Translations under genes and position numbers: made by a program
The notes under the pieces: model-generated
The model's input: only the letters and a program-made list of their open reading frames with translations
What the model was told of the DNA's origin: nothing
Database searches by the model: none
DNA from: Candidatus Pollutiaquabacter sp.
GTDB taxonomy: Bacteria; Bacteroidota; Bacteroidia; AKYH767-A; 2013-40CM-41-45
DNA length: 64,000 nucleotides
Assembly (NCBI GenBank): GCA_947465495.1
Contig: CANIAS010000001.1
Coordinates: forward strand, 62,001 to 126,000
Reading direction: 5' to 3'
Shown: positions 1-64,000 of the stretch, piece after piece
Position numbering within the stretch: the first letter of the stretch is position 1
Layout of the letters: each line of letters starts with the position of its first letter

Positions 1-2158
1 GATGCTTCAACAGGATAACGCCCTGGAAGATACCGGCCTAGTAATTTTCGACGAATTCCATGAACGCAGCCTACACGCCGATTTGGCTTTAGCCCTCTGT
101 CGTGAATCACAACAAGTGCTACGCAACGACCTCCGCATTCTCATCATGTCTGCCACTTTGGATAGCGATGAACTACTGAAAGCACTGCAACAACCTCCAC
201 TCATCACCAGCCAAGGCCGGCAATACCCCATCGCTTATCATTACTTCGAACCAGACGATTCACTTCCACTGGTTAAAAATGTAAATCGCTTGGTCTTGAA
301 AGCGCTGCGCGAAAACGAAGGCGACTTGTTGGTTTTTCTCCCTGGCAGCGGAGATATCCACCGAACTGCAAATGCGCTGGAAGAAGCAGGCGTATCCGCA
401 AAAATATATCCGCTCTACGGCGACCTTCCACTGGAAGAACAACAACAAGCGTTGTTGCCAGATCCTAACGGTTATCGAAAAATTGTGCTTTCTACATCAA
501 TCGCAGAAACCAGTCTTACGATACAAGGCATCCGCGTAGTCGTCGATAGTGGCTATTCACGCATTCCGCGGTACGACCTCAACACTGGTCTCACACGGTT
601 GGAAACCGTTCGATCCTCCCTGGACACCGCCGATCAACGCGCAGGTCGTGCCGGACGGCTTGGTCCTGGCGTATGTTACCGCATGTGGCCAGAGAGAACC
701 ACACAACATCTTGCCCCGAAACGCAAGCCAGAAATCTTACAAGCCGACCTTTCACAACTAATACTTGAATTAGCTGGCTGGGGACATTATGACCCTTCCG
801 CCCTTTCCTGGATTACCGCACCACCTACTGCATCTGTTTCACAAGCCATTCAACTACTCTCACAACTCGGAGCTATAGCAGACCATAAAATCACAGCAGC
901 AGGCAGAGCCATGCTGGATCTTCCAACTCACCCGCGCATCTCACACCTGCTACTGCAGGGAAAAAGTATCGGCTATGCCGCTGCTGCTGCGGACGTAGCG
1001 GCTCTGCTGGAAGAACGCGACCCATTAAAAGGCGAACAAGGCACTGATCTGTCGCTTCGAATCGAATTGCTTCACCGATGGCGGAACAAAGAACGCGTAA
1101 ACGCCGATCGCTTCCATTTAGAACGGATCGAAAAAATTGCCCGTCAATGGAGAACGGTACTCTCCACAACAATAGCCAAAGAAATAGTGCCGCAAGATAT
1201 TATCGGTGAATTGATTGCTGCGGCATTTCCAGAAAGAATAGCCAAGAAGGAAGACGTGCACGGACGCTACCGACTTGCCAATGGACGAGCGGCACGTCTC
1301 CCTGAAACCGATCCACTCATTCATGAACCATGGATTGCCGTTGCACACCTTGATGCAGGAATAAAAGAAGGAAAAATTTTTCTGGCGGCTTCTTTTGATC
1401 CAAAAAATCTGCTGTTAAACATCAAGCCCGTTGCTACCATTCACTGGGACGACAAATCAAATGCAATTGTCTCACGAAACGAATGGCGACTTGGTAGCTT
1501 ACTGGCTAAACAAGAGCCATTACGAAATCCTCCGCCCGATCATGTTGCAAATGTCGTTTGTTCATTCATTGCAAAAGAAGGTTTACATGTATTTGAACGA
1601 ACGGACGAAACAGATCAGTTACAGGCCCGTGTCAATTGCCTGAGAAAGTGGCGGCCGGAACTTGAACTTCCCGATTTTACTGATGACGGGCTGCTCTCTA
1701 CTACCGATATGTGGTGCTTACCATTTGTTGGTAGCATCAAGAAAAAAGAAGACCTGAAAAAACTAAAGTTTGAAGAACTTTTGCTTTCCGCACTCTCTTG
1801 GGAGCAGCAACAAAATTTGCAACGATTGACCCCGGAAAAATTCAACGTGCCGAGCGGCTCTGCTATTCGTATTAATTACCTTCAAGACGGCTCGTCACCG
1901 ATTCTGGCCGTTCGTTTGCAAGAAGTATTCGGACTTACCGAGTCTCCAACGGTCAACGATTCCAGAACACCAATGGTACTTCACCTGCTTTCTCCTGGAT
2001 ATAAACCAGTGCAGGTCACACAAGACTTAAAAAACTTCTGGCACAATACCTATCACGACGTACGCAAGGAGCTTCGTTTGCGGTATCCAAAGCACTCCTG
2101 GCCGGAAGACCCTTGGACAGCTACAGCAGTACGTGGTGCGATTCGAAAAAAAACCTGA
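1..2158 (+). CDS. hrpB: ATP-dependent RNA helicase HrpB, C-terminal part (truncated by window edge)
   Basis: DExH-box helicase of the HrpB type. The window holds the Walker B motif DEFH (residues 17-20 of the visible part), SAT (50-52), the STSIAETSLTI motif V and the QRAGRAGR motif VI, followed by the long HrpB-specific C-terminal region ending in a PEDPW segment. Motif I (the P-loop) and about 100 residues are missing because the gene begins left of base 1; the ATG at base 2 is internal. HrpB proteins are about 820 residues, which fits 718 visible residues plus the missing lobe. The cellular substrate of HrpB is not well defined. The gene converges with the next one, with three bases between them. 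Confidence 0.9.
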   Translation, partial: MLQQDNALEDTGLVIFDEFHERSLHADLALALCRESQQVLRNDLRILIMSATLDSDELLKALQQPPLITSQGRQYPIAYHYFEPDDSLPLVKNVNRLVLKALRENEGDLLVFLPGSGDIHRTANALEEAGVSAKIYPLYGDLPLEEQQQALLPDPNGYRKIVLSTSIAETSLTIQGIRVVVDSGYSRIPRYDLNTGLTRLETVRSSLDTADQRAGRAGRLGPGVCYRMWPERTTQHLAPKRKPEILQADLSQLILELAGWGHYDPSALSWITAPPTASVSQAIQLLSQLGAIADHKITAAGRAMLDLPTHPRISHLLLQGKSIGYAAAAADVAALLEERDPLKGEQGTDLSLRIELLHRWRNKERVNADRFHLERIEKIARQWRTVLSTTIAKEIVPQDIIGELIAAAFPERIAKKEDVHGRYRLANGRAARLPETDPLIHEPWIAVAHLDAGIKEGKIFLAASFDPKNLLLNIKPVATIHWDDKSNAIVSRNEWRLGSLLAKQEPLRNPPPDHVANVVCSFIAKEGLHVFERTDETDQLQARVNCLRKWRPELELPDFTDDGLLSTTDMWCLPFVGSIKKKEDLKKLKFEELLLSALSWEQQQNLQRLTPEKFNVPSGSAIRINYLQDGSSPILAVRLQEVFGLTESPTVNDSRTPMVLHLLSPGYKPVQVTQDLKNFWHNTYHDVRKELRLRYPKHSWPEDPWTATAVRGAIRKKT

Positions 2159-2161
2159 TCG

Positions 2162-5100
2162 TTATTGAAACACGAGCCGTTGTGTTTCTTGCCAACCGTC
2201 ACCACTTACCTTGAGAAAATACGCTCCGGCAGCTACTCCGTCTGCTTGCAAATCTACCCGTTGATCAGACTGAGTTAACCAAACTTTCTCTTTTAAAATT
2301 GTGCGCCCTGAAAGATCCAACAAGTCGACATTCACAGCGGTATACCGTGAGCCATCCATCACGAGCGTAAATCTACCCGCTGAAGGATTAGGAAACACCG
2401 TTGTGCGTATGGGCTTAGCTGTTAATTCATCGACTGGCAACGAATAGTTCATGGAAAACTGGTAATTAATATTGTCGCCAAAATCTGGATTGAACGTCTT
2501 TAACAACGTGGATGTTGTCGCCGAACGTACCCTGAAATAACCTGTTCCTTGATTTGTATTAGCCCAAAAACTCAGTCCGTCGTCACCGGTATCATTCATA
2601 TAAATGGTATAACATCCGGTAGGATAATTGAGTGTATCTCGGTACACAAAGCCGCCAACTGTTGCTGTCCGAGTCAATAGTATGTTACCCTGATCGTCCT
2701 TCACGGTGTATGTATTTTGTGTGAGGTAATTATTGGGTTTGTATTCCAACACAATGGCGCCGTAATACGTATCTGGAATTCCCATATCGCTGGTCATGGT
2801 ATCGTTTACAGGATATTGATCATTCATACCATTCGGATTCGCAACTGTTACTTGAAAACGATCAATGCCTGATCCCAACCAAGTAGGAGCAGGCAACACC
2901 AACTCTTCCTTCTGTAAAAATCCAAGATTCCCTGTCCAAGAATAATTACTCATCACACCTCCTGCTCTTCCGTAGATAACATCCAATGACCGTAGTGTGT
3001 CGGCGCCGTTATTTCTGATGACGATAACTGGATTATTGCAAATGGGATTGAAGCGTGTAAATTCTACGTTGGCAGAAGGCGATTTAATCGTATAGACGGT
3101 CGCATCTGCGGAGAAACTGGGAGAGCCGTACGATATCAGCGTATTGTTTACACGATAATTGGAAGTTCCAGGATTAGCTATATATGGCATCGAATAATCG
3201 AACGTAACCTGCTGCCCAGGAGATACGAATGGCGTCAACTCATATTCAGCTACGTCAACGCTTTTACCAGGACACCATCCCGCGCGGTCGTATATCCACG
3301 TTCCGCCTTGCGGATATATCGGATTTGTCGCGCACTCCGTCCAAACAGAACGCGTAAAATTCACAGTATCGACAGTGAGGGTGTGGTTACGTGCGATGAA
3401 TTCGCCTTCTTGACCATGACCGCTAATGGCTGAACGCAACTTAAACATGGACGCTCCAGGATCAAGCGTGACGTTGCGCGGTTCAAATAATTGGTTGTTG
3501 TAAATTTGACTCCACGAAGCGCTTGTCCAGGTACCATTGGGCCAGATTTGCTGAATGCTTCGAACAGGCCGTACAGGTGTTCCTTCATAAAACACAAAAC
3601 GAATGTCATTCTCTTCCTGATAAATGCCACCAGCCATTGCCAAGTATTTTTTACCTCGAAGCACTGGCGCAAAATCGGTTACGTCAAATTCCCAGACCTT
3701 GCCGTTTAATCCGTCCAGGTTCAAATTGATTCCATACGGTGTGATAAAATCAATCAACTCGAAGTTGGTGGTGCGTTTCTGAAAATAAGAAAGGTTGGAT
3801 TGTATTAACGTATCCGTTGCAAGGACTTGCGCTGAATCTAGCAGCAACCCGGATTCATCATAAGTATACGAATAGTTGTTGGCGGACCATGCATACAAGG
3901 TGTCCACAATGTTCAATGAATTGTCAACGACGGAGTATTCAATTATCTGATTCGGATTTCGAATCAATGAATCAAGTTCATGTATTGTTTGAACAGTGGT
4001 CACATAAGCACCTTGCACAAACGTGATATCAGGACGCAAATTACTGACCGAGAAATTACGAAACAGGTTTTTGCCATCATGCGAACGCCATTGCGGATTG
4101 TTTATCGTTGCATTCATACCCAGTGGACCTGCATCATTGGCCAAATTTCCGGAAGCTTCGTTAAACGGATAATATGCTTGTAAGTGAGTATAGTCGGGAT
4201 GCGAAGGCGTGATATCATGCTGCATGATGCCTGCGATAGAAATAGAATCAAGTGCTTTGTTCCAGATGCTGAATTCATCGATGTTGCCGGCAAAACGATA
4301 TCCATTGTTCGAAACTCCGATCCAGAATTTTTTCATGTTGATCGGAAGTGTCTTACCTGTTCCAGACATCCACTCATGTCCGTCCAGAAAAATTTTCATG
4401 TCGCCGGTTGATGCGTTTTTTGTAAAAGTCCAAAATGCCCATCGACCTTTTATGTCCTCAGGCAATGCTTGCTTTGAAATGCGATCGTAGGAGCCGCCGT
4501 TACCACCGCAATCCCAATAGATGTTGGAATCGGACCAAGGCAAGTGGATGTTAAGCTGACGAGAGTTGACATTGTCGGTACCATAGGCGATGGATGTGTT
4601 TGAGGGTATCAACAGCGTATCTCCATACGACCAAAAGGCGATTGTAATTTCATTTGTTATGGAATCCAAAAATGAAGTGTCGGGCAGAAGAAAATTACCG
4701 TTTCCTTGAAAAGACAAGTAGGAGTCCTCCTGATCGCTCGTCATAGCAGCATCGAAACCGGCGTGATGACCTTTGCAAGCGCCTAATGCCACACCTGTAC
4801 TCATTGAATAACTTACATCGATTAAAACATTGGATATACCATCCCAATCGAATGGTTGATAAAAACGAAACGGCATCGTTCCAATGGTCAATGGTGTCGA
4901 AAGAAAATAGACTTGTGTGAACCCATTGGTTTCAGGGTGATCAGCATCCAAGCGAAGTTGGGAAGTGTGCTTCATTTGCAGCCGCAGCTGATCGACCATC
5001 ATTCCAGGACTAAGTAATTTAACTTGCAAACTGGTGATGGGGCCAGGAATCAATCCAGCTGCTGACAACTCGGAGGCTGTCCATAAATACTGCGTACGTT

Positions 5101-5605
5101 GTATAGAAGATGTGCCACTGAATGGCGTTGACACCGTATCTGTTCCACTGGAGGGGTGAAGTAAGAATTCGTAGATCACTGAATCATACTGCGCATTATA
5201 CTGTTGAACATCAACATAGTCATAGATTGGAAAAACACTGTATGGAAAAATAGTATCTGTTGAATTACTGATGGTATATTGATTGGCAGTGGTTGCTATT
5301 GAATCGATCCGGGTAGAATCGTTTACATAGGTATAACAATTGTAATCCCATTCACCACATCCCAGGTTACGATTGGTAGTAGTAGATACGAGCCCATTTT
5401 TGCACCGCATCCGATACTGCATGATAATCTTTTCATACCTCTTGGAGGAATCATCTGGAAAATCGAAGTAACCTGAGCGCTGAGAACTATCCAGTCGAAT
5501 GGTCTGAACGACCGTTGTATCGCCGATTCCGGCAATAACATGATTAGTACTAGTAATAAGTAGTACTAATAGGTTTAACAATCGTTGCTTATTCATAAAG
5601 GCCAT
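2162..5605 (-). CDS. Large T9SS-secreted protein with LamG/concanavalin-like domain and PNGase F-like N-terminal motif
   Basis: Predicted secreted surface protein of 1147 residues. A signal peptide follows Met1 or Met4 (Met4 at 5596 looks more typical). The N-terminal part has a segment with FDFP, then GCGEWDYNC, which resembles the start of peptide-N-glycosidase F-related proteins of Bacteroidota. Residues about 300-500 read as a LamG/concanavalin-type jelly roll (FWSYGD, FLDGHEW, NIDEFSIWNKAL). The last 80 residues are a T9SS type A sorting domain (VFPNPSAGRF, LLDLSGR, AGAYFLKV). The glycosidase resemblance is my reading of a short motif and catalytic residues could not be verified. Substrate unknown. 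Confidence 0.75.
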   Translation of the reverse strand: MAFMNKQRLLNLLVLLITSTNHVIAGIGDTTVVQTIRLDSSQRSGYFDFPDDSSKRYEKIIMQYRMRCKNGLVSTTTNRNLGCGEWDYNCYTYVNDSTRIDSIATTANQYTISNSTDTIFPYSVFPIYDYVDVQQYNAQYDSVIYEFLLHPSSGTDTVSTPFSGTSSIQRTQYLWTASELSAAGLIPGPITSLQVKLLSPGMMVDQLRLQMKHTSQLRLDADHPETNGFTQVYFLSTPLTIGTMPFRFYQPFDWDGISNVLIDVSYSMSTGVALGACKGHHAGFDAAMTSDQEDSYLSFQGNGNFLLPDTSFLDSITNEITIAFWSYGDTLLIPSNTSIAYGTDNVNSRQLNIHLPWSDSNIYWDCGGNGGSYDRISKQALPEDIKGRWAFWTFTKNASTGDMKIFLDGHEWMSGTGKTLPINMKKFWIGVSNNGYRFAGNIDEFSIWNKALDSISIAGIMQHDITPSHPDYTHLQAYYPFNEASGNLANDAGPLGMNATINNPQWRSHDGKNLFRNFSVSNLRPDITFVQGAYVTTVQTIHELDSLIRNPNQIIEYSVVDNSLNIVDTLYAWSANNYSYTYDESGLLLDSAQVLATDTLIQSNLSYFQKRTTNFELIDFITPYGINLNLDGLNGKVWEFDVTDFAPVLRGKKYLAMAGGIYQEENDIRFVFYEGTPVRPVRSIQQIWPNGTWTSASWSQIYNNQLFEPRNVTLDPGASMFKLRSAISGHGQEGEFIARNHTLTVDTVNFTRSVWTECATNPIYPQGGTWIYDRAGWCPGKSVDVAEYELTPFVSPGQQVTFDYSMPYIANPGTSNYRVNNTLISYGSPSFSADATVYTIKSPSANVEFTRFNPICNNPVIVIRNNGADTLRSLDVIYGRAGGVMSNYSWTGNLGFLQKEELVLPAPTWLGSGIDRFQVTVANPNGMNDQYPVNDTMTSDMGIPDTYYGAIVLEYKPNNYLTQNTYTVKDDQGNILLTRTATVGGFVYRDTLNYPTGCYTIYMNDTGDDGLSFWANTNQGTGYFRVRSATTSTLLKTFNPDFGDNINYQFSMNYSLPVDELTAKPIRTTVFPNPSAGRFTLVMDGSRYTAVNVDLLDLSGRTILKEKVWLTQSDQRVDLQADGVAAGAYFLKVSGDGWQETQRLVFQ

Positions 5606-5709
5606 TCATTTTTATTCAAGAGATGGCTAAAAATATCAAATATTCATCGATTAGATCAATCCTATTGAACTGATTTTCTGAATCTTGTCAACTATATTAA
5701 CAACTTCCG

Positions 5710-5739
5710 TTTGATTTTTTTTTTAAAAAAGCAACTTTG
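5710..5739 (+). promoter_or_regulatory. Predicted Bacteroidota promoter for the 5788 gene
   Basis: TTTG at 5710-5713, an 18-bp spacer and CAACTTTG at 5732-5739, close to the TTTG-N19-21-TAnnTTTG consensus of the Bacteroidota primary sigma factor. It would give a leader of about 45 nt. The first base of the -7 box deviates. Confidence 0.4.
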
Positions 5740-5787
5740 GTTTGGTAGTTATCGTTAGACTTGAACCTAAATCAAAAACCCAATTAA

Positions 5788-6525
5788 ATGAAAAAGACAC
5801 TTTTAGTTATTGCAGCTTCTGTTGCAACGCTTGCTGCCTCAGCGCAGATGACCTCGAAAAACGGTGCTACTATCCTTCCTGAAGCAGGAGATTGGAGCAT
5901 CGGTATCGGAGCTACTTCTACCCTTAATTATGTCGGTAATCTGATGAATGGTAACAACGATGCTATGGCATTCGATTGGACCAACGACGGTCAGGTAATT
6001 ACTGGCAAGATGATGATTGACGCTAACACGGCTTACCGTGCTGGTCTTCGCTTGGGCTTCGGTTCAGCATCACAAGCTGAATCTGCTCCATTAGATGGCG
6101 AACTTTCTGAAACCAAAGTTTCTGGTTTCGATCTTTCGTTGAGCCTCGGTCTTCAAAAGTATCGTGGTAAAGGCCGTGTGCAAGGTATCTATGGTGCTGA
6201 AGCATCTATCGGTTTGAACAGTGGCAAAACAGAATACACGTACCAAGGAACAGCTGCAGCTGGATCACTTTTGTCTAACAAGGCAGGTTCTGGTTTCGGT
6301 CTTGGTCTTCGTGGTTTCGTAGGCGTGGAGTATTTCGTTGCTCCTAAAATGTCTCTGTCTGGCGAATTCGGCTGGGGATTGGCTATCGCTTCTACTGCTG
6401 AAGGCGAAGAAAGCCGCGCTGACGGTGCTGGTGGATCTACCACTGCTAAAACTGGCAAAACCTCTGCTTTCGGTCTTGACACCGACAACGCAGGTGGAAG
6501 CATCAATCTGAACTTCTACTTCTAA
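5788..6525 (+). CDS. Outer-membrane beta-barrel protein
   Basis: 245 residues with a clear signal peptide (MKKTLLVIAASVATLAASAQ). The mature part alternates short hydrophobic strands with glycine-rich turns (SIGIGATSTLNYVGNL, GLGLRGFVGVEYFV) and ends in an aromatic strand NLNFYF, the usual sign of a Bam-inserted barrel. Loops are rich in Gly, Ser, Thr and charged residues. The codon choice is noticeably more uniform than in neighbouring genes, which suggests high expression. A strong terminator follows directly, so it is probably monocistronic. Ligand or role unknown. Confidence 0.75.
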   Translation: MKKTLLVIAASVATLAASAQMTSKNGATILPEAGDWSIGIGATSTLNYVGNLMNGNNDAMAFDWTNDGQVITGKMMIDANTAYRAGLRLGFGSASQAESAPLDGELSETKVSGFDLSLSLGLQKYRGKGRVQGIYGAEASIGLNSGKTEYTYQGTAAAGSLLSNKAGSGFGLGLRGFVGVEYFVAPKMSLSGEFGWGLAIASTAEGEESRADGAGGSTTAKTGKTSAFGLDTDNAGGSINLNFYF

Positions 6526-6542
6526 TAGGATCCCTCCTATCT

Positions 6543-6579
6543 AAAAAAACCCTGTAGCATTCCGCTACAGGGTTTTTTT
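6543..6579 (+). terminator. Intrinsic terminator after the 5788 gene
   Basis: Perfect 9-bp stem CCCTGTAGC / GCTACAGGG (6550-6558 and 6564-6572) with a 5-base loop, flanked by seven A on the left and seven T on the right, so it could work in both directions. Confidence 0.9.
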
Positions 6580-6628
6580 ATTTTATAAAACCAATATCGC
6601 TGCCGAATTTCGCAATCCGGTAAAAGAG

Positions 6629-6636
6629 TATATTTG
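6629..6636 (+). promoter_or_regulatory. Predicted -7 box for the 6646 gene
   Basis: TATATTTG matches TAnnTTTG exactly and lies 9 bp before the ATG at 6646, giving a leader of only a few bases. No convincing -33 element was seen. Confidence 0.4.
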
Positions 6637-6645
6637 GCGGCTCTT

Positions 6646-7383
6646 ATGCGATCGATTTATTTCTTCCTGACACTATTGTTCTTGACGCATTTCGCCAATG
6701 CTCAGTCCATCACCCCCGGAGCACGAAATCCTTTTTCATTTCAAGCTCGTTTCGGATTGCTTACCAACAACCCTGACTTAGGAGCAAAACTTTACAACAA
6801 AATAGACACCACGCTTTATCGTGAAATCAATACCGGGTACATGGCCGCTCCGGAACTTGATTTAAACATCGACCTCGTGCGGTACAAAGCCATGTGTATC
6901 GGCGTTCAACTTTCTGCCATCGTCGCACAACCTGGACTGCATGTCAAAGGTGGTGAAACAGAATACCTGGCCGGTGTAACCGATCTTTACATGGCCAAAG
7001 GAACACTTTGGTTTTCTTTCAACTCCAGCGGAGACCCTTACTCACTTTTCAGTCTTCCCTATCATGGTCAGGGAGAATCCATCATTGGATTCACTGGCGC
7101 CTTTAGTGAAACCAATGATATTCAACCCGCTTATCCAGCGACAGACAGCTTGGGTATAACCAACATTAATGGAAACACGTGTCGTTCCATTGGTTTTCTT
7201 TTCGGTTGGAATTGGCGCTTAGGTCAATCCAGTTGGGTGTTCGGCATCAGCGGATCACTGATGTGGTCGCTAGATGATAATTACCTCATCAATTTTGAAA
7301 CGAGCGAAGAAGCCCCCTATAAACCGGCCACGCTGGAATTTGCTCCGCGACTAATCACTGGTGGATTGGGATATCATTTTTAA
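6646..7383 (+). CDS. Predicted outer-membrane beta-barrel protein, unknown function
   Basis: 245 residues from the ATG at 6646; an in-frame TTG at 6634 lies inside the predicted -7 box and is rejected. Signal peptide MRSIYFFLTLLFLTHFANA followed by Q. The body has alternating amphipathic strands (FQARFGLL, CIGVQLSAIV, GFLFGWNWRLG, WVFGISGSLMW) and ends GGLGYHF, an outer-membrane barrel terminus. I do not recognise a named family. It follows another barrel gene but is separated from it by a strong terminator, so the two are not co-transcribed. Confidence 0.65.
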   Translation: MRSIYFFLTLLFLTHFANAQSITPGARNPFSFQARFGLLTNNPDLGAKLYNKIDTTLYREINTGYMAAPELDLNIDLVRYKAMCIGVQLSAIVAQPGLHVKGGETEYLAGVTDLYMAKGTLWFSFNSSGDPYSLFSLPYHGQGESIIGFTGAFSETNDIQPAYPATDSLGITNINGNTCRSIGFLFGWNWRLGQSSWVFGISGSLMWSLDDNYLINFETSEEAPYKPATLEFAPRLITGGLGYHF

Positions 7384-7458
7384 TAGTCCATCACTATTCT
7401 ACCACCCTAGGTTTTTTGAATGATGAACTCATTCGAAAATTTACAACTTATTGTTTTT

Positions 7459-7842
7459 TTATTTTCGCTTTAAGGGTACGCAGATGTATAAAAAAATAAT
7501 CCGTGAATACCGGAAAATCACCGGCGTAGATAGAACTGCAAATACGATTCCACTAATCATTAGTCGCCAAAAGTGTTCAAAGATTTCCCCGAACACCAAG
7601 TAATAACCAAAGACCAACATACAGAGTAGTCCAACCATCAGGATGTAACTGACGTACGCCGCCCCGAAATAAAAACCCGGCTCTACACGATTACTGCTTC
7701 CACAATTGGGACAAATCGGGTGCATCGACCCTATGTTTTTCAGGTCGTATGGGTTTGATGTTGCAAATACAGCATGTGAACGACAGGCCGGGCATTGCAT
7801 AGCAAGAACGCCAGAAATTAAGGAAGGATTGGACTTAAACAT
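7459..7842 (-). CDS. DUF983 family zinc-ribbon membrane protein
   Basis: 127 residues from the ATG at 7842. The N-terminal part has two CxxC pairs (CPAC and CPNC), a zinc ribbon. It is followed by GFYFGAAYVSY and two hydrophobic segments, the layout of DUF983 proteins common in Bacteroidota and alphaproteobacteria. The in-frame start at 7875 is a TTG upstream of the predicted promoter and is unlikely. Function in the family is unknown; membrane location is inferred from the hydrophobic segments. Confidence 0.8.
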   Translation of the reverse strand: MFKSNPSLISGVLAMQCPACRSHAVFATSNPYDLKNIGSMHPICPNCGSSNRVEPGFYFGAAYVSYILMVGLLCMLVFGYYLVFGEIFEHFWRLMISGIVFAVLSTPVIFRYSRIIFLYICVPLKRK

Positions 7843-7862
7843 CAATTTTAAAATTATAGTAG

Positions 7863-7870
7863 CAAAGTTA
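7863..7870 (-). promoter_or_regulatory. Predicted -7 box for the DUF983 gene
   Basis: On the minus strand this reads TAACTTTG, an exact TAnnTTTG match, 20 bp upstream of the ATG at 7842. It supports that start over the upstream TTG. Confidence 0.45.
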
Positions 7871-8022
7871 GCCAATCAATGGGTTTCTACTATCATTATT
7901 CTACCGTTGTAAGGTTTGAAAAGTCTGTGCATAAAAGGCGGAAATCTTGTCCTTAAAATCAACCAAATTGGACTAAAAAACTTGATTTTTATACAAGAAA
8001 TTTTCAATTGGCAGAGAAAGTC

Positions 8023-8055
8023 ATTGACCTAAGCTGCACCTGGAAATTATCTTTG
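8023..8055 (+). promoter_or_regulatory. Predicted Bacteroidota promoter of the 8187-14739 surface-protein pair
   Basis: ATTG at 8023-8026, a 21-bp spacer and TATCTTTG at 8048-8055, an exact -7 match at the consensus distance. It lies in the 311-bp gap between 7876 and 8186, which is AT-rich and otherwise shows no gene or repeat that I can see. The leader would be about 125 nt. Confidence 0.55.
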
Positions 8056-8186
8056 ATTTTGCGTTGAATTTCAATTTTATTTTATGATTAGCTGTTCACG
8101 TAAATTGTAATGGCATTCACATAAATGCACTTTTAAGGCCTCCCGCTCAAACTACATTTGCTATACCCAAACACTTCATTAATTCC

Positions 8187-11100
8187 ATGAAAAAAACGAT
8201 TCTAATATTGATCGGATTATTTATTTATTTCGGCTTTACCACGAATGCTCAGATCGTGTTTAGCCAAGAATATGGTGGCTCCGCCGATGAAGACGGACGT
8301 TGGATGGAACAAATGCCGGATTCCGGATTCATCATGGTTGGTGGAACCGAAACTTTTTCCAACGGACAAAGTGATGCATGGCTTGTTCGCACTGACCTTT
8401 ATGGAAATGTACTTTGGACACGTTCTTTCGGTGGCTCATTGTTCGATTTCGCAAACATGGTAAAGCCTACGCGTGATAATGGTTTTATCGTTGCCGGCTT
8501 TACCGCTGGTCCATACGGCGATAACGACGCTTGGATCTTTAAAACAAATTCCGCCGGCGGATTGCTTTGGTCGAAAACGCTTGCCGACACCGGTACTCAA
8601 GAACTGGAAGCAATCGTTCAAACCACAGACGGTGGCTTCGCAGCAGTAGGAGTTGACTATTCGCCAACGACGAACTACTACGATATGTTGGTAGTTCGAT
8701 ATGATACCGCTGGGAATACCTTGTGGACAAAACATCTTGGAGGTGCTTCCTTTGAATTAGGAAACTCCATTCAGCAAACTCCAGACGGGGGATTTATCAT
8801 CACCGGTATATCCTATAGTTATGGACTGGCAGACGGCGATTACATCCTTTATAAGCTAGACGCAAATGGCAATACCCAATGGTATAAAAATTATACAACC
8901 GCCGGCTTGCAAGAGCCGCACTACGTGCAACTCACCAGAGACGGTGGCTACATCATGGTAGGGGATGCTGACGACTTGGTCAACACCCTTGGCCAAACAG
9001 ATATCTGGGTAATAAAAACGAATTCTACAGGTGATACCCTTTGGACAAAAGTGTTGGGTGGTTCGAAAAAAGACGGCGGAAAAACGATTGAGCAAACGAC
9101 TGATGGTGGATATATTATCGGTGGTATCACTCGCTCCTACGGCTTGATTAATCCGAATTTTTATTTGGGTAAATTAGATAGTTTGTCAAATGTAGAATGG
9201 GAGAACACCCTCTATGGATCAGCCTATCACGATCATGCATATAGAGCCATTCAATGTTCTGATGGAGGCTACGCTAATTTCGGATACTTTCGAAATGCAT
9301 CATCCATTCAAAATTACGCTTTGGTTAAACTTGGTCCTGACGGCGGTGTCACCAAAGATATTTCGATCGATAATTTTATCGCACCTAGTACAAATATTTG
9401 TCGTGGTTTTGGCACAGCTATTACTTTGCAAATCACCAACTACGGCGCCATTAGCGAAAGCAATATTCCGTTGAAAGTAGTCATTTCAAATAGCACTTCT
9501 TCCACTACGCTATTCGATACCTTGCGTGGTGCAATCGACCCATCGTTCACAAAAACCATTACTTTTTCTCAGACCTACGACTTCTTGCAGAACGGCAGTT
9601 ATACTTTGACTGCATACATCTCTCACCTTCCTAACGATGTATCTTATACAAACGATACCAGTTACCTGAACGTTTCTGTAGTAGATCCAGTGAATGATCC
9701 TGTCACCACATCCGGCATCAGTTGCGGAAATGCACCTGTGGGGCTTAGAGCAGTACCTGCCAATGCTGCTGATTCTATATTCTGGTACAACAATACTGGT
9801 ATAATGATTGGAGCGGGCCGTTCGATCACCACCGATACACTCAGTGCTACTGCAACCTACTTCGCAGAAAGTCAACGCGGAATCGGTTATGCCTGTGGCC
9901 CGGTGGATAATACCATCGGAGCTGGAACTGCCACATCGACGGATGGAGCACTTCAATTTGACACACGCGTAGCGTTCAAATTAATTTCAGTCAAAGTATA
10001 TGCGGCAGTCACTGGAATCCGAATCATTGAATTGCGCGACGCCGCAGGAACCGTTCTTCAAACTAAAACAGTTAATCTACCAATTGGTTGGAGTAAAGTG
10101 TATTTGAACTTCGACGTGCCACAATCCACTGACTTACAATTAGCACTTGGCGCAGGCAGTCAGCCACTCTTCCGAAATACAAGCGGCGCAACTTTCCCAT
10201 ATGGCGTTTCACGTGTAGTTGAAATTTTCGGAGGTACTCCTGTAGCAACCCGTTACTATTACTTCTACGATTGGAGCATCTTTATTCCTTATCAAGAATG
10301 TACCAGCAATCGAATTGCCGCTGTTGCGCAAATTGGTTCAGGATCTTCCACAAGTTTCGATCGTTCCCGTTGCGGTGCAGGTCCAATAACCTTATCTGCC
10401 AATGCTACCGATCCACTCTCCTGGTACAGTGTATCGACAGGAGGGGCACCAGTAGCAACCGGCAATAGTTTCACCACAGCCAGTTTGTCGACTACCACGA
10501 CCTATTATTTGCAAGTCGGCAGCTGCGCTAATCGTGTGCCGGTGCAAGCGATTATCAATTCTGTTCCTTCCAATCCAGTAGTGAGCAGCGCAAGCAATTG
10601 TGGTCCTGGTAGTGTAACCCTCACAGCGACTTCTACTGCATCAGTCACTTGGTACGATGCCGCGACGAATGGTAATGCCTATGCAACTGGTTTGTCCTTC
10701 CAGACACCGTTTTTGAATAGCACGACCACCTTCTACGCAGTAGCAGGTACCGTATGTAAATCCGCGGCAATTCCTGCTGTAGCCATCATCAATGCTGCCA
10801 CAGCACCTATCGGCATCGGAACTCAAGCCTGCGGAGCAGCGTCCGTCACCCTATCTGCACAATCCTCTGATCCTATTCAATGGTATACATCCTTGACTGG
10901 TGGATCGGCAGTTTCGTCTGGAGCAACGTTCACAACACCAATTCTATCCACGTCAACAACCTATTATGCACAAGCTGTTAATACATGTCCTAGTGTTCGT
11001 ACCCCAGTAACTGCAACCATCGTTGTTGTAGCTCCGCCTTCCACCACCGACGGTTCGCATTGTGGGCAAGGAACGATTGTCCTGTCCGCGAATGCGCTCG

Positions 11101-12440
11101 ACCCTATCACGTGGTGGAGTGCAGCAAGTGGTGGCACACAGCTGGCGTCTGGTTCCACGTATACAACTACTACGTTGAATCAAACCACCACCTACTATGC
11201 ACAAGCTAATGATGGTTCCTGCGCAAGCACGCGTGTACCAGTTACTGCAACCATCATCATTACCCCTCCTCCTGTAGCTTCCGACAATGGACGTTGCGGT
11301 CCTGGCGCTGTTACGTTGACCGCCTCTAGTCCTGATCCAATCGAATGGTACGATGCAGCAACAGGAGGCAACAACGTAGGAAGTGGAACATCTTTTATCA
11401 CACCTTCGCTTAATAACACCTCCACCTACTGGATTGAAGCTGCAGCAGCCTGCCCAAGCGCTCGAGTTGCAGTACAAGCTATCATCTCATCCCCTGCTAA
11501 TTCCCCCTCCACCACAAACACAAGTATATGCGGCGCAGGATCAGCAACACTCAGTGCAACACCTGCAGCACCACAGGATTCTATTTCATGGTACGACGCT
11601 CCGGGCGGGAACCTAATTGGTACTGGTGCTACCATTTCTACGAACGTCACCGGAACAACTACATACTATGCCATCGCCGGTTTGACCGGTTGTCAAAGCG
11701 CTGCAGTTCCTTGTTTAATCACTGTCAATCCATTGGCTCCATCACCTACTGCGAATGGTGGCTCAAGCTGCGGAACTGGTTCCATCACCTTACAAGCATC
11801 CTCTGCACTGCCTACCATAAACTGGAAAGATGGTTTAGGAAACATTCTGGGAACAGGTAACCAATACACAGCAACCTTCGCCATAACCACCACTGTTTAT
11901 GCTGAAGCTAATGATGGAACTTGTCCAAGTGCACTAGTTCCAGTGATCGCTACTGTGTTCAATCCGCCGTCTGTGAATATCGGGCCAGATACGATCACCA
12001 TTGCTCAAGGACAATTAGCCACCTTGAATGCAGGACCGGGCTATACGTCTTATCTCTGGAGCAATTCCGCTACTTCACAATCCATTAACGTAGGATCAGG
12101 CGGAGTATACTACGTAACTGTTACCGATGCTAATGGTTGTACGGGTAGCGATCAGTCCTTCATCAATGTGCTGACTGGAATCAGGGATAACGTCATGTCC
12201 ATTGGTTTTTCAGTTTACCCGAATCCATCCAACGGCATCTTCCGTATCCAAGGAAATACGGATGATCTGGTAAACATTCAATTAACCAATACCATCGGGC
12301 AAATTATTGAAGAAGAAGTAATTCTTGAAAAAGGAACATTTTATAGAGAATTTAACCTGGTCGGACATTCAAAAGGTATTTATTTCCTCCGATTGTTCAA
12401 TTCAAGCGGCAGCACAACGCGAACAATTGTTGTGCAATAA
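8187..12440 (+). CDS. Giant T9SS surface protein: trace-type repeats, eight Ig-like modules, sorting domain
   Basis: 1417 residues. After a signal peptide (ending NAQ) come about seven repeats of roughly 55 residues with the pattern DGGFI.GGT, D.W..KTD, GN..WTK.FGG, probably a beta-propeller. Residues about 395-510 look CARDB-like. Then come eight Ig-like modules of about 75 residues of the CHU_C-associated type (CG.G..TL.A, I.WYDA..GG, TTYYA.A). The first carries a 130-residue insert. A PKD-like module and a type A sorting domain (VYPNPSNGIF ... TIVVQ) end the protein. Probably a cell-surface filament or adhesin; no catalytic motif seen. The gene at 12541 is a shorter paralogue. Confidence 0.85.
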   Translation: MKKTILILIGLFIYFGFTTNAQIVFSQEYGGSADEDGRWMEQMPDSGFIMVGGTETFSNGQSDAWLVRTDLYGNVLWTRSFGGSLFDFANMVKPTRDNGFIVAGFTAGPYGDNDAWIFKTNSAGGLLWSKTLADTGTQELEAIVQTTDGGFAAVGVDYSPTTNYYDMLVVRYDTAGNTLWTKHLGGASFELGNSIQQTPDGGFIITGISYSYGLADGDYILYKLDANGNTQWYKNYTTAGLQEPHYVQLTRDGGYIMVGDADDLVNTLGQTDIWVIKTNSTGDTLWTKVLGGSKKDGGKTIEQTTDGGYIIGGITRSYGLINPNFYLGKLDSLSNVEWENTLYGSAYHDHAYRAIQCSDGGYANFGYFRNASSIQNYALVKLGPDGGVTKDISIDNFIAPSTNICRGFGTAITLQITNYGAISESNIPLKVVISNSTSSTTLFDTLRGAIDPSFTKTITFSQTYDFLQNGSYTLTAYISHLPNDVSYTNDTSYLNVSVVDPVNDPVTTSGISCGNAPVGLRAVPANAADSIFWYNNTGIMIGAGRSITTDTLSATATYFAESQRGIGYACGPVDNTIGAGTATSTDGALQFDTRVAFKLISVKVYAAVTGIRIIELRDAAGTVLQTKTVNLPIGWSKVYLNFDVPQSTDLQLALGAGSQPLFRNTSGATFPYGVSRVVEIFGGTPVATRYYYFYDWSIFIPYQECTSNRIAAVAQIGSGSSTSFDRSRCGAGPITLSANATDPLSWYSVSTGGAPVATGNSFTTASLSTTTTYYLQVGSCANRVPVQAIINSVPSNPVVSSASNCGPGSVTLTATSTASVTWYDAATNGNAYATGLSFQTPFLNSTTTFYAVAGTVCKSAAIPAVAIINAATAPIGIGTQACGAASVTLSAQSSDPIQWYTSLTGGSAVSSGATFTTPILSTSTTYYAQAVNTCPSVRTPVTATIVVVAPPSTTDGSHCGQGTIVLSANALDPITWWSAASGGTQLASGSTYTTTTLNQTTTYYAQANDGSCASTRVPVTATIIITPPPVASDNGRCGPGAVTLTASSPDPIEWYDAATGGNNVGSGTSFITPSLNNTSTYWIEAAAACPSARVAVQAIISSPANSPSTTNTSICGAGSATLSATPAAPQDSISWYDAPGGNLIGTGATISTNVTGTTTYYAIAGLTGCQSAAVPCLITVNPLAPSPTANGGSSCGTGSITLQASSALPTINWKDGLGNILGTGNQYTATFAITTTVYAEANDGTCPSALVPVIATVFNPPSVNIGPDTITIAQGQLATLNAGPGYTSYLWSNSATSQSINVGSGGVYYVTVTDANGCTGSDQSFINVLTGIRDNVMSIGFSVYPNPSNGIFRIQGNTDDLVNIQLTNTIGQIIEEEVILEKGTFYREFNLVGHSKGIYFLRLFNSSGSTTRTIVVQ
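9700..11965 (+). repeat. Coding tandem array of eight Ig-like modules
   Basis: Eight successive modules of about 70-80 codons within the 8187 gene, the first enlarged by a nested insert. They share CG.G at the start, a central WY/WW, and TTYY.. followed by a Cys and V-A-I/V. They have diverged in DNA sequence, so this is an old protein-level repeat and not a recent DNA tandem duplication. Confidence 0.75.
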
Positions 12441-12540
12441 CGTTCATTGCATAAGTCCGGCCTACCACCGGATTACTTACTGAAATTAACATCAGGGCAG
12501 GTCACTAACACCTGCTCTGACTCATTATAACCTAACCACC

Positions 12541-14739
12541 ATGTTACGCTCTTCGATACTTTATCTCGTTGTGTTCCTGCTAAACGGACATCTGGCTAAT
12601 TCCCAAACTGTCACGTGGGAAAAATTATTTGCAAAAAAAAGCACTGACGCGTTCCGATCAGCCACTGAAGTTCCAGGAGGAGGATATGTCTCTGCTGGTT
12701 ATACGGCCGACTTTACAAACAACGATACAGATGCGTATGTTGTTCGTACCGCAGCGAACGGCGATACGATTTGGACAAGCTCCATCAATGGACCATTGAG
12801 CCGCAAAGACCTATTTTACAAAGTGATTAATGCAGATAATGGATTTGTTTGTTGTGGATATACGACCAGTTTCAACAACAACAGTGATGAAGCCTACTTC
12901 GTTAAATTAGACCTTAACGGGAACATCCTTTGGCAAAATACTTTTGGAGGAGTCGGGCGTGATCGAGCACAAGAAATTGGACAAACTGCCGACGGTGGCT
13001 ATATTGTTTCTGGATACGTGGCTCCTAACGGAAATTACAGTGGTTTTCTACTAAAACTAAACGCCAATGGAGATACCACTTGGTCTCGCCTCTTCCGATT
13101 CCCTGGTAGCACTTATTGTGATTTTAATAGTGTAAAGCAATTAGCGGATGGCGGTTTCATTGCCTGTGGCCAAGTAAATATTGGAGGCAATAACGACGTT
13201 TATATTGTACGAACGGACCCGAACGGAAATCTGATCTGGCAACGTGCTGCCGGAACGAACTCAGGAGGAAGTGATAACGGAGAATGTATCATAATAACAT
13301 CCAATGGATATGCCATTGCAGGAGGCACCGACAACAACGGCTACTTTTTAAAAGTGGACACCAGTGGCTTCAAGCAATGGGAAAAAATTTTTGGAGGCAA
13401 CCCTCTTAACGATGATTTTCATCAAGTGAGTACGACCTTTGATGGCGGATATGTGTTGGCAGGAACAACAAGCTCCAGTGGTCCGATAGACCCAAACATT
13501 TGGTTATTCAAGACCAATGCCAACGGTGATTCATTGTGGTCACGCACCTTCGGCGGCGACAACCATGATCATGGATACAGTGGTGTACAAACAGCAGACA
13601 GTGGCTATATCGTATCGGGGTATTCCAGCAGTTTCGGATTTAATTACGAGAACGCCTATCTTATCAAAACAGATGCGAATGGTAATTTATACAACTACCT
13701 GACGTATTCTAAAATCGACTCCGTACTGACTCCGGTGACAGGAGGTTGCTCCGATGACAGTGCACGCATCGTTGTTGTCGTCCGGAATTTTGGCCGCGAT
13801 ACATTGAGTAATGTTCCGATTTCTGCGGTACTATCCGGTGCTGTGAACCAAACCTTGACGGATATTTTTGCCGGTCCGCTGTATCCCGGAGACATTCTTC
13901 GAGACACGATGCCCGTATTCGTTGACCTACGAAGTCAGAATTGTTCGCTCAGCGTTAACGCCTTCACGACCAACCCAAACGACGTCATTCCGAATGACAA
14001 CGGGACCATCATCAACGTCACATTGATCCAGCCGCCTACTGTTACCGAAGCATCTGTATGCAATGCTGGTATTGTTACCTTAAATGCAACCGGCTGCGAG
14101 ACCGTTTATTGGTATGATGCCCCCACAGGAAACAACCTACTGTTATCCGGAAATTCATTCGTGACACCTTATCTTACGTCAAGTGCGATTTACTACGCGC
14201 AAACTGGAATCAATTGTCCCGATAATCGTGTACCGGTCAATGCTACGGTGAATCCAAATCCATCCTTTGCTTTGGGTGGCGGTGCAGATACTTTAATCGG
14301 TGTCGCTCCATATCTGCTTAATGCTCCCTCAGGATATGTTTCTTACGTATGGAGCAATTCTGCGAATACTCCTTCCATCAATGTGCTTTCCTCCGGACTT
14401 TATTGTGTAACTGTTCGCGACAACAACAATTGCTTCGGAGATGATTGTATTTACGTCGACATTGCAAACGGAACAAGTGATTTGGAATCAACTATGGGAG
14501 TTACACTATTCCCGAATCCAGTGCATCATCAATTGATGATACACTCGAATCAACAACAACAAGATTTAAGTGCGACTGTTTTCGACGTTACTGGTAAATC
14601 AGTCTATTCGGAGTCGTGGCCATTCGTGGATGCAGGCAGCACACTATTCATCAACTTATTGTCGCTAAGCCCTGGAATGTATACGATTAGTCTTCAATCA
14701 TCCACTAACGTAGGATCGTTGCGCATTGTGAAAGAATAA
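12541..14739 (+). CDS. T9SS surface protein with trace-type repeats and Ig-like modules (paralogue of the 8187 gene)
   Basis: 732 residues. Signal peptide ending NSQ, then about seven repeats (ADGGYIVSGY, LLKLNANGDTTWSRLF) as in the preceding gene, a CARDB-like segment (VVVRNFGRDTLSNVPIS), one Ig-like module with VYWYDAPTGNN, one PKD-like module (YVWSNSANTPSINV) and a type A sorting domain (LFPNPVHHQL ... LRIVKE). It lies 100 bp downstream of the 8187 gene on the same strand without a clear terminator between, so co-transcription is likely. It looks like the same architecture with the Ig array shortened from eight modules to one. Confidence 0.82.
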   Translation: MLRSSILYLVVFLLNGHLANSQTVTWEKLFAKKSTDAFRSATEVPGGGYVSAGYTADFTNNDTDAYVVRTAANGDTIWTSSINGPLSRKDLFYKVINADNGFVCCGYTTSFNNNSDEAYFVKLDLNGNILWQNTFGGVGRDRAQEIGQTADGGYIVSGYVAPNGNYSGFLLKLNANGDTTWSRLFRFPGSTYCDFNSVKQLADGGFIACGQVNIGGNNDVYIVRTDPNGNLIWQRAAGTNSGGSDNGECIIITSNGYAIAGGTDNNGYFLKVDTSGFKQWEKIFGGNPLNDDFHQVSTTFDGGYVLAGTTSSSGPIDPNIWLFKTNANGDSLWSRTFGGDNHDHGYSGVQTADSGYIVSGYSSSFGFNYENAYLIKTDANGNLYNYLTYSKIDSVLTPVTGGCSDDSARIVVVVRNFGRDTLSNVPISAVLSGAVNQTLTDIFAGPLYPGDILRDTMPVFVDLRSQNCSLSVNAFTTNPNDVIPNDNGTIINVTLIQPPTVTEASVCNAGIVTLNATGCETVYWYDAPTGNNLLLSGNSFVTPYLTSSAIYYAQTGINCPDNRVPVNATVNPNPSFALGGGADTLIGVAPYLLNAPSGYVSYVWSNSANTPSINVLSSGLYCVTVRDNNNCFGDDCIYVDIANGTSDLESTMGVTLFPNPVHHQLMIHSNQQQQDLSATVFDVTGKSVYSESWPFVDAGSTLFINLLSLSPGMYTISLQSSTNVGSLRIVKE

Positions 14740-14823
14740 TTTTTTCACAAGAATTAATTTTTGAACGAAAAAGCACCTGCTAGTATAGTAGGACATTAGC
14801 GATGAAATTCACATAAAATAAAT

Positions 14824-14848
14824 GCGGCTGTCTTAAAAGGACAGCCGC
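14824..14848 (-). terminator. Probable terminator between the convergent 12541 gene and purQ
   Basis: Perfect 9-bp stem GCGGCTGTC / GACAGCCGC with a 7-base loop. The minus-strand side is followed by a T-rich stretch, so it fits best as the end of purQ. It may also stop transcripts from the left. Confidence 0.6.
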
Positions 14849-14872
14849 TGCTTTATGTAATGATAGGCAAGG

Positions 14873-15565
14873 TTAGGCTTTTACCAATTGCAAAATAGAT
14901 TCAAAGATTTTTTTTCCATCAATATTATTCAACTCGCCGTCTGCAGCCCGTTCAGGGTGAGGCATCATACCGAATACATTTTTTGTCGCATTACATACTC
15001 CTGCAATGTTGTCCAATGATCCATTCGGATTCGACTGCTCCGTCACTTGACCTTGGGCATCGCAATACCGGAAAATAATCTGTCCATTTTCATTCAACTG
15101 CTGCAAGGTCTGATTGTCTGTATAATACCTTCCTTCCCCGTGAGCGATGGGGATATTCAAAGCAGTCGTTGAATCAATGCGGGAGGTAAGAAGCGAATCG
15201 TTATGCGCTGCGCGAATGTGAACATTCTTACAGATGAACTGAGAGGACGTATTTCGCAAAAGGGCGCCAGGCACCAATCCTGCCTCGCAAAGAATCTGAA
15301 ATCCGTTGCAGACACCAAACACATAACCTCCCTTATTCGCAAAATCAATCACCTCTTTCATGATTGGCGAAAATCGTGCGATAGCTCCTGAGCGTAAATA
15401 ATCGCCATACGAAAAGCCACCTGGTAAAATGACCATATCACATTTTTGCAAATCGTGGTCTTTGTGCCAAAGTTTAACAACTTTTTGACGAAGAATATCG
15501 CGAAGCACATACACCATGTCTTCATCGCAATTAGACCCAGGAAATACTACGACACCGAATTTCAT
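14873..15565 (-). CDS. purQ: Phosphoribosylformylglycinamidine synthase subunit PurQ
   Basis: Class I glutamine amidotransferase subunit of the FGAM synthase of purine synthesis; it frees ammonia from glutamine for PurL. 230 residues, the usual length for the separate PurQ form. The catalytic triad is visible: Cys86 in GVCNGFQ, His203 and Glu205 in MMPHPERA. The N-terminus (GVVVFPGSNCDED) is typical. A -7-like box ends 4 bp before the ATG, so the message may be leaderless. purL and purS are not in the window. Confidence 0.95.
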   Translation of the reverse strand: MKFGVVVFPGSNCDEDMVYVLRDILRQKVVKLWHKDHDLQKCDMVILPGGFSYGDYLRSGAIARFSPIMKEVIDFANKGGYVFGVCNGFQILCEAGLVPGALLRNTSSQFICKNVHIRAAHNDSLLTSRIDSTTALNIPIAHGEGRYYTDNQTLQQLNENGQIIFRYCDAQGQVTEQSNPNGSLDNIAGVCNATKNVFGMMPHPERAADGELNNIDGKKIFESILQLVKA

Positions 15566-15569
15566 ACCG

Positions 15570-15577
15570 CGAAGGTA
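15570..15577 (-). promoter_or_regulatory. Predicted -7 box of purQ, placed for a leaderless message
   Basis: Minus strand reads TACCTTCG, one base off TAnnTTTG, 4 bp upstream of the purQ ATG. The same octamer lies 5 bp before the dxr start at 40586. Confidence 0.35.
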
Positions 15578-15588
15578 CGCATTTCAAT

Positions 15589-15614
15589 AAAAAAGCCGGT
15601 TTCGAAGAACCGGC
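15589..15614 (-). terminator. Intrinsic terminator of the ECF sigma gene
   Basis: Stem GCCGGTT / AACCGGC (15595-15601 and 15608-15614) with a 6-base loop. On the minus strand it is followed by six T. Confidence 0.85.
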
Positions 15615-15644
15615 ATTCATGTATTATTTAAGGGGATATTCTAA

Positions 15645-16172
15645 TTAATTGGAATAGTCACGGTAAACAGACAGCCTTTTAGATAGCTCTTTACGGGCGT
15701 TGTGGATACGTACTTTAACTGTACCAAGCGGCAACTTGAGTTGAGAGGCGATTTCCTCGTATTTATACCCCGTGTAACTCATCATGAACGGCGTACGCAA
15801 GTTATCGTTGATATCGGCCAGCGCATGTTGAATGTCTTTCATGACGAGATTACTATCACCGTCGTTTCGCTGAGCGGTTGCAGTGTTATTAATGTAGTAT
15901 TGGTTTTCCGTATCGTCGTGAAAGATGTTAGACTTCATCGCACGGCGGTATTTATTGATAAAAATGTTCTTCATGATGGTGTATAGCCATCCTTTCAGAT
16001 TCGTTCCTTCCGCAAATTTCTCTTCGTTGGTGAATGCTTTGAGCATCGTATCCTGCACGAGATCATCCGCATCTTCCACATCTTGCGTTAGCTTCAAGGC
16101 ATAATTACGGAGCGGCCTTGATTCAATGGTGACCAGGGCACGAAAATCAAATTTGGGCTTTATAGGTGACAT
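15645..16172 (-). CDS. ECF-type RNA polymerase sigma factor
   Basis: 175 residues. Region 2 is visible (ALKLTQDVEDADDLVQDTML, then GWLYTIMKNIFINKYRR) and region 4 with its helix-turn-helix (YEEIASQLKLPLGTVKVRIHNARKEL). No anti-sigma gene lies beside it. It is divergent from folE across 170 bp holding three palindromes, and a B12-binding MerR regulator lies just beyond folE. In Bacteroidota close relatives of this sigma factor often sit with MerR and carotenoid genes, and in Streptomyces the LitS sigma factor is paired with LitR; from this I infer a light or stress role. Carotenoid genes are absent here. Confidence 0.88.
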   Translation of the reverse strand: MSPIKPKFDFRALVTIESRPLRNYALKLTQDVEDADDLVQDTMLKAFTNEEKFAEGTNLKGWLYTIMKNIFINKYRRAMKSNIFHDDTENQYYINNTATAQRNDGDSNLVMKDIQHALADINDNLRTPFMMSYTGYKYEEIASQLKLPLGTVKVRIHNARKELSKRLSVYRDYSN

Positions 16173-16173
16173 G

Positions 16174-16205
16174 TTGTTTAACTTTAATCATTATTTGTTA
16201 AACAA
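16174..16205. promoter_or_regulatory. Palindrome 1: candidate operator over the sigma-factor promoter
   Basis: TTGTTTAAC at 16174-16182 and its perfect reverse complement GTTAAACAA at 16197-16205, separated by 14 bp. The right arm overlaps the predicted minus-strand -7 box (16203-16210), so a bound protein would cover the sigma-gene promoter and the start of its transcript. Confidence 0.7.
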
Positions 16206-16210
16206 ATATA
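16203..16210 (-). promoter_or_regulatory. Predicted -7 box of the ECF sigma gene
   Basis: Minus strand reads TATATTTG, exact TAnnTTTG. CTTG lies 20 bp further upstream (16231-16234) as a weak -33 element. The leader would be about 25 nt. Confidence 0.5.
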
Positions 16211-16236
16211 GTTTTAGGTTCTTCGAATTGCAAGTT

Positions 16237-16268
16237 TTGTTTAACTATTTTAATCATTTATTAAACAT
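16237..16268. promoter_or_regulatory. Palindrome 2: candidate operator over the folE promoter
   Basis: TTGTTTAAC at 16237-16245 and ATTAAACAT at 16260-16268 (7 of 9 bases match palindrome 1), again with 14 bp between. Its last base is the first base of the predicted folE -7 box. The start is 63 bp from palindrome 1, six helical turns. Confidence 0.65.
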
Positions 16269-16275
16269 ACTTTTG
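16268..16275 (+). promoter_or_regulatory. Predicted -7 box of folE
   Basis: TACTTTTG, exact TAnnTTTG match, directly abutting palindrome 2. No good -33 element at 19-21 bp; this could mean dependence on an activator or an alternative sigma factor. The leader would be about 60 nt. Confidence 0.45.
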
Positions 16276-16309
16276 TGATTTAAGTGGGAAAAACAATTTT
16301 TCATTAGTG

Positions 16310-16341
16310 GTGTTTAGTTTCTAGTATTAGATTTTAAACAA
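16310..16341. promoter_or_regulatory. Palindrome 3: weaker candidate operator in the folE leader
   Basis: GTGTTTAGT (6 of 9 against the left arm) and TTTAAACAA (8 of 9 against the right arm) with the same 14-bp spacer, ending one base before the folE ATG. Offset from palindrome 2 is 73 bp, about seven turns. Confidence 0.45.
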
Positions 16342-16342
16342 A

Positions 16343-17032
16343 ATGCTCGAAAAGAACTTATCGCCTGATCATCAACACTTTGTGTCAATTGAAGACTTGC
16401 TGGGAGACGACCATATTGGTAGTGGGTCAGAAACTCCTATTCGAAAAGACGCATTTTCTATCGGAAACGAGGAAAAAATTGAGCTTATAAGCCGGAAGTT
16501 TCAGGATATACTCCACATTTTGGGCTTAGATCTACAGGATCCAAGTATTAAAGACACGCCCCGCAGGGTAGCTAAAATGTACGTTCAGGAGACTTTTGCC
16601 GGATTAAACCCAGCGAATAAACCCTCCGCCACTTTATTTGACAATACGTACAAATACAACCAGATGTTGGTTGAAAAGAACATCACGGTTCAATCGACGT
16701 GTGAGCACCATTTTGTACCAATTATGGGGAAAGCCCATGTGGCTTACATCTCTTCCGGGAAGGTGATCGGATTGTCAAAGCTGAATCGTATCGTGGATTA
16801 TTATTGTCGCCGTCCGCAGGTCCAGGAACGCCTTAGTATCCAAATTGCAGAAGAGTTAAAAAGGGTTCTAAATACACGCGATGTTGCAGTTATTATTGAT
16901 GCAGAGCATTTGTGTGTAAAATCACGTGGCATAAAAGACCAGCACAGCAGTACCGTGACGGCGTCTTACCATGGAAAATTCCTAAACGAATCAACGCGTC
17001 ACGAACTGATGCGTTTCATTGATATGAAATAA
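16343..17032 (+). CDS. folE: GTP cyclohydrolase I
   Basis: Converts GTP to 7,8-dihydroneopterin triphosphate, the first step of tetrahydrofolate and pterin synthesis. 229 residues, normal for FolE. Zinc ligands are visible: Cys120 and His123 in the STCEHHF motif and Cys191 in HLCVKSRGI. The substrate-binding segment QVQERLSIQIA is intact. It is divergent from an ECF sigma gene and followed by a convergent MerR-B12 regulator. Pterins serve as photolyase/cryptochrome cofactors, and folE is reported among light-induced genes in other bacteria, which fits the candidate light circuit here; that link is inference. Confidence 0.96.
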   Translation: MLEKNLSPDHQHFVSIEDLLGDDHIGSGSETPIRKDAFSIGNEEKIELISRKFQDILHILGLDLQDPSIKDTPRRVAKMYVQETFAGLNPANKPSATLFDNTYKYNQMLVEKNITVQSTCEHHFVPIMGKAHVAYISSGKVIGLSKLNRIVDYYCRRPQVQERLSIQIAEELKRVLNTRDVAVIIDAEHLCVKSRGIKDQHSSTVTASYHGKFLNESTRHELMRFIDMK

Positions 17033-17058
17033 GCCACGTGGTGTGGTAAGTAGTGATG

Positions 17059-17087
17059 GGCGCTTCCTAATTTTGGGGCGCCTTTCT
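17059..17087 (+). terminator. Probable terminator after folE
   Basis: GGCGC (17059-17063) pairs with GCGCC (17078-17082), loop of 14 bases, followed by TTTCTCT. Short stem and imperfect T tract. Confidence 0.4.
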
Positions 17088-17090
17088 CTA

Positions 17091-17963
17091 TTAAAAAAAT
17101 CGTCGTAAATCATTAGGAGATTTCACCACGTGCACTCCTTCTGGATATTCTTCTGTCTGCTCTAAAAAATACCTGCCGGTAAGAAGTAAAACGGACTTCG
17201 GAAATTTCGCTTTCAATTCCTGCACAAATCCATTCGAAACAGGACGAGCAAAAGCTGTTGTCATGGAAGTGAATAATACATCTACTCGATACTTGGATGA
17301 AATTTGTTCCAAGTCGACTAATGGTAGATTAGTTCCAAGGTATAAAGTGCGATGACCGGACGATCGAATGATGTAATTGGCGAAGAGTAGCCCCAATTCG
17401 TGGAACTCCCCTTCGGGAAGGAACAGAAGAAAATTACGCGCATCAGAACGTAATTTATGTTCTTGCCCGTCTATGGCTACGATGAGTTTCTGTCGAAGCA
17501 AGGCGGAAATAAAATGTTCGTAAGCAGGATCAAGGGTGCCCGTTTGCCATAAAACACCAATCATACCCATGAATGGGAACACCACTTCCATCATGGTGCC
17601 CTCTAGGCCATATTGAAGAACACTAGAGCCAATCACCTTCTCAAAAGATCGTTCGTCAAAATCCAACATGGAGGTAACCAATGACTGAATATGCATGGAT
17701 TGATTACTGGACGACAAAGAGAGATTGACCGCAATAACACTAATTTCCTGAGCCGACATACGACTGATGCTGGAAATCTTATGTCCGTGTTGGTTAAGCA
17801 TGGAGATATTCAACAACAACCGTAAATCCGAATCGTCGTAGTATCGAATATTTCCTGTGGTCCGTTTAGGCTTCGGTAAATTGTAACGCTGTTCCCAGAT
17901 GCGAAGGGTATGCGCGCGGATTCCCGTTAGGTGTTCAATATCTTTGATGGAAAACTGGCTCAT
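17091..17963 (-). CDS. MerR-family regulator with cobalamin-binding domain (CarH/LitR type)
   Basis: 290 residues. Residues 1-70 are a MerR winged helix (SIKDIEHLTGIRAHTLRIWEQRY, then GNIRYYDDSDLRLL). Residues about 90-165 form the four-helix bundle and 175-290 the Rossmann-like B12 domain. Trp139 is followed by nine residues and Glu149-His150, the W-x9-EH signature that shields adenosylcobalamin in CarH. GEFHELG (His188) matches the D/ExHxxG lower-ligand motif. The position after Trp139 is Gln140, where Thermus CarH has the His that caps cobalt after illumination. I infer a light- or B12-responsive repressor; its targets are probably the palindromes before the sigma gene and folE. Confidence 0.9.
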   Translation of the reverse strand: MSQFSIKDIEHLTGIRAHTLRIWEQRYNLPKPKRTTGNIRYYDDSDLRLLLNISMLNQHGHKISSISRMSAQEISVIAVNLSLSSSNQSMHIQSLVTSMLDFDERSFEKVIGSSVLQYGLEGTMMEVVFPFMGMIGVLWQTGTLDPAYEHFISALLRQKLIVAIDGQEHKLRSDARNFLLFLPEGEFHELGLLFANYIIRSSGHRTLYLGTNLPLVDLEQISSKYRVDVLFTSMTTAFARPVSNGFVQELKAKFPKSVLLLTGRYFLEQTEEYPEGVHVVKSPNDLRRFF

Positions 17964-17970
17964 GCTTTCA

Positions 17971-18001
17971 ATTAAACATTTTTACTGCCAAATTGTTTAT
18001 C
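17971..18001. promoter_or_regulatory. Two operator-like half-sites upstream of the MerR-B12 gene
   Basis: ATTAAACAT at 17971-17979 (identical to the right arm of palindrome 2) and TTGTTTATC at 17993-18001 (8 of 9 to the left arm), in the opposite order to the palindromes. They start 8 bp before the regulator's ATG, so autoregulation is possible. The region is AT-rich and chance is not excluded. Confidence 0.35.
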
Positions 18002-18092
18002 GCTGCCGCCATTGAAAATAGCAACGCATTGGGATTGCAAACAGAGCGACGACTTCAACTTTGGCTTCAATTGTAGTTGGGGTTAATACTGG

Positions 18093-18443
18093 TTAATCCT
18101 TTGAACTGAAATACTTCCGTATCAGCACCTTTTTAAATTCCCGCTGAATAACCGCCTCAGATAAGCGAGTCATGGATTCCGCACCTGCCATGATTCTACG
18201 ATACTCTTTTTCTGAAAGGTCAATTCGGTAGAGCAATGCGCTAAACACGGAAGCATTGTTTTTATACAATCCACTTAAGATTGGCACTAGCTGCAATAAA
18301 AGTTCGTCGTATGCCCGATACGGATCACCCGAAAAATGGATATCAATGCCAAATACTTCCAGGTCTTTCATCACTTGGGCGGCGGTCAACCGAACAATCT
18401 CCAAATCGTGCCGGTATTTTTCAAGGGAAAAATCGGGTTGCAT
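18093..18443 (-). CDS. Conserved hypothetical protein coupled to a ferredoxin gene
   Basis: 116 residues, soluble, mostly helical by composition, rich in Leu and charged residues, no Cys and no signal peptide. I do not recognise a family. Its ATG shares one base with the stop codon of the ferredoxin gene (TAATG), so translation is probably coupled and the two proteins may act together. Confidence 0.7.
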   Translation of the reverse strand: MQPDFSLEKYRHDLEIVRLTAAQVMKDLEVFGIDIHFSGDPYRAYDELLLQLVPILSGLYKNNASVFSALLYRIDLSEKEYRRIMAGAESMTRLSEAVIQREFKKVLIRKYFSSKD

Positions 18444-18766
18444 TAATCATCATTTTGCGAGAAATTCAAAACTAGTCGCTCTACTGGACGATTCTGCAGC
18501 AGGTGTTCCCGGACAATTTCATCGATGTCCGCGTTTTTAACTCCTCCATAAAAAATCCCTTCAGGATAAACGACCATCGATGGTCCTTGCTCACAGGCAT
18601 CCAGGCAACCTGCACGTTGTGCACGTACTTTATCAGCCAAGCCAGCATCTTTAATCGCCTTTTTGAAATTTTTGACCAGCTCCAATCCACAGGCTTCTCC
18701 ACAGGAAGGTCTCGCTCCTTCTGGACGTTGATTGGTACAAATAAATACGTGTTTTTCAAATCGCAT
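18443..18766 (-). CDS. Thioredoxin-like [2Fe-2S] ferredoxin
   Basis: 107 residues. Cys10, Cys22, Cys54 and Cys58 give the C-x11-C-x31-C-x3-C spacing of thioredoxin-like [2Fe-2S] ferredoxins (the NuoE/Aquifex Fd fold); AGCLDACEQGP is characteristic. Cys26 is an extra cysteine. Such proteins carry electrons or hold a cluster in the cytoplasm; the partner is unknown. It is first in a two-gene unit with the hypothetical protein downstream. An exact -7 box ends 4 bp before the ATG, which predicts a leaderless message. Confidence 0.88.
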   Translation of the reverse strand: MRFEKHVFICTNQRPEGARPSCGEACGLELVKNFKKAIKDAGLADKVRAQRAGCLDACEQGPSMVVYPEGIFYGGVKNADIDEIVREHLLQNRPVERLVLNFSQNDD

Positions 18767-18770
18767 GATT

Positions 18771-18778
18771 CAAAGATA
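18771..18778 (-). promoter_or_regulatory. Predicted -7 box of the ferredoxin gene, leaderless spacing
   Basis: Minus strand reads TATCTTTG, the best form of TAnnTTTG, 4 bp upstream of the ATG. Confidence 0.5.
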
Positions 18779-18864
18779 AACGGATTTCTGCTCTTAAACA
18801 CACGATGAATAGCACAAACGGCATGACACTTTTTATGTACTTTTCATCACCCAACCCTAAGACT

Positions 18865-19368
18865 ATGAATACGTACCTGGAAGTAATCGCTCGAAGTGTC
18901 ATCGTTTACGTCTTTATCATTCTTGCCTTACGGCTATTCGGCAAAAAGGAATTGTCGCAAATTTCCATCATCGATTTAGTGTTTATTCTACTAATCAGCA
19001 ACTCGGTCCAGAATGCCATGATAGGAGACAACTCCTCGCTAACTGGTGGCTTAACGGCAGCAGCGTCGCTTTTCCTTACCAATTTCCTCCTCAAGAATGT
19101 GGTATACCGCAGTAAATCATTTTCAAAAATGATACAAGGTGTCCCTGTACTTCTTATCCACCAAGGCGCGGTTTTGAAAAACAATTTAGAGCACGAGAAA
19201 ATATCCATGGAGGAACTTGAAACCGCTATACGGGAGCACGGTGTATCCAACATCGACCAGGTGGACATGGCGGTATTGGAGTTGGACGGGAGCATAAGTA
19301 TTCTCACAGATAATTACAGTCGTAAGAGCGTACGAAAACGGAGAGCGCACAAGTCTATCACGAAGTGA
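18865..19368 (+). CDS. DUF421 (YetF-like) membrane protein
   Basis: 167 residues from the ATG at 18865; upstream in-frame ATGs at 18805, 18823 and 18835 would add a short polar leader and seem less likely. Two to three hydrophobic helices at the N-terminus (VIVYVFIILALRLFGKKE, then IIDLVFILLISNSVQNAM) are followed by a cytoplasmic alpha/beta domain (MIQGVPVLLIHQGAVLKNNL, MEELETAIREHGV, VDMAVLELDGSISIL). GKKELSQISIIDLVF is the DUF421 signature. Function not firmly known. Confidence 0.85.
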   Translation: MNTYLEVIARSVIVYVFIILALRLFGKKELSQISIIDLVFILLISNSVQNAMIGDNSSLTGGLTAAASLFLTNFLLKNVVYRSKSFSKMIQGVPVLLIHQGAVLKNNLEHEKISMEELETAIREHGVSNIDQVDMAVLELDGSISILTDNYSRKSVRKRRAHKSITK

Positions 19369-19384
19369 AAATGTACGTCAAAAA

Positions 19385-19415
19385 GAAAGGGGCTTAGCTT
19401 TCGCTAGCCCCTTTC
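19385..19415. terminator. Bidirectional terminator between convergent genes
   Basis: GAAAGGGGCTTAGC and GCTAGCCCCTTTC pair with one bulged T around a TTTC loop (19399-19402), between the ends of the DUF421 gene and the 19435 gene. The T tracts are short. Confidence 0.65.
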
Positions 19416-19434
19416 GAAACTCGTCGTGAATCAT

Positions 19435-22400
19435 TTAGAGCTTCACTACCTTCTTGACAATCGTTTGGCCATCTACCGTCAAACGAACAGTGTAGATACC
19501 AGGTGTAGTGCCTTCAAAGTTGAACGTATGCTTGCCGGCATTTTGTTTTTCTACGGACGCCAACGACTGAATTTTTTCGCCTACTACGTTATACACTTCA
19601 AGAGAAATGGTAGCAGAATTATTCAGTTGATATTCGATGAGAGTGCTTCCGGCAAATGGATTCGGGAATACGGAGAACGGAACGTTCAAGCCAATCTCAT
19701 CCACTTTTACCGGGAGACGGACGAAGATGGAATAATCTTCCACCTGACCGAACTGAAGATTTAAGCAAGGAGCCGGGGTAGGATTGGCCGAATAATCCGA
19801 TGCAATGCGGAAGCGCAATGGTTGATCAATAACCGCGTTACCAGGAACCGTAATGGTGCCAGCGTGGAAGGTCAATACGTTGTTGTCTGTAAACACTTGC
19901 TCGGTTACAGGATCCAATTGGGTATCGTTGTTCCAGTCAATCCAAGCAAGTACGCTCTCAGGATATACGAAACCGGTTTGAGCAGACAATGAATAAGACT
20001 GTCCAATTTCCAAAGAAGTAGTATCCGAACAAGTATAATTTTGATATCCTTCAATAGCATCGTTGGAGTTCTTGTTGATAGTGCCCAACGTAACATTTGT
20101 CAGACCGATACCGCAGCAATATGCAGAAGTAGTTGGGTAACAAGAAGTAGGTTGAGGACCCGTGATGATCGCTTGAACAGTCTGTGTTACCGTATCGCAA
20201 CCTGCTGCATTACAAGCAATCAACTGAACCGTATAGTTAGCATTATATGCATAGTAGTGCGTAGGATTGGCGGTGGTGCCCAAGGATGTAAAGTCGCCAA
20301 AATTCCAGCTATACGAGGTAGGCGTATTGATGGATGTTGATGTGAAATTCGTTTCACCGGTACAGGTGTTCGTCTGGAACGTATAATTAACACATGGATT
20401 TTGACCTACTGTAAAGGTTACAGCGATCGGCACTGAAGACGTGCGTGGATCGTTTGAAATAACGTTGATGTTTACCGTGTAATTACCACCAACCAATGTA
20501 CCACTGTTGAAGGTCAAGGTAACCGTCTGGCTGCTGCCTGCTGTAACCGTGTCTCCAGTTGTTGTAAAGGTCATCCATGAAGGAAGGTTAGACACCGTGT
20601 ACACAAGGTCGGTTCCGCCCACATTGGCAACGTCAAAGGTGGTAGTTCCTGTGGCGCCACAAGCTGGAATTGAAACGCTAACTGAAGACGTGGAGGTGTT
20701 TATATCTGGCGCTGCAAAAGTAGTGGCAGACATGCAAACCGAAGTATCAATATCATTATTAAGAATTGAAATGGTTCCATTGAACGTACCGACCGTATTG
20801 CTGGTAAAGCTAACGTTCACCGTGCCTTGAGCACCTGGGATAAGATAGGTAAACGGCGCCGAAACGATAAACTCAGGTGCATTGGAAGAAATGTTTGTCA
20901 CGAAGAGCGTATCACAACCGTTGTTCAGAACGTTAAAATCACGCAACTCAGGACGATACTGCATGACACTTCCGAAGTCAACACACGAATCAGACAACGC
21001 AATGATAGGGTCACCCGTGATGGTCAAAGTACAAGGAACAAGAATGACCGGTTGAGCCGGGTCATTACTGGCAACCGGGATGGCTGCGATGTAGGTGCCG
21101 GCGGGCAAACCGGTGGTTTGGAAAGTAACCACTACGTGAGTTGTATCGGTTGCATTCACGGTATCGTTGTTTTGACTAAGTGATATCCAGCTTGGCAATC
21201 CATTCAAACCACCCCATTGAACTGCATTCGCCAGAATACGAGACGCATTTAAAGACGCATCTTCAAAATAATCGAACGCAACGAAAATTGCCTTTCCTGA
21301 ACCATACGGCAACCAAGAGACGACATCCGTGCCCTGATCATCAATGACGGTATTCTTATCCGGGTTGGTAAGGTTCATCGTATATGTAGCAGATGGCGCA
21401 GTGAATGGAAGAGTTAGTCCTTGCACTAATGGGTGAGTCGGATCAACTACCGTGAGGTTATCAAATATTGCATCATTGGCAAATGATCCTGTGAAAATGC
21501 CGGTGTTAAACATGGCATCTGACAACGCGCCATTTGAACCGCAATAAATTACTGAACCACCGTTATTCAAGAAATTCTGAATAACTGGAGCCATGTTGAT
21601 CCAAAAGGTGTCCAACAGGTTGTTCTTGACTTCCTGAGAAGGAATTAGTAGTACGTTTTTACCAAACAACAACGAAGAGATCAGACTAGGATTAAGGCGA
21701 TATTCTTCGGTTAAGGTGTAATTTTGAAAGAACGTGTCAATGGCTTGAATGGTATTCGGGTAATTCAAGAACTGGTTGGTTCCCATTTTAAGTGACAATA
21801 CACGTACAGGCAATCCGGTATTAACATCTGCATCACTCGTCCAAAATAATTCACCACCAGCAATATTAGTTACATCCATGATGTAAGACGTTGAATCTCC
21901 ACATTGTGCGGTAACCACCAAAGAATCTGGATCAACATTAATTTGAGGAGCTGATTGGACTGTAACTGAAGTATAGGCCGTATCTGATTCGGTACAAGAG
22001 AAGGAAACAAACATGATGTTGTATGTTCCAGGAGCACCGTAAGCGTGCAACGGATTTTGACGATGAGAGGTGTCTCCATCACCGAAATCCCACAACCAAG
22101 TGGTAGGGCCACCAACACTTTGGTCGGTGAACTGTATGTTCGTATTCAAAGGAGGAGTAACATCACTCACAGAAAGCGCTGCGGTTGGTGCTACGGCAGA
22201 TGCAATAACTGATGACCAGTGGCAACGGAAACCATCAGCAAGTACAGATCCGTCCGAATGCCATACAATCAGCATGTAGCCAGAGGTACACGTTACTGGG
22301 GTTGGCAATGTCGAGCCGCTTGTATTCATTAATTGGGTAGCTGCTACTGTTGCACCATCGTATACTTTAAAGAAATCAAAGCCGGACTCCGTAGCGAACG

Positions 22401-22635
22401 TATCGAACACCAACGTGATGGAAACTGCGCAAGGAGGCGCAACCAACAACGTACAATCTTCTGAATTCTGATATTGAGCTGCTGGTCCACCGGAATCATA
22501 AAGAACACCTGTGGAGTCGGTGGTTGAATTGCCGGCAATGGAACACATCGTGTATACCGTTTGGGCTGAAGACGACATTTGTCCAACCAACATCAACGAA
22601 AACACAACCAATACGTTAAGTAATAATCTTTTCAT
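19435..22635 (-). CDS. T9SS surface protein: CUB, PKD, Ig/BACON-like with nested amidotransferase-like insert, GEVED, sorting domain
   Basis: 1066 residues from the ATG at 22635 (signal peptide MKRLLLNVLVVFSLMLVGQM... ending SAQ); the open frame runs 84 bp further upstream but across the predicted promoter. Order: CUB-like (about 35-130, FDFFKVYDG), PKD (WLWDFGDGDTS), an abnormal-spindle/BACON-type Ig domain split after ELFWTSD by about 210 residues that look like a class I amidotransferase/ThuA-like fold (FLNNGGSVIYCGSNG), further choice-of-anchor Ig domains (SNDIDT/SNDPRT), a second PKD, a GEVED domain (AWIDWNNDTQLD, FGQVEDYSIFV) and a type A sorting domain. Probably adhesive or glycan-binding; no catalytic residues assigned. 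Confidence 0.82.
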   Translation of the reverse strand: MKRLLLNVLVVFSLMLVGQMSSSAQTVYTMCSIAGNSTTDSTGVLYDSGGPAAQYQNSEDCTLLVAPPCAVSITLVFDTFATESGFDFFKVYDGATVAATQLMNTSGSTLPTPVTCTSGYMLIVWHSDGSVLADGFRCHWSSVIASAVAPTAALSVSDVTPPLNTNIQFTDQSVGGPTTWLWDFGDGDTSHRQNPLHAYGAPGTYNIMFVSFSCTESDTAYTSVTVQSAPQINVDPDSLVVTAQCGDSTSYIMDVTNIAGGELFWTSDADVNTGLPVRVLSLKMGTNQFLNYPNTIQAIDTFFQNYTLTEEYRLNPSLISSLLFGKNVLLIPSQEVKNNLLDTFWINMAPVIQNFLNNGGSVIYCGSNGALSDAMFNTGIFTGSFANDAIFDNLTVVDPTHPLVQGLTLPFTAPSATYTMNLTNPDKNTVIDDQGTDVVSWLPYGSGKAIFVAFDYFEDASLNASRILANAVQWGGLNGLPSWISLSQNNDTVNATDTTHVVVTFQTTGLPAGTYIAAIPVASNDPAQPVILVPCTLTITGDPIIALSDSCVDFGSVMQYRPELRDFNVLNNGCDTLFVTNISSNAPEFIVSAPFTYLIPGAQGTVNVSFTSNTVGTFNGTISILNNDIDTSVCMSATTFAAPDINTSTSSVSVSIPACGATGTTTFDVANVGGTDLVYTVSNLPSWMTFTTTGDTVTAGSSQTVTLTFNSGTLVGGNYTVNINVISNDPRTSSVPIAVTFTVGQNPCVNYTFQTNTCTGETNFTSTSINTPTSYSWNFGDFTSLGTTANPTHYYAYNANYTVQLIACNAAGCDTVTQTVQAIITGPQPTSCYPTTSAYCCGIGLTNVTLGTINKNSNDAIEGYQNYTCSDTTSLEIGQSYSLSAQTGFVYPESVLAWIDWNNDTQLDPVTEQVFTDNNVLTFHAGTITVPGNAVIDQPLRFRIASDYSANPTPAPCLNLQFGQVEDYSIFVRLPVKVDEIGLNVPFSVFPNPFAGSTLIEYQLNNSATISLEVYNVVGEKIQSLASVEKQNAGKHTFNFEGTTPGIYTVRLTVDGQTIVKKVVKL

Positions 22636-22668
22636 AATAATCTTGATTTCTATGTAATTGATAGTTTT

Positions 22669-22700
22669 CAAAAATAGGATTTTAAATAATAAGAAGCAAC
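22669..22700 (-). promoter_or_regulatory. Predicted promoter of the 19435-22635 gene
   Basis: Minus strand -7 box TATTTTTG (22676-22669), 20-bp spacer, GTTG at 22700-22697. It gives a leader of about 27 nt to the ATG at 22635 and rules out the start at 22719. Confidence 0.5.
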
Positions 22701-22765
22701 GAGAGAAAAAGCACCGCAAATTGGTGTCAATTATATGATTTACAGGTTTTTATAATAATTTTGAG

Positions 22766-23335
22766 TCAAACTCCCAAGTTCGTTCTGAACAATTTTACCG
22801 CAATGGCCAACAAGATGATTCCAAAGACTTTTCGAAGAACACTGATTCCTGCCGCCCCCAACATCTTTTCCAAGCGGTATAAATTTCTCAAAACGAGATA
22901 GACCACTACTAGATTCAGACTAATTCCAATAATAATCGTCCAGGAGTCGTAAACTGCTCGTAAAGATAAAAGGGTCGTCATCGTTCCCGTTCCTGCAATT
23001 AAAGGAAAGGCTACTGGAATGATGGAGGCCGTTTCTGGAATTTCATCCTTATACAAGCGAATCCCAAGTATCATTTCTAACGCCAGGAAAAAAATAACCA
23101 ATGAGCCGGCAATGGCGAATGATTTTACATCCACCCCCAGGAAATTCAAAATAGACTCTCCTAAAAAAAGAAATGCTACCATAATCATTAACGAAACCAA
23201 GGTGGCCTGACCTGATTTGATGTATCCAACCCGCTGTTTCACTTGTAACAATGCTGGGATTGACCCAACGATATCAATGACCGCGAATAAAATCGTGGAT
23301 ACAGTCAGAATTTCTTTAAGGTTTAAGGATGCCAT
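22766..23335 (-). CDS. MarC/UPF0056 family integral membrane protein
   Basis: 189 residues from the ATG at 23335 (MASLNLKEIL). About six hydrophobic helices; ILFAVIDIVGSIPALLQ near the N-terminus and FPLIAGTGTMTTLLSL in the second half are the two inverted-repeat signature motifs of the MarC family. Despite the name, the family is not established as a drug exporter. It stands alone on the minus strand with a -7-like box 4 bp before the ATG. Confidence 0.9.
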   Translation of the reverse strand: MASLNLKEILTVSTILFAVIDIVGSIPALLQVKQRVGYIKSGQATLVSLMIMVAFLFLGESILNFLGVDVKSFAIAGSLVIFFLALEMILGIRLYKDEIPETASIIPVAFPLIAGTGTMTTLLSLRAVYDSWTIIIGISLNLVVVYLVLRNLYRLEKMLGAAGISVLRKVFGIILLAIAVKLFRTNLGV

Positions 23336-23339
23336 AAGG

Positions 23340-23347
23340 CAAAGATG
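23340..23347 (-). promoter_or_regulatory. Predicted -7 box of the MarC-type gene, leaderless spacing
   Basis: Minus strand reads CATCTTTG, one base off consensus, 4 bp before the ATG. Confidence 0.35.
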
Positions 23348-23458
23348 CAAATCTCCGCGTAGGTTACTAAAGCCTTTTTAGTGATTTATGAAATTGGTAG
23401 AAATGCAAAGAGCGCCTGCCATGACGACAAGCGCTCTCGAATGATCTTGTAATCGGAA

Positions 23459-26400
23459 TTATTGTTGAAGCACAAAAACGCTACGACGGAATTTCGTAGA
23501 AGCCGTTTCGATTTCCACCAGAACGACCCCTGTAGCATTTGCCGGCAAAGGCAAATCGATTTTCGGACCGTTAAACTGCTGCTTGGAAACCAAATTCCGA
23601 CCAATCGCGTCCATAACTGTGATGCTAATAGCACCGGATTGGCCTGATGGACATTCAACAAGAAGTCGATGATCCAATGCATACACGTTAAAGTTGTCCG
23701 AATTCAAATTACCTACACCACTCGTTGTAATGTTGATACTGGTCGAAGTAGTCGAAGAACATCCTTCCACGGTAGTTATGGTCAAGGTCACCGTGTAGCT
23801 ACCGGTTGCTGCATAGGTATGGGAAGAATTGGTAACCGTTGATGTATTTCCATCTCCGAAATCCCAGACAACACTAGCAATGTTACCAATTGATGTATTC
23901 ACAAATTGCGCATCGAACCCTAGAGAACTTTCGGTAAATGATGCAACGGCATTGACTACTGCTGCCGTGACTGCTGCAGGAGCGCTAAGGCATGGAAGCA
24001 ATTGAACTTGCCAATCGTAAACATAGTAGTAGTAAGTAGCCGGATTCGTAGTTGAATTGGAAGCGGTTATACTAACTAGTCCATTAATGGTGTATGGATA
24101 GGTCGCGCCACTCTGATTACGGTAGAGATTGGTAGGTGCCGTTACGCCCAACTGATAATCTCCTGGATTCGCGATGTCGAAATTAAGTGTCACGCGACTT
24201 TGACCTGCAGGGACATTCACGACTTTTGACTGAATTAACGACCCAGTTGATCCGTAGAGGTTGAACGTGCGATTACCGGCACCGGAAGCGTCCACCCAAA
24301 CCGATACTAGGCGCATCGGAGCATACGTAGTGAACAATTCTTTGCCTTCAAAAGTACTGGTGTGATATCCACCTGTTCCGAAGGTGGTAGTAGTAGGTCC
24401 CAGTTGCTGAATGGTTGAAGGAAGAAATTGGCGGACAGTGTAATTTTCAGAAACAGCCAATGGAGGCGTGGTAAACGTGGCGCCCGTTCCTACGACCGCG
24501 CCAGACGCATCGTACCATTCAGCTGAATACCCTGAGAGCAATTGTGCATTCAACGTAACGGACTGATTGCTGCAAACCGCAGTGCCAGCATTCACCGATG
24601 GCGCTGGATCGTTAGTAATATTGATATAGGCAGAACGAATCAACGTGTCTGTTCCAACTGTATTCGACACAATCAATGTGACCGTATATACTCCGGGTGC
24701 TGTAAATAAATGAACAGGATTTTGCAAGGTGGACGTGGAGCCATCTCCAAAATTCCATTGCCAATTCTGTGCGATATTGGTTGACAGATCGCTAAAATGA
24801 ATGGTTCCAAAACAAGTAGTCGTTACATCTGCCGAAAAATCGGCGATAGGCGCCGCCGTTGGGTTCTGGCAAAATGAAGGAGTCGAATAATCTGCCGTTT
24901 CATCACCAGCAGTATTCGCATCACCTTGTACGGCGTTAGCACCCATCCCACGACGTGCAAACACTTCCCAAATAGTGCATTTGTGTACACCACCGTACAA
25001 CAGATCATCTGCTGCCAATATCGCATCACGACCATCCAGGAATCCCGGACCACATGGTTGCAATTTCATTCCTTCCATGACCAGTGCCATGGCGATGTTG
25101 TTGCCAGATGTTCCATTGATCCAATCCGCATCAAAGCCAGATTGATCAATGAGCGCCCAAGTAAGATCCCATAATGTTACGCACCAAATTTCTCCGATAT
25201 CATGTACCTCGGAACTTAGCGCCAGATCCGCATAGGTTTGCGGGTTGATGTTCATATCCGTAGAATAAGGATAGCGGCGAATACCACTTCCACTGGGTGA
25301 TTCACTTACTGCATACGTACCGATACCACGACCAGTAGACCCCAAATCACCGGGCTTGATGGTATACATCAATGCAAACCAATCACTCCATCCCTCGCCT
25401 CCTTGTTCACCGTTATACAAACAACTTGAATTGTTCGGCCCGCCGGTTAATCGATTGGATACACCATGCCCATATTCGTGCGCAACAATTCCGTTGTCCA
25501 AGGAGCCATCAAGATCTTGAATAATGGTCGAAGGTGGATTTAATGTACCGTTGACAACACCCCCTGCGGAAAGTACCGATTGTAAAACAGCCCCATCAGC
25601 TTGAGATATCATGACCGCTGGAATATTTGAGGTGCCTGTACCGCCCATTGAAATCGGAGAGCCGGCTTGATTATTACATACAATAACTGCAATGGCCCCT
25701 GCTGCTTCAAGTGCATTGACCTTTGAGATAAACGTGCAGGTTCCACGATCAACAACAGCAATCTTTCCAGCAATGGCACTACCATTTAGTAGCTGATCAC
25801 ACGCATCCGTGGAAGGAGCCGCTGCATCATTAACCAACACTAAGTCAGCAGTAATCGGTACAGTAATTACAGGTCCAAAGCCTGCGGTGATTGCCACATA
25901 GCTACCGGCAATAGATGCCGGTGAATTCACCTGAAGGCTTGCCGCAGACGCCCCCGACCAAAGATACATTTGCATACGCCCGTTTTGTCCGTCATTCGGC
26001 GTAGAGAAGTTCGCATTGTTGGTTCCTCCGCCATCTTGACATTCTGCCATCACATAATCATTGCCTGCACCTTGTCCGGAATAGTTGAATTCCTGAAAAT
26101 TACCCCCAGCCTCATCGAATCCATAATGGTAAAGCACATCGTGAATCCAGTTATTCACGTAAAACAAATTTGTGAGAGAAGCGTCCAGATAGGTTCCCGG
26201 TGCTTGAGTGAAGTTAATGGGGAAATCAAAGTTCATGGCAGCACCACCATCAGCAGAAGTGCCTGGTGCATCTTGATTCGCGATATCGTCATAGGCATGT
26301 ACGTTATTGCCTCGCGTAATCGTGTATTCATCGCCCGGTTGACCATTGGAATCGTGCCATCCGTAAGGTGAAGCACTTGGATCGGCTGGATTAATCAACA

Positions 26401-27226
26401 ACGATCGAGGGCCAAAGGAAGGTGCTTCTAACGGGAAAGGATATACATTGTATGTTGGCAACAAGGAGGTTGATGTTGTAGCGGCACTTGAATGAGCCGC
26501 CACACCTTGTTGTGTAGCTGCGATCGGATTGCCCGCGCCAAAATCACACTGAACTGTCCAGTCATTCTTATCGATCAATGAACCATTCACAGCATCAATA
26601 CGAAGATTCCACCAATGATCCGAATTCAATGGTGCAATATTGACATTCCAAACAAGGCGGACATTGTTCTGGCGCGGCAACAGCAACAAGGTTACCTGAA
26701 TGGGTTCTGATGAAATGCCGGCTTTCGTATAAATGTATTCATTCAATGGCTTAACCATTGTAGTCAGTAGCGGTTGCTCTTGCATGACGAGGCCTAACAT
26801 GTTAGCTGCCTTGCTGATTGCCTCCGTGGATGAAATTGTAGGCGTGATAGTATTCACCTTTCCCGATAAATTGTTAACAAAGCGCGAGGCGAATGATGCC
26901 ACTTTCCCATCGCGAATTGCGACCGGACTCACGGCATTGAATACACGAACGCCTTTGTATGACTGTTGTACATAGACATAGGTAATTCGTGTTTTCGTAA
27001 CAGTATAGAGGTCGCTTACTTCCCAGCTTTTCACATCCTCTTGTTTCAACTTCAACGATTCGCATTGTTGATCGAAGTACCATTGAATCATTGGACGCAA
27101 GGCAGCGGCTTGTGACACTTGTGCTTGGGAAAGCTGGCCATAGGCAGGCTTGGATGTGGTGCGCTGTTGTGCACTCATATGCAGCGAAAGGAGTAACAAC
27201 AACGAAATAATGTGGGACTTTATCAT
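23459..27226 (-). CDS. Secreted M36 (fungalysin-type) metallopeptidase with PA, PKD and T9SS sorting domains
   Basis: 1255 residues. Signal peptide, then an FTP-type propeptide (VYVQQSYKGVRVFNAVSPVAI), then the M36 catalytic domain with the zinc motif HEYGH at about residue 582 and the third ligand in GGEGWSDWFA. A protease-associated domain is inserted at about 449-542 (GKIAVVDRGTCTFISKVNAL). After the catalytic part: PKD (WQWNFGDGSTS), an Ig-like module carrying a nested 130-residue insert (LGPTTTTFGTGG ... YYYYVYDWQVQL), a second PKD, and a C-terminal sorting domain. It most likely degrades extracellular protein for nutrition. The propeptide would keep it inactive until export. Confidence 0.92.
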   Translation of the reverse strand: MIKSHIISLLLLLSLHMSAQQRTTSKPAYGQLSQAQVSQAAALRPMIQWYFDQQCESLKLKQEDVKSWEVSDLYTVTKTRITYVYVQQSYKGVRVFNAVSPVAIRDGKVASFASRFVNNLSGKVNTITPTISSTEAISKAANMLGLVMQEQPLLTTMVKPLNEYIYTKAGISSEPIQVTLLLLPRQNNVRLVWNVNIAPLNSDHWWNLRIDAVNGSLIDKNDWTVQCDFGAGNPIAATQQGVAAHSSAATTSTSLLPTYNVYPFPLEAPSFGPRSLLINPADPSASPYGWHDSNGQPGDEYTITRGNNVHAYDDIANQDAPGTSADGGAAMNFDFPINFTQAPGTYLDASLTNLFYVNNWIHDVLYHYGFDEAGGNFQEFNYSGQGAGNDYVMAECQDGGGTNNANFSTPNDGQNGRMQMYLWSGASAASLQVNSPASIAGSYVAITAGFGPVITVPITADLVLVNDAAAPSTDACDQLLNGSAIAGKIAVVDRGTCTFISKVNALEAAGAIAVIVCNNQAGSPISMGGTGTSNIPAVMISQADGAVLQSVLSAGGVVNGTLNPPSTIIQDLDGSLDNGIVAHEYGHGVSNRLTGGPNNSSCLYNGEQGGEGWSDWFALMYTIKPGDLGSTGRGIGTYAVSESPSGSGIRRYPYSTDMNINPQTYADLALSSEVHDIGEIWCVTLWDLTWALIDQSGFDADWINGTSGNNIAMALVMEGMKLQPCGPGFLDGRDAILAADDLLYGGVHKCTIWEVFARRGMGANAVQGDANTAGDETADYSTPSFCQNPTAAPIADFSADVTTTCFGTIHFSDLSTNIAQNWQWNFGDGSTSTLQNPVHLFTAPGVYTVTLIVSNTVGTDTLIRSAYINITNDPAPSVNAGTAVCSNQSVTLNAQLLSGYSAEWYDASGAVVGTGATFTTPPLAVSENYTVRQFLPSTIQQLGPTTTTFGTGGYHTSTFEGKELFTTYAPMRLVSVWVDASGAGNRTFNLYGSTGSLIQSKVVNVPAGQSRVTLNFDIANPGDYQLGVTAPTNLYRNQSGATYPYTINGLVSITASNSTTNPATYYYYVYDWQVQLLPCLSAPAAVTAAVVNAVASFTESSLGFDAQFVNTSIGNIASVVWDFGDGNTSTVTNSSHTYAATGSYTVTLTITTVEGCSSTTSTSINITTSGVGNLNSDNFNVYALDHRLLVECPSGQSGAISITVMDAIGRNLVSKQQFNGPKIDLPLPANATGVVLVEIETASTKFRRSVFVLQQ

Positions 27227-27277
27227 TAGGCTTATTGTATTAATCTATAGCAAGTACTGAATTAAGGATTGAACTAC

Positions 27278-27285
27278 CAAAAATA
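27278..27285 (-). promoter_or_regulatory. Predicted -7 box of the M36 peptidase gene
   Basis: Minus strand reads TATTTTTG, 51 bp upstream of the ATG at 27226. No clear -33 element. Confidence 0.35.
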
Positions 27286-27357
27286 TGACCTGAGTTACTC
27301 GTATAACGTCACACTACATCAACAATTCAAATACAATTTCAGTTATACGAAATCCAT

Positions 27358-27386
27358 AAAAAAAGGAGGCCTTCTGGGGCCTCCTT
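27358..27386 (-). terminator. Terminator of the ATP synthase operon
   Basis: Perfect 9-bp stem AAGGAGGCC / GGCCTCCTT (27363-27371 and 27378-27386), loop of 6. On the minus strand it runs into seven T, 25 bp after the atpG stop. Confidence 0.9.
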
Positions 27387-27410
27387 CCATCGAATTTGTG
27401 GTTGATTCGA

Positions 27411-28286
27411 TTATCCTTTGAGTGCCTCAGCACCAGCCACGATTTCGAGAATTTCTCCGGTGATGGCAGCCTGACGGGCTTTATTATAAGACAAACGCAA
27501 GTCGCGAAGAATTTCGCCGGCGTTGTCGGTCGCCTTGTTCATCGAGGTCATCCGTGCTCCGTGCTCGGAGGCATTGGAATCAAGAATTGCTTTGTAAAGT
27601 TGGATCTTAATCGCTTTAGGTATCAATTCCAGCACCAGTTGCTCTTTCGCTGGCTCGAATATATAATCGTTCACCGTCTTTTTAGTGGCTGTCGGAGGAA
27701 CCAATGGAAGCATTTGCTCCACCATTACATGCTGTACCGCCGCATTCTTAAACTGATTGTAAACGACCAATACTTTATCATATTCACCGGCTTTGAACGA
27801 AGACATGATGTTGGATGCTACGACGGAAACGTTTTCAAAAGTGAGCTGCGAATACAAATCGTTGTGTTGTCCTACGAATACATCTTTCTGTTTGGAATAG
27901 AAGTCTGCTGCCTTTTTACCAATACAAAGCACTTTAACATTGCCTTGCTTGGCCTGTGTCGCATAGTCTTCACGCAACAAACGGTTAGTCGTACGAATGA
28001 TATTCGAATTGAACGCACCGCAAAGTCCGCGGTTGGAATTGATGGCAACGATAAGAACCTTCTGTACCGGGCGAACCTTGGCAAAGTCGCCGCCGGAACT
28101 GCTATCCAGATTTCCGGAGATGTTCTCCATTATCTCTCGCAACTTGGCAGCATACGGACGCATCATGACGATCGCATCCTGCGCGCGACGCAGTTTTGCG
28201 GCACTCACCATCTTCATCGCCTTGGTGATCTGCTGCGTGGAGATGACGGAACTAATCCGGTTACGTACTTCTTTTAAGTTTGCCAT
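27411..28286 (-). CDS. atpG: F-type ATP synthase gamma subunit
   Basis: Central rotor shaft of F1. 291 residues. The N-terminal helix (LKEVRNRISSVISTQQITKAMKMVSAAKLRRAQ) and the C-terminal helix (ARMTSMNKATDNAGEI, SYNKARQAAITGEILEIVAGAEAL) of the coiled coil are intact, with the SNRGLCGAFN motif between. It is the last gene of the atp operon, 43 bp after atpA. The beta and epsilon genes do not follow it; in Bacteroidota they commonly lie in a separate atpDC unit. Confidence 0.97.
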   Translation of the reverse strand: MANLKEVRNRISSVISTQQITKAMKMVSAAKLRRAQDAIVMMRPYAAKLREIMENISGNLDSSSGGDFAKVRPVQKVLIVAINSNRGLCGAFNSNIIRTTNRLLREDYATQAKQGNVKVLCIGKKAADFYSKQKDVFVGQHNDLYSQLTFENVSVVASNIMSSFKAGEYDKVLVVYNQFKNAAVQHVMVEQMLPLVPPTATKKTVNDYIFEPAKEQLVLELIPKAIKIQLYKAILDSNASEHGARMTSMNKATDNAGEILRDLRLSYNKARQAAITGEILEIVAGAEALKG

Positions 28287-28329
28287 TACTGGTAGGTTAC
28301 TGATTACTGGTCAACGAATCCGTAGAGGT

Positions 28330-29910
28330 TCAAGCTTTGTATTTGGAAGACAAGTCCTTCGCGACTTTTTCAAGAACAGTGGTTACGCTGTCGTCGATTA
28401 CACCTTTACGAAGCGTATCTAATACCGCTTTGTGTTGTGCATCGAGCAGTGCAAGATATTCGCCTTCGAATTCACGTACGCGGTTCACAGGTACATCGCG
28501 CAACAGATTGCGTGTACCGAGATAAATGATGGCGATTTGCTTTTCAACCGTCAACGGTGAATACTGGCCTTGTTTCAGGATTTCCACGTTTCGGGATCCT
28601 TTATCGAGAGTAGACTTCGTAGCCGCATCCAGATCAGAACCGAATTTGGAGAACGCTTCCAATTCGCGGTACTGAGCCTGGTCAAGCTTCAAGGTACCAG
28701 CCACTTTCTTCATCGACTTAATCTGTGCATTACCACCCACACGTGATACCGAAATACCTACGTTGATAGCCGGACGTACACCCGAGTTGAAAAGGTTGGC
28801 CTCCAGGAAGATCTGTCCGTCGGTAATTGAAATTACGTTGGTAGGAATATAAGCAGATACGTCACCAGCTTGCGTCTCGATGATTGGTAACGCGGTCAAT
28901 GAACCTCCGCCTTTTACTTTGCCTTTCAATGACTCTGGCAGATCGTTCATCTGGGCTGCAATCGCATCCGAGTTGATGACTTTCGCTGCGCGCTCCAGCA
29001 AGCGGGAGTGCAGATAGAATACGTCTCCAGGATATGCCTCACGTCCAGGAGGACGGCGAAGCAAGAGAGAAACTTCACGGTAAGCAACTGCTTGCTTCGA
29101 AAGATCATCATACACGATAAGAGCAGGACGACCGGTATCACGGAAGTATTCACCGATTGCGGCTCCAGCCATTGGGGCGAAGAACTGCATTGGTGCTGGG
29201 TCAGAAGCAGTAGCGGAAACAACTACTGTATATGGCATTGCTCCAGCTTCGGTCAATGTTTTTACAATTTGTGCCACGGTAGAACCTTTCTGTCCAACCG
29301 CTACATAAATGCAATAAACAGCCTGACCGCGCTCGTAGAATTCTTTTTGATTGATGATGGTATCGATGGCAACAGCCGTTTTACCCGTTTGACGATCACC
29401 AATGATCAATTCGCGCTGACCACGACCGATAGGGATCATGGCATCAACGGCCTTGATACCAGTCTGAAGTGGCTCATTTACAGGCTGACGATAAATAACA
29501 CCTGGAGCTTTACGTTCCAGCGGCATTTCGAAAAGTTCACCACTGATTGGTCCTTTGCCATCAATTGGATTGCCCATTGTATCAACAACACGGCCAAGCA
29601 TGCCCTCGCCTACTTTCAGCGATGCAATCTTGCCCGTACGTTTTACGACGTCACCTTCTTTGATGTCGTTGGATTTACCGAGCAATACGGCTCCAACGTT
29701 ATCTTCTTCAAGGTTCAATACGACGCCACGTAATCCATTCTCAAATTCGATCAACTCACCGGATTGTACGCGGGTGAGGCCGTAGATACGGGCGATACCG
29801 TCACCAACCTGAAGGACGGTTCCTACTTCTTCGAGTTCTTTTTCGGTCTTAAAACCTGCCAGTTGCTGACGGAGTATTGCGGATACTTCGTCGGGTCTTA
29901 CTTCTGCCAT
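28330..29910 (-). CDS. atpA: F-type ATP synthase alpha subunit
   Basis: Non-catalytic nucleotide-binding subunit of F1. 526 residues, standard. The P-loop GDRQTGKT is at 171-178, and the alpha signature [14 protein letters not shown] is present. The N-terminal beta-barrel and the C-terminal helical domain ([16 protein letters not shown]) are complete. It lies 54 bp downstream of atpH. Confidence 0.98.
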
Positions 29911-29964
29911 GATGCGATTATTTGGTGTATTTGTTTACGATTGAATTCACTGCAAATGCAGCGA

Positions 29965-30519
29965 CTAGTTCTTTTTAATGTATGGATTAACGCTAAAATC
30001 ACGTGTCAGCCTACGTAATTCGGAGGAAACACTGGCATCGTATTGTTTATCGCCAATACGAATCACGAATCCACCAATCAGTTTGTTGTCCACTTTCTCA
30101 ACGAGTTCAATTTCAGATTTTACACTGTCCTTAACCAACTGATATACCTGCTTGCGAAGTTGCTCATCCAGGGTAATGGCAGAGGTAACAACAGCAGTCT
30201 CAATTCCTTTTGATTTCTTGAATTGATCCACAAACTCCTTCGCAATCGCGGGGAGGTTACCTTCCCGACCTTTCCGCGTAATAATTTCGAAAAATGCAGT
30301 AGACAATTTAGAGGCAGAAGAAAACACCGCCTTCAGAATGCTAAGCTTCTTATCGGAAGGAATAATAGGATTTGACAATAACAAGTTAAGATCGCGGTTG
30401 GCATCACAAACGGATACAAACTGCAGCATATCGGCATTTACGGCATCCAACACACCTTGCTCGCGAGCAAGGTCAATCAGTGACTTGGCGTATCGTTTTG
30501 CGACTTTAGTTTCCAGCAT
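29965..30519 (-). CDS. atpH: F-type ATP synthase delta subunit
   Basis: Stator subunit linking F1 to the b subunit. 184 residues. The N-terminal domain (VAKRYAKSLIDLAREQG) and the C-terminal signature (LVEKVDNKLIGGFVIRIGDKQYDASV) are typical OSCP/delta features. It sits between atpF and atpA, 30 bp after atpF. Confidence 0.96.
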   Translation of the reverse strand: MLETKVAKRYAKSLIDLAREQGVLDAVNADMLQFVSVCDANRDLNLLLSNPIIPSDKKLSILKAVFSSASKLSTAFFEIITRKGREGNLPAIAKEFVDQFKKSKGIETAVVTSAITLDEQLRKQVYQLVKDSVKSEIELVEKVDNKLIGGFVIRIGDKQYDASVSSELRRLTRDFSVNPYIKKN

Positions 30520-30549
30520 GGCCGATGAGTATTGTTTCCGAAAAACGGA

Positions 30550-31044
30550 TTAATTCATTTTAATGTCTTTCAACATAGACTGTACAAGATCTTTCTGTTT
30601 CTGATCATTACTGAGTTCAGCGCGAAGGATCTTTTCTGCAATCTGCACGGACATAGTAGCCACCAGGTTTTTCAATTCGGTCACTGCGGCGTTCTTTTCT
30701 GTTTGAATCGCTTCGCGGGTCTGAGCCATGATTTTATTGCCTTCTGCCTGCGCCTTTTCTTTGGCTTCAGCGATGATTGCATCTTTGGTGTCACGCGCTT
30801 CTTTCAGCATGCGATCACGCTCCAAGCGGGCTTCCTGCAAGAGGCGTTCGTTGTCTGCTTTCAAAGAGGCCATTTCTTCCCGCGCTTTTTTAGCGGTGTT
30901 CAATGCTTCTGCGATACTGTGTTCACGGTCGCTAAGCATTTGAAGAATCGGTTTCCAGGCGAACTTCTTGAGGATGAACAACAGAATCAGGAAAGAAACG
31001 GTCATCCAGAAAACTAGACCGATGGAGGGTTGTATCAATTCCAT
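30550..31044 (-). CDS. atpF: F-type ATP synthase b subunit
   Basis: Peripheral stalk. 164 residues: one N-terminal membrane helix (IGLVFWMTVSFLILLFILKKFAWKPI) and a long charged helix rich in Ala, Glu, Lys and Arg, predicted as a parallel coiled coil, ending in EKILRAELSNDQKQKDLV. The single copy indicates a b2 homodimer. Confidence 0.97.
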   Translation of the reverse strand: MELIQPSIGLVFWMTVSFLILLFILKKFAWKPILQMLSDREHSIAEALNTAKKAREEMASLKADNERLLQEARLERDRMLKEARDTKDAIIAEAKEKAQAEGNKIMAQTREAIQTEKNAAVTELKNLVATMSVQIAEKILRAELSNDQKQKDLVQSMLKDIKMN

Positions 31045-31131
31045 GAGAGGAGGATTTTTTTGTTTTTATTCAATTCAAGGAATAAATCTCCTTGATACAG
31101 CCAACCGCTGCACCAAGGAGATTCAAAGCGA

Positions 31132-31404
<273 letters not shown>

Positions 31405-31420
31405 TTAATAAAGAATTCGA

Positions 31421-32542
31421 TCAATGACTATGAGAAGATTCGTGTCCTTCGTGATGATGCTCTTCGATGGCTGATCCGAAATAAATGGCGGACAACAGGG
31501 TGAAGACAAACGCCTGTAGAAAAGCGACTAGCAATTCCAACAGACTCATGAAGATGACGAATGCGACGGAGAAGACGGAGACGCCGAGACCTAAACCGGT
31601 GCTCATTTCTCCGAAGATGAAGATCAAGCTAAAGAAAGACAATGCAATGATGTGACCCGCCGTGATGTTAGCGAAAAGTCGAATCATCAGTACAAACGGG
31701 CGGAGGAAAACCCCCAAGATCTCAATCGGCGTCAACAAAACCAATACGCCAGCAGGAACACCCGGCATAGCAAAAATGTGCTGCCAGTAGTTCTTATTAG
31801 CACTAACCGTAGTGATGATAAAAGTGATCAATGCCAATGTCATGGTCACCGCGATATTGCCCGTCACATTAGCTCCACCAGGAATGATTGGAATTAATCC
31901 TAACAGGTTGTTGATCCAAATAAAGAAGAACACCGTCAACAAGTACGGCATGTATTTCATGTATTTTGGGCCAATACTCGGCTTGGCAATTTCATCACGC
32001 ACGAATACGATCAATGGCTCCACAAAAGACTGAAGTCCTTTTGGCGCTTGTCCTTCGTTTCGACGATAGGCAGATGCCACAGAGAGGAAAATCCAAAGCA
32101 ATAACGCGATGCTGAACAGTAAAGAAGCGACATTCTTCGTAATGGAAAGATCGTATGAATGTGCAGTTGCTTCCTCGTTAACCGTCGTCAGACTCGCCTC
32201 CATTTCACCCATTTCATGAACGGCAACTACTTTCCCTTCCTCCAACTTATATCCGTCGTACGACATTTCTTCGTGATGGAAACGACTTGACATGAATACT
32301 GAAAGGCCACGCTCACTATTGTAAATGATGACCGGTAGCGGAACGGATACGGAGGAATGTCCTTCGCCCCACAAATGCCAATCGTGTGCATCAGTGATGT
32401 GCTCAACAATCATCTTCCCGGCATCAAACTTTTCCGAACTCTCTTCAGAAGCGCTGGAGGAAAATGCTGTCAACAGAAAAACACCTGTTATCAGCAAGCG
32501 GAAAAAACCCTTAAGTGATTTATTGTGAGTTGATTGCGTCAT
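31421..32542 (-). CDS. atpB: F-type ATP synthase a subunit with long N-terminal extension
   Basis: Stator channel subunit. 373 residues from the ATG at 32542; the frame extends to 32587, but that start lies upstream of the predicted transcription start. The first 30 residues resemble a signal peptide (LLITGVFLLTAFSSSASE), then about 120 polar, His/Glu-rich residues precede the first conserved helix, an extension seen in Bacteroidota AtpB. The essential Arg is in FVLMIRLFANITAGHIIAL. The C-terminus is His-rich. The extended domain would face the periplasm; its role is not known to me. Confidence 0.95.
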   Translation of the reverse strand: MTQSTHNKSLKGFFRLLITGVFLLTAFSSSASEESSEKFDAGKMIVEHITDAHDWHLWGEGHSSVSVPLPVIIYNSERGLSVFMSSRFHHEEMSYDGYKLEEGKVVAVHEMGEMEASLTTVNEEATAHSYDLSITKNVASLLFSIALLLWIFLSVASAYRRNEGQAPKGLQSFVEPLIVFVRDEIAKPSIGPKYMKYMPYLLTVFFFIWINNLLGLIPIIPGGANVTGNIAVTMTLALITFIITTVSANKNYWQHIFAMPGVPAGVLVLLTPIEILGVFLRPFVLMIRLFANITAGHIIALSFFSLIFIFGEMSTGLGLGVSVFSVAFVIFMSLLELLVAFLQAFVFTLLSAIYFGSAIEEHHHEGHESSHSH

Positions 32543-32574
32543 GGCCACGAAATGCGGATTTTCAAAAGTGAGCG

Positions 32575-32605
32575 CAAAAGTAGTCATTCATATGCATAGA
32601 CCAAA
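32575..32605 (-). promoter_or_regulatory. Predicted strong promoter of atpB
   Basis: Minus strand: TTTG (32605-32602), 19-bp spacer, TACTTTTG (32582-32575), both elements and the spacing at consensus. The transcription start would be near 32569, 27 nt before the ATG at 32542. It allows the atpBEFHAG genes to be expressed separately from the upstream bactofilin-atpZ-atpI genes. Confidence 0.65.
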
Positions 32606-32693
32606 GATGAAATTATACGTTGTCAAAAGTAACGTCTACATACAATGGTTGATAACCCTTTAATCGACTGTTTTTCAGCAGAATGAATAAAAA

Positions 32694-33074
32694 TTAAACC
32701 TTTCGTTCGGTACGAGAAAATCGGTAGGCCACCGCTACTTCAAATACCGTGAAAAAAGCATAGTTGACCACAAAAGTGAGGACAAAAGGAATGACGGCAG
32801 TGCTATTCAATACGGCAAATACGACGAGCACGCCAAGGTGAAGAAACAACTTCAAGGTCGTAGCAGCCATGTAATAACGAATGAAAACAGCTGGCTTCCC
32901 CTCGGATGTACGCATCAAGCCGAAATGAAAAACAGCCGTAAGTACATAAAAGTAGCAACTAATCGGCACTACATAACGGGGAGCGAGAACAGCTGGAAAT
33001 ACTCCTGAGAGCATCCAAATTAGCGCGAAAACGACTACTGAAAATAACGTTAATTGCAGAAGGTATCGTGCCAT
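32694..33074 (-). CDS. Small membrane protein in the atp operon (AtpI-like)
   Basis: 126 residues from the ATG at 33074, with four hydrophobic helices (LLQLTLFSVVVFALIWML, YFYVLTAVFHFGL, LFLHLGVLVVFAV, FVLTFVVNYAFFTVFEVAVAY). A TTG overlapping the stop codon of atpZ (33095) is an alternative start. Position before atpB and the four-helix layout fit an AtpI-like assembly factor, but the sequence is too variable to be sure. AtpI proteins help assemble the c ring. Confidence 0.7.
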   Translation of the reverse strand: MARYLLQLTLFSVVVFALIWMLSGVFPAVLAPRYVVPISCYFYVLTAVFHFGLMRTSEGKPAVFIRYYMAATTLKLFLHLGVLVVFAVLNSTAVIPFVLTFVVNYAFFTVFEVAVAYRFSRTERKV

Positions 33075-33091
33075 AGGTGCGTAAATAGGCT

Positions 33092-33346
33092 TCAATCGCC
33101 GGAAGGTTTCTTCTTGTTGATTTGCAGGAAATCCTTGATGCTTAAATAAAGTGCCGCTGCAATGCCAAAAAGACTAAGCAGCAAAGTGAAAACAGGGGTC
33201 TTCCAAGCAAACCATTGATCGATGTAGTATCCACCGAATGTACAAACTGCCATAATCACCAGCATCTGGGTGCCCATGGAAGCATACTTCATCACTGAGT
33301 AATTAGACGGCCGACCGCTCTTTGTTGGTGTTGGTGTTGTCGACAT
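33092..33346 (-). CDS. atpZ: AtpZ/AtpI-family membrane protein
   Basis: 84 residues, two hydrophobic helices (MLVIMAVCTFGGYYIDQW and FTLLLSLFGIAAALYLSIKDF) forming the hairpin of AtpZ-type proteins encoded before atpB. The family N-terminus (PSNYSVMKYASMGTQM) lies partly in the DNA shared with the end of the bactofilin gene (33303-33346), so the 44-bp overlap seems real; a start at Met18 (33295) would remove that conserved part. AtpZ is implicated in ion uptake or c-ring assembly. Confidence 0.82.
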   Translation of the reverse strand: MSTTPTPTKSGRPSNYSVMKYASMGTQMLVIMAVCTFGGYYIDQWFAWKTPVFTLLLSLFGIAAALYLSIKDFLQINKKKPSGD

Positions 33347-33737
33347 GCTTGATGTCCTTGATAACCGGACCCATGTTGCACGAACCGGTAAACGAAGCCC
33401 CGACTTCTACCACCAGTTTTCCGGTGACGATGTCACCCGTAATACGAGCAGTAGACTTAAGGAAAGATAGTTCGCTGACATTGATTTTCCCTTTAATGGT
33501 ACCGGAAATGTCTGCATTTTGGCTGTTAACATCCCCTTCAATGACGCCGGTGGTGCCAACCACGACCTTCGCTTTAGAATGAACATGACCGAAAACCGTT
33601 CCGTCGATCCGAATATCGCCGGCCGAACGTATATCTCCTTCGATCACTGTTCCAGCGCCAATAAGGTTGATGGATTGAGATGCCGCAACATCGGAAGATT
33701 TACTGTCGCTTGAATAGGGTTTATTTTGCTTGAACAT
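33303..33737 (-). CDS. Bactofilin (polymer-forming cytoskeletal protein)
   Basis: 144 residues from the ATG at 33737 (MFKQNKPYS); the frame runs to 33869 but across the predicted promoter. The core (about 22-120) is the bactofilin beta-helix with repeated hydrophobic-Gly turns: GTVIEGDIRSAGDIRIDGTV, GVIEGDVNSQNADISGTIKG, ARITGDIVTGKLVVEVGA. Disordered tails flank it, as usual. Bactofilins form filaments that place cell-wall enzymes; an M23 peptidase gene is 3.7 kb away. It overlaps atpZ by 44 bp. Confidence 0.92.
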   Translation of the reverse strand: MFKQNKPYSSDSKSSDVAASQSINLIGAGTVIEGDIRSAGDIRIDGTVFGHVHSKAKVVVGTTGVIEGDVNSQNADISGTIKGKINVSELSFLKSTARITGDIVTGKLVVEVGASFTGSCNMGPVIKDIKHVDNTNTNKERSAV

Positions 33738-33799
33738 GTGGTGTTCCTCCAAAATTTTACAAATCGTATGACTAAGGTTGTTTTTGTGTCGAGGGGCAA

Positions 33800-33829
33800 C
33801 AAATATAGGACAATTCCCGACTTGGCAAA
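33800..33829 (-). promoter_or_regulatory. Predicted promoter of the bactofilin-atpZ-atpI genes
   Basis: Minus strand: TTTG (33829-33826), 18-bp spacer, TATATTTG (33807-33800). Transcription would start near 33794, giving a leader of about 57 nt to 33737. Confidence 0.6.
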
Positions 33830-33942
33830 AGTCAGATTTAAAGAGGTGAATAGCTCCGACTGATATCACGCATTTTGCCGAGTGACCTTTATCCTATTCA
33901 AAAAAATGCTTTTGGTAGAATTTTGAATAAAAATCAAGAGCC

Positions 33943-34605
33943 ATGAAAACTATCCGATTTCTTCTAGCGGCACTGCTTCCATGGATACTGTCTTCCTGTA
34001 CCGTTAACCGGACCTTGAGTTATCAGCAACTGGACTTAAGATCAGACTTGCAGCCAGGAGCTTCCACCATGGTAGCCTTTCAAGATTTACGATCGGTCGT
34101 AATCTCTGGTAAAGAAAAGAAAAGCTTCTGTGGCCACGTTAATTCAACGGCACAGATTGGATACAACATACAAACCAAAGATGGATTATCATTATCTACA
34201 GACTTCGCTATGTCTTTGGCACGTTGGTTAAACGACCATGGAACCACCGCTAATTACATTGTCACAGAGCCCGATTGGAGTGCGGACTCGATCATTAAAA
34301 TGTATATCAAAGATGGCAAAAGTCGCCTGTTTTATTTCCGTATCCATGAATGGGAGTCCCGGGCTACTCCGCTTTTCTCTACCATTCGGTATGAAGTGAA
34401 ATTCGAAATTCAACTGCAAGTATTCGATGTCATGGGGGCGCTCTTGGCTACCTCAGAAGTGATTGGCAGTAAAGAGAAAGAGGAAGGCATGGCCGTTAGC
34501 ATGAAAAAATTACAGGATTTTTCCGACAATGTTCTTCGTAACTCGCTGGAAGATTTGCTCACCAAAGCGTCTGCGAAAACGATAAGTCGAACTGCTCCCT
34601 TTTAA
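33943..34605 (+). CDS. Predicted lipoprotein of unknown function
   Basis: 220 residues with a lipoprotein signal peptide (lipobox LSSC, Cys19). The mature protein has mixed alpha/beta character (STAQIGYNIQTKDGLSLSTDFAMSLARWL, then strands around YEVKFEIQLQVFDVMGALLATSEV). The segment with an amphipathic helix followed by alternating strands resembles periplasmic lipoproteins of the YajG/LptE-like kind, but I cannot assign a family. It ends one base before the stop of the convergent SprE/PorW gene. Confidence 0.7.
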   Translation: MKTIRFLLAALLPWILSSCTVNRTLSYQQLDLRSDLQPGASTMVAFQDLRSVVISGKEKKSFCGHVNSTAQIGYNIQTKDGLSLSTDFAMSLARWLNDHGTTANYIVTEPDWSADSIIKMYIKDGKSRLFYFRIHEWESRATPLFSTIRYEVKFEIQLQVFDVMGALLATSEVIGSKEKEEGMAVSMKKLQDFSDNVLRNSLEDLLTKASAKTISRTAPF

Positions 34606-34606
34606 A

Positions 34607-37273
34607 CTATTTATAAAATGACCGGAAAAAGCTGTCGTACTCGACGGCTTTTTTTTGCTTCAGCAACTCTGCGAGATTATTCGCTGAAATAGCAAACTGC
34701 TGGTAATTGTCGGAACTTACATTTCCATATACAGCATCGTTGTCAAAGAGATGCGTGTGATAGCTCATAGCGTCTGCTTTGTCCGTTAACGACATCACTA
34801 CAAAGATCTTGTACCGATGATCCAGCATATATTCCTGGATCGTGAGCGACTTGCTGGAATAGTTGGTAGCATTGAAGCTAGCCAATTTGTTTTTCAGTCG
34901 AGCCACATCAAAAGCGCCGCCAATGTTCTGCACAATGATTACTTCATAATGCACCGTATCAGGAATATATGTGAATGCTCGTTTAACTGCATTGTCGGAA
35001 ACAGGCGCGACAGGAGCTGGCGCCAACGGCGTCTTTCCATTGTTTGCTTTAATGTAATCCAGAATATTCTGGGCTTCGTCTTTGACAGGGTTTTCCGGAA
35101 ACATTCGTACCACTTCACTCAAGGCTGCTTCAAACTGTGGTATTGGTTGTGTGCGGCCGATACTCAGGGCGCGCAACAAATCAAACTGCGGCATGTAAAC
35201 ATTCTCGGGGAACTGCAACAACGCCTGATTGCGACGCTGAATGACGGTAGCATATTCAGCGTTCAGGTATTTCCGATACGTCTCTTCGTAAAAAACCTCC
35301 AGCTCTGATTTCTTTGCACCCAACTGCGTTGCATACTCTGGATTCCGAAGAATCTCTGCATAATCCGTTGTGGCATACTTGGTCAAGATAAGATTCTTGT
35401 AATAGGCCATCTTATCGGCATCCCCGGACTTATCATACATCCGATAGAGTTGATAATAAGTCTGAACCTCATATTTGTTGCCCGGATATTTATTTAGCAA
35501 TTCTTCAAACATGGCAATCGAACTTTTCACATCGGAAAGTTGTTCCCGATAAAGCATGGCCGCGTTATAATAGGCATCAATAATCTTAGTGGTAGATTTA
35601 TCCAATGCCTCCGGCGAAGAAGGAATGTTCTTCAGCAATTCGTTCTTGATGGCCTCTGTATCCACTTTCTTGTCAACCGACTTGCCACTCGTTGTATCGG
35701 TAGTCTGCCCTTCCTGCTCATCAGGCACCTGCACTAGCATCTCTTTATTGCTTCTGCGCCAATTGTCTTCCAACTTTCGGTTTCCCCATCGCTTGGTGAA
35801 CTCATTAAATCCGAAACTAACTGCTTGCGGATTATAGAAATACCAATTAGCTCCACCCTGTTGATTATACTGGTTAGTTTGCGATTGCTTGTCGTTGGTG
35901 AAAATCTGATTCGCTTGTTGTTGAGCAGCTGCTGCCTCCTGCTTCTTTTTGGCTTCAGCTTCCTCTTTCTTTTTCAACATGTCCGTTACAACGGCACTCT
36001 GCTGCTCAGGCGTCATAGCGGCCAGCTGCTGCAAACTGTCCTCGCGAGCGATCGTATTTAGATAACGAACCAATTTGGTTAGACTGTTTCTACGCTGAAG
36101 GATTTCGGAATATTCCGGGTAATCATTTGGCATGTTGGTAATGACGCTGTCGTAGTATGCCTGCGCGATTTTATAATCAGGAATGGCAAACTTGATCTTG
36201 GCCAGTTCCAGGTAAGACAACGCTTTTTGGTTCTTGTTGTTGGTGCTGCTTTGGACGGAAAGATTGAGATAGGCAATCTCGTCGTCATATCGACCCTCTT
36301 TCTTTGCGATGCCCGCTTGGGCAAAATAAATCTGATCCAGAAAGTCTTTGTTCTTGGGGTCTTTCTCTAATTTTTCAAGTTCTTTTTTAACCTCGTCGCT
36401 GCTTCCGCTGCTGGCATCGTAACACCGCGCGCGGTTGATACGTGCATTGAACGCCATCTCATAAGGCGCATTCATCTTGATCACCTTGGTGTATAGCGCA
36501 AATGCCGGTGGAAAATTATCGGACTGCTGATACAATTGTGCGAGGATGTATTTGAAACGAATACGGTTTTCGCGCGAAGGGGCTTTTTCAGCCGAATACT
36601 TTAAATGTTCAATGGCATTTTGGTAATCTTTTACTTGAATGTAAAAATCTGCTGCAGTTGCTTCGAGCTCCCAACGTGATTTTTTGGGGAAATCAGGAAT
36701 GTTACGCAAGTAATCGAGCTTGTCGGAGGCTTCGTTCAGCTGGGTAAGTTCAAGGTAGGTCTTGGCAATCCACATGGAAGCGATGTAGCGTCCAGGTTCA
36801 GTCTTGTAGGTGCTTTCGACATACTTGAAAGCATCCATCGCCTGGAAATATTCGTGTTTAAAGAATTGAGCCTGCCCCCACAAGTTCCAGTTGTCGTCAA
36901 TCCAATGTTCCGAAGTCGGCTTCTCATTCCCGCGTTTGTCGTACATGGTATGCTTGGAAATGACCGTAGACAATCGTTTAATGGCATCATCCATCTCCGG
37001 ATAGGCCATTTTCGCCTTCTCAGCATTGGCGTATGGAAAAACACGTAAAATTCGATCGTACGAATCGGTATGAGCAGATGCCAGTTTCTGCTTACCCTCA
37101 TCGATCTTAATTCCAGCATTATAAAAACCATTGTAATGCGCCGAAAGATTATGGCAATTACGGTTAATAAATGTGTCTTTCGTCTGCGAGCACGCCGAAA
37201 AAAAGAACGCAGCGGCGCCGACAAGGAAACAGAAAGACCACAGGGAATGGCGCTGGAAGCGTCGAAACAACAT
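34607..37273 (-). CDS. sprE: SprE/PorW-type T9SS lipoprotein with TPR repeats
   Basis: 888 residues from the ATG at 37273 (the frame's TTG at 37294 is less likely). A lipoprotein signal (FFFSAC) is followed by KDTFINRNCHNLSAHYNGFYNAGIKIDEG, the conserved start of SprE (Flavobacterium) / PorW (Porphyromonas). Many TPR-like helix pairs follow, with an Ala/Gln-rich linker near 430-460 and a C-terminal domain with EVIIVQNIGGAFDVARLKNKLASFN. SprE/PorW is needed for type IX secretion and gliding in the model organisms. It is the only T9SS machinery gene here, beside about thirteen likely cargo genes. Confidence 0.88.
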   Translation of the reverse strand: MLFRRFQRHSLWSFCFLVGAAAFFFSACSQTKDTFINRNCHNLSAHYNGFYNAGIKIDEGKQKLASAHTDSYDRILRVFPYANAEKAKMAYPEMDDAIKRLSTVISKHTMYDKRGNEKPTSEHWIDDNWNLWGQAQFFKHEYFQAMDAFKYVESTYKTEPGRYIASMWIAKTYLELTQLNEASDKLDYLRNIPDFPKKSRWELEATAADFYIQVKDYQNAIEHLKYSAEKAPSRENRIRFKYILAQLYQQSDNFPPAFALYTKVIKMNAPYEMAFNARINRARCYDASSGSSDEVKKELEKLEKDPKNKDFLDQIYFAQAGIAKKEGRYDDEIAYLNLSVQSSTNNKNQKALSYLELAKIKFAIPDYKIAQAYYDSVITNMPNDYPEYSEILQRRNSLTKLVRYLNTIAREDSLQQLAAMTPEQQSAVVTDMLKKKEEAEAKKKQEAAAAQQQANQIFTNDKQSQTNQYNQQGGANWYFYNPQAVSFGFNEFTKRWGNRKLEDNWRRSNKEMLVQVPDEQEGQTTDTTSGKSVDKKVDTEAIKNELLKNIPSSPEALDKSTTKIIDAYYNAAMLYREQLSDVKSSIAMFEELLNKYPGNKYEVQTYYQLYRMYDKSGDADKMAYYKNLILTKYATTDYAEILRNPEYATQLGAKKSELEVFYEETYRKYLNAEYATVIQRRNQALLQFPENVYMPQFDLLRALSIGRTQPIPQFEAALSEVVRMFPENPVKDEAQNILDYIKANNGKTPLAPAPVAPVSDNAVKRAFTYIPDTVHYEVIIVQNIGGAFDVARLKNKLASFNATNYSSKSLTIQEYMLDHRYKIFVVMSLTDKADAMSYHTHLFDNDAVYGNVSSDNYQQFAISANNLAELLKQKKAVEYDSFFRSFYK

Positions 37274-37382
37274 TGAGAAAGGTAATAACTGCAAAACTGC
37301 GAAAATATTTTAAAAGGAGGGGTATATGTGTCTGCTTAAAGTGATGAAAAACACATTATTTAATCACAACCACATCGCTTCG

Positions 37383-37414
37383 ATTGAATGATTCCTGATA
37401 AAAGAGTAGGTTTG
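37383..37414 (+). promoter_or_regulatory. Predicted promoter of the M23 peptidase gene
   Basis: ATTG (37383-37386), 20-bp spacer, TAGGTTTG (37407-37414). The ATG follows 10 bp later, so the leader is only about 5 nt. Confidence 0.5.
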
Positions 37415-37424
37415 GAGTTCTGAA

Positions 37425-38294
37425 ATGACGGAAAAGAAGCAAAAAAAGTGGCTTAAGCGGCTTAAGAACCGCTACCGGTTGGTCATTATGAATGAAGATA
37501 CCTTTGAAGAGAAGGCTTCCTTCAATCTACGACCGATGAACGTATTCGTGGCTACCGGGATCGCCATCATCCTGCTAATCACAATTACGACCTTCATCAT
37601 CGCTTTTACACCACTGCGCGAATACATTCCTGGATACGCCGATGTGAAAAGTCGTCGCCAGGTGATTGCCTTAGTACAAAAAGCAGATTCCTTACAACGA
37701 TCATTGAATGCGCACGACCTCTTCCTGGCCAACCTCCGCATGATCATTAATGGTAAGTTCCCAATAGATTCCTCCGTTGAAAAACCCGGATCGTTGCAGC
37801 GCTATGATACAATCAAGGAGCTTGGCAGATCCACAGAAGACTCCCTGCTTCGTCGGGAAATTGAAGCACGCGACCCGTTCTCGTTGAGCATTTCGGAAGA
37901 GGCCTCCATGAGCAACAGCATCCGCAGCTTTCTATTTTTCCCGCCAATCAAAGGAACCGTGTCCAACCGTTTCGACATGATCAATAAACATTATGGCGTC
38001 GATGTAGTGGCAGCCTCCAACGAACCCATCAAATCCACCCTGGATGGGACCGTGGTGTTGTCTAATTTTACGTCGGAAACCGGCTGGGTCATTGGCATCC
38101 AGCACAGTAACAACTTGTTCTCCTTTTACAAACACAACTCTTCGCTGTTAAAAAAGACCGGGGATTTTGTTAAAGCTGGGGAAGTTATCGCCGTTATTGG
38201 AAATTCAGGAGAAGTCAGCTCCGGTCCTCACCTTCATTTCGAGCTTTGGTTCAACGGCAGCCCCCTTGATCCGGTCAAATACATCGCGTTTTAA
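37425..38294 (+). CDS. M23-family (LytM) cell-wall metallopeptidase, membrane-anchored
   Basis: 289 residues. A basic N-terminus, one membrane helix at about 39-61 (VFVATGIAIILLITITTFIIAF), a helical stalk, then the LytM domain. Zinc ligands are visible in HYGVDVVA (His and Asp) and HLHFELW. All expected ligands are present, so it should be an active peptidoglycan endopeptidase. In Bacteroidota such genes are often close to a bactofilin gene, as here, suggesting filament-directed wall remodelling. Confidence 0.92.
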   Translation: MTEKKQKKWLKRLKNRYRLVIMNEDTFEEKASFNLRPMNVFVATGIAIILLITITTFIIAFTPLREYIPGYADVKSRRQVIALVQKADSLQRSLNAHDLFLANLRMIINGKFPIDSSVEKPGSLQRYDTIKELGRSTEDSLLRREIEARDPFSLSISEEASMSNSIRSFLFFPPIKGTVSNRFDMINKHYGVDVVAASNEPIKSTLDGTVVLSNFTSETGWVIGIQHSNNLFSFYKHNSSLLKKTGDFVKAGEVIAVIGNSGEVSSGPHLHFELWFNGSPLDPVKYIAF

Positions 38295-38410
38295 ATCCTG
38301 TCCAACCTGCGTTGAATTACTAATTCAACAGATTGGTTGAAAATGCTCTTGGTCGGTACGGACGGAATGATGTAATTTTAAGGGCGGAAAAATTCTTCCA
38401 CATACTACAC

Positions 38411-39898
38411 ATGGGACTCCTTTCATTCATTAGTCGCCAATTGGCCGCCATCGCTGCTGTGCGGTTGCGCGCCTGGAGTCGACAAGGAGTAGCGAGTCAG
38501 GAACGCATTTTTCAGGAATTAATACGCAAAGGACGAAAGACCGCTTTCGGCCGTGATCATGACTTCAGATTCATCCAAACCTATCAGGACTTTAAAACAC
38601 GTGTTCCTGTGCGTGATTACGAAGGTCTCTCCTCCTATTTCGAACGTGTGAAAAGATATGAACCAGATGTATTATGGCCGGGTCATCCTCTTTATCTGGC
38701 TAAAACGTCTGGTACCACTTCCGGCACGAAATACATCCCCATCACACGTGACTCAATTCCTAATCACATTCATTCGACGCGTGATGCCTTGTTAAATTAT
38801 ATTCACACTACCGGTAAAAGCAGATTCCTTGATGGCAAGATGATTTTCATCTCCGGCTCACCGTTGCTTGACAAAAAAAATGGCATACTAACGGGGCGAC
38901 TATCTGGTATTGTCAACCACCACGTACCGGGCTACCTTCAACGTCATCAACTTCCAAGCTTTCAAACGAACACACTCGAAGACTGGGAGACTAAAGTTGA
39001 AGCCATCGTGGAGGAGACGCTCTCGCAAGACATGCGTTTCATTTCGGGTATTCCGCCGTGGGTGCAGATGTATTTCGATCATCTTCAATCTCGAACGGGA
39101 AAAAAAGTCAAAGATCTTTTTCCAAATTTCGAATTGTTCGTTTATGGTGGTGTAAACTATGAGCCTTATCGAAAAAAATTAGAGCAAAGCATTGGACGAA
39201 AGATCGACTCGATTGAGTTGTATCCTGCGAGTGAAGGGTTCATTGCTTTTCAGGATCGTCAAGATGACCCCGGATTACTACTCATGCTAAATAGCGGCAT
39301 CTTCTTTGAGTTCATTCCTGCTACCGAGTTTCATCAACCTTCGCCCAATCGCTTGTCCCTTCGCGACGTTGAAGTAGGCGTGAACTACGCGCTAGTAATC
39401 AATTCAAATGCCGGCTTGTGGGGATATAACCTGGGTGATACCATCAAATTCGTATCGAAAGACCCCTACCGCATCGTTGTAACAGGTCGAATCAAACACT
39501 TCCTGTCAGCAAGCGGTGAGCATGTCATCACGGAAGAAGTAGAACGAGCCCTGATAGAAGCCTCCACCCAGCAACACGCGGAGGTCGTTGAATTCACCGT
39601 AGCTCCTCAACTAAATCCTCCCGAAGGAGGCCTTCCCTATCACGAGTGGTTCATCGAATTCGACCGTCAACCTGATGATATGGAGCTTTTCATCCGCGCA
39701 GTCGATGATAGCATGCAGCGTCAAAACAGTTACTACCGCGACCTCATCGAAGGTCAGATGTTGCAACGACTGAAAATCCGACCGCTTAAAAGCGGAACAT
39801 TCCGTGACTACATGCGCAAACTTGGAAAACTAGGAGGCCAGAATAAAGTTCCTCGACTTTCCAACGACCGTAGTATCGCGCATTTGCTTTCTTCCTAA
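38411..39898 (+). CDS. GH3 auxin-responsive promoter family protein (acyl-adenylating enzyme fold)
   Basis: 495 residues from the ATG at 38411; the frame opens at a TTG (38333) without support. GH3 features: TAFGRDHDF near the start, the ATP-binding motif LAKTSGTTSGTKYIPIT, YPASEGFIAFQ, and GLWGYNLGDTIKF with VTGRIKHFLSASGEHV. Plant GH3 enzymes conjugate amino acids to hormones through an acyl-adenylate; bacterial members are widespread in Bacteroidota and their substrate is unknown. Followed 9 bp later by an AlkB-like gene, so probably one transcript. Confidence 0.92.
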   Translation: MGLLSFISRQLAAIAAVRLRAWSRQGVASQERIFQELIRKGRKTAFGRDHDFRFIQTYQDFKTRVPVRDYEGLSSYFERVKRYEPDVLWPGHPLYLAKTSGTTSGTKYIPITRDSIPNHIHSTRDALLNYIHTTGKSRFLDGKMIFISGSPLLDKKNGILTGRLSGIVNHHVPGYLQRHQLPSFQTNTLEDWETKVEAIVEETLSQDMRFISGIPPWVQMYFDHLQSRTGKKVKDLFPNFELFVYGGVNYEPYRKKLEQSIGRKIDSIELYPASEGFIAFQDRQDDPGLLLMLNSGIFFEFIPATEFHQPSPNRLSLRDVEVGVNYALVINSNAGLWGYNLGDTIKFVSKDPYRIVVTGRIKHFLSASGEHVITEEVERALIEASTQQHAEVVEFTVAPQLNPPEGGLPYHEWFIEFDRQPDDMELFIRAVDDSMQRQNSYYRDLIEGQMLQRLKIRPLKSGTFRDYMRKLGKLGGQNKVPRLSNDRSIAHLLSS

Positions 39899-39907
39899 TT
39901 CACGCTA

Positions 39908-40513
39908 ATGATGCCCGGACTTTTTTCGGACGCCAACTCAATTCGGGTCATCGATATGGATGGTCAAGTCGATTATTTCGTGTCGGCATTTTCCACACAG
40001 ATTGCCGACCGACTGTTCCTTGAGCTATCTGAAAACATCCATTGGCAAAAAGACCGACTGACTGTATTTGGCAAAGAATACGTCATGGAGCGACAAGTAG
40101 CCTGGTATGCAGATCAACCATTCCAATACACATATTCCAAGTCCACGAAAATCGCTCTTCCTTGGAGCGTCTCCCTGATCGAAATCAAGAATAGCATCGA
40201 ACAACTGACCGGATTTTCGTTCAACGCATGCTTACTGAATTTATATCCTACTGGTAGCGACGGCATGGGGTGGCACAGCGACGACGAAGATTCACTTGTA
40301 AAACATGCGCCAATCGCTTCTGTCAGTTTTGGTGCTGCACGAAATTTTTCATTTAAGCACAAACACTCCGGGAAGAAACAATCCATCTTTCTGGAACACG
40401 GTAGTTTGCTGACTATGACCGGAGAATTACAATCACATTGGTGGCACAGCTTGCCAAAATCAAAACGTATTTTTTCAACGAGGATTAATCTGACTTTTCG
40501 AACCATGAAATAA
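39908..40513 (+). CDS. AlkB-like 2-oxoglutarate/Fe(II) dioxygenase
   Basis: 201 residues. Iron ligands are visible in WHSDDE (His and Asp, about residue 122), a later His in HWWHSLPKSKRI, and the 2OG-binding Arg in TRINLTFR. VASVSFGAARNFSFKHK-type strand (here IASVSFGAARNF) is typical of the AlkB group that includes ALKBH2/3. It most likely repairs alkylated bases in DNA or RNA by oxidative demethylation. Co-transcribed with the preceding GH3-family gene. Confidence 0.9.
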   Translation: MMPGLFSDANSIRVIDMDGQVDYFVSAFSTQIADRLFLELSENIHWQKDRLTVFGKEYVMERQVAWYADQPFQYTYSKSTKIALPWSVSLIEIKNSIEQLTGFSFNACLLNLYPTGSDGMGWHSDDEDSLVKHAPIASVSFGAARNFSFKHKHSGKKQSIFLEHGSLLTMTGELQSHWWHSLPKSKRIFSTRINLTFRTMK

Positions 40514-40585
40514 TGTATTTGGGCAGAAATCGTGTCCGGCTAATTAATTCCTTTCGACACAATAACTGAAACGACCACGAATTGC

Positions 40586-40593
40586 TACCTTCG
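40586..40593 (+). promoter_or_regulatory. Predicted -7 box of dxr, leaderless spacing
   Basis: TACCTTCG, one base off consensus, 5 bp before the GTG start; same octamer as before purQ. Confidence 0.35.
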
Positions 40594-40598
40594 TTTTC

Positions 40599-41762
40599 GT
40601 GAATTCCGAAAAAAGACATATCGCCATCCTGGGCTCCACCGGCTCCATCGGTACTCAAGCCCTGGAAGTCATCCGAGAACAAAAAAACCGTTTCATGGTG
40701 GAGGTGCTTACCTCCAATAATCGCATCGACCTACTCATACAACAGGCCATTGAATTTCAGCCGGACGCTGTGGTGATTGGTGATGTCACGAAATATGAGG
40801 CCTTAAAATCGGCCCTGGCTGATCATCCGATCAAAGTGTATGCTGGTGCAGACGCATTGGAGCAGGTCGTCCAAATGGACCAAATAGATATGGTGCTGAC
40901 AGCGCTGGTCGGTTACGCAGGATTACGCCCTACCCTGGCAGCTATCCGTGCAGGAAAGCACATCGCACTCGCCAACAAAGAAACATTGGTAGTAGCAGGA
41001 GAGCTTGTTACCGCCTTAGCAAAGCAGAAGTCAGTCAATATCTATCCTGTTGACTCGGAACATTCCGCCATCTTTCAATGCTTGGCTGGTGAATGGCATA
41101 ATCCCATTGAAAAAATTTACCTCACTGCATCCGGCGGACCATTTCGCGGCAAGTCGCGCGAGTATCTGGCGAATGTCACCAAAGAACAAGCTCTGAAACA
41201 TCCCAACTGGGACATGGGTGCCAAGATCACGATCGACTCCGCATCGCTGATGAACAAAGGGTTGGAAGTAATTGAAGCAAAGTGGCTCTTTGGATTGCAG
41301 CCCGAACAAATTGACGTCATCGTTCATCCGCAAAGCATCATCCACAGCATCGTACAATTTTGTGATGGATCAATGAAGGCGCAGATGGGACTGCCGGACA
41401 TGAAGCTGCCCATCCAGTATGCGATCGGATATCCTGAACGACTTTCAGCTACTTTTCCACGTTTCGATTTCTTCAATTACCCTTCACTAACTTTTGAAAA
41501 GCCCGACACCTCCACGTTCCGAAATCTTGCATTGGCCTTAGAGGCGATGAAGCGTGGCGGAAACGCGCCGTGTATCATCAACGCTGCAAATGAAGTAGCC
41601 GTCGCAGCATTCCTTCAAGATCGTCTCGGCTTTCTGGAAATGACAAACATGATTGAAGAATGTCTAGAACGCACATCGTTCGTTGCACATCCTACGCTGG
41701 ATGATTACATCGCCACGGATGCGGAAACTCGCCGTATCGCCAATGATTGGATCGTTGCCTGA
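40599..41762 (+). CDS. dxr: 1-deoxy-D-xylulose 5-phosphate reductoisomerase
   Basis: Second enzyme of the MEP pathway of isoprenoid synthesis. 387 residues, normal. NADPH-binding GSTGSIGTQALEV at the N-terminus, LANKETLVVAGEL, the metal/substrate motif PVDSEHSAIFQCL, TASGGPFR, MNKGLEVIEAKWLF and HPQSIIHSIV are all present. The start is a GTG; no ATG fits. The next gene is rseP, an order (dxr-rseP) found in many bacteria, although here each has its own predicted -7 box. Confidence 0.97.
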   Translation: MNSEKRHIAILGSTGSIGTQALEVIREQKNRFMVEVLTSNNRIDLLIQQAIEFQPDAVVIGDVTKYEALKSALADHPIKVYAGADALEQVVQMDQIDMVLTALVGYAGLRPTLAAIRAGKHIALANKETLVVAGELVTALAKQKSVNIYPVDSEHSAIFQCLAGEWHNPIEKIYLTASGGPFRGKSREYLANVTKEQALKHPNWDMGAKITIDSASLMNKGLEVIEAKWLFGLQPEQIDVIVHPQSIIHSIVQFCDGSMKAQMGLPDMKLPIQYAIGYPERLSATFPRFDFFNYPSLTFEKPDTSTFRNLALALEAMKRGGNAPCIINAANEVAVAAFLQDRLGFLEMTNMIEECLERTSFVAHPTLDDYIATDAETRRIANDWIVA

Positions 41763-41832
41763 TGGTATGAGTTAAACCCTGTTAATTGTGAATAATGGCT
41801 TCAGCCAATCGAACAAGAGGGCGCTGATTTCG

Positions 41833-41840
41833 TATCTTTG
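41833..41840 (+). promoter_or_regulatory. Predicted -7 box of rseP
   Basis: TATCTTTG, exact match, 60 bp before the ATG at 41901. No -33 element at the right distance. Confidence 0.4.
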
Positions 41841-41900
41841 CCATAGCACGATTGTGACCGAACCGATCATTCGTCTCTATTAAAATAAACAAACTCATCC

Positions 41901-43223
41901 ATGGCGGGACTTATCATGGCCGCCCAGTTGATTCTGGGTCTTTCCATACTAGTTACACTTCACGAATTAGGGCATTACTTGGCTGCGCGCGCTTTCGGCA
42001 TCCGTGTGGAGAAATTTTATCTGTTTTTCGATGCCTGGGGATTCAAGTTCTTCTCGTTCCGAAAAGGTGACACCGAATACGGTATGGGCTGGTTGCCACT
42101 TGGCGGATATGTGAAAATTTCCGGCATGATTGACGAGAGCATGGATAAGGAACAGATGGCGCTACCGGCACAGCCATGGGAATTCCGTTCGAAACCAGCT
42201 TGGCAACGACTCATCGTGATGATTGCCGGTGTTGTCATGAATGTGATCCTTGGCGTAATCATTTATACGGTTGTATTGTTTAGTTACGACAAACAATACC
42301 TGGCGAATGAAAATGTCACCGACGGTATTTATGCATTTGATCTTGGAAAAGAAGTTGGATTGCAGAACGGTGACAAGGTCATCGCTATCAATGGCAAAGT
42401 AGTAGTGCGCTTCGACGACCTGCTTTCCTCACGTGTCATCTTTGGATCAACCCTTACTGTGGACAGAAATGGAAAAACAGTTGAGGTAGTTGTTCCTGAT
42501 AATTTTTACCGCAAGACGCTGGATGCTGGTAAGGGTAATTTTATAGGACCCTTCCGAGCAGGATTAGTAGTAGACAGCGTGGTAACAGGGAAACCTGCCG
42601 ATGCCGCCGGTCTGCAAAAAGGCGATCGGATCATTACGCTAAATGATCTCCGCACTTTTTCCATGGACCGTACACGAAAAATTATCGGCGAGAACAAAAG
42701 CCGCCCGATTTCACTGCGTGTAGTCCGCGGACAGGACACATTATTGATTCAGCCGGTCGTCAGTGACTCCGGTCTAATTGGCATCACGTATCACAACGAT
42801 TACGGCAACTACCCATTGACCAATTATTCCTTAGGAACAGCCATGTCGTATGGAAGTTCTGATGCCATGGAAGCCATCACGTCGAACATCAAAGGGCTTA
42901 AGCAAATTTTTACAGGAAAAGAAAAAGCCAGCGAATCGATACAGGGACCTATTGGCATCGCCGCTATCTATGGAGGCATTTGGGACTGGCGTAGATTCTG
43001 GGCAATCACCGGTTTACTTTCAATGGTGCTGGCCTTCATGAACATTCTTCCTATTCCTGCACTAGATGGAGGACACGTCCTCTTCTTATTGGTGGAAGTC
43101 GTAAGTGGTCGACGGTTGCCTGATAAATTCCTTGAAAAGGCGCAAATGGCTGGCATGATCATCCTTTTATCACTGATGGTTTACACATTGGGCAACGATA
43201 TCTGGAAGCACCTTATCAACTAA
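41901..43223 (+). CDS. rseP: Site-2 intramembrane protease RseP
   Basis: 440 residues. Zinc motif HELGH at 21-25 in the first helix, second ligand motif ALDGGH near the C-terminus, and two PDZ-like segments between (GLQNGDKVIAINGK and AGLQKGDRIITLND). MFMNILPIPALDGG-type helix (here FMNILPIPALDGGH) is characteristic. It cleaves membrane helices of anti-sigma factors or leftover signal peptides. No anti-sigma factor gene was seen nearby. Confidence 0.95.
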   Translation: MAGLIMAAQLILGLSILVTLHELGHYLAARAFGIRVEKFYLFFDAWGFKFFSFRKGDTEYGMGWLPLGGYVKISGMIDESMDKEQMALPAQPWEFRSKPAWQRLIVMIAGVVMNVILGVIIYTVVLFSYDKQYLANENVTDGIYAFDLGKEVGLQNGDKVIAINGKVVVRFDDLLSSRVIFGSTLTVDRNGKTVEVVVPDNFYRKTLDAGKGNFIGPFRAGLVVDSVVTGKPADAAGLQKGDRIITLNDLRTFSMDRTRKIIGENKSRPISLRVVRGQDTLLIQPVVSDSGLIGITYHNDYGNYPLTNYSLGTAMSYGSSDAMEAITSNIKGLKQIFTGKEKASESIQGPIGIAAIYGGIWDWRRFWAITGLLSMVLAFMNILPIPALDGGHVLFLLVEVVSGRRLPDKFLEKAQMAGMIILLSLMVYTLGNDIWKHLIN

Positions 43224-43257
43224 CGACTGTCGTTTTCTTGTTGCCGGTTGATTGAAT

Positions 43258-43265
43258 TAACTTTG
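43258..43265 (+). promoter_or_regulatory. Predicted -7 box of the 43288 gene
   Basis: TAACTTTG, exact match, 22 bp before the ATG. Confidence 0.4.
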
Positions 43266-43287
43266 ATCTTTCAACGATACTTGCAGG

Positions 43288-44031
43288 ATGAAAACATTTG
43301 TCCGGTCCCTGCTTTTCTTTCTTCCAATCGTTCTTGCTACAGCTAGTGCCCAATCCCCTAGCGACCAGAAAAAAGCATCGCGAATTCTTTTGATTCCCTA
43401 TCAACCGGCCATGCATTTGTCGGATGCAGATATGGACATCGCCACCTATTCTGAAATGGATTTGGGGCAAGTACGCACCGAGATCCGCGAAGGATTATTG
43501 CGAGCACTCCGATCCGATTTGAATCCATTGTACGATGTTAGCGTTCTTCAAAGTGACCATGTGGGTGACGACGAGAATGACCTGGCATTGATTTACAGAT
43601 CAACCTTTTTTCAGCAGGATACAATCTGGCCCATTAGTCATCCGCAGCAAGATTCACTCTTGCAGATGAAACGTTTTTTCTACGCACAAAAAAAGAAACT
43701 GAAGCCGGTGGAAAATCGTTTTATGAATGTCGGGTTCTATGATCAGCAATTGATTAGCGATCTTGCCCGAAAATACAATGCAGAACTATTTGTTTTTCTG
43801 AATGAGGTAGAAATCAAAACGAATTACGACGACTGCACGACTCCTGCATCACAGGTATGTGATCGAGAAATTCGTGTTCATTATTCAGTATTTGACCGTA
43901 ATGGCAAAGAAGTGCATGGTGATTTGGCTATTTCGCATTTTCCATCAAATACTAATGACGTGCGACAGATCATTAAAACTAGTTTTCCAAAAATTGCAGA
44001 CTATATTCGTCTATCATTGAACAAGGACTGA
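43288..44031 (+). CDS. Hypothetical secreted protein
   Basis: 247 residues with a signal peptide ending ASAQ. No family recognised. The mature part contains ILLIPYQPAMHLSDADMDIA near the start and a later segment NAELFVFLNEVEIKTNYDDC with strands YSVFDRNGKEVHGDLAISHF. The pattern of an alpha/beta periplasmic domain with two nearby cysteines (TTPASQVC) suggests a disulfide. No sorting domain and no lipobox, so it is probably periplasmic. Converges with a membrane protein gene; the two end next to each other with no gap. Confidence 0.65.
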   Translation: MKTFVRSLLFFLPIVLATASAQSPSDQKKASRILLIPYQPAMHLSDADMDIATYSEMDLGQVRTEIREGLLRALRSDLNPLYDVSVLQSDHVGDDENDLALIYRSTFFQQDTIWPISHPQQDSLLQMKRFFYAQKKKLKPVENRFMNVGFYDQQLISDLARKYNAELFVFLNEVEIKTNYDDCTTPASQVCDREIRVHYSVFDRNGKEVHGDLAISHFPSNTNDVRQIIKTSFPKIADYIRLSLNKD

Positions 44032-45708
44032 TTAGCGAACGGGAAATACGCGCAGTGGTCCGGAAATAAAAATCGGGCGCTCGCCGTTCCACAAGGTGTC
44101 ATTATCGTCCCAAACGAGCAAATAGTTAATGTCCATTTCTTGCAATTGCTGTTTCTCGGAAACGCCAGCCGACTCCATCTGACCAAAATACTGCACCTCA
44201 TTTTCAAAAGCTACTTGTAAAGACGATGAATAACGATGCCGAAATTTAGATTCAGAATTTCGTGAGGCTACCGAACGGCTGAGTAGATTTTTTTCATGCA
44301 ACTGTTTTGCTGCATCGTATACCAACCTGTCATCTTGATAGGTTGTGTCGAGTGTCCTAAAGGGATGCATCAATGCGGCTGATAACTCACGGACTCCCAT
44401 GTCTCGATCTTCTGCGAACAACAACTCCTTGATAGGTCGTTTCACAGCAACAACAACGGTTATTAAAAGACCTAAAAACACCAGCGACTGAATACTATTT
44501 TTACCAATAAATGCGCGCAGTATAACACCTATCAAAAGTAGCATCATCCATGTGCAGATCCAGGTATAACGTGTGTGAAATAAGATCAAGGAATAGCCGC
44601 CGTAGAAGAGCACTAGAAACAACATCGGGTAAAAAAATGAAGGGTCTCTGATGTCCATTTTAGCCCGTTGAAAAAACAATCCTACTAAAAGTACAAGGAG
44701 AAACACCCATCCTAGTTGTCGCCTGAAATCGAAATACCAAATCGATTGCAGGTTACGCTCGATTACACCGAGCAGATGAAGGGCATCCGAATTATTTTCA
44801 AGTGGATGCAACGGCGTCAGGTGCACTGCTTCCATGGGTTCTTCCCACGCTGAAATCGCAGTAGAGGAAACAGGTTTTGTCAACCCTCCTGTAAGAACTG
44901 GCAGACGCATGATTTGCCCTGGCAATGGGGCTACTTCCCTGGTGTTGTTAAATCGTGCTGCTTCGCTAACAGTAAAGTGATGGTAATGGTAGCTAATGAT
45001 CGTACTCCATCCTCCACAAATGAATAAGAAAACGAGTAGCGTCTTTGCTGCTTTTGTCCATACGATTTGATAGCCCACCTTACGATGATGCCACAATGAA
45101 GCGAGGAATAAAATTAAAAACATCGGCAAACCGAATGCTTTAGACAAATATAGTAAGCCTCCAAGCAAACCGAACTTAACTGCAAAACGATCGGTGCGAG
45201 TCCACAAGGGACCAGCAATCATTTTCTCCAGCAAAGACATGGTCAATGTAAAGAATAGCAAATCGGAAGTAGCCGTTAGGAATGCATATGACAGCAGAAA
45301 TGGAATGGCCACTACTTTAAGCAGCACTAACATTGGATGAGCAGGAATGGTTCGATCAATAATTCGTTGCCAACGATTCAATGCTAAATAGGCCAAAAAA
45401 ACCTGTAGTAACTTGAATGCAACAATGGAACCCAATCCTGCGAGCAACATGGGGGCCATCAACCAAGGAAGCAACGGACTCCAATAACCGTTTACCGCGG
45501 CAGCCCACTGTCCTGACCCATATAGCCTTGCCAATTGAAAGTACTGGAAAGCATCCGGATTATTAATATAACAGTAAAGCTGTGGCCAAATCACCGCTGC
45601 AACAGCAAGGAAGACAAATCCGATGATACGGTTGGCAGAAGTTCGCACAGAAATGACAGATAGCGGTGATTGAATGCAAATTAACACGATTTCTTTCATT
45701 CCTGACAT
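44032..45708 (-). CDS. Polytopic membrane protein, probably GT39-like glycosyltransferase
   Basis: 558 residues from the ATG at 45708 (45699 is an alternative; the frame's GTG at 45738 lies in the divergent promoter). About ten membrane helices in the first 420 residues, then a soluble periplasmic tail. An early loop with NNPDAFQYFQLARLYGSGQW resembles the acidic-residue loop of GT-C/ArnT-like dolichyl-phosphate-mannose transferases, and the helix pattern fits that superfamily. The acceptor is unknown. Divergent from an aldehyde dehydrogenase gene with about 50 bp between starts. Confidence 0.7.
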   Translation of the reverse strand: MSGMKEIVLICIQSPLSVISVRTSANRIIGFVFLAVAAVIWPQLYCYINNPDAFQYFQLARLYGSGQWAAAVNGYWSPLLPWLMAPMLLAGLGSIVAFKLLQVFLAYLALNRWQRIIDRTIPAHPMLVLLKVVAIPFLLSYAFLTATSDLLFFTLTMSLLEKMIAGPLWTRTDRFAVKFGLLGGLLYLSKAFGLPMFLILFLASLWHHRKVGYQIVWTKAAKTLLVFLFICGGWSTIISYHYHHFTVSEAARFNNTREVAPLPGQIMRLPVLTGGLTKPVSSTAISAWEEPMEAVHLTPLHPLENNSDALHLLGVIERNLQSIWYFDFRRQLGWVFLLVLLVGLFFQRAKMDIRDPSFFYPMLFLVLFYGGYSLILFHTRYTWICTWMMLLLIGVILRAFIGKNSIQSLVFLGLLITVVVAVKRPIKELLFAEDRDMGVRELSAALMHPFRTLDTTYQDDRLVYDAAKQLHEKNLLSRSVASRNSESKFRHRYSSSLQVAFENEVQYFGQMESAGVSEKQQLQEMDINYLLVWDDNDTLWNGERPIFISGPLRVFPVR

Positions 45709-45722
45709 GCGGTAGATTTCCG

Positions 45723-45730
45723 TAACTTTG
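45723..45730 (+). promoter_or_regulatory. Predicted -7 box of the aldehyde dehydrogenase gene
   Basis: TAACTTTG, exact match, 27 bp before the ATG at 45758. The in-frame TTG at 45728 lies inside this box, so 45758 is the start. Confidence 0.5.
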
Positions 45731-45757
45731 CAACTCACTTATTTAGTCTCCATCATC

Positions 45758-47317
45758 ATGAAAAGCGAAACGCTCGTTAACAACGAATTTGGCATTGCAG
45801 AGGCGCTAAAAGCGCTAGGCATTAACGATCAGAATCCCGGAACCGGAACTGGCACACAATGGGTTCATTCTAACGGTCCTGTTCTTGAATCTTATTCTCC
45901 GGTAGACGGACAGCGCATCGCTGCAGTCCATCAATCAACAGAAGCGGATTACGAAGCCACCATGCAACGATCTGCGGAAGCATTCAAAGTATGGCGCAAT
46001 ATGCCCGCTCCTAAGCGCGGTGAAATTGTCCGTCAGGTAGGTGAAGAACTCCGTAAATACAAAGAACCACTCGGAAAGCTTGTCTCCTATGAAATGGGGA
46101 AAAGCCTTCAAGAGGGACTGGGAGAAGTACAAGAGATGATTGACATCTGCGATTTCGCTGTTGGCTTATCACGTCAATTGTATGGCCTCACCATGCACAG
46201 CGAACGTCCCAAACACCGCATGTACGAACAGTGGCATCCGCTGGGTATTGTTGGCATCATCTCAGCGTTCAACTTCCCGGTAGCTGTTTGGAGTTGGAAT
46301 GCAGCCATTGCCTGGGTATGTGGCGACGTTTGCGTATGGAAACCTAGCTCTAAAGTTCCACTCTGCGCCATAGCTTGCCAGAACATCATCAGCAAAGTTT
46401 TTCGTGACAACCAAGTTCCGGAAGGCGTTAGTTGTGTTTTGATTGGTAATCATGTCGGCGATCGGATGAACAATGACTCACGTGTTCCAATGATCTCTTT
46501 CACTGGGTCTACTCGCATCGGTCGTCGTGTTGCCGGGAGTGTCGCCCAACGATTCGGTCGTACCATCCTTGAATTAGGAGGCAACAACGCCATCATCGTA
46601 TCAGAGCATGCTGACTTAAATATGGTGTTGGTCGGTACAGTATTCGGTGCGGTTGGTACTGCCGGACAACGTTGCACAACTACTCGCCGATTGATTGTTC
46701 ACGAAAGTGTGTACGATAAAACACTGAATGTCCTAAAGAATGCTTATGGACAATTGAGCATCGGCAATCCACTCAATCCCGCGAATCACGTCGGACCACT
46801 GATAGACAAAGGTGCCGTACAGCAATACCTCGATGCCATTGAGCACGCTAAAAAAGAAGGCGGCAAAATGGTTGTGGAAGGTGGTGTATTGGAAGGTGAA
46901 GGTTACGAAAGTGGCTGTTATGTAAAACCTTGCATCGTGGAAGCAATGAACTCCTACCAAATCGTTCAGGAAGAAACATTCGCTCCAATCCTGTACGTTA
47001 TGAAGTACAAGACAATTGACGAAGCAATCTCCCTGCAGAACGATGTTCCACAAGGATTATCATCTGCCATCTTCACGAACAACATGCGTGAAATGGAGCA
47101 ATTCCTTTCTCAAGAAGGAAGCGACTGCGGCATTGCAAACGTGAACATCGGCACAAGTGGCGCTGAGATTGGCGGAGCATTTGGTGGTGAGAAAGAAACC
47201 GGTGGCGGACGCGAGTCTGGTTCTGATTCCTGGAAAGCTTATATGCGCCGTCAGACAAATACGATCAACTACTCCAGCACACTTCCATTGGCGCAGGGAA
47301 TTAAATTCGACCTTTGA
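45758..47317 (+). CDS. ALDH7-type aldehyde dehydrogenase (aminoadipate-semialdehyde dehydrogenase)
   Basis: 519 residues. NAD-binding FTGSTRIGRRVA, the general base in LELGGNNAIIV and the catalytic Cys in GTAGQRCTTTRR are present. The C-terminal block GGGRESGSDSWKAYMRRQTNTINYS is the signature of the ALDH7/antiquitin group, which oxidises alpha-aminoadipic semialdehyde in lysine breakdown. No other lysine-degradation gene is close. It is monocistronic with a clean terminator. Confidence 0.92.
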   Translation: MKSETLVNNEFGIAEALKALGINDQNPGTGTGTQWVHSNGPVLESYSPVDGQRIAAVHQSTEADYEATMQRSAEAFKVWRNMPAPKRGEIVRQVGEELRKYKEPLGKLVSYEMGKSLQEGLGEVQEMIDICDFAVGLSRQLYGLTMHSERPKHRMYEQWHPLGIVGIISAFNFPVAVWSWNAAIAWVCGDVCVWKPSSKVPLCAIACQNIISKVFRDNQVPEGVSCVLIGNHVGDRMNNDSRVPMISFTGSTRIGRRVAGSVAQRFGRTILELGGNNAIIVSEHADLNMVLVGTVFGAVGTAGQRCTTTRRLIVHESVYDKTLNVLKNAYGQLSIGNPLNPANHVGPLIDKGAVQQYLDAIEHAKKEGGKMVVEGGVLEGEGYESGCYVKPCIVEAMNSYQIVQEETFAPILYVMKYKTIDEAISLQNDVPQGLSSAIFTNNMREMEQFLSQEGSDCGIANVNIGTSGAEIGGAFGGEKETGGGRESGSDSWKAYMRRQTNTINYSSTLPLAQGIKFDL

Positions 47318-47337
47318 TCCACTAACTTTTCTATTAC

Positions 47338-47362
47338 AAAGCAACCTTCGGGTTGCTTTTTT
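47338..47362 (+). terminator. Intrinsic terminator of the aldehyde dehydrogenase gene
   Basis: Stem AAAGCAACC / GGTTGCTTT around a stable TTCG tetraloop, followed by a run of six T (47357-47362). Confidence 0.92.
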
Positions 47363-47373
47363 AATGCACTTCC

Positions 47374-48579
47374 ATGAACTACAAATTGATCCTCCTGCTG
47401 CTGACTTTGAACCTGAGCGCATGGGCACAAAACACCCTTGAAGACGGAATCTGGCATGCAGACCTTCAGCTAAACGATAGCACTAACCTCTCGTTTATCT
47501 TAAAGACCTCTGCAGGAACCATGGTTATTGAAAACGCCGATGAGCGAATCGAGTTGACAGATATCCGATACGAAGACGATTCCGTGTGGGCTCGCTTTCC
47601 GTATTACGATTCTGAGCTTCGGTTCACCAACCTTGGTCCGTTATTGAACGGAGAATTTGTAAATCACGGTAAGACCTCCAACAATGTTCTCTACTTCCGT
47701 GCTTTGAAAGACATGCCCTATCGCTTTACACTTCAACCCTTGCCTGCTTCCGGAAATCTTTCAGGTCGATGGCAATTGATTTTTGATGGTGAAGAGGGCG
47801 TCAACAAATCGAACGTAGCCATTTTTAATCAAAGGGGAAACCGTGTTACGGGTACCGTGTTAACAGCTACAGGCGATCATCGCTTCCTCGATGGAGAACT
47901 TAACGGGAACAAGCTGAAGCTATCCACCTTCAACGGTGCTTTCGTAATGCTCTACGATGGAATTCTTAACAACGATGGCACATTGACTGGGCATTTCTAT
48001 TCCGGGAAGACGGGATACGACACCTGGACGGCTTTTCGAAATGACAGCGCTTCCTTGCCAGATCCATCCTCTTTGTCATTCATTAAACCTTCGGCCGGGA
48101 AATTTAATTTTTCCTTTCCGGATATCAATGGTAAGCGATGGACAATGGATGACGCTTCTTTCAGAAATAAGGTGTCTGTAGTTCAGATCATGGGAACGTG
48201 GTGTCCGAATTGTCTGGACGAATCCGTTTTTCTAAACAATTATTTCCTAAAAAATCACACCAGTGGTGTGGAGATGATTGCCATTGATTATGAAAGAACT
48301 ACCGACTCCGTTAAAGTTTGGAATAACATTAAACGTATTCGTGAACGACTTGGCATTACGTATCCCATCGTTTTCGGCGGCATCTCTAACCGTGATTCCG
48401 CGTCAGCGACATTGCCGATGATTGATAAAATTTTTGCGTACCCAACCACCATTTTCGTAGATAAAAAAGGAGTCGTGCGGAAAATTCACACAGGCTTCAG
48501 CGGTCCCGCAGCACCCGAAGAATTCGAACACTACCAGCAGGAGTTCGATGTATTTGTCCGTAATCTATTAGCGGAATAA
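47374..48579 (+). CDS. Secreted TlpA-like thioredoxin-fold protein
   Basis: 401 residues. Signal peptide ending AWAQ. Residues about 20-240 form an all-beta domain with repeating ...GNRVTGTVLTATGDHRF... strands as in DUF4369-like N-terminal regions. From about 250 a thioredoxin domain follows with the redox motif CPNC (WCPNC, near residue 275) and the cis-Pro region FAYPTTIFVDKKGVVRKIHTGF. Both cysteines are present, so it can act as a disulfide reductase or oxidase in the periplasm. No membrane anchor or lipobox seen. Confidence 0.88.
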   Translation: MNYKLILLLLTLNLSAWAQNTLEDGIWHADLQLNDSTNLSFILKTSAGTMVIENADERIELTDIRYEDDSVWARFPYYDSELRFTNLGPLLNGEFVNHGKTSNNVLYFRALKDMPYRFTLQPLPASGNLSGRWQLIFDGEEGVNKSNVAIFNQRGNRVTGTVLTATGDHRFLDGELNGNKLKLSTFNGAFVMLYDGILNNDGTLTGHFYSGKTGYDTWTAFRNDSASLPDPSSLSFIKPSAGKFNFSFPDINGKRWTMDDASFRNKVSVVQIMGTWCPNCLDESVFLNNYFLKNHTSGVEMIAIDYERTTDSVKVWNNIKRIRERLGITYPIVFGGISNRDSASATLPMIDKIFAYPTTIFVDKKGVVRKIHTGFSGPAAPEEFEHYQQEFDVFVRNLLAE

Positions 48580-48764
48580 GCTTGGGATCAATTTCTACCA
48601 GATCGACGCTATTTATTGAATCAATACGAACACCCTGAATATATTGTGATATTCCTATATTTACTTGTACTTATCCAATCTATATTCAGCTGGAATTCAT
48701 TAAAAATGAATGATTTCGTACGTTTAGCTAGGATAACCTAACCATTATTTTCAACCAACTATTC

Positions 48765-50843
48765 ATGAGAAAAATTCTACTTAGTGTGCTCTTGTTTCTG
48801 GGCAGCTGGTCAGTATCAAATGCACAATGCACAACTACCAACGCTACTAGTTGTCAGTGTAAAGACGCCAATCAAACCGATTGCGACTTATTGCCAGATA
48901 TTGAAATTGGACACCCCCCATTTTATCAATACGATGCAACGTATGGTATCATCGAATATTCTCAGACGGGCAACGGTGTTGACGATGGTCGATTGAAAAT
49001 TTCAGTTTCTACTCCGAATACGGGACATGGTCCATTGGAATTGCGCACGACCAATATTTTCGTATGCGGTACCGATACGTTTGTAGGATCTGCACCTGCT
49101 ATCTGTCCGGATGGCATATCGTATCCACGCATCTTAATCAACCAGCGCATTTACCATAAAAATGGTACGACCATGTCCTACTACGATCGCGCTGCGGGAA
49201 CGATGACTTATCACCCTACACACGGGCACATGCACGTGGACAACTGGGGAACGTACACCTTGCGCACACGTGATTCATTGGATCCTAATCCACTCAACTG
49301 GCCAATCATTGGAAGTGGAACTAAACTCGCATTCTGTGTAATGGACTATGGCACTTGCGATGGTACCAACTACACCGATCATTGTCTTGACACCTTAGGA
49401 AATCCAATGAACAGCAGCAGCATGTTCCCGAATTATGGTCTTGGTGGTGGTCAGTACAATTGCTCTCCGTCTGTTCAGGGAATTAGCTCCGGTTATCTGG
49501 ACATCTATTGGACGTCTTTGGATGGTATGTGGATTGACATCCCTCAAGGCATTTGTAACGGTGAATACTGGATTGTAACCGAAGCTGATCCTAACCACAA
49601 TTTCCTGGAAGAGCACGATGACAACAATATGTATGCCGCACCTGTGACCATTCAGCGTCAAGAGCCTAACCCGGCTACTACACCCGTCAACATTTCAATT
49701 GCTGATTCCAAGTTCAATCTTTGTCAAGGTGAAAGCACGACTTTGACTGCAGGCAGTACTTTGGCTGGCGTGAGTTATCAGTGGGTAACAGGTGATACAA
49801 CAGCATCCATCGCGGTTACACAACCAGGCACCTACACCGTCAACATCACCAATTCATGCGGCAGTGGCACCAGTTTACCAGTTAACATCTCTGTATTTGC
49901 GCCACCGGCTGACCCAATTGCACAAGACGACACCATTCAAACTCCAGGATCTGCCGTGCTGACAGCTACTGGAAACGGAAACTTGAAATGGTGGGATGCT
50001 GCTTCTGGCGGAACACAAGTAGGCACTGGTAACACCTTCACTACTCCATTCATCAACACGACAACTACCTACTACGTGGAGGATGAAATTGTTCATCCTG
50101 GACAGCAATTCAACCTGGGACCAGCTACCAATACCACCCTTGGAGCTGGAGCTTCATCCACCAGTACTCAATCACTAATTTTTGACTGCTACAACCCATT
50201 CATATTACATGCAGTAACCGTTTACGCAACCACTGCAGGAACTCGGACCATCTTATTGCAAGATGCAAACGGAATTAACTTACAGCAAGCTACTGTGACT
50301 GTTGCAGTCGGTGCGAATACCGTTGTACTCGATTTCCTCGTTACACCAGGAAGCGGATATCAACTTACGCGTACCGGTGGAGAATTGTATCGTAACAATG
50401 CAATTACCGGGTCAGGCTATCCATTCACCATCCAGAATTTCTGTTCCATCACGGGATCTACTGCCGGTGCCGCCTATTATTACTTCTTCTACGACTGGGA
50501 TATTCGCTTACCAGACAATGCTTGTTCAAGCGCACGTATTCCGGTTAATGCAGTTATTGAGTCTCCGAATAACTTCGCGGAAATTTCCGAAATCCGTTCA
50601 CTCAAGGTTTATCCAAATCCGACTGCTGAACAGTTGACTGTTTCGTTTGAAATCAATCGAACCAATCAAATCGAAATCGAATTGATTGATGCAATCGGAA
50701 ACCTGGTCGCCAGTCGTTCATTGGCTGCTGGAAAAAATTCCTACGAAGAAAAGTTTGATGTAAGCGGCCTTGCAAAAGGAATCTACAGTGTACACATCTT
50801 ATCCGACAACAAAAACTACTATCATAAGTTAGTGGTTCAATAA
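48765..50843 (+). CDS. Secreted lysyl-oxidase-like protein with Ig-like module and T9SS sorting domain
   Basis: 692 residues. Signal peptide ending SNAQ, then a lysyl-oxidase-type domain (about 40-300) with the copper motif HGHMH: His153, His155 and His157, plus His150. Extracellular repeat-type modules follow: PKD-like (VSYQWVTGDTTASIAV), an Ig-like module with WWDAASGGTQ that carries a nested 130-residue insert ending YYYFFYDWDIRLP, and a type A sorting domain (VYPNPTAEQL ... HKLVVQ). Lysyl oxidases oxidise lysine amines and cross-link proteins; here the target could be the cell's own surface layer or external protein. Whether a quinone cofactor forms is not visible. Confidence 0.88.
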   Translation: MRKILLSVLLFLGSWSVSNAQCTTTNATSCQCKDANQTDCDLLPDIEIGHPPFYQYDATYGIIEYSQTGNGVDDGRLKISVSTPNTGHGPLELRTTNIFVCGTDTFVGSAPAICPDGISYPRILINQRIYHKNGTTMSYYDRAAGTMTYHPTHGHMHVDNWGTYTLRTRDSLDPNPLNWPIIGSGTKLAFCVMDYGTCDGTNYTDHCLDTLGNPMNSSSMFPNYGLGGGQYNCSPSVQGISSGYLDIYWTSLDGMWIDIPQGICNGEYWIVTEADPNHNFLEEHDDNNMYAAPVTIQRQEPNPATTPVNISIADSKFNLCQGESTTLTAGSTLAGVSYQWVTGDTTASIAVTQPGTYTVNITNSCGSGTSLPVNISVFAPPADPIAQDDTIQTPGSAVLTATGNGNLKWWDAASGGTQVGTGNTFTTPFINTTTTYYVEDEIVHPGQQFNLGPATNTTLGAGASSTSTQSLIFDCYNPFILHAVTVYATTAGTRTILLQDANGINLQQATVTVAVGANTVVLDFLVTPGSGYQLTRTGGELYRNNAITGSGYPFTIQNFCSITGSTAGAAYYYFFYDWDIRLPDNACSSARIPVNAVIESPNNFAEISEIRSLKVYPNPTAEQLTVSFEINRTNQIEIELIDAIGNLVASRSLAAGKNSYEEKFDVSGLAKGIYSVHILSDNKNYYHKLVVQ

Positions 50844-50861
50844 GCAATCACATTATTCATT

Positions 50862-50897
50862 AAAAAAACGGCTCGTCAATGACGGGCCGTTTTTATT
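50862..50897. terminator. Bidirectional terminator between the lysyl-oxidase-like gene and the GH128 gene
   Basis: Stem ACGGCTCGTC / GACGGGCCGT with one G-U pair and an AAT loop, seven A before it and five T after it; serves both convergent genes. Confidence 0.9.
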
Positions 50898-50910
50898 TAA
50901 GCCTATTTAA

Positions 50911-51723
50911 TCAACGACTGTCTCGGTATGCAATTCCAGTGGCAGTCAATGCACCCGTTGTCGTAAATAGCGCTGAGGTGCCAGACTTCGAGTCGTGCCA
51001 AGCATATCTTTCAATCATCGGATTCCTGTCCATCCAGGGAATGACCGTATTTATGAATGCTGTTACTTGTGCTTGCGTATACTTGGTTGGCGATGCAGTG
51101 CTGGAGGAAGTTGTCTGAGGAGCAAACTCTGTGATCCAGATGGGTTTTCCATACTTAGCAATAATAGCAGTCATATCCTGAATGAACTTGGAACTATTGG
51201 GACCTTTATACCAATGCACACAAACAAAATCAACTTTGGGCAGCGGAGAATTGGTCATGAATTGCGTCAACCAACTTCCGGTGGTCAAAGGGTTTCCTGC
51301 CGTTGCCGGTGAACCGATGCGTGTACTTTTAGTAACCAATGTTCCCCAGTTCGAAATAGCGGACGCGACAGTTATGTTTGACTGCGAACTATTATCAGGC
51401 TCATTGAAACCAAGCAATGTACTGTAGGTGGTAAGTCTAGAAAGCGTATTCAGGGAAAAACACATCGGAACAAATTGCTTTGTCGTCACTACCGATGTGG
51501 TTGGACCCCAGCTATAATACCAATTAACACCAAGAGCATCCAACTGGCTAACGCCGAAGTTGGTCTCATTCAGACCAACACCCTTCTTCGAAGAGGTTGG
51601 AACTATCGTTGTGGTTGCATTGGGCTGTCCTTGTTTCATAACAAGGTTGCTTATGGTATCTTCCGACTTCGAGCAGGAGAACAGGATGCTGAGCATTCCG
51701 AATAAAATCACTTTATAGTTCAT
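50911..51723 (-). CDS. GH128-like glycoside hydrolase lipoprotein
   Basis: 270 residues with a lipoprotein signal (LFSC, Cys17). TIM-barrel glycosidase of the Glyco_hydro_cc/GH128 type: GVNWYYSWG, the proton-donor motif LLGFNEPD (Glu108), VHWYKG and the nucleophile motif WITEFA (Glu199). Both catalytic Glu are present. GH128 enzymes cut beta-1,3-glucans such as laminarin or fungal glucan. It is alone, with no SusC/SusD pair nearby, so a classical polysaccharide-utilisation locus is not indicated. Confidence 0.88.
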   Translation of the reverse strand: MNYKVILFGMLSILFSCSKSEDTISNLVMKQGQPNATTTIVPTSSKKGVGLNETNFGVSQLDALGVNWYYSWGPTTSVVTTKQFVPMCFSLNTLSRLTTYSTLLGFNEPDNSSQSNITVASAISNWGTLVTKSTRIGSPATAGNPLTTGSWLTQFMTNSPLPKVDFVCVHWYKGPNSSKFIQDMTAIIAKYGKPIWITEFAPQTTSSSTASPTKYTQAQVTAFINTVIPWMDRNPMIERYAWHDSKSGTSALFTTTGALTATGIAYRDSR

Positions 51724-51976
51724 GCCGTTTAAGTTTTATGCGGTCTAATTGATTGTTCGAATGTATTTTTTCAATTAGGATTGAATCTGAAATTTTAACT
51801 TGAAGAGTGGTCCTTGTAAGATTATCCCTAATTTTAACGTGCTTATTGAGTATTATGAAAGTGCTCCACCAAAGCGGGTTTCAATGGGTTAGACAGGAAA
51901 AATACTTTTTCATTAAGGAATTGGGGCGGTTTACATTTCGTCTGCTTTCTCTACCTACATAATGTTTGACAAAAGC

Positions 51977-51984
51977 TATCTTTG
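51977..51984 (+). promoter_or_regulatory. Predicted -7 box of the 52027 gene
   Basis: TATCTTTG, exact match, 42 bp before the ATG. It lies in the 303-bp gap 51724-52026, in which I see no gene, repeat or RNA structure. Confidence 0.45.
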
Positions 51985-52026
51985 GTCAACTATTCGTTTA
52001 CATTATAGGCACAGCACTCAGTCACT

Positions 52027-53295
52027 ATGATTTCATTCAAACATATTTCCAATTCATTTATGAATTCGTCAAGGCGATTATCGGTGCTGTTATTACTTTT
52101 AATCACGATCAACGCATCGGCGCAACCTACTTTTCTTCAATTTGATCGATTCAATTCACCGTTGCCCGACAATACTTGTCATGCGATAGCCATTGATTGG
52201 CAAGGGAGAAAATGGTTTGGAACTGAATACGGCATAGCAGTTTATGATGATGTTAACTGGACTGTTTACGGAACTGCTAATTCCGGACTAACCAACAACT
52301 CCATTAAACATATCACCTTTGATAGTCAGCACAGAGCTTGGATATCCACACAGAACGGAGGTGTTTGTGTATTTGATGGAAGCACCTGGACAAGCTACAC
52401 GACGTTAAATTCAGGGATCAGTTCAGACTTTGTTCGCAGCGTTACGATCGATCGTTTTGACCATGCCTGGGTGTGCACCAACAATGGACTCAACTATTTC
52501 GACGGACTCAATTGGTCGGTCTATAATATGTCTAATTCAACATTGCCTGTAGACAACATCGCCGTGATGGCAATTGAATCAGATTCCTTACGTTGGATTG
52601 GCACTGTAAATGGCGGTTTTGTCAAGATGCAGGATACCGCATTCACTACCTACAATCATTCTACGGGTAATTTCCCAGACAATACGATTACGAGTATTAT
52701 TATCGATTCCTCACATATCAAATGGACGGCGTGCCCGGCCGGTGCGCTAGTTCGGTTTTTCAACGGAGCCATCTTCGCCTACAATACTGTAAGCTCATTA
52801 ATCCCAAGTAATACGCTAACCATGTTGGCAGCCGACTCATTACAGAACTTTTACATTGGATCTTTCGACAAAGGATTGATCAAGCGTGTAGGCAACGATT
52901 ATTACAATTGGGACACTCAGAATTCCTTAATGCCGGACGATCTTATCTATGCTCTAGCCGTTGAACGAAACGGGGTGGTTTGGTGTGGAACTGCAACTCA
53001 AGGTGTCGTTCGATTTGATGAAAACAATGTTTCAGGAACAGGAGAGTTAGTTACCAACTCCCCGTTATCCATTTTTCCGAATCCAACTTCTGGATTACTG
53101 CATGTAAACGCCACTAAAACAGAAATGAAATCAATTCGGATTTCGGATACTCAAGGTCGAAGTGTAGTTTCAAAGTCATTTTCAAGCATTGCGTCTGTCA
53201 CACTTGATGTAAAAGAATTGCCTGTAGGAGTTTATTTTCTCTCAGTGCAAACGGGCGACGGGATTTATTCTAAGAAAATTATCCGAACAGAGTAG
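52027..53295 (+). CDS. T9SS-secreted propeller protein (Reg_prop-type repeats)
   Basis: 422 residues. Signal peptide (possibly from Met12) ending ASAQ. About seven repeats with the pattern W.GT..GV..FDG..WT.Y...NS.L, the two-component-regulator propeller (Reg_prop) motif, form a beta-propeller from about 40 to 340. A type A sorting domain ends the protein (IFPNPTSGLLHV ... KKIIRTE). Unlike the hybrid two-component systems with this propeller, there is no membrane helix, kinase or DNA-binding domain, so it is a free surface protein, probably a binding protein. Confidence 0.85.
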   Translation: MISFKHISNSFMNSSRRLSVLLLLLITINASAQPTFLQFDRFNSPLPDNTCHAIAIDWQGRKWFGTEYGIAVYDDVNWTVYGTANSGLTNNSIKHITFDSQHRAWISTQNGGVCVFDGSTWTSYTTLNSGISSDFVRSVTIDRFDHAWVCTNNGLNYFDGLNWSVYNMSNSTLPVDNIAVMAIESDSLRWIGTVNGGFVKMQDTAFTTYNHSTGNFPDNTITSIIIDSSHIKWTACPAGALVRFFNGAIFAYNTVSSLIPSNTLTMLAADSLQNFYIGSFDKGLIKRVGNDYYNWDTQNSLMPDDLIYALAVERNGVVWCGTATQGVVRFDENNVSGTGELVTNSPLSIFPNPTSGLLHVNATKTEMKSIRISDTQGRSVVSKSFSSIASVTLDVKELPVGVYFLSVQTGDGIYSKKIIRTE

Positions 53296-53310
53296 TTATT
53301 TTAAACTACT
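53291..53310. terminator. Small hairpin spanning two convergent stop codons
   Basis: AGTAGTT / AACTACT, 7-bp perfect stem with a 6-base AT-only loop, overlapping the stop codons of the 52027 gene and dusB. No T tract, so terminator function is uncertain. Confidence 0.3.
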
Positions 53311-54281
53311 GATTCATACCGATCGCGTACTTCGTCCAGGATTGCGTGCAGTTCATCAACAGATTCACTGGTAACCAAACGTGTTCGGTAATCTTTAAAA
53401 TGATCCAATCCTTTGAAGTAATTACTGTAGTGCCGACGCATTTCAAAAATGCCTAATCTGCCAAGTTTCCATTCAATCGATTTTTCCAAATGGATTCTAC
53501 ACATGTCCACTCGTTCTGAAATAGCTGGTGGAGCCAAATGCATTCCAGTTTTCATATAGTGTTTGATCTCCCGAAAAATCCACGGATAGCCGATACTGGC
53601 TCTGCCGATCATTATGCCATCCACACCATAGCGTTGCTTCATTTCAATAGCTCTTTCCGGCGAATCAACATCTCCATTGCCAAAAATCGGAATCTTCATT
53701 CGGGGATTATTTTTCACCGCACCGATGAGTGCCCAGTCAGCAGGACCTTTATACATTTGCTTACGCGTCCGTCCATGAATGGTCAATGCCTGTATGCCAA
53801 TGTCCTGTAAACGCTCAGCGACATCAACGATGTTCTTAGTCTGATCATCCCACCCTAAGCGCGTTTTAACGGTAACAGGGAGTTGGACCGCTTTTACAAT
53901 TTCTTCGGTCATCCGCACCATCTTAGGAATATCCTGCAACAGGGCTGCACCAGCGCCTTTGCAGGCAACGGCTTTTACAGGACATCCGTAATTAATATCA
54001 ATTAAATCAGGGTGTGCCGCTTCCGCAATCAAGGCAGCGTCACGCATAGAATCAATTGTGCCACCAAATAATTGGATGCCAATTGGTCGTTCGTATTCAA
54101 AAATGTCCAATTTCTGCTTACTCTTCGCGGCATCCCGAATCAATCCTTCGCTGGAAATAAACTCCGTATACATAAGGTCTGCACCATTTTGTTTGCATAC
54201 AAAACGAAACGGTGGATCACTTACATCCTCCATCGGAGCAAGGAGCAGCGGGAACTCAGGAAGCGAAATCTTGCCTATCAT
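53301..54281 (-). CDS. dusB: tRNA-dihydrouridine synthase DusB
   Basis: 326 residues. FMN-binding TIM barrel start PLLLAPMEDVSDPPFR, the catalytic Cys100 in NYGCPVKAVACKGAGAALL, ALTIHGRTRKQMYKGPADW and GNGDVDSPERA, VDGIMIGRASIGYPWIF are all standard for DusB. It reduces uridine to dihydrouridine in tRNA. In many Bacteroidota dusB is next to a CPBP protease gene, as here (divergent). Confidence 0.96.
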   Translation of the reverse strand: MIGKISLPEFPLLLAPMEDVSDPPFRFVCKQNGADLMYTEFISSEGLIRDAAKSKQKLDIFEYERPIGIQLFGGTIDSMRDAALIAEAAHPDLIDINYGCPVKAVACKGAGAALLQDIPKMVRMTEEIVKAVQLPVTVKTRLGWDDQTKNIVDVAERLQDIGIQALTIHGRTRKQMYKGPADWALIGAVKNNPRMKIPIFGNGDVDSPERAIEMKQRYGVDGIMIGRASIGYPWIFREIKHYMKTGMHLAPPAISERVDMCRIHLEKSIEWKLGRLGIFEMRRHYSNYFKGLDHFKDYRTRLVTSESVDELHAILDEVRDRYESVV

Positions 54282-54393
54282 CAGAGGGGAAATGAAATGA
54301 AATCGATAATCGTGGGCTGGTGCTTTTCATCGCGGACTATGCATTGGCGTTTTGGCTTGAAAATGGATTATCTTGCGGCAAATTTACAACAAT

Positions 54394-55317
54394 ATGGGTC
54401 TCAAGGCAATTTGGAAAGAAAACAACGCGTACTCGAAATTACTTTTAACAGTGGGTGTCGTATTGGTATTCACCACGCTTTTTACTGTGTTAGCCACCGC
54501 TTTAGCAACGGCAGTATACGGTGTTTCAGCAGATCAACTGCCTTCGATGATGAATAGCCTGGATAATCCAACAGGTATCGGCATCATGAAGATGGTACAA
54601 GCGGCATCTACACTTGGTGCATTTATCGCACCAGCACTTTTTCTAGGTTTTGTATTCAGTGATACACCCAAAGAATACCTGGGGTTACGTGTTGTTGCTC
54701 GTCCTTCTTTACTTCTCCTTGCAGCGGCATTGACTTTTTTCGCCGTGCCCGTCATCAATGCATTAGTAAGCATCAACGAAGGAATTCGATTGCCGTCGTT
54801 TTTATCTACTGTTGAAATGAACATGCGTGAAATGGAAGACCGTGCTGCTGCTATCACGGAAGCATTTATGGTCATGCACTCTTCCGCCGACTTGCTGATC
54901 AACATCTTCGTGATTGCCTTACTTCCAGCCATTGGCGAAGAACTCCTTTTCCGGGGAGTGTTGCAACGAATTTTCGGCGATTGGTCTAAAAATGTTCATG
55001 CAGGTATTTGGCTGGCTGCTTTTATTTTCAGCGCCATGCATATGCAATTCTATGGATTTATTCCTCGCATGTTACTTGGCGCATTGTTCGGCTACCTTTA
55101 TGTATGGACAGGATCTCTTTGGGTGCCGATTATGGGTCATTTTATTAATAATGCCGCAGCCGTAATTGTGACCTACTTTTATCAAAACGGCATGATTCAA
55201 ATAAACCCGGACGATCTAGGAACAACCGTTTCTGATTGGCCATGGGTGGCGGGCTCGAGCATTTTATGTGGATTACTCATCCGTTATTTTTACAATCAGC
55301 GTACTGTACTCCAATAA
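54394..55317 (+). CDS. CPBP-family intramembrane metalloprotease
   Basis: 307 residues from the ATG at 54394 (a TTG at 54373 opens the frame). About eight membrane helices. Motif 1 GEELLFRGVLQR (EExxxR), motif 2 FSAMHMQF (FxxxH) and motif 3 HFINNAAAV (HxxxN) are complete, so it should be an active CAAX-protease/Rce1-like enzyme. Substrates in bacteria are mostly unknown. An imperfect -7 box (TATCTTGC) lies near 54368. Confidence 0.92.
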   Translation: MGLKAIWKENNAYSKLLLTVGVVLVFTTLFTVLATALATAVYGVSADQLPSMMNSLDNPTGIGIMKMVQAASTLGAFIAPALFLGFVFSDTPKEYLGLRVVARPSLLLLAAALTFFAVPVINALVSINEGIRLPSFLSTVEMNMREMEDRAAAITEAFMVMHSSADLLINIFVIALLPAIGEELLFRGVLQRIFGDWSKNVHAGIWLAAFIFSAMHMQFYGFIPRMLLGALFGYLYVWTGSLWVPIMGHFINNAAAVIVTYFYQNGMIQINPDDLGTTVSDWPWVAGSSILCGLLIRYFYNQRTVLQ

Positions 55318-55335
55318 CAAGACCCAATATTACAC

Positions 55336-56595
55336 ATGAACCGGGCATCCCTTATTTTAATTGGATTGTTCTTTCGATCCATTTTATCACCCGCTTCTCC
55401 CGACACGTTGCGCGTGCTTTTTCTAGGTAATAGTTATACCGCGGTAAATAATTTACCTGAAATAATTTCGATATTATCGCAATCCGGCGGCAACGTCTTA
55501 GACTACGACTATAATACACCGGGAGGTTACGCATTTGAAAACCATTCTTACGATACCTCCTCGTTGGCAAAGATTAGTCGAGGTAATTGGGACGTTGTAG
55601 TACTTCAAGATCAAAGTCAACTTCCCACCATTGACTACTACCGATATTCGATGTGTTATCCTGCGGCTGAAAGGCTACGAGATAGTATCCGCCTATACAA
55701 TCCTTGTGCACGTATAATGACATATATGACCTGGGGAAGACGATATGGTGGTCAACAATGCATCAACAACTATTGCAGTCCTGTTTTTGCAGATTTCAAC
55801 CACATGCAGGATTCTTTACAAAGTGCTTATGAAGAAGAATCAGAATTAATAGGCGCCAGTTGTGCACCGGTTGGAGTTGCTTGGAAAGCAGTACTACGTG
55901 ATACTACGATTGTATTACACGCCAGTGATAATAGTCATCCTGCGTTAGCCGGCAGCTATCTAACTGCTTGTGTTTTTTATTCCATGATATGGAGATCGTC
56001 GTGCGTAGGGCTTGCGCCTTACCCTGGAATCGATTCCGCTACTTGTTCCTTGTTCCAATATACCGCCGACTCTGTTGTGTTTCAAAGCGTATCCGACTGG
56101 AACATAAACATCGATCGCCCCGAAGCTGCTTTCACCTATAATTCCGACAATGATAGTGTCTACTTTTCCAACCAGTCGGCTAGTGTGAATGGTTGCACTT
56201 TTCATTGGGACTTCGGTGATGGATACTTTTCAACTGATTTCAATCCAGCGCACCATTATCTATCATCTGGCTATTATACTGTCAGACTTATAGCCACCAT
56301 ATGTGTACAGGTTGATACTTTTACTAGCGTTATACCATTCCATGTATCATCGGTCGATGAACTCGAGTTAAACAGCCGTATTTTCAGCTATCCTAATCCT
56401 ACGCGTGACAGATTTACCATTGAATGCGCCTCTTGTACAAGCGGAGCTGCATATGAGTTATTTGATGCTACTGGTAGAAAAATAGGTACCGGTAACTTTA
56501 CCGAAAAGATACTTCATCTTGACATCTCCAACTTTGAGACTGGAGTTTATACTTTAATAACGATGAAGCATAGAATCATTCTTATAAAACAATAA
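55336..56595 (+). CDS. Secreted SGNH-like hydrolase with PKD and T9SS sorting domains
   Basis: 419 residues. Signal peptide, then an SGNH-hydrolase-like domain (DUF4886 type): the nucleophile Ser in FLGNSYTAVNNL and the Asp/His pair in DNSHPALAGSY are visible. A PKD domain (FHWDFGDGYFS) follows at about 290-340, and a type A sorting domain (SYPNPTRDRF ... RIILIKQ) ends it. Probably an esterase or deacetylase acting on surface or external polysaccharide. It starts 18 bp after the CPBP gene, so it may be on the same transcript. Confidence 0.82.
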   Translation: MNRASLILIGLFFRSILSPASPDTLRVLFLGNSYTAVNNLPEIISILSQSGGNVLDYDYNTPGGYAFENHSYDTSSLAKISRGNWDVVVLQDQSQLPTIDYYRYSMCYPAAERLRDSIRLYNPCARIMTYMTWGRRYGGQQCINNYCSPVFADFNHMQDSLQSAYEEESELIGASCAPVGVAWKAVLRDTTIVLHASDNSHPALAGSYLTACVFYSMIWRSSCVGLAPYPGIDSATCSLFQYTADSVVFQSVSDWNINIDRPEAAFTYNSDNDSVYFSNQSASVNGCTFHWDFGDGYFSTDFNPAHHYLSSGYYTVRLIATICVQVDTFTSVIPFHVSSVDELELNSRIFSYPNPTRDRFTIECASCTSGAAYELFDATGRKIGTGNFTEKILHLDISNFETGVYTLITMKHRIILIKQ

Positions 56596-56637
56596 TGTTT
56601 CTATGGCAGCACTTGTTCAGCAGGTACCTTAGCTTAC

Positions 56638-57201
56638 TTAGAAAAATCTCTCAAAAACCCAGTACAATCCGATACAAGCTATAATTACGGAAACTGGCAA
56701 GACTACACGTTCACGATACCAAGGCTCATTTCTCAGTGGCAACCCAATAAAGAAATGTACTAGCGTCAAAATCGTCAATTGTGCTATTTCTACTCCGAAA
56801 TTAAATGAAAAAAGTCCTAGCATAAAATGCTGGGATGGTATTCCGATATTATTGAGTGCTGCCGCAAATCCCATTCCATGAATTATACCAAAAAGCACAA
56901 TTGCCAGCCATCGCCAATTAGTTGCCTTTGTGTAAATAATATTATTGACAGCAGTAAAAACAATAGATACTGCAATCAGTGGTTCAATGAAGGAACAATT
57001 TGTCACAATGATTCCAGCAGCCGTCAGTCCTAATGCCACACTATGCGCCAATGTAAATAAGGTACATTGCATCAACACCAATCTCAGACTGGAAGAAAAG
57101 AAATACAGTGTCAGGATAAACAGCACGTGATCATACCCAAATGGAATCACGTGTGTGAAGCCATACTCTAGATACTGTATCGCTAGCTGTACGTTATCCA
57201 T
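56638..57201 (-). CDS. HupE/UreJ-like membrane protein
   Basis: 187 residues, about six hydrophobic helices. GFTHVIPFGYDHVLFILTLYF, FTLAHSVALGL and IIHGMGFAAAL carry the paired His/Asp/His signature of HupE/UreJ-type proteins, a family linked in other bacteria to nickel, cobalt or copper handling. It has no separate extracytoplasmic domain of its own. Its ATG shares one base with the stop codon of the upstream DUF1566 gene, so it is translationally coupled as the last gene of the 56.6-64 kb operon. Transported ion unknown. Confidence 0.85.
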   Translation of the reverse strand: MDNVQLAIQYLEYGFTHVIPFGYDHVLFILTLYFFSSSLRLVLMQCTLFTLAHSVALGLTAAGIIVTNCSFIEPLIAVSIVFTAVNNIIYTKATNWRWLAIVLFGIIHGMGFAAALNNIGIPSQHFMLGLFSFNFGVEIAQLTILTLVHFFIGLPLRNEPWYRERVVLPVSVIIACIGLYWVFERFF

Positions 57202-58394
57202 TACTCCACCTTTAAGAGTTTACAAACTTCGCGATTGGGCCCGTCAAGTAGTAAGAAATAAATCCCCTTAGGCAATTCCGAGAAATCATGATCTGAAATC
57301 GAACATCCGTCGTAAATAATTTCACCGTTTATGTTCATCAAGTAGCTATGTTGATTTATTAAACTTCCTTGTATCAAAATTCGATCAACAAAAGGATTAG
57401 GGTAAATCATCCGTGAAATGAAGGAAGTGTTTAGCGAATTGACTGACGTAGAAAATGATGTATTACCACGTACCACGAGGATATTGTGTCGTATCGTTTT
57501 GTCATCATACGTGGTGATTCCAAATTGCGTATTAAGATACCATGCCTTTAAAGGCTGATTAGGCAACGAGGTCGAACTCCAGTATTTAGTAGCGCCGACA
57601 ACCTGAAAGATGTTGTTATCCAAGGATGGATTGACTCGAGTCTCATCGTTAATAGATTGAAGCTCCTTGATATTGGGAAGTCGCCAATCATTTTGACCGG
57701 AAATCGTCAATGTGTCAGCATATATCAAAGCCTGTTCCCAGGTAATTGAATCACCATAGGGGATTTTTTGCCATACTAGCTCGGTCAATAAATCGGTAAT
57801 TGTTCCATCTCCATTATCGTTGAAATGTGTAGGCACCGTCACCACGGGGTGTATGTCGCGTACGGCGCGTGCATGAAAACGTTTTATCCCTCCTGCACTA
57901 ATGGTTTCCGTTTTACGGTGATTGCCAATTCCTCCGCCGGCATTGGTCGACCATACTTTCGAAGTATCGTTTGCTTGCAACTCAGAGGTCCACCAATATT
58001 CAGCAGTAGTAACTCGAAAAACAGTCATGTCGAGTGCCGGATTATTGTATTGTTGATTCAGTATGGAATAAGCCTCTTCCGCTGTGGGTAATCGCCAATC
58101 TGTATAGCCATCAAGCGTAAGTGTATCGCAATAGGTAATAGCTGATTCAAACCGCATTTCTCCACCGTCGTTCCGTTCCCACATCAGTCCAGTTATGGTA
58201 TCGGTAACGGTGTAAATGTTATTGACGATGAAATACGGTGTATTGATCATGTAATCATGGTCTTCGCCAAACGTATTGGTAAAACTGGAAAACTGTCCTG
58301 TATCTGGGAGCCGAAGCATCGACTTAACAACTGGCTGCGCGTGAATGATGGAAGATATTATCAGCAATGCAGCCGTGACGTTTTTTCGTATCAT
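57201..58394 (-). CDS. T9SS-secreted protein with two DUF1566 (Lcl C-terminal) domains
   Basis: 397 residues. Signal peptide ending HAQ. Two DUF1566 repeats, each with G/L-W-x, a TYCDTLTLDGYTDWRLP or IYADTLTISGQNDWRLP block, then PTAEEAYSIL or PNIKELQSI; the fold is C-type-lectin-like (FGE/sulfatase-modifying-like). A short type A sorting domain ends it (IYPNPFVDRIL ... CKLLKVE). Probably a surface ligand-binding protein. Separated from the previous gene by 3 bp. Confidence 0.85.
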   Translation of the reverse strand: MIRKNVTAALLIISSIIHAQPVVKSMLRLPDTGQFSSFTNTFGEDHDYMINTPYFIVNNIYTVTDTITGLMWERNDGGEMRFESAITYCDTLTLDGYTDWRLPTAEEAYSILNQQYNNPALDMTVFRVTTAEYWWTSELQANDTSKVWSTNAGGGIGNHRKTETISAGGIKRFHARAVRDIHPVVTVPTHFNDNGDGTITDLLTELVWQKIPYGDSITWEQALIYADTLTISGQNDWRLPNIKELQSINDETRVNPSLDNNIFQVVGATKYWSSTSLPNQPLKAWYLNTQFGITTYDDKTIRHNILVVRGNTSFSTSVNSLNTSFISRMIYPNPFVDRILIQGSLINQHSYLMNINGEIIYDGCSISDHDFSELPKGIYFLLLDGPNREVCKLLKVE

Positions 58395-58397
58395 GAT

Positions 58398-59630
58398 TTA
58401 TTGTATGATGAATTGCTGTCGAAATGAAACACCGTTACCAGTTATTCTCAAGGTATAAATACCCGCAACGATGGATTCGGAAGAAATCTGATCTACAAAA
58501 CCGGATGAATGAAAAACAACTTTCCCAGTGACATCCATCAGTGTAGTCTGATTGATACGTGAAGCTAGCTCTTGTTGCTTCAATTGTATTTTAATAAGCG
58601 GAGCTCCTTCTTGTAAAAACGCCTTGATACCTACTTCCTCTTCAAATTGAACATGTGTCCCAGTTGTAGAAGGCACCGTAAAACGTACTAACACTTCATT
58701 GTCGAGCACAAGGTTGGAACTCCAAATGAATTGAGCATCGTGAACCGGATCATCAAATACATCGGTAAAATTCGTATACGCTGGTTTATTGTTGACTCCA
58801 ACCGTCGTGTTGGAAAAGGTAAAGGCCTGCGGGAAACTGGTATCGTTGAAAGAAGCATCGTACCAGTTGGATGGACGCGGCCAATGTAAACCATAATCAT
58901 TTCCTCCATTGTTGGTGGATGGAGCGGAACAGTTGTTGGACAATCGTAGATTTCCAGATTCCGTCGGACACGTAAGATCGGTAATTGGTGCAGTATAATA
59001 GGTTTGGGCTTTCCAGTTACTATCTGATATAGCGATGACTTGATTGGATGCATCTTTAATCATCATAGCCAATCCTCCATCACCAGCATAATACGTATAC
59101 GTCGCATTCGTCTCATAGCCCAACCCGAGATGCTCCTCCCAGTCTACTAATAATACCGCAACTGTGAATGGACGAAAGGCTCTAAATCGTACGATGGAAG
59201 AATTGAAAGGAGTGTAAGGAACATTGTCTTTCCCGACAGGAACACCATTCACATACATTTCAAAGTAATTATCCGCAAAAACAAATGCTGTATAAACATC
59301 GCCTCCAGCATCAACGGTAACAATATCGTTACCGGAAAGTGCTGACACTGCTGCTGCAGTAGTTGCATAGGTGGCCCCGACGCAACTATTGTAAAGATCA
59401 GATGATGATGGGAAAGTTGGATCTGAAAAACTAACTGCTGCCGGTAATGGCCACACACTATTATCGGTTGCGGTAATTGATCCAAGGTTCGTTATGCGAC
59501 CCGTTGGACAGGTATATAGGTTTAGCACCGTTGTATCCCCAGACCCTTGTGTAACAGAACCAGTTCCGTTGTACTGAGCCATCACCGATACAGTCAGAAA
59601 AGATAAATAGAACGTCAGGCCATTCTTCAT
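58398..59630 (-). CDS. T9SS-secreted protein with galactose-binding-like (lectin-like) domains, unknown function
   Basis: 410 residues, signal peptide ending VMAQ. Segment FEMYVNGVPVGKD, then GLAMMIKDASNQVIAISDSNWKAQ resembles the sugar-binding jelly rolls found in rhamnosidases and beta-galactosidases. Near the end IWSSNLVLDNEVLVRFTVP is a distinctive motif. The end has sorting-domain features (TLMDVTGKVVFHS, AGIYTLRI ... QQFIIQ) but lacks a clear PNP motif. No catalytic residues found. Two bases separate it from the YHYH gene. Confidence 0.72.
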   Translation of the reverse strand: MKNGLTFYLSFLTVSVMAQYNGTGSVTQGSGDTTVLNLYTCPTGRITNLGSITATDNSVWPLPAAVSFSDPTFPSSSDLYNSCVGATYATTAAAVSALSGNDIVTVDAGGDVYTAFVFADNYFEMYVNGVPVGKDNVPYTPFNSSIVRFRAFRPFTVAVLLVDWEEHLGLGYETNATYTYYAGDGGLAMMIKDASNQVIAISDSNWKAQTYYTAPITDLTCPTESGNLRLSNNCSAPSTNNGGNDYGLHWPRPSNWYDASFNDTSFPQAFTFSNTTVGVNNKPAYTNFTDVFDDPVHDAQFIWSSNLVLDNEVLVRFTVPSTTGTHVQFEEEVGIKAFLQEGAPLIKIQLKQQELASRINQTTLMDVTGKVVFHSSGFVDQISSESIVAGIYTLRITGNGVSFRQQFIIQ

Positions 59631-59632
59631 GA

Positions 59633-61261
59633 TTATTGTACAATAAGTTTGATAGATTCGTTTGAAGTACCTTTATTAATAACCACCCAATAATTGCCTG
59701 CCGACCAACCATTGACTATTATAGGACGTTTAGCATCTGTTGAGCTTACCATCAAACTACCTCGAACATCATAGACCGATATTTTCTCAATGGCATTCCA
59801 CAAGCCAGCATCTTTTACACCAATTTGAAAATACTCCTTAGCAGGATTCGGGTAAAGAAATATGGTAGATTGAGCAGCGGGAATCGTCTGAACTTCTGTA
59901 GGCACAGTACATTGCGAAAACCCGTTGTAATTTTGTGTAGTAGGTATTCCATTTCCTGTTGTATAAAAATTAAATGTGTAAAGTCCGTTTGAAGTCCAGC
60001 TGTATTCAATCGAATCCGTCTGTCCGCTCAATGCATAACTGACGGTGTATCCGTTGTTGCTCGGATTCGGATGACAATCAGTGATTACAGCACCGTTTAG
60101 TGGTGTCAATGCTGGACGAACAGGAGTGGCGCGTGATTGTGGAATAATCTGTAGAGTTGTGTCTTCCGTAACACGACCAACCATGTAACCGATCATGTAA
60201 GGAGCCGCTGAACTTCCATGATAATGATATATACCATTGGCTCCAAAATGTCCGTGGTTAGTATCCAGCGGTAGTACTGGAATTCCGTCTGGCTCTGTAT
60301 TCCCATACACAGCGAAGCCGTCCAATCCGAATGCTACCGGCGAAGTGGCTGAGATATAATTATACAGGTGTAACGGTGCAATGTGATAATGGTAGTCGTC
60401 AGCACGACCGCAATGTCCACCCCAATTATCCAGCTGTCCTGTCAAAAGTGCATCCACGCCTGTATTCGTATAAGGATTAAAAATTGGTATGCCATTAACG
60501 GCAACCGCTATAGCACCACGCAAAAAATGAGATGGGCCTACTGGCACCGGAGTGGTGGCTAATACCGGATTAAGTGGAATACTCCAGGCATTATTGCCGA
60601 TATAACATTGAGGAATGGGGACCTGTTGTTGCCAAGCGGTAATACCCGTCATCATAGAATGTGTTGTAGGAATTCCTTTCGACTCGACCCGAAAATACGT
60701 TGTATCCCAAAAGGTATTAATCGATGGCTTGAAATAAGCAAAAGCTGAATCCATCCATAATGGATCTGTAGTCGTGCTGGCCAATCTCAGTGCGTTTTTA
60801 TTAAATGAAACTAGACTTAACACAAGTCCGGTAAACAAGACTGGAGCCATGTATTTTCGTTTAGTACGATCCTTCAAATTGAACGTAATGATCCCTAAGG
60901 TTATTAATAACCCAATTGCGATGAAATAGGGAACACTATTCGTGGTAGTTGAAGAATCGTTTTGAGCAACCGGGTTTCTTGAAATAGGTTTTACCTGATT
61001 GAAGGCTTCTATGCGTGCAATCTTTTCGCTAAGAAACCGCTGATCGGCGGTCGAGAATTGATTCAGCGAAAAGTGATGCATGGCTGATGCTGCATCCTCA
61101 ATGTAAACCTGCCCATCTTTGTAGGAATAAAAGGAGCCTTCTAACGATTTTGTTCGATCTGTGAAATGCCACGTATGCAGAATAACACGTTCATAGTTGA
61201 TGTCGTGAGCTTGTGTGATGGTTGCTATTAAGAAGAATAGCGAAAGGAATGTCTTTTTCAT
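59633..61261 (-). CDS. YHYH-domain T9SS protein with SHD1-like N-terminal part and a membrane helix
   Basis: 542 residues. The signal peptide would end TQA, leaving a mature N-terminus His-Asp. The next 60 residues (HTWHFTDRTKSLEGSFYSY, then LNQFSTADQRFL) resemble an SHD1/SLA1-homology domain. A hydrophobic segment follows at about 110-130 and another at 140-155. The YHYH domain is unmistakable: DDYHYHIAPL, then NTEPDG and NGIYHYHG. A type A sorting domain ends the protein (LYPNPAKEYF ... IKLIVQ). The His clusters suggest metal binding, but no function of YHYH proteins is established. An internal membrane helix with a T9SS tail is odd. Confidence 0.82.
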   Translation of the reverse strand: MKKTFLSLFFLIATITQAHDINYERVILHTWHFTDRTKSLEGSFYSYKDGQVYIEDAASAMHHFSLNQFSTADQRFLSEKIARIEAFNQVKPISRNPVAQNDSSTTTNSVPYFIAIGLLITLGIITFNLKDRTKRKYMAPVLFTGLVLSLVSFNKNALRLASTTTDPLWMDSAFAYFKPSINTFWDTTYFRVESKGIPTTHSMMTGITAWQQQVPIPQCYIGNNAWSIPLNPVLATTPVPVGPSHFLRGAIAVAVNGIPIFNPYTNTGVDALLTGQLDNWGGHCGRADDYHYHIAPLHLYNYISATSPVAFGLDGFAVYGNTEPDGIPVLPLDTNHGHFGANGIYHYHGSSAAPYMIGYMVGRVTEDTTLQIIPQSRATPVRPALTPLNGAVITDCHPNPSNNGYTVSYALSGQTDSIEYSWTSNGLYTFNFYTTGNGIPTTQNYNGFSQCTVPTEVQTIPAAQSTIFLYPNPAKEYFQIGVKDAGLWNAIEKISVYDVRGSLMVSSTDAKRPIIVNGWSAGNYWVVINKGTSNESIKLIVQ

Positions 61262-61263
61262 GG

Positions 61264-62982
61264 TTATTTTTTAATACGTATTATCTTACCTCCGCGAAAT
61301 GCACCTGCATCGTCGGTTATGGTATATTGGTAAGTGCCTTGTGGCGATGAAATTCCAGCATCATTCGTACCATCCCAATACATCCGAAAACTTCCGACAT
61401 TTACTTTTCTATGATCAAGTAGCGTACGTACAAGCTTACCATTCATATCAAAAACCGAGATGGTGATAAAATTCGGTTGAAGCACTTCAAATTCAATGCT
61501 GGCATTGTCCGAAAATGGATTTGGATAAACAATTTCGTCGGAGTAGTTGGTGTTCCAGAGAATTGGGACAACGGCTAAACTAGAATCATAGCAATTCACA
61601 GATCCAATATAATAGGAAGCCGATATGTCTTTGTTATGACGCGTTGCATTTTCGTCGGCTGCTTTATAAGCCCTTACATATTCAACAAGTACTCCGTTAG
61701 GGTCAACCGACACACGTAGATGTCCTGCACTGGGGATGAATTGTCCTTGTGTGTACCCGTAAGAGGCTGCCAAGTTTACATTCGAAAAGTTCGGATGTCC
61801 CGGTTGCTGGACTTCCTGATAGATTAAACAATCTTTCTCTTGCTTGCCAAAAAAATGATCATGTCCATGAAAGAAAATAGATACCCGGTTTTCAGTAAGC
61901 AATTCTTTAATTGGTTTGTACCATCCTGGGCGATTGGCAGCAAATCCAGGAGTACCATCCAAATTATTTCCACCCCATTCATAGAGGTCCGCAAACTCAA
62001 TTCCTCCACGACCCTCAGGATCTCCTCCCACCAATTGATGTGCGAAGACAAATTTGAATCGTGCAGAACTATTTTGTAACGTTGATTTTAGCCATTCATA
62101 TTGCACGCGTCCAAGCGTCCAATTCCAGCCTGTCAGCGAATCTGGTTTCTGTTGGGTATACCAGTATGGATCCAGGACGATGAATAAAGCATCGCCCCAT
62201 TGCCACGTGTAATAATTTTCACGCTGACCAACAAACGGGTGAACAATCGTGTCGCCATGGTAAAAATTATCCGGATACGGATTTAGAAAATACTTCTTAC
62301 GGTCTTCTGTATCCCAAACCGCAAAATTATTGGGCGTGCCATTCAAATTCCAGCCAGCCTCACCCTCATGATTACCAAGTGTCATAAATAAGGGAACGGA
62401 ATGACATACTTTTTCATAATAGGAGCGCATTAATCGTGTACGATAAGTGACCGTATCCCGAGGTATTCTATTGGTACTATCCTTCATTTTATCAGTCATC
62501 ATGACATCACCAAGATCAATCATAAAATCGGGGGCATCTTCCAATTCATTCTGTAGACACCTGTTATAAATTGCAGTATCCGTCTGTTCATCCATGTGTG
62601 GATCCGCTTGAATGACGAACGTGAATGGAGATAAAGCGGGGCGCAGTGTTTGGAAAACAAACTCCGGACGAAACTGTATGCTTCCGTTAGGGTAGCGGTA
62701 GTTAACACGATAATAATACTTTGTGTCCGCTGTAAGATTATCTATTATAATTTCTGCCGGTTCTTCGCCGGCAAAGGTTTGCCAATTTGTTTGTCCAGTA
62801 TAGCTGCCACTCGTTGTTCCATATTGCACACGAACCTGAATGGAGTCCGCAAAAACCAACTGGAGTGTTACACTATGATTGGTTGGACGACCCAATAACT
62901 CTGTATGCAAAATGGTCTGGGCATGGGTCGTGAAGAAGGATGCGAAAAACAGGATTAGTAAGCACTTTAAAAAAAACTTCAT
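61264..62982 (-). CDS. Secreted metallophosphoesterase with FN3-like N-domain and FlgD-type C-terminal Ig domain
   Basis: 572 residues. Signal peptide ending HAQ. An N-terminal FN3/purple-acid-phosphatase-like domain (VQYGTTSGSYTGQTNW, YYYRVNYRYPNG), then a calcineurin-like phosphoesterase with QADPHMDE, DLGDVMM, LGNHEGEAGW, FAHQ and HGHDHFF. The tail combines a sorting-domain motif (VYPNPFSDNASIEF) with a FlgD-type Ig end (WDGTNDAGISSPQGTYQYTI), ending IIRIKK. All five metal-binding motifs are present. A close paralogue lies directly upstream in the same operon. Confidence 0.9.
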   Translation of the reverse strand: MKFFLKCLLILFFASFFTTHAQTILHTELLGRPTNHSVTLQLVFADSIQVRVQYGTTSGSYTGQTNWQTFAGEEPAEIIIDNLTADTKYYYRVNYRYPNGSIQFRPEFVFQTLRPALSPFTFVIQADPHMDEQTDTAIYNRCLQNELEDAPDFMIDLGDVMMTDKMKDSTNRIPRDTVTYRTRLMRSYYEKVCHSVPLFMTLGNHEGEAGWNLNGTPNNFAVWDTEDRKKYFLNPYPDNFYHGDTIVHPFVGQRENYYTWQWGDALFIVLDPYWYTQQKPDSLTGWNWTLGRVQYEWLKSTLQNSSARFKFVFAHQLVGGDPEGRGGIEFADLYEWGGNNLDGTPGFAANRPGWYKPIKELLTENRVSIFFHGHDHFFGKQEKDCLIYQEVQQPGHPNFSNVNLAASYGYTQGQFIPSAGHLRVSVDPNGVLVEYVRAYKAADENATRHNKDISASYYIGSVNCYDSSLAVVPILWNTNYSDEIVYPNPFSDNASIEFEVLQPNFITISVFDMNGKLVRTLLDHRKVNVGSFRMYWDGTNDAGISSPQGTYQYTITDDAGAFRGGKIIRIKK

Positions 62983-63004
62983 GCGCTTTTGAGATGCGAA
63001 TTAA

Positions 63005-64000
63005 TTAGTGCTGTACGATGAATTTTTTTGCGGTATGCATATCGGATGAATCGATGAGTAGAAAATACATGCCGTTTTTGAGTTCTGCTACATTTAGGAG
63101 CGTGGATTCGGAAACAACTACACACTGACCCATTGCATTAAAAATACGGGCTTCTTTTATGCTTTTACCTGGTGGGGATATTACGTGAAGTCGGTCGGAA
63201 GCCGGAACTGGATACAGCCGGTATAAATTTGCTGCATCATTTACAGAAATGTCGTTTGTTGCACAACTGCCTAACGTGTAACTAAAACCAATTTCACGAT
63301 TTTGATGCAGCCCACCTACCGTATCAACAGGAAGATAGGCGCGGACAAAATCAACGGTGACACATTGTGGGGTCACATTGACCCGTATGTGTCCGGTACC
63401 ACCAATGGTATCGGAAGTATATGCATCGGCATTCGCCAACATACCAATTTCATAGGTGGAATCGGAAGGCATTGGCACTTCCTGGTAAGTTACGCCATCC
63501 AATGTTTCGTGAGCAAACAAATGATCGTGCCCTTGGAAGAAGACGTTTACACCGGCATTGACAAACAATTGATGAATTGGAGCTGCCCAACCCGGACGTT
63601 CGTTAGGAAAATCATAGGTGGTATGATTGGAATTATATCCTCCCCATTCAAATTCGACAGCATTGGTGATGCCTCCTCGGCCTTGTCCGTTAATGTGATG
63701 CGCGAAAACAAACTTATATTGTGAAGCGCTGGTATCCAGCACCGCTTTTAACCAATCGTACTGCGGCTGACCGAGCGACCAGCTCCACTTTTGAGGCTTG
63801 GCGGAGGTATCACATTGATCTCGATAGACATCAAGCACTACGAACAAGGCATTTCCCCAAGTCCAGGCATAATAATTTTCAGGCGTTCCGATTCCAAAGG
63901 GTTCCACGGTAGTATTTCCACTGTAGAAATTGCTAGGTGAAGGATTCGGAAAATACTTCTTGCGTGCTTGCGTACCCCAGGCTGCCAAATTGTTGGGCGG
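63005..64000 (-). CDS. Secreted metallophosphoesterase, C-terminal part (truncated by window edge)
   Basis: Paralogue of the following gene; 331 residues visible and open to the right edge. The later phosphoesterase motifs are present (KFVFAHHINGQGRGG, FFQGHDHLFAH; the last usually reads GHxH and does so here). The sorting domain is of the plain type A form (LYPVPASDRLHV ... AKKFIVQH), unlike the FlgD-type end of the paralogue. The N-terminal metal motifs lie outside the window. 22 bp separate it from the next gene, so it belongs to the same operon. Confidence 0.85.
   Translation of the reverse strand, partial: PPNNLAAWGTQARKKYFPNPSPSNFYSGNTTVEPFGIGTPENYYAWTWGNALFVVLDVYRDQCDTSAKPQKWSWSLGQPQYDWLKAVLDTSASQYKFVFAHHINGQGRGGITNAVEFEWGGYNSNHTTYDFPNERPGWAAPIHQLFVNAGVNVFFQGHDHLFAHETLDGVTYQEVPMPSDSTYEIGMLANADAYTSDTIGGTGHIRVNVTPQCVTVDFVRAYLPVDTVGGLHQNREIGFSYTLGSCATNDISVNDAANLYRLYPVPASDRLHVISPPGKSIKEARIFNAMGQCVVVSESTLLNVAELKNGMYFLLIDSSDMHTAKKFIVQH

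Follow-up and report, generated by a model that had tools for sequence, protein, structure and literature searches.

Three closely similar inverted repeats lie between a gene for an ECF sigma factor and the divergently transcribed folE gene in Candidatus Pollutiaquabacter sp., within the 64,000-nucleotide stretch of DNA analysed here (hereafter the window). We consider it likely that they are the operators of the adjacent CarH/LitR-like, B12-binding MerR protein, which would repress the sigma gene and folE in the dark and release them in the light; data on light, B12 or binding are not at hand. Given the recurrence of the site in relatives, we also favour, with less assurance, a wider reading in which Bacteroidia share a B12-dependent light regulon, comprising a CarH-like protein and a single inverted-repeat operator, TGTTTA-N18-TAAACA, of a geometry not described for CarH, and with direct control of rhodopsin as well as ECF sigma, carotenoid and pterin genes.

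Three copies of one site between the sigma factor gene and folE

The genes and sequence elements concerned are located in the window as follows.

15645..16172, minus strand: ECF sigma factor gene, 175 aa (Pfam Sigma70_r2 and r4_2)
16174-16205, no strand: operator copy 1, TTGTTTAAC-N14-GTTAAACAA, arms 9/9 complementary
16203..16210, minus strand: -7 element of the sigma gene, TATATTTG, at offset -6 from copy 1 and overlapping it
16231..16233, minus strand: likely -33 element of the sigma gene, TTG, 20 bp before the -7 element (from sequence)
16237-16268, no strand: operator copy 2, TTGTTTAAC-N14-ATTAAACAT, arms 7/9 complementary
16268..16275, plus strand: -7 element of folE, TACTTTTG (from sequence)
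16310-16341, no strand: operator copy 3, GTGTTTAGT-N14-TTTAAACAA, arms 6/9 complementary
16343..17032, plus strand: folE, GTP cyclohydrolase I, 229 aa (TIGR00063/NF006824 above cut-off)
17091..17963, minus strand: CarH/LitR-like MerR regulator with B12-binding domain, 290 aa (Pfam MerR_1 and B12-binding_2)
17973..17999, no strand: everted half-sites TAAACA-N15-TGTTTA, just upstream of merR (from sequence)

An earlier, sequence-only reading of this DNA had reported the three palindromes, and its coordinates, arms, spacer and offsets proved correct to the base. The spacer measures 14 bp in all three copies, the start-to-start offsets are 63 and 73 bp, and copies 2 and 3 have 16/18 and 14/18 arm bases, respectively, in common with copy 1. 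The placement relative to the two promoters, also part of that reading, held up as well. Copy 1 overlaps the -7 box of the sigma gene (16210-16203 on the minus strand), spans the predicted sigma transcription start and is separated from the sigma ATG by one base. Copy 2, described as adjoining the -7 box of folE, shares its last base with that box (16268-16275), covers the folE core promoter and lies 3 bases away from the TTG at 16231..16233, which we take to be the -33 element of the sigma gene from the general Bacteroidota promoter consensus. Copy 3 ends at 16341, leaving a single base before the folE ATG at 16343.

Common to all three copies is the exact core TGTTTA-N18-TAAACA, which has three matches in the whole 2,721,070-base genome, all of them in the intergenic region 16174-16341. 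When the 170-bp region was shuffled with its dinucleotides preserved, none of 20,000 shuffles contained even two copies of the core. In the same shuffle test a single palindrome of at least 8/9 arose by chance with P=0.11, and the palindromy of the two weaker copies was by itself not significant (at least 7/9, P=0.28); the significance of the array rests on the common sequence and spacing, not on the palindromy of these weaker copies. The half-site TAAACA, which fits TnnACA, is found in 6/6 arms, and all TnnACA elements of the region fall within the six arms, except for one overlapping TTAACA; no TnnACA pairs at 11 bp were present in the window region. One-mismatch matches to the core were no commoner genome-wide than those of a reversed-pattern control and were not counted as regulon members.

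Elsewhere the genome encodes a CrtZ-CrtI-CrtB cluster, a photolyase/cryptochrome-family protein and an ATP:cob(I)alamin adenosyltransferase. Both the crtZ-crtI-crtB cluster and the photolyase gene were checked, and no operator was found at either. Since the exact operator occurs only at the sigma-folE locus in this genome, any wider response must go via the sigma factor or weaker sites. The everted half-sites at 17973-17999 might, speculatively, be a weak autoregulatory site of merR.

Arms and gap length are conserved in Bacteroidia

In the merR loci of 80 named relatives (Algoriphagus, Pontibacter, Roseivirga, Marivirga, Bacteroidales MAGs and others), the pair TGTTTA..TAAACA was found 56 times at a gap of 18 and 9 times at a gap of 19, whereas each remaining gap between 0 and 60 yielded 0-3 occurrences. 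Relatives thus keep the arms and the length of the gap while the spacer sequence varies, as the sequence-only reading had anticipated, and neither of the outcomes that it had named as refuting it, arms not conserved in relatives or a pattern at chance frequency, was encountered. Within the same genus, a genome with the same gene order (G008, L024) retains three right half-sites in the exact register 0/63/73, with one left half-site decayed and another moved, and a further genome (G007, L025) carries two copies with a 19-bp gap and a 65-bp offset.

Sites in relatives were mostly located between merR and the sigma gene, a homologue of which adjoins merR in many Bacteroidota. Their position is partly shared down to the base: a site at -32 relative to the sigma ATG is common to the window, Pontibacter, Adhaeribacter, Sabulibacter and a same-genus genome, and the core ends two bases before this ATG in the window and the three named genera. 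In Algoriphagus the core starts 43-49 bp before the sigma ATG. For 34 of 76 named merR loci, for example in Spirosoma, Runella and Emticicia, no good gap-18/19 site was found within 600 bp downstream of merR, and among 145 sites an 11-bp offset was not enriched. Outside the class, the operator was detected in 1/111 genomes of the same phylum, whose G+C content was not matched; leaving base composition aside, it appears essentially confined to Bacteroidia. Exact sites inside genes (L033, L035, L040 and L043) were treated as chance occurrences.

The site travels with a CarH-like MerR protein

We surveyed 247 Bacteroidia genomes for the exact sequence TGTTTAA-N16-TTAAACA and found a site in 125 of the 159 genomes that encode the MerR protein versus 9 of the 88 that lack it (Fisher P=7e-27, in a test that takes genomes as independent, though related genomes are not). 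The number of sites was 249 and 9 in these two groups, compared with 24 and 4 for a reversed-pattern control. In four relatives (G009, G010, G246 and G111) a site stands 3-7 bp before merR itself, and in two of these (G009 and G010) the 16 kb around that merR yielded no homologue of the sigma gene, which favours the MerR protein over the sigma factor as the common denominator. In the absence of binding data, this co-occurrence points to the MerR protein as the putative binder of the operator.

The window protein carries an N-terminal MerR winged-helix DNA-binding domain (Pfam MerR_1, E=6.6e-16), the CarH signature W-X9-EH at residues 139-150 (W139-X9-E149-H150) and the axial-ligand histidine H188 (E186-x-H188). 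W-X9-EH was present in 80/80 homologues and H188 was invariant in 34, and the final G of E-x-D/E-x-H-x-x-G, replaced in most relatives, is present in the window protein. Among solved structures the protein is closest to Thermus CarH (PDB 5c8d, E=7.6e-24), and the best matches of its AlphaFold model (pLDDT 88.8) are the AdoCbl-bound CarH structures 5c8e and 5c8d. Whole-chain TM-scores were only 0.5-0.6, with a high rmsd, as against about 3 Angstrom for the B12 domain alone; we read the low whole-chain value as an effect of domain orientation. The NCBIfam equivalog TransRegCarH is the best family match of the protein, yet a distant one, given that its score of 114.6 bits does not reach the cut-off of 400. 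In one relative (G006, L029) the MerR protein encoded at 7336-8196 has an asparagine in place of the axial-ligand histidine, which would make it a natural candidate for a light-blind variant.

Relation to known B12-based light regulators

How B12 photoreceptors exert light control is understood for Thermus, Bacillus, Myxococcus and Streptomyces; Bacteroidota rank among the main groups of aquatic heterotrophs that are exposed to light. A light switch shared across Bacteroidota is apparently undescribed: a literature search for a CarH/LitR operator in Bacteroidota, limited to open-licence papers, returned nothing relevant. A paper on the Echinicola carotenoid cluster names merR and rpoE genes but mentions neither light nor an operator (PMC8683446), and in rhodopsin-bearing Dokdonia the regulation of proteorhodopsin expression was still to be worked out (PMC3587595).

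The closest parallel is CarH of Thermus thermophilus and Bacillus megaterium, which has the same MerR and B12 domains, W-X9-EH and axial histidine. Its operators likewise use the half-site TnnACA and overlap promoters, and carotenoid genes are among the targets in the Bacteroidia relatives, too. However, CarH operators are described as three or four tandem 11-bp direct repeats (PMC8156234, PMC9304148), whereas the half-sites described here are inverted and 24 bp apart from centre to centre, the Bacteroidia operators comprise between one and three sites, with 41-45 or 62-64 bp as frequent distances between them, and the regulon includes rhodopsin, folE and PTPS genes. Because of this difference in layout, the binding mode of the MerR protein on inverted sites is unproven. 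As TAAACA fits TnnACA but is laid out differently, we call the system, on the basis of its sequence, CarH-like with a putative new operator variant, and not a standard CarH operator.

In Streptomyces coelicolor the B12-based MerR light sensor LitR acts on an ECF sigma gene, litS, and thereby on carotenoid genes (PMC12705666). Bacteroidia likewise combine a B12-type MerR protein with an ECF sigma gene, at which the operator is present; the Streptomyces system differs in phylum and in the positive control of litS, whose transcription LitR is described as promoting after light, and folE lies outside that description (PMC12705666). For folE as a light target, class II LitR of Pseudomonas putida and P. 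mendocina offers a precedent, with folE light-inducible along with photolyase genes (PMC9758184), but this regulator has lost one of two B12-binding parts and acts together with a LOV protein, and the sites reported for it are T(G/A)TACA and TGTACA. The CarA/CarH operator of Myxococcus xanthus, of about 55 bp, is also described as having two inverted repeats, one of which overlaps the -35 element (PMC9304148); their spacing was not compared with ours, they have also been read as TnnACA direct repeats, and the operator controls a carotenoid operon, not an ECF sigma gene.

Promoter geometry and proposed mode of action

In 99 site-gene pairs, the offset of the -7 element TAnnTTTG from the site start peaked at -6 (n=13), 4 (n=8) and 14/15 (n=18), with further peaks at 36 and 58. 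The element fell within -10 to +20 of the site start in 44 cases, versus 8 for the reversed motif, and -6, the commonest single offset, is that of the sigma promoter in the window. Such a geometry is what one would expect if an occupied site blocked the -7 element and the start point, and offsets that differ by steps of 10 bp suggest one face of the helix. The helical phasing that the sequence-only reading had proposed for the copies themselves was upheld only in part: a 62-64 bp offset recurs in other genera, but neighbouring sites in relatives cluster at 41-45 bp as well, and 44 bp corresponds to 4.2 turns.

By analogy with CarH (PMC8156234) and LitR-LitS (PMC12705666), from which the order of events is carried over without having been shown for the MerR system here, the MerR protein would bind adenosylcobalamin in the dark, oligomerise and occupy the sites. 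On copy 1 it would mask the -7 element of the sigma promoter together with the start region, and on copies 2 and 3 the folE core promoter and leader. Light would then break the Co-C bond, the protein would let go, and both the ECF sigma factor and GTP cyclohydrolase I would be made; the sigma factor, as a proposed amplifier, would presumably switch on distant genes such as the operator-less crtZ-crtI-crtB cluster. The computational analysis established that the sites exist and are conserved, that they go with the MerR protein and hold fixed positions relative to the -7 element, and that the B12-domain residues are present; that the protein depends on adenosylcobalamin, represses and lets go in light, and that a sigma cascade follows, is inferred by homology. 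A use of folE in supplying reduced pterins or folate for the photolyase antenna or for repair is plausible, although this is speculation.

Genes downstream of the operator and alternative readings

Genes starting just downstream of sites, in a convenience subset of sites, encoded the sigma factor, MerR, FolE, PTPS (6-pyruvoyl-tetrahydropterin synthase), CrtI, CrtZ, rhodopsin, DUF4397 and fasciclin proteins. The operator precedes folE homologues in G225, G134 and G137, in the last on a contig separate from merR, and PTPS genes in four genomes (L158:4005, L168:6751, L181:4041 and L183:4016), which suggests a light-induced pterin pathway. CrtI was found downstream in three genomes and CrtZ in two; the latter two proteins have no Pfam or NCBIfam match, and we take them to be CrtZ only from their similarity to known CrtZ sequence features. 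Microbial rhodopsin genes followed the operator in three genomes and, because the subset was one of convenience, were tested separately. Among 70 rhodopsin genes collected by family search, 28 were preceded, within 450 bp, by a sequence that matched the operator at 11/12 or better; the reversed pattern gave 1/70, and base shuffles led to an expectation of 0.35. Of the 247 genomes, 54 carry rhodopsin, and every one of these encodes the MerR protein (P=1.6e-12). The earlier expectation of further copies before light-response genes was thus borne out in relatives (rhodopsin, crtI, crtZ and folE); in the window's own genome no further exact copies precede other genes.

All of this evidence is comparative, and an association leaves room for a second DNA-binding protein inherited along with merR, or for activation in place of repression. 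Activators are numerous among MerR proteins, and it is conceivable, albeit unlikely, that this one binds the sites but activates, or that it senses B12 supply or redox instead of light. Streptomyces LitR is said to promote litS after light (PMC12705666); the commonest sites here, however, overlap the -7 element and start and not the -33/-7 spacer, as expected for occlusion. A role in oxidative stress would suit some of the regulon genes just as well, but the targets include rhodopsins, and the regulator is present in 54/54 genomes that bear them.

That the palindromes are bound by another factor, for instance a Crp/Fnr-type protein or an unrelated dimer travelling with merR, strikes us as distinctly improbable. 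Association alone has been shown, and one site does lie near a Crp-like gene (L046_6), yet sites stand directly before merR in four relatives, two of them without a sigma gene in 16 kb, the core matches the CarH TnnACA consensus, and the co-occurrence with MerR is very strong. We give hardly any credence to the repeats being elements of a promoter or terminator, or A+T-rich palindromes that arose by chance: the region is A+T-rich, single palindromes arise by chance (P=0.11-0.28 for at least 8/9 and at least 7/9) and the left arms resemble a -33 TTTG, but the gap is fixed at 18 across the class, reversed controls are low, and the sites are unique in the genome and depend on whether MerR is present. 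This last reading was rejected as contradicted by the gap-18 enrichment and the MerR co-occurrence.

If a Bacteroidia-wide B12 regulon under the CarH-like protein is real, it would explain the way in which rhodopsin is switched on by light in many Bacteroidota. A defined operator and a candidate sensor make proteorhodopsin regulation directly testable, the operator sequence can serve as a regulon predictor for many genomes, and its layout suggests that the CarH half-site can take a different geometry.

The operator at L170:4064 and L168:6751 precedes a small protein that resembles SRPBCC proteins by eye and that, in the case of L170_4, has no Pfam or NCBIfam match. Secreted DUF4397 proteins were found downstream eight times (L160, L163, L164, L172, L174, L046, L047 and L048), with sites at about 4 kb, or at 1457 in L047 and 5080 in L048, and a fasciclin-domain protein once (L182); why a light switch would drive such genes is unexplained. 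At one rhodopsin promoter (L246, G245:C1:463845-463908), two exact operators have starts just 34 bp apart.

Follow-up and report, generated by a model that had tools for sequence, protein, structure and literature searches.

A conserved, modular six-gene operon in Bacteroidota that may capture a transition metal through a separately encoded N-terminal histidine

What does a tightly packed run of genes for secreted phosphoesterases, a YHYH protein, a lectin-like protein, a DUF1566 protein and a HupE/UreJ-like permease do for the bacterium that carries it? We followed up this question at one end of a 64,000-nucleotide stretch of DNA from Candidatus Pollutiaquabacter sp., referred to here as the window. 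As originally predicted, six genes lie on the minus strand with spacings of 22, 2, 2, 3 and -1 bp, in the order PPE1-PPE2-YHYH-LEC-DUF1566-HUPE. The operon and the parts of its YHYH protein are as follows:

63005..64000, minus strand: PPE1, secreted metallophosphoesterase with a type IX secretion system (T9SS) tail, belonging to a 547-aa gene that extends past the window
61264..62982, minus strand: PPE2, secreted metallophosphoesterase (Metallophos, FlgD-type Ig domain, T9SS tail), 572 aa
59633..61261, minus strand: long-form YHYH protein, 542 aa, with signal peptide, His1 domain, membrane hairpin, YHYH domain and T9SS tail
61208..61261, minus strand: predicted YHYH signal peptide, residues 1-18, ending T-Q-A
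60992..61207, minus strand: YHYH mature N-terminal domain, residues 19-90, starting at the invariant His19; nearest fold Sla1 SHD1
60779..60934, minus strand: YHYH two-helix membrane hairpin, residues 110-161
60383..60415, minus strand: first YHYH His triad, H283-x7-H291-x-H293, containing the first YHYH motif
60218..60250, minus strand: second YHYH His triad, H338-x7-H346-x-H348, containing the second YHYH motif
59636..59857, minus strand: YHYH T9SS sorting tail, residues 469-542
58398..59630, minus strand: LEC, secreted lectin-like protein, 410 aa, whose jelly-roll model is nearest to a fungal lectin and GH78 sugar-binding domains
57201..58394, minus strand: DUF1566/Lcl_C protein with two domain copies, 397 aa
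56638..57201, minus strand: HupE/UreJ_2 permease (HUPE), 187 aa, without a signal peptide or His1 tip

PPE1 is truncated by the window edge only, and the full 547-aa gene is present in the same contig (C1; L003:9005-10648). Because the next gene upstream of PPE1 is divergent and 502 bp away, the operon consists of these six genes. Judged by its sequence, it is real, complete and conserved.

The original prediction could have failed if these genes were scattered in relatives, and our neighborhood survey found that they are not. Searching with a YHYH query from which the sorting tail had been removed, we found the long protein in 6 of the order's 42 genomes, and at the class level 15 of 395 genomes have it as a long match (E below 1e-70; 36 match overall, the remainder being short-type). 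Among the 20 neighborhoods that we fetched, one or more of the five partner families lie next to the YHYH gene at all 18 long-form loci and at neither of the two short-form loci. We extended the survey to named genomes, keeping the best 80 of 560 relatives, nearly all of them Bacteroidota metagenome assemblies and some bearing pond or lake names. At these 80 loci, all of which were chosen by YHYH, the same-strand run that holds the YHYH gene also includes DUF1566 in 65 cases, PPE2 in 37, PPE1 in 35, HUPE in 30 and LEC in 28. At least two of the operon families occur in 31 of the 36 runs that are intact at contig ends, the other 44 being truncated there. The gene set is found again in further genera and families, where its proteins are roughly 50-70% identical, and this recurrence is more than chance would give. 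Additionally, LEC is found in 12 of the 395 class genomes, 10 of which also have the long YHYH protein (Fisher p 8.5e-15), and within the order the permease family PF13795 occurs in 5 of 6 genomes with YHYH compared to 8 of 36 without it (p 0.007). The congener G008, whose genome is 92% complete, has the operon, with no PF13795 match anywhere in that genome. We conclude that the operon is conserved yet modular, with YHYH and DUF1566 as its core pair.

PPE2 matches the Metallophos family at 37.3 bits, accompanied by a purple-acid-phosphatase-like N-domain match that falls below its Pfam cut-off. Motifs of the metallophosphoesterase type (D-x-H, GD...D, GNH[E/D] and GH-x-H), scored by loose patterns, are kept in 33/33 PPE1 and 35/35 PPE2 proteins. 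The Lcl_C match on the DUF1566 protein falls into two stretches, and for this protein and LEC, sequence searches of the PDB yielded nothing useful. The LEC model aligns with a Pleurotus lectin (Z 7.9, 3.4 Å, 123 residues aligned) and with a GH78 rhamnosidase (Z 7.9, 3.5 Å, 127 aligned); the Foldseek E value is 0.04. The jelly-roll may be of a CBM67-like type.

Sorting domains had been predicted on all or most of the secreted proteins, and this was correct for most of them. T9SS tails are clear on PPE1, PPE2 and the YHYH protein, whereas that of LEC is marginal (NCBIfam 25.1 against a cut-off of 23; Pfam 18.1 against 27) and that of the DUF1566 protein lies under both cut-offs (NCBIfam 20.9 against 23; Pfam 26.2 against 27). 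Taking a C-terminal sorting domain above the TIGR04183 cut-off to define T9SS cargo, PPE1, PPE2, YHYH and LEC qualify and DUF1566 does not. SprA, the T9SS translocon, is present in the host genome. T9SS-tailed genes are common in that genome, with several more in and near the window.

These secreted proteins raise the possibility that the operon scavenges phosphate and sulfate esters. In such a system the phosphoesterases, joined by a sulfatase in some relatives, would process bound organic matter, LEC and the DUF1566 protein would hold the substrate, and YHYH and the permease would supply only a metal cofactor. The conserved phosphoesterase motifs and the lectin-like fold of the models are in line with this, as is the sulfatase itself, which at 14 loci has 16 of its 17 gene copies inside the run, compared to a baseline of 92/563 for all remaining neighbors at the 80 loci. 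However, PPE1 and PPE2 themselves are in the run at fewer than half of the loci, far less often than the core pair, and ester scavenging leaves the His1 domain and the copper-linked neighbors described below unexplained. We consider it unlikely as an account of the operon. A reading based on phosphate alone ranks lower, with each phosphoesterase missing from the run at over half of the loci, and the phosphate recovery proposed originally is conjectural, even though the motifs are kept.

The YHYH protein, by which all 80 loci were chosen, matches PF14240 at 51 bits (cut-off 25). Its AlphaFold model (pLDDT 86.9) resolves into a small domain at the N-terminus, a hairpin of two helices and a YHYH domain rich in beta structure. 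A predicted signal peptide directly precedes a histidine in 75/75 intact copies, so that the mature protein would begin with His, here called His1. This count leaves out five frames cut by contig ends, and the script tally of 76/76 includes one broken copy (L117). The residue preceding His1 is Ala in 57 of these 76, Ser in 13, Pro in 3, Thr in 2 and Gly in 1. In our alignment (A3), H19 is invariant in 56/56 proteins, as are H283, H291 and H293 of the first triad and H338, H346 and H348 of the second. The triads are duplicates with identical H-x7-H-x-H spacing, and several aspartates are invariant as well. Two YHYH motifs are present in 81/81 proteins; for the 80 named loci the conservation of the first is partly by construction, as the loci were sought partly by it, while the second motif and His1 were not used in the search.

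The hairpin is detected in 72 of 73 YHYH proteins using a looser hydrophobicity cut in the right segment, compared to two helices in 38/73 under a stricter one, and a P-N-P-type sorting-tail motif is present in 63/73. This pairing is a puzzle, since the sorting tail and the hairpin imply different locations for a single protein; the predicted hairpin argues against outer-membrane export of the protein, despite its predicted sorting tail. The idea of one surface machine is accordingly doubtful, given this hairpin and a permease of the inner-membrane type. The N-terminal domain is modeled as four strands and a helix, and Sla1 SHD1 is its nearest fold (Z 7.7, 59 residues aligned, 2.5 Å) by three measures, each indecisive alone. 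For the YHYH domain itself, no fold search yielded a confident match, nor was any known enzyme matched; Foldseek returned nothing under E 0.001 for either the YHYH or the LEC model.

The domain has been discussed elsewhere. Phage YHYH domains are credited with a predicted Zn site and hydrolase activity (PMC7824862) and grouped with carbohydrate-binding phage proteins (PMC7029224), and YHYH is listed among diatom families (PMC11992049). The prediction for the phage domains suggests that the YHYH protein could be a metal-dependent enzyme, either a hydrolase or a copper oxidase, acting on the cell surface or on glycans with the permease as a loosely linked accessory. Two invariant triads, several invariant aspartates and the frequent lack of a permease in the run would all suit an enzyme. 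On the other hand, a His1 domain and a membrane hairpin are unusual in a secreted hydrolase, and the phage and short proteins are unlike the long form: they share the YHYH domain of PF14240, to which the long form adds the His1 domain, the hairpin and two complete triads. Combined with the lack of a fold match to a known enzyme, this leaves the enzymatic reading about as improbable as ester scavenging.

A histidine at the mature N-terminus has a precedent that points to metal instead. According to the available text of PMC12537917, such a His1 is the hallmark of copper- and nickel-binding "anglerases" fused to HupE/UreJ-2 permeases; the His1 domains bind copper at about 60-75 nM, and a capture-and-feed model is given for the fused permeases. 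This paper mentions YHYH 0 times. The permease of our operon belongs to the same family, with a PF13795 HupE_UreJ_2 match of 136.3 bits (cut-off 24.5) and no signal peptide, in agreement with the original assignment as a HupE/UreJ-like membrane protein. Residues H17, D24, H25, H53 and H108 are kept in at least 95% of the 30 operon copies. The same holds for a membrane cysteine, C46, that is not seen in the 8 non-operon permeases shown.

The operon permeases begin only a few residues ahead of the first membrane helix, and a His1 tip is found in 0/30 of them (29 named loci plus the window). We compared them with 26 close and 61 distant non-operon copies, part of the 155/395 class genomes with a permease match, after removing duplicate loci. 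Among the close permeases, 24/26 have a signal peptide followed by His (23 by script and L224 by eye), the exceptions being L238 and L239, and in most of the tipped proteins this His sits a dozen residues before the first membrane helix. A His1 flag on one genome-sample permease copy (L251) is an artefact, lying two residues from the frame start. The tips of the close permeases (HTINYQ, HAINYD, HTMSYD) are of the same kind as those of the YHYH proteins (HDINYE in the window, HTINYD elsewhere), although the likeness is loose, with H[TD][ILV]NY in 17/76 YHYH proteins compared to 4/24 permeases. We had considered that all non-operon HupE/UreJ_2 proteins carry His1, but rejected this idea, as 57/61 of the distant, short permeases do not. 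The contrast between operon and non-operon permeases thus holds only inside the close subfamily. A permease tree, which omits L224 because the motif pattern missed it, separates the operon and His1 groups with two changes and does not resolve the direction of tip gain or loss.

Since 24/26 of its close relatives are tipped, a permease without His1 suggests that the tip acts in trans. The absence of His1 alone is weak evidence for a split tip, because most distant permeases also lack it and only some of these have a known His1 neighbor. That neighbor is DUF6702 (PF20420), a His1 metal binder or sequesterase in the accessible part of PMC12537917. A DUF6702-like gene lies beside 11 of 29 mostly distant permease loci with flanks (L176-L204), three of them confirmed by Pfam. 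We saw no DUF6702-like frame in the operon loci, no DUF6702 match in any of the six window proteins, and no fusion of a His1 domain to HupE/UreJ-2 in one chain at operon loci. DUF6702 resembles our case as a separate His1 protein beside a permease without one, and differs in having another domain, neither YHYH nor hairpin, and a place outside the operon. The pairing of a separately encoded His1 protein with a His1-less permease therefore turns up at least twice.

Taken together, the invariant mature His, the duplicated triads and the metal-linked neighbors strongly support metal handling, and the operon probably has this function. The original interpretation is borne out on the conserved unit and supported on metal handling, and it overlooked the His1 tip and the way in which that tip complements the permease. 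As the best explanation of the locus as a whole, we tentatively favor an operon for the capture of a transition metal, most likely copper. In such a "split anglerase," the YHYH protein would be exported by Sec and lose its signal peptide, leaving His as its new amino end, and this His and the N-terminal domain would pick up metal. The hairpin would hold the protein next to the HupE/UreJ-2 permease, which, without the His1 tip of its close relatives, would receive the metal in trans and take it in; this hand-over is a plausible step that we rate slightly below even. The two triads of the YHYH domain may offer another metal site, possibly dinuclear, where the ion is stored or its state altered. 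Outside, LEC and the DUF1566 protein, together with the T9SS-tailed phosphoesterases, would bind glycans and release or use phosphate esters, and metal freed there or present in the envelope would be caught by His1. We infer the identity of the metal, its direction, the contact between YHYH and permease, and the roles of the surface proteins.

The strongest evidence against this model is the permease itself, present in only 30/80 runs and absent from G008. Because most loci have no permease in the run and G008 has none at all, the YHYH protein must also have an independent role. It is possible, if rather doubtful, that the long YHYH proteins constitute a new metalloprotein family of the envelope and that HupE/UreJ-2 permeases without His1 use them as a tip encoded by a separate gene. 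For the split arrangement we found no description, nor did the literature we searched describe this combination of genes. Like Ang-1 and Ang-2 in the available text of PMC12537917, the operon combines a mature N-terminal His after a signal peptide with a HupE/UreJ_2 permease, and as with Ang-2, near which metallophosphatases are frequent, it has metallophosphatases nearby. Unlike the anglerases, it places His1 on a separate YHYH protein with its own hairpin, has T9SS-tailed partners and occurs in Bacteroidota. Its modeled N-domain may also differ, looking SHD1-like and not like the large, immunoglobulin-like beta-sandwich of the anglerases.

If the long YHYH proteins do form such a family of tips, metal uptake in Bacteroidota would generally follow a split-capture scheme in which YHYH, DUF6702 or the permease itself supplies the tip, and in this operon the scheme would be coupled to phosphoesterases and glycan binders outside the cell. 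To our knowledge, copper uptake in this phylum is poorly known. The obscure YHYH, DUF1566 and HupE/UreJ_2 families would gain a shared context in freshwater bacteria, and the proposed dependence on a single residue, His19, makes the mechanism directly testable.

The neighbors that recur in relatives bear on which metal is involved. Compared to the baseline of 92/563, high in-run rates were found for Metal_resist (16/18), ECF sigma (11/16), thioredoxin-like (10/11) and CueO-like multicopper oxidase (8/9) genes, a 100-aa membrane protein (7/7), a second YHYH (5/8), and MbnH-like (4/7) and MbnP (4/5) genes. Of these, the CueO-like oxidase, MbnH/MbnP, and Metal_resist with its ECF sigma factor have links to copper or to metal more broadly. 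Families were assigned from cluster representatives, and the p values for these clusters (3.7e-12 to 0.016) are descriptive only, as the clusters were selected for recurring. The copper-linked neighbors occur at a minority of loci, and none stands beside the window operon. The trio of ECF sigma, Metal_resist and small membrane protein presumably resembles cnr-type metal sensing. Copper is favored, by a modest margin over even, because of the copper-linked neighbors, the known His1 proteins, and the host genome, in which we found neither NiFe hydrogenase nor urease. We rejected nickel for either of these enzymes on the same ground; cobalt is a less favored possibility, given the B12-binding proteins present in the genome.

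The same neighbors could instead reflect metal defense, in which an ECF sigma system would control envelope proteins that sequester or oxidize copper or nickel present in excess. The CueO-like oxidase, Metal_resist/LTXXQ, ECF sigma and small membrane protein found in the run in relatives fit such a role. Conversely, members of the HupE/UreJ family are described as uptake permeases in the available text of PMC12537917, these neighbors are missing beside the window operon, and Metal_resist was not found in the host genome. Defense is thus somewhat less likely than the two preceding alternatives. Finally, although T9SS-tailed genes are common enough in the host to sit together by accident, chance proximity of unrelated secreted proteins with no common function is very improbable and, as regards gene order, refuted by the adjacency in 18/18 long-form loci and the co-occurrence of LEC with the long YHYH protein.

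The MbnH- and MbnP-like genes that adjoin the operon in some relatives, together with a second YHYH, recall the CorA/MopE/MbnP systems with a di-heme MbnH-type partner, although these lie outside the six-gene operon. CorA binds copper with a kynurenine, and a relative of di-heme peroxidases is co-transcribed with it, according to the part of PMC3912023 available to us. In our host, a second YHYH gene is found together with MbnH-like and MbnP genes on another contig (C7).

The YHYH protein encoded in the six-gene operon carries three export or anchoring signals on a single chain, at the following window positions:

61208-61261, minus strand, signal peptide
60779-60934, minus strand, membrane hairpin
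59636-59857, minus strand, T9SS tail

As read from the sequence, the hairpin would anchor the protein in a membrane whereas the tail would direct outer-membrane export, a puzzling pair to find on the same chain. On contig C7 of the window's genome, a second YHYH gene precedes one MbnH-like di-haem gene and one for MbnP (L004:7119-10287 for the whole trio). Its product has a T9SS tail and lacks His1, the histidine directly after the signal peptide that marks copper/nickel-binding anglerases. In some relatives this trio adjoins the operon.

In some stand-alone HupE/UreJ_2 permeases (L162-L169, L202, L209-L240), the signal peptide is followed by a short His1 tail immediately ahead of the first membrane helix, an arrangement present in 24 of the 26 non-operon copies closely related to the operon permeases. 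Compared with the anglerases, these proteins represent a minimal relative of the same design. At 11 of 29 permease loci, a gene for DUF6702, a separately encoded His1 family, lies within about 1 kb of a His1-less permease (L176, L178, L179, L181, L182, L183, L186, L187, L188, L189, L197); the encoded proteins have a signal peptide and then an HPFYVS-type tip. Sections 7 and 8 of PMC12537917 do not mention this pairing.

A sulfatase adjoins the operon at 14 loci (L075, L079, L083, L089, L102, L104, L114, L118, L119, L121, L126, L128, L138, L147), with a T9SS tail on those scanned. Upstream of the operon in some relatives (L087, L106, L111, L120, L130, L132 and others) are an ECF sigma factor, a small membrane protein and a Metal_resist/LTXXQ protein, likely a metal-responsive regulator, which is absent from the window's genome.

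One gene is a convergent neighbour of the operon rather than a member:

55336-56595, plus strand, DUF4886 and PKD domains with a T9SS tail

A shorter relative of the operon (L068:3-4825) encodes a YHYH protein without the hairpin, and the gene adjoining it contains, judged by eye, putative EF-hand-like and PEBP-like stretches.
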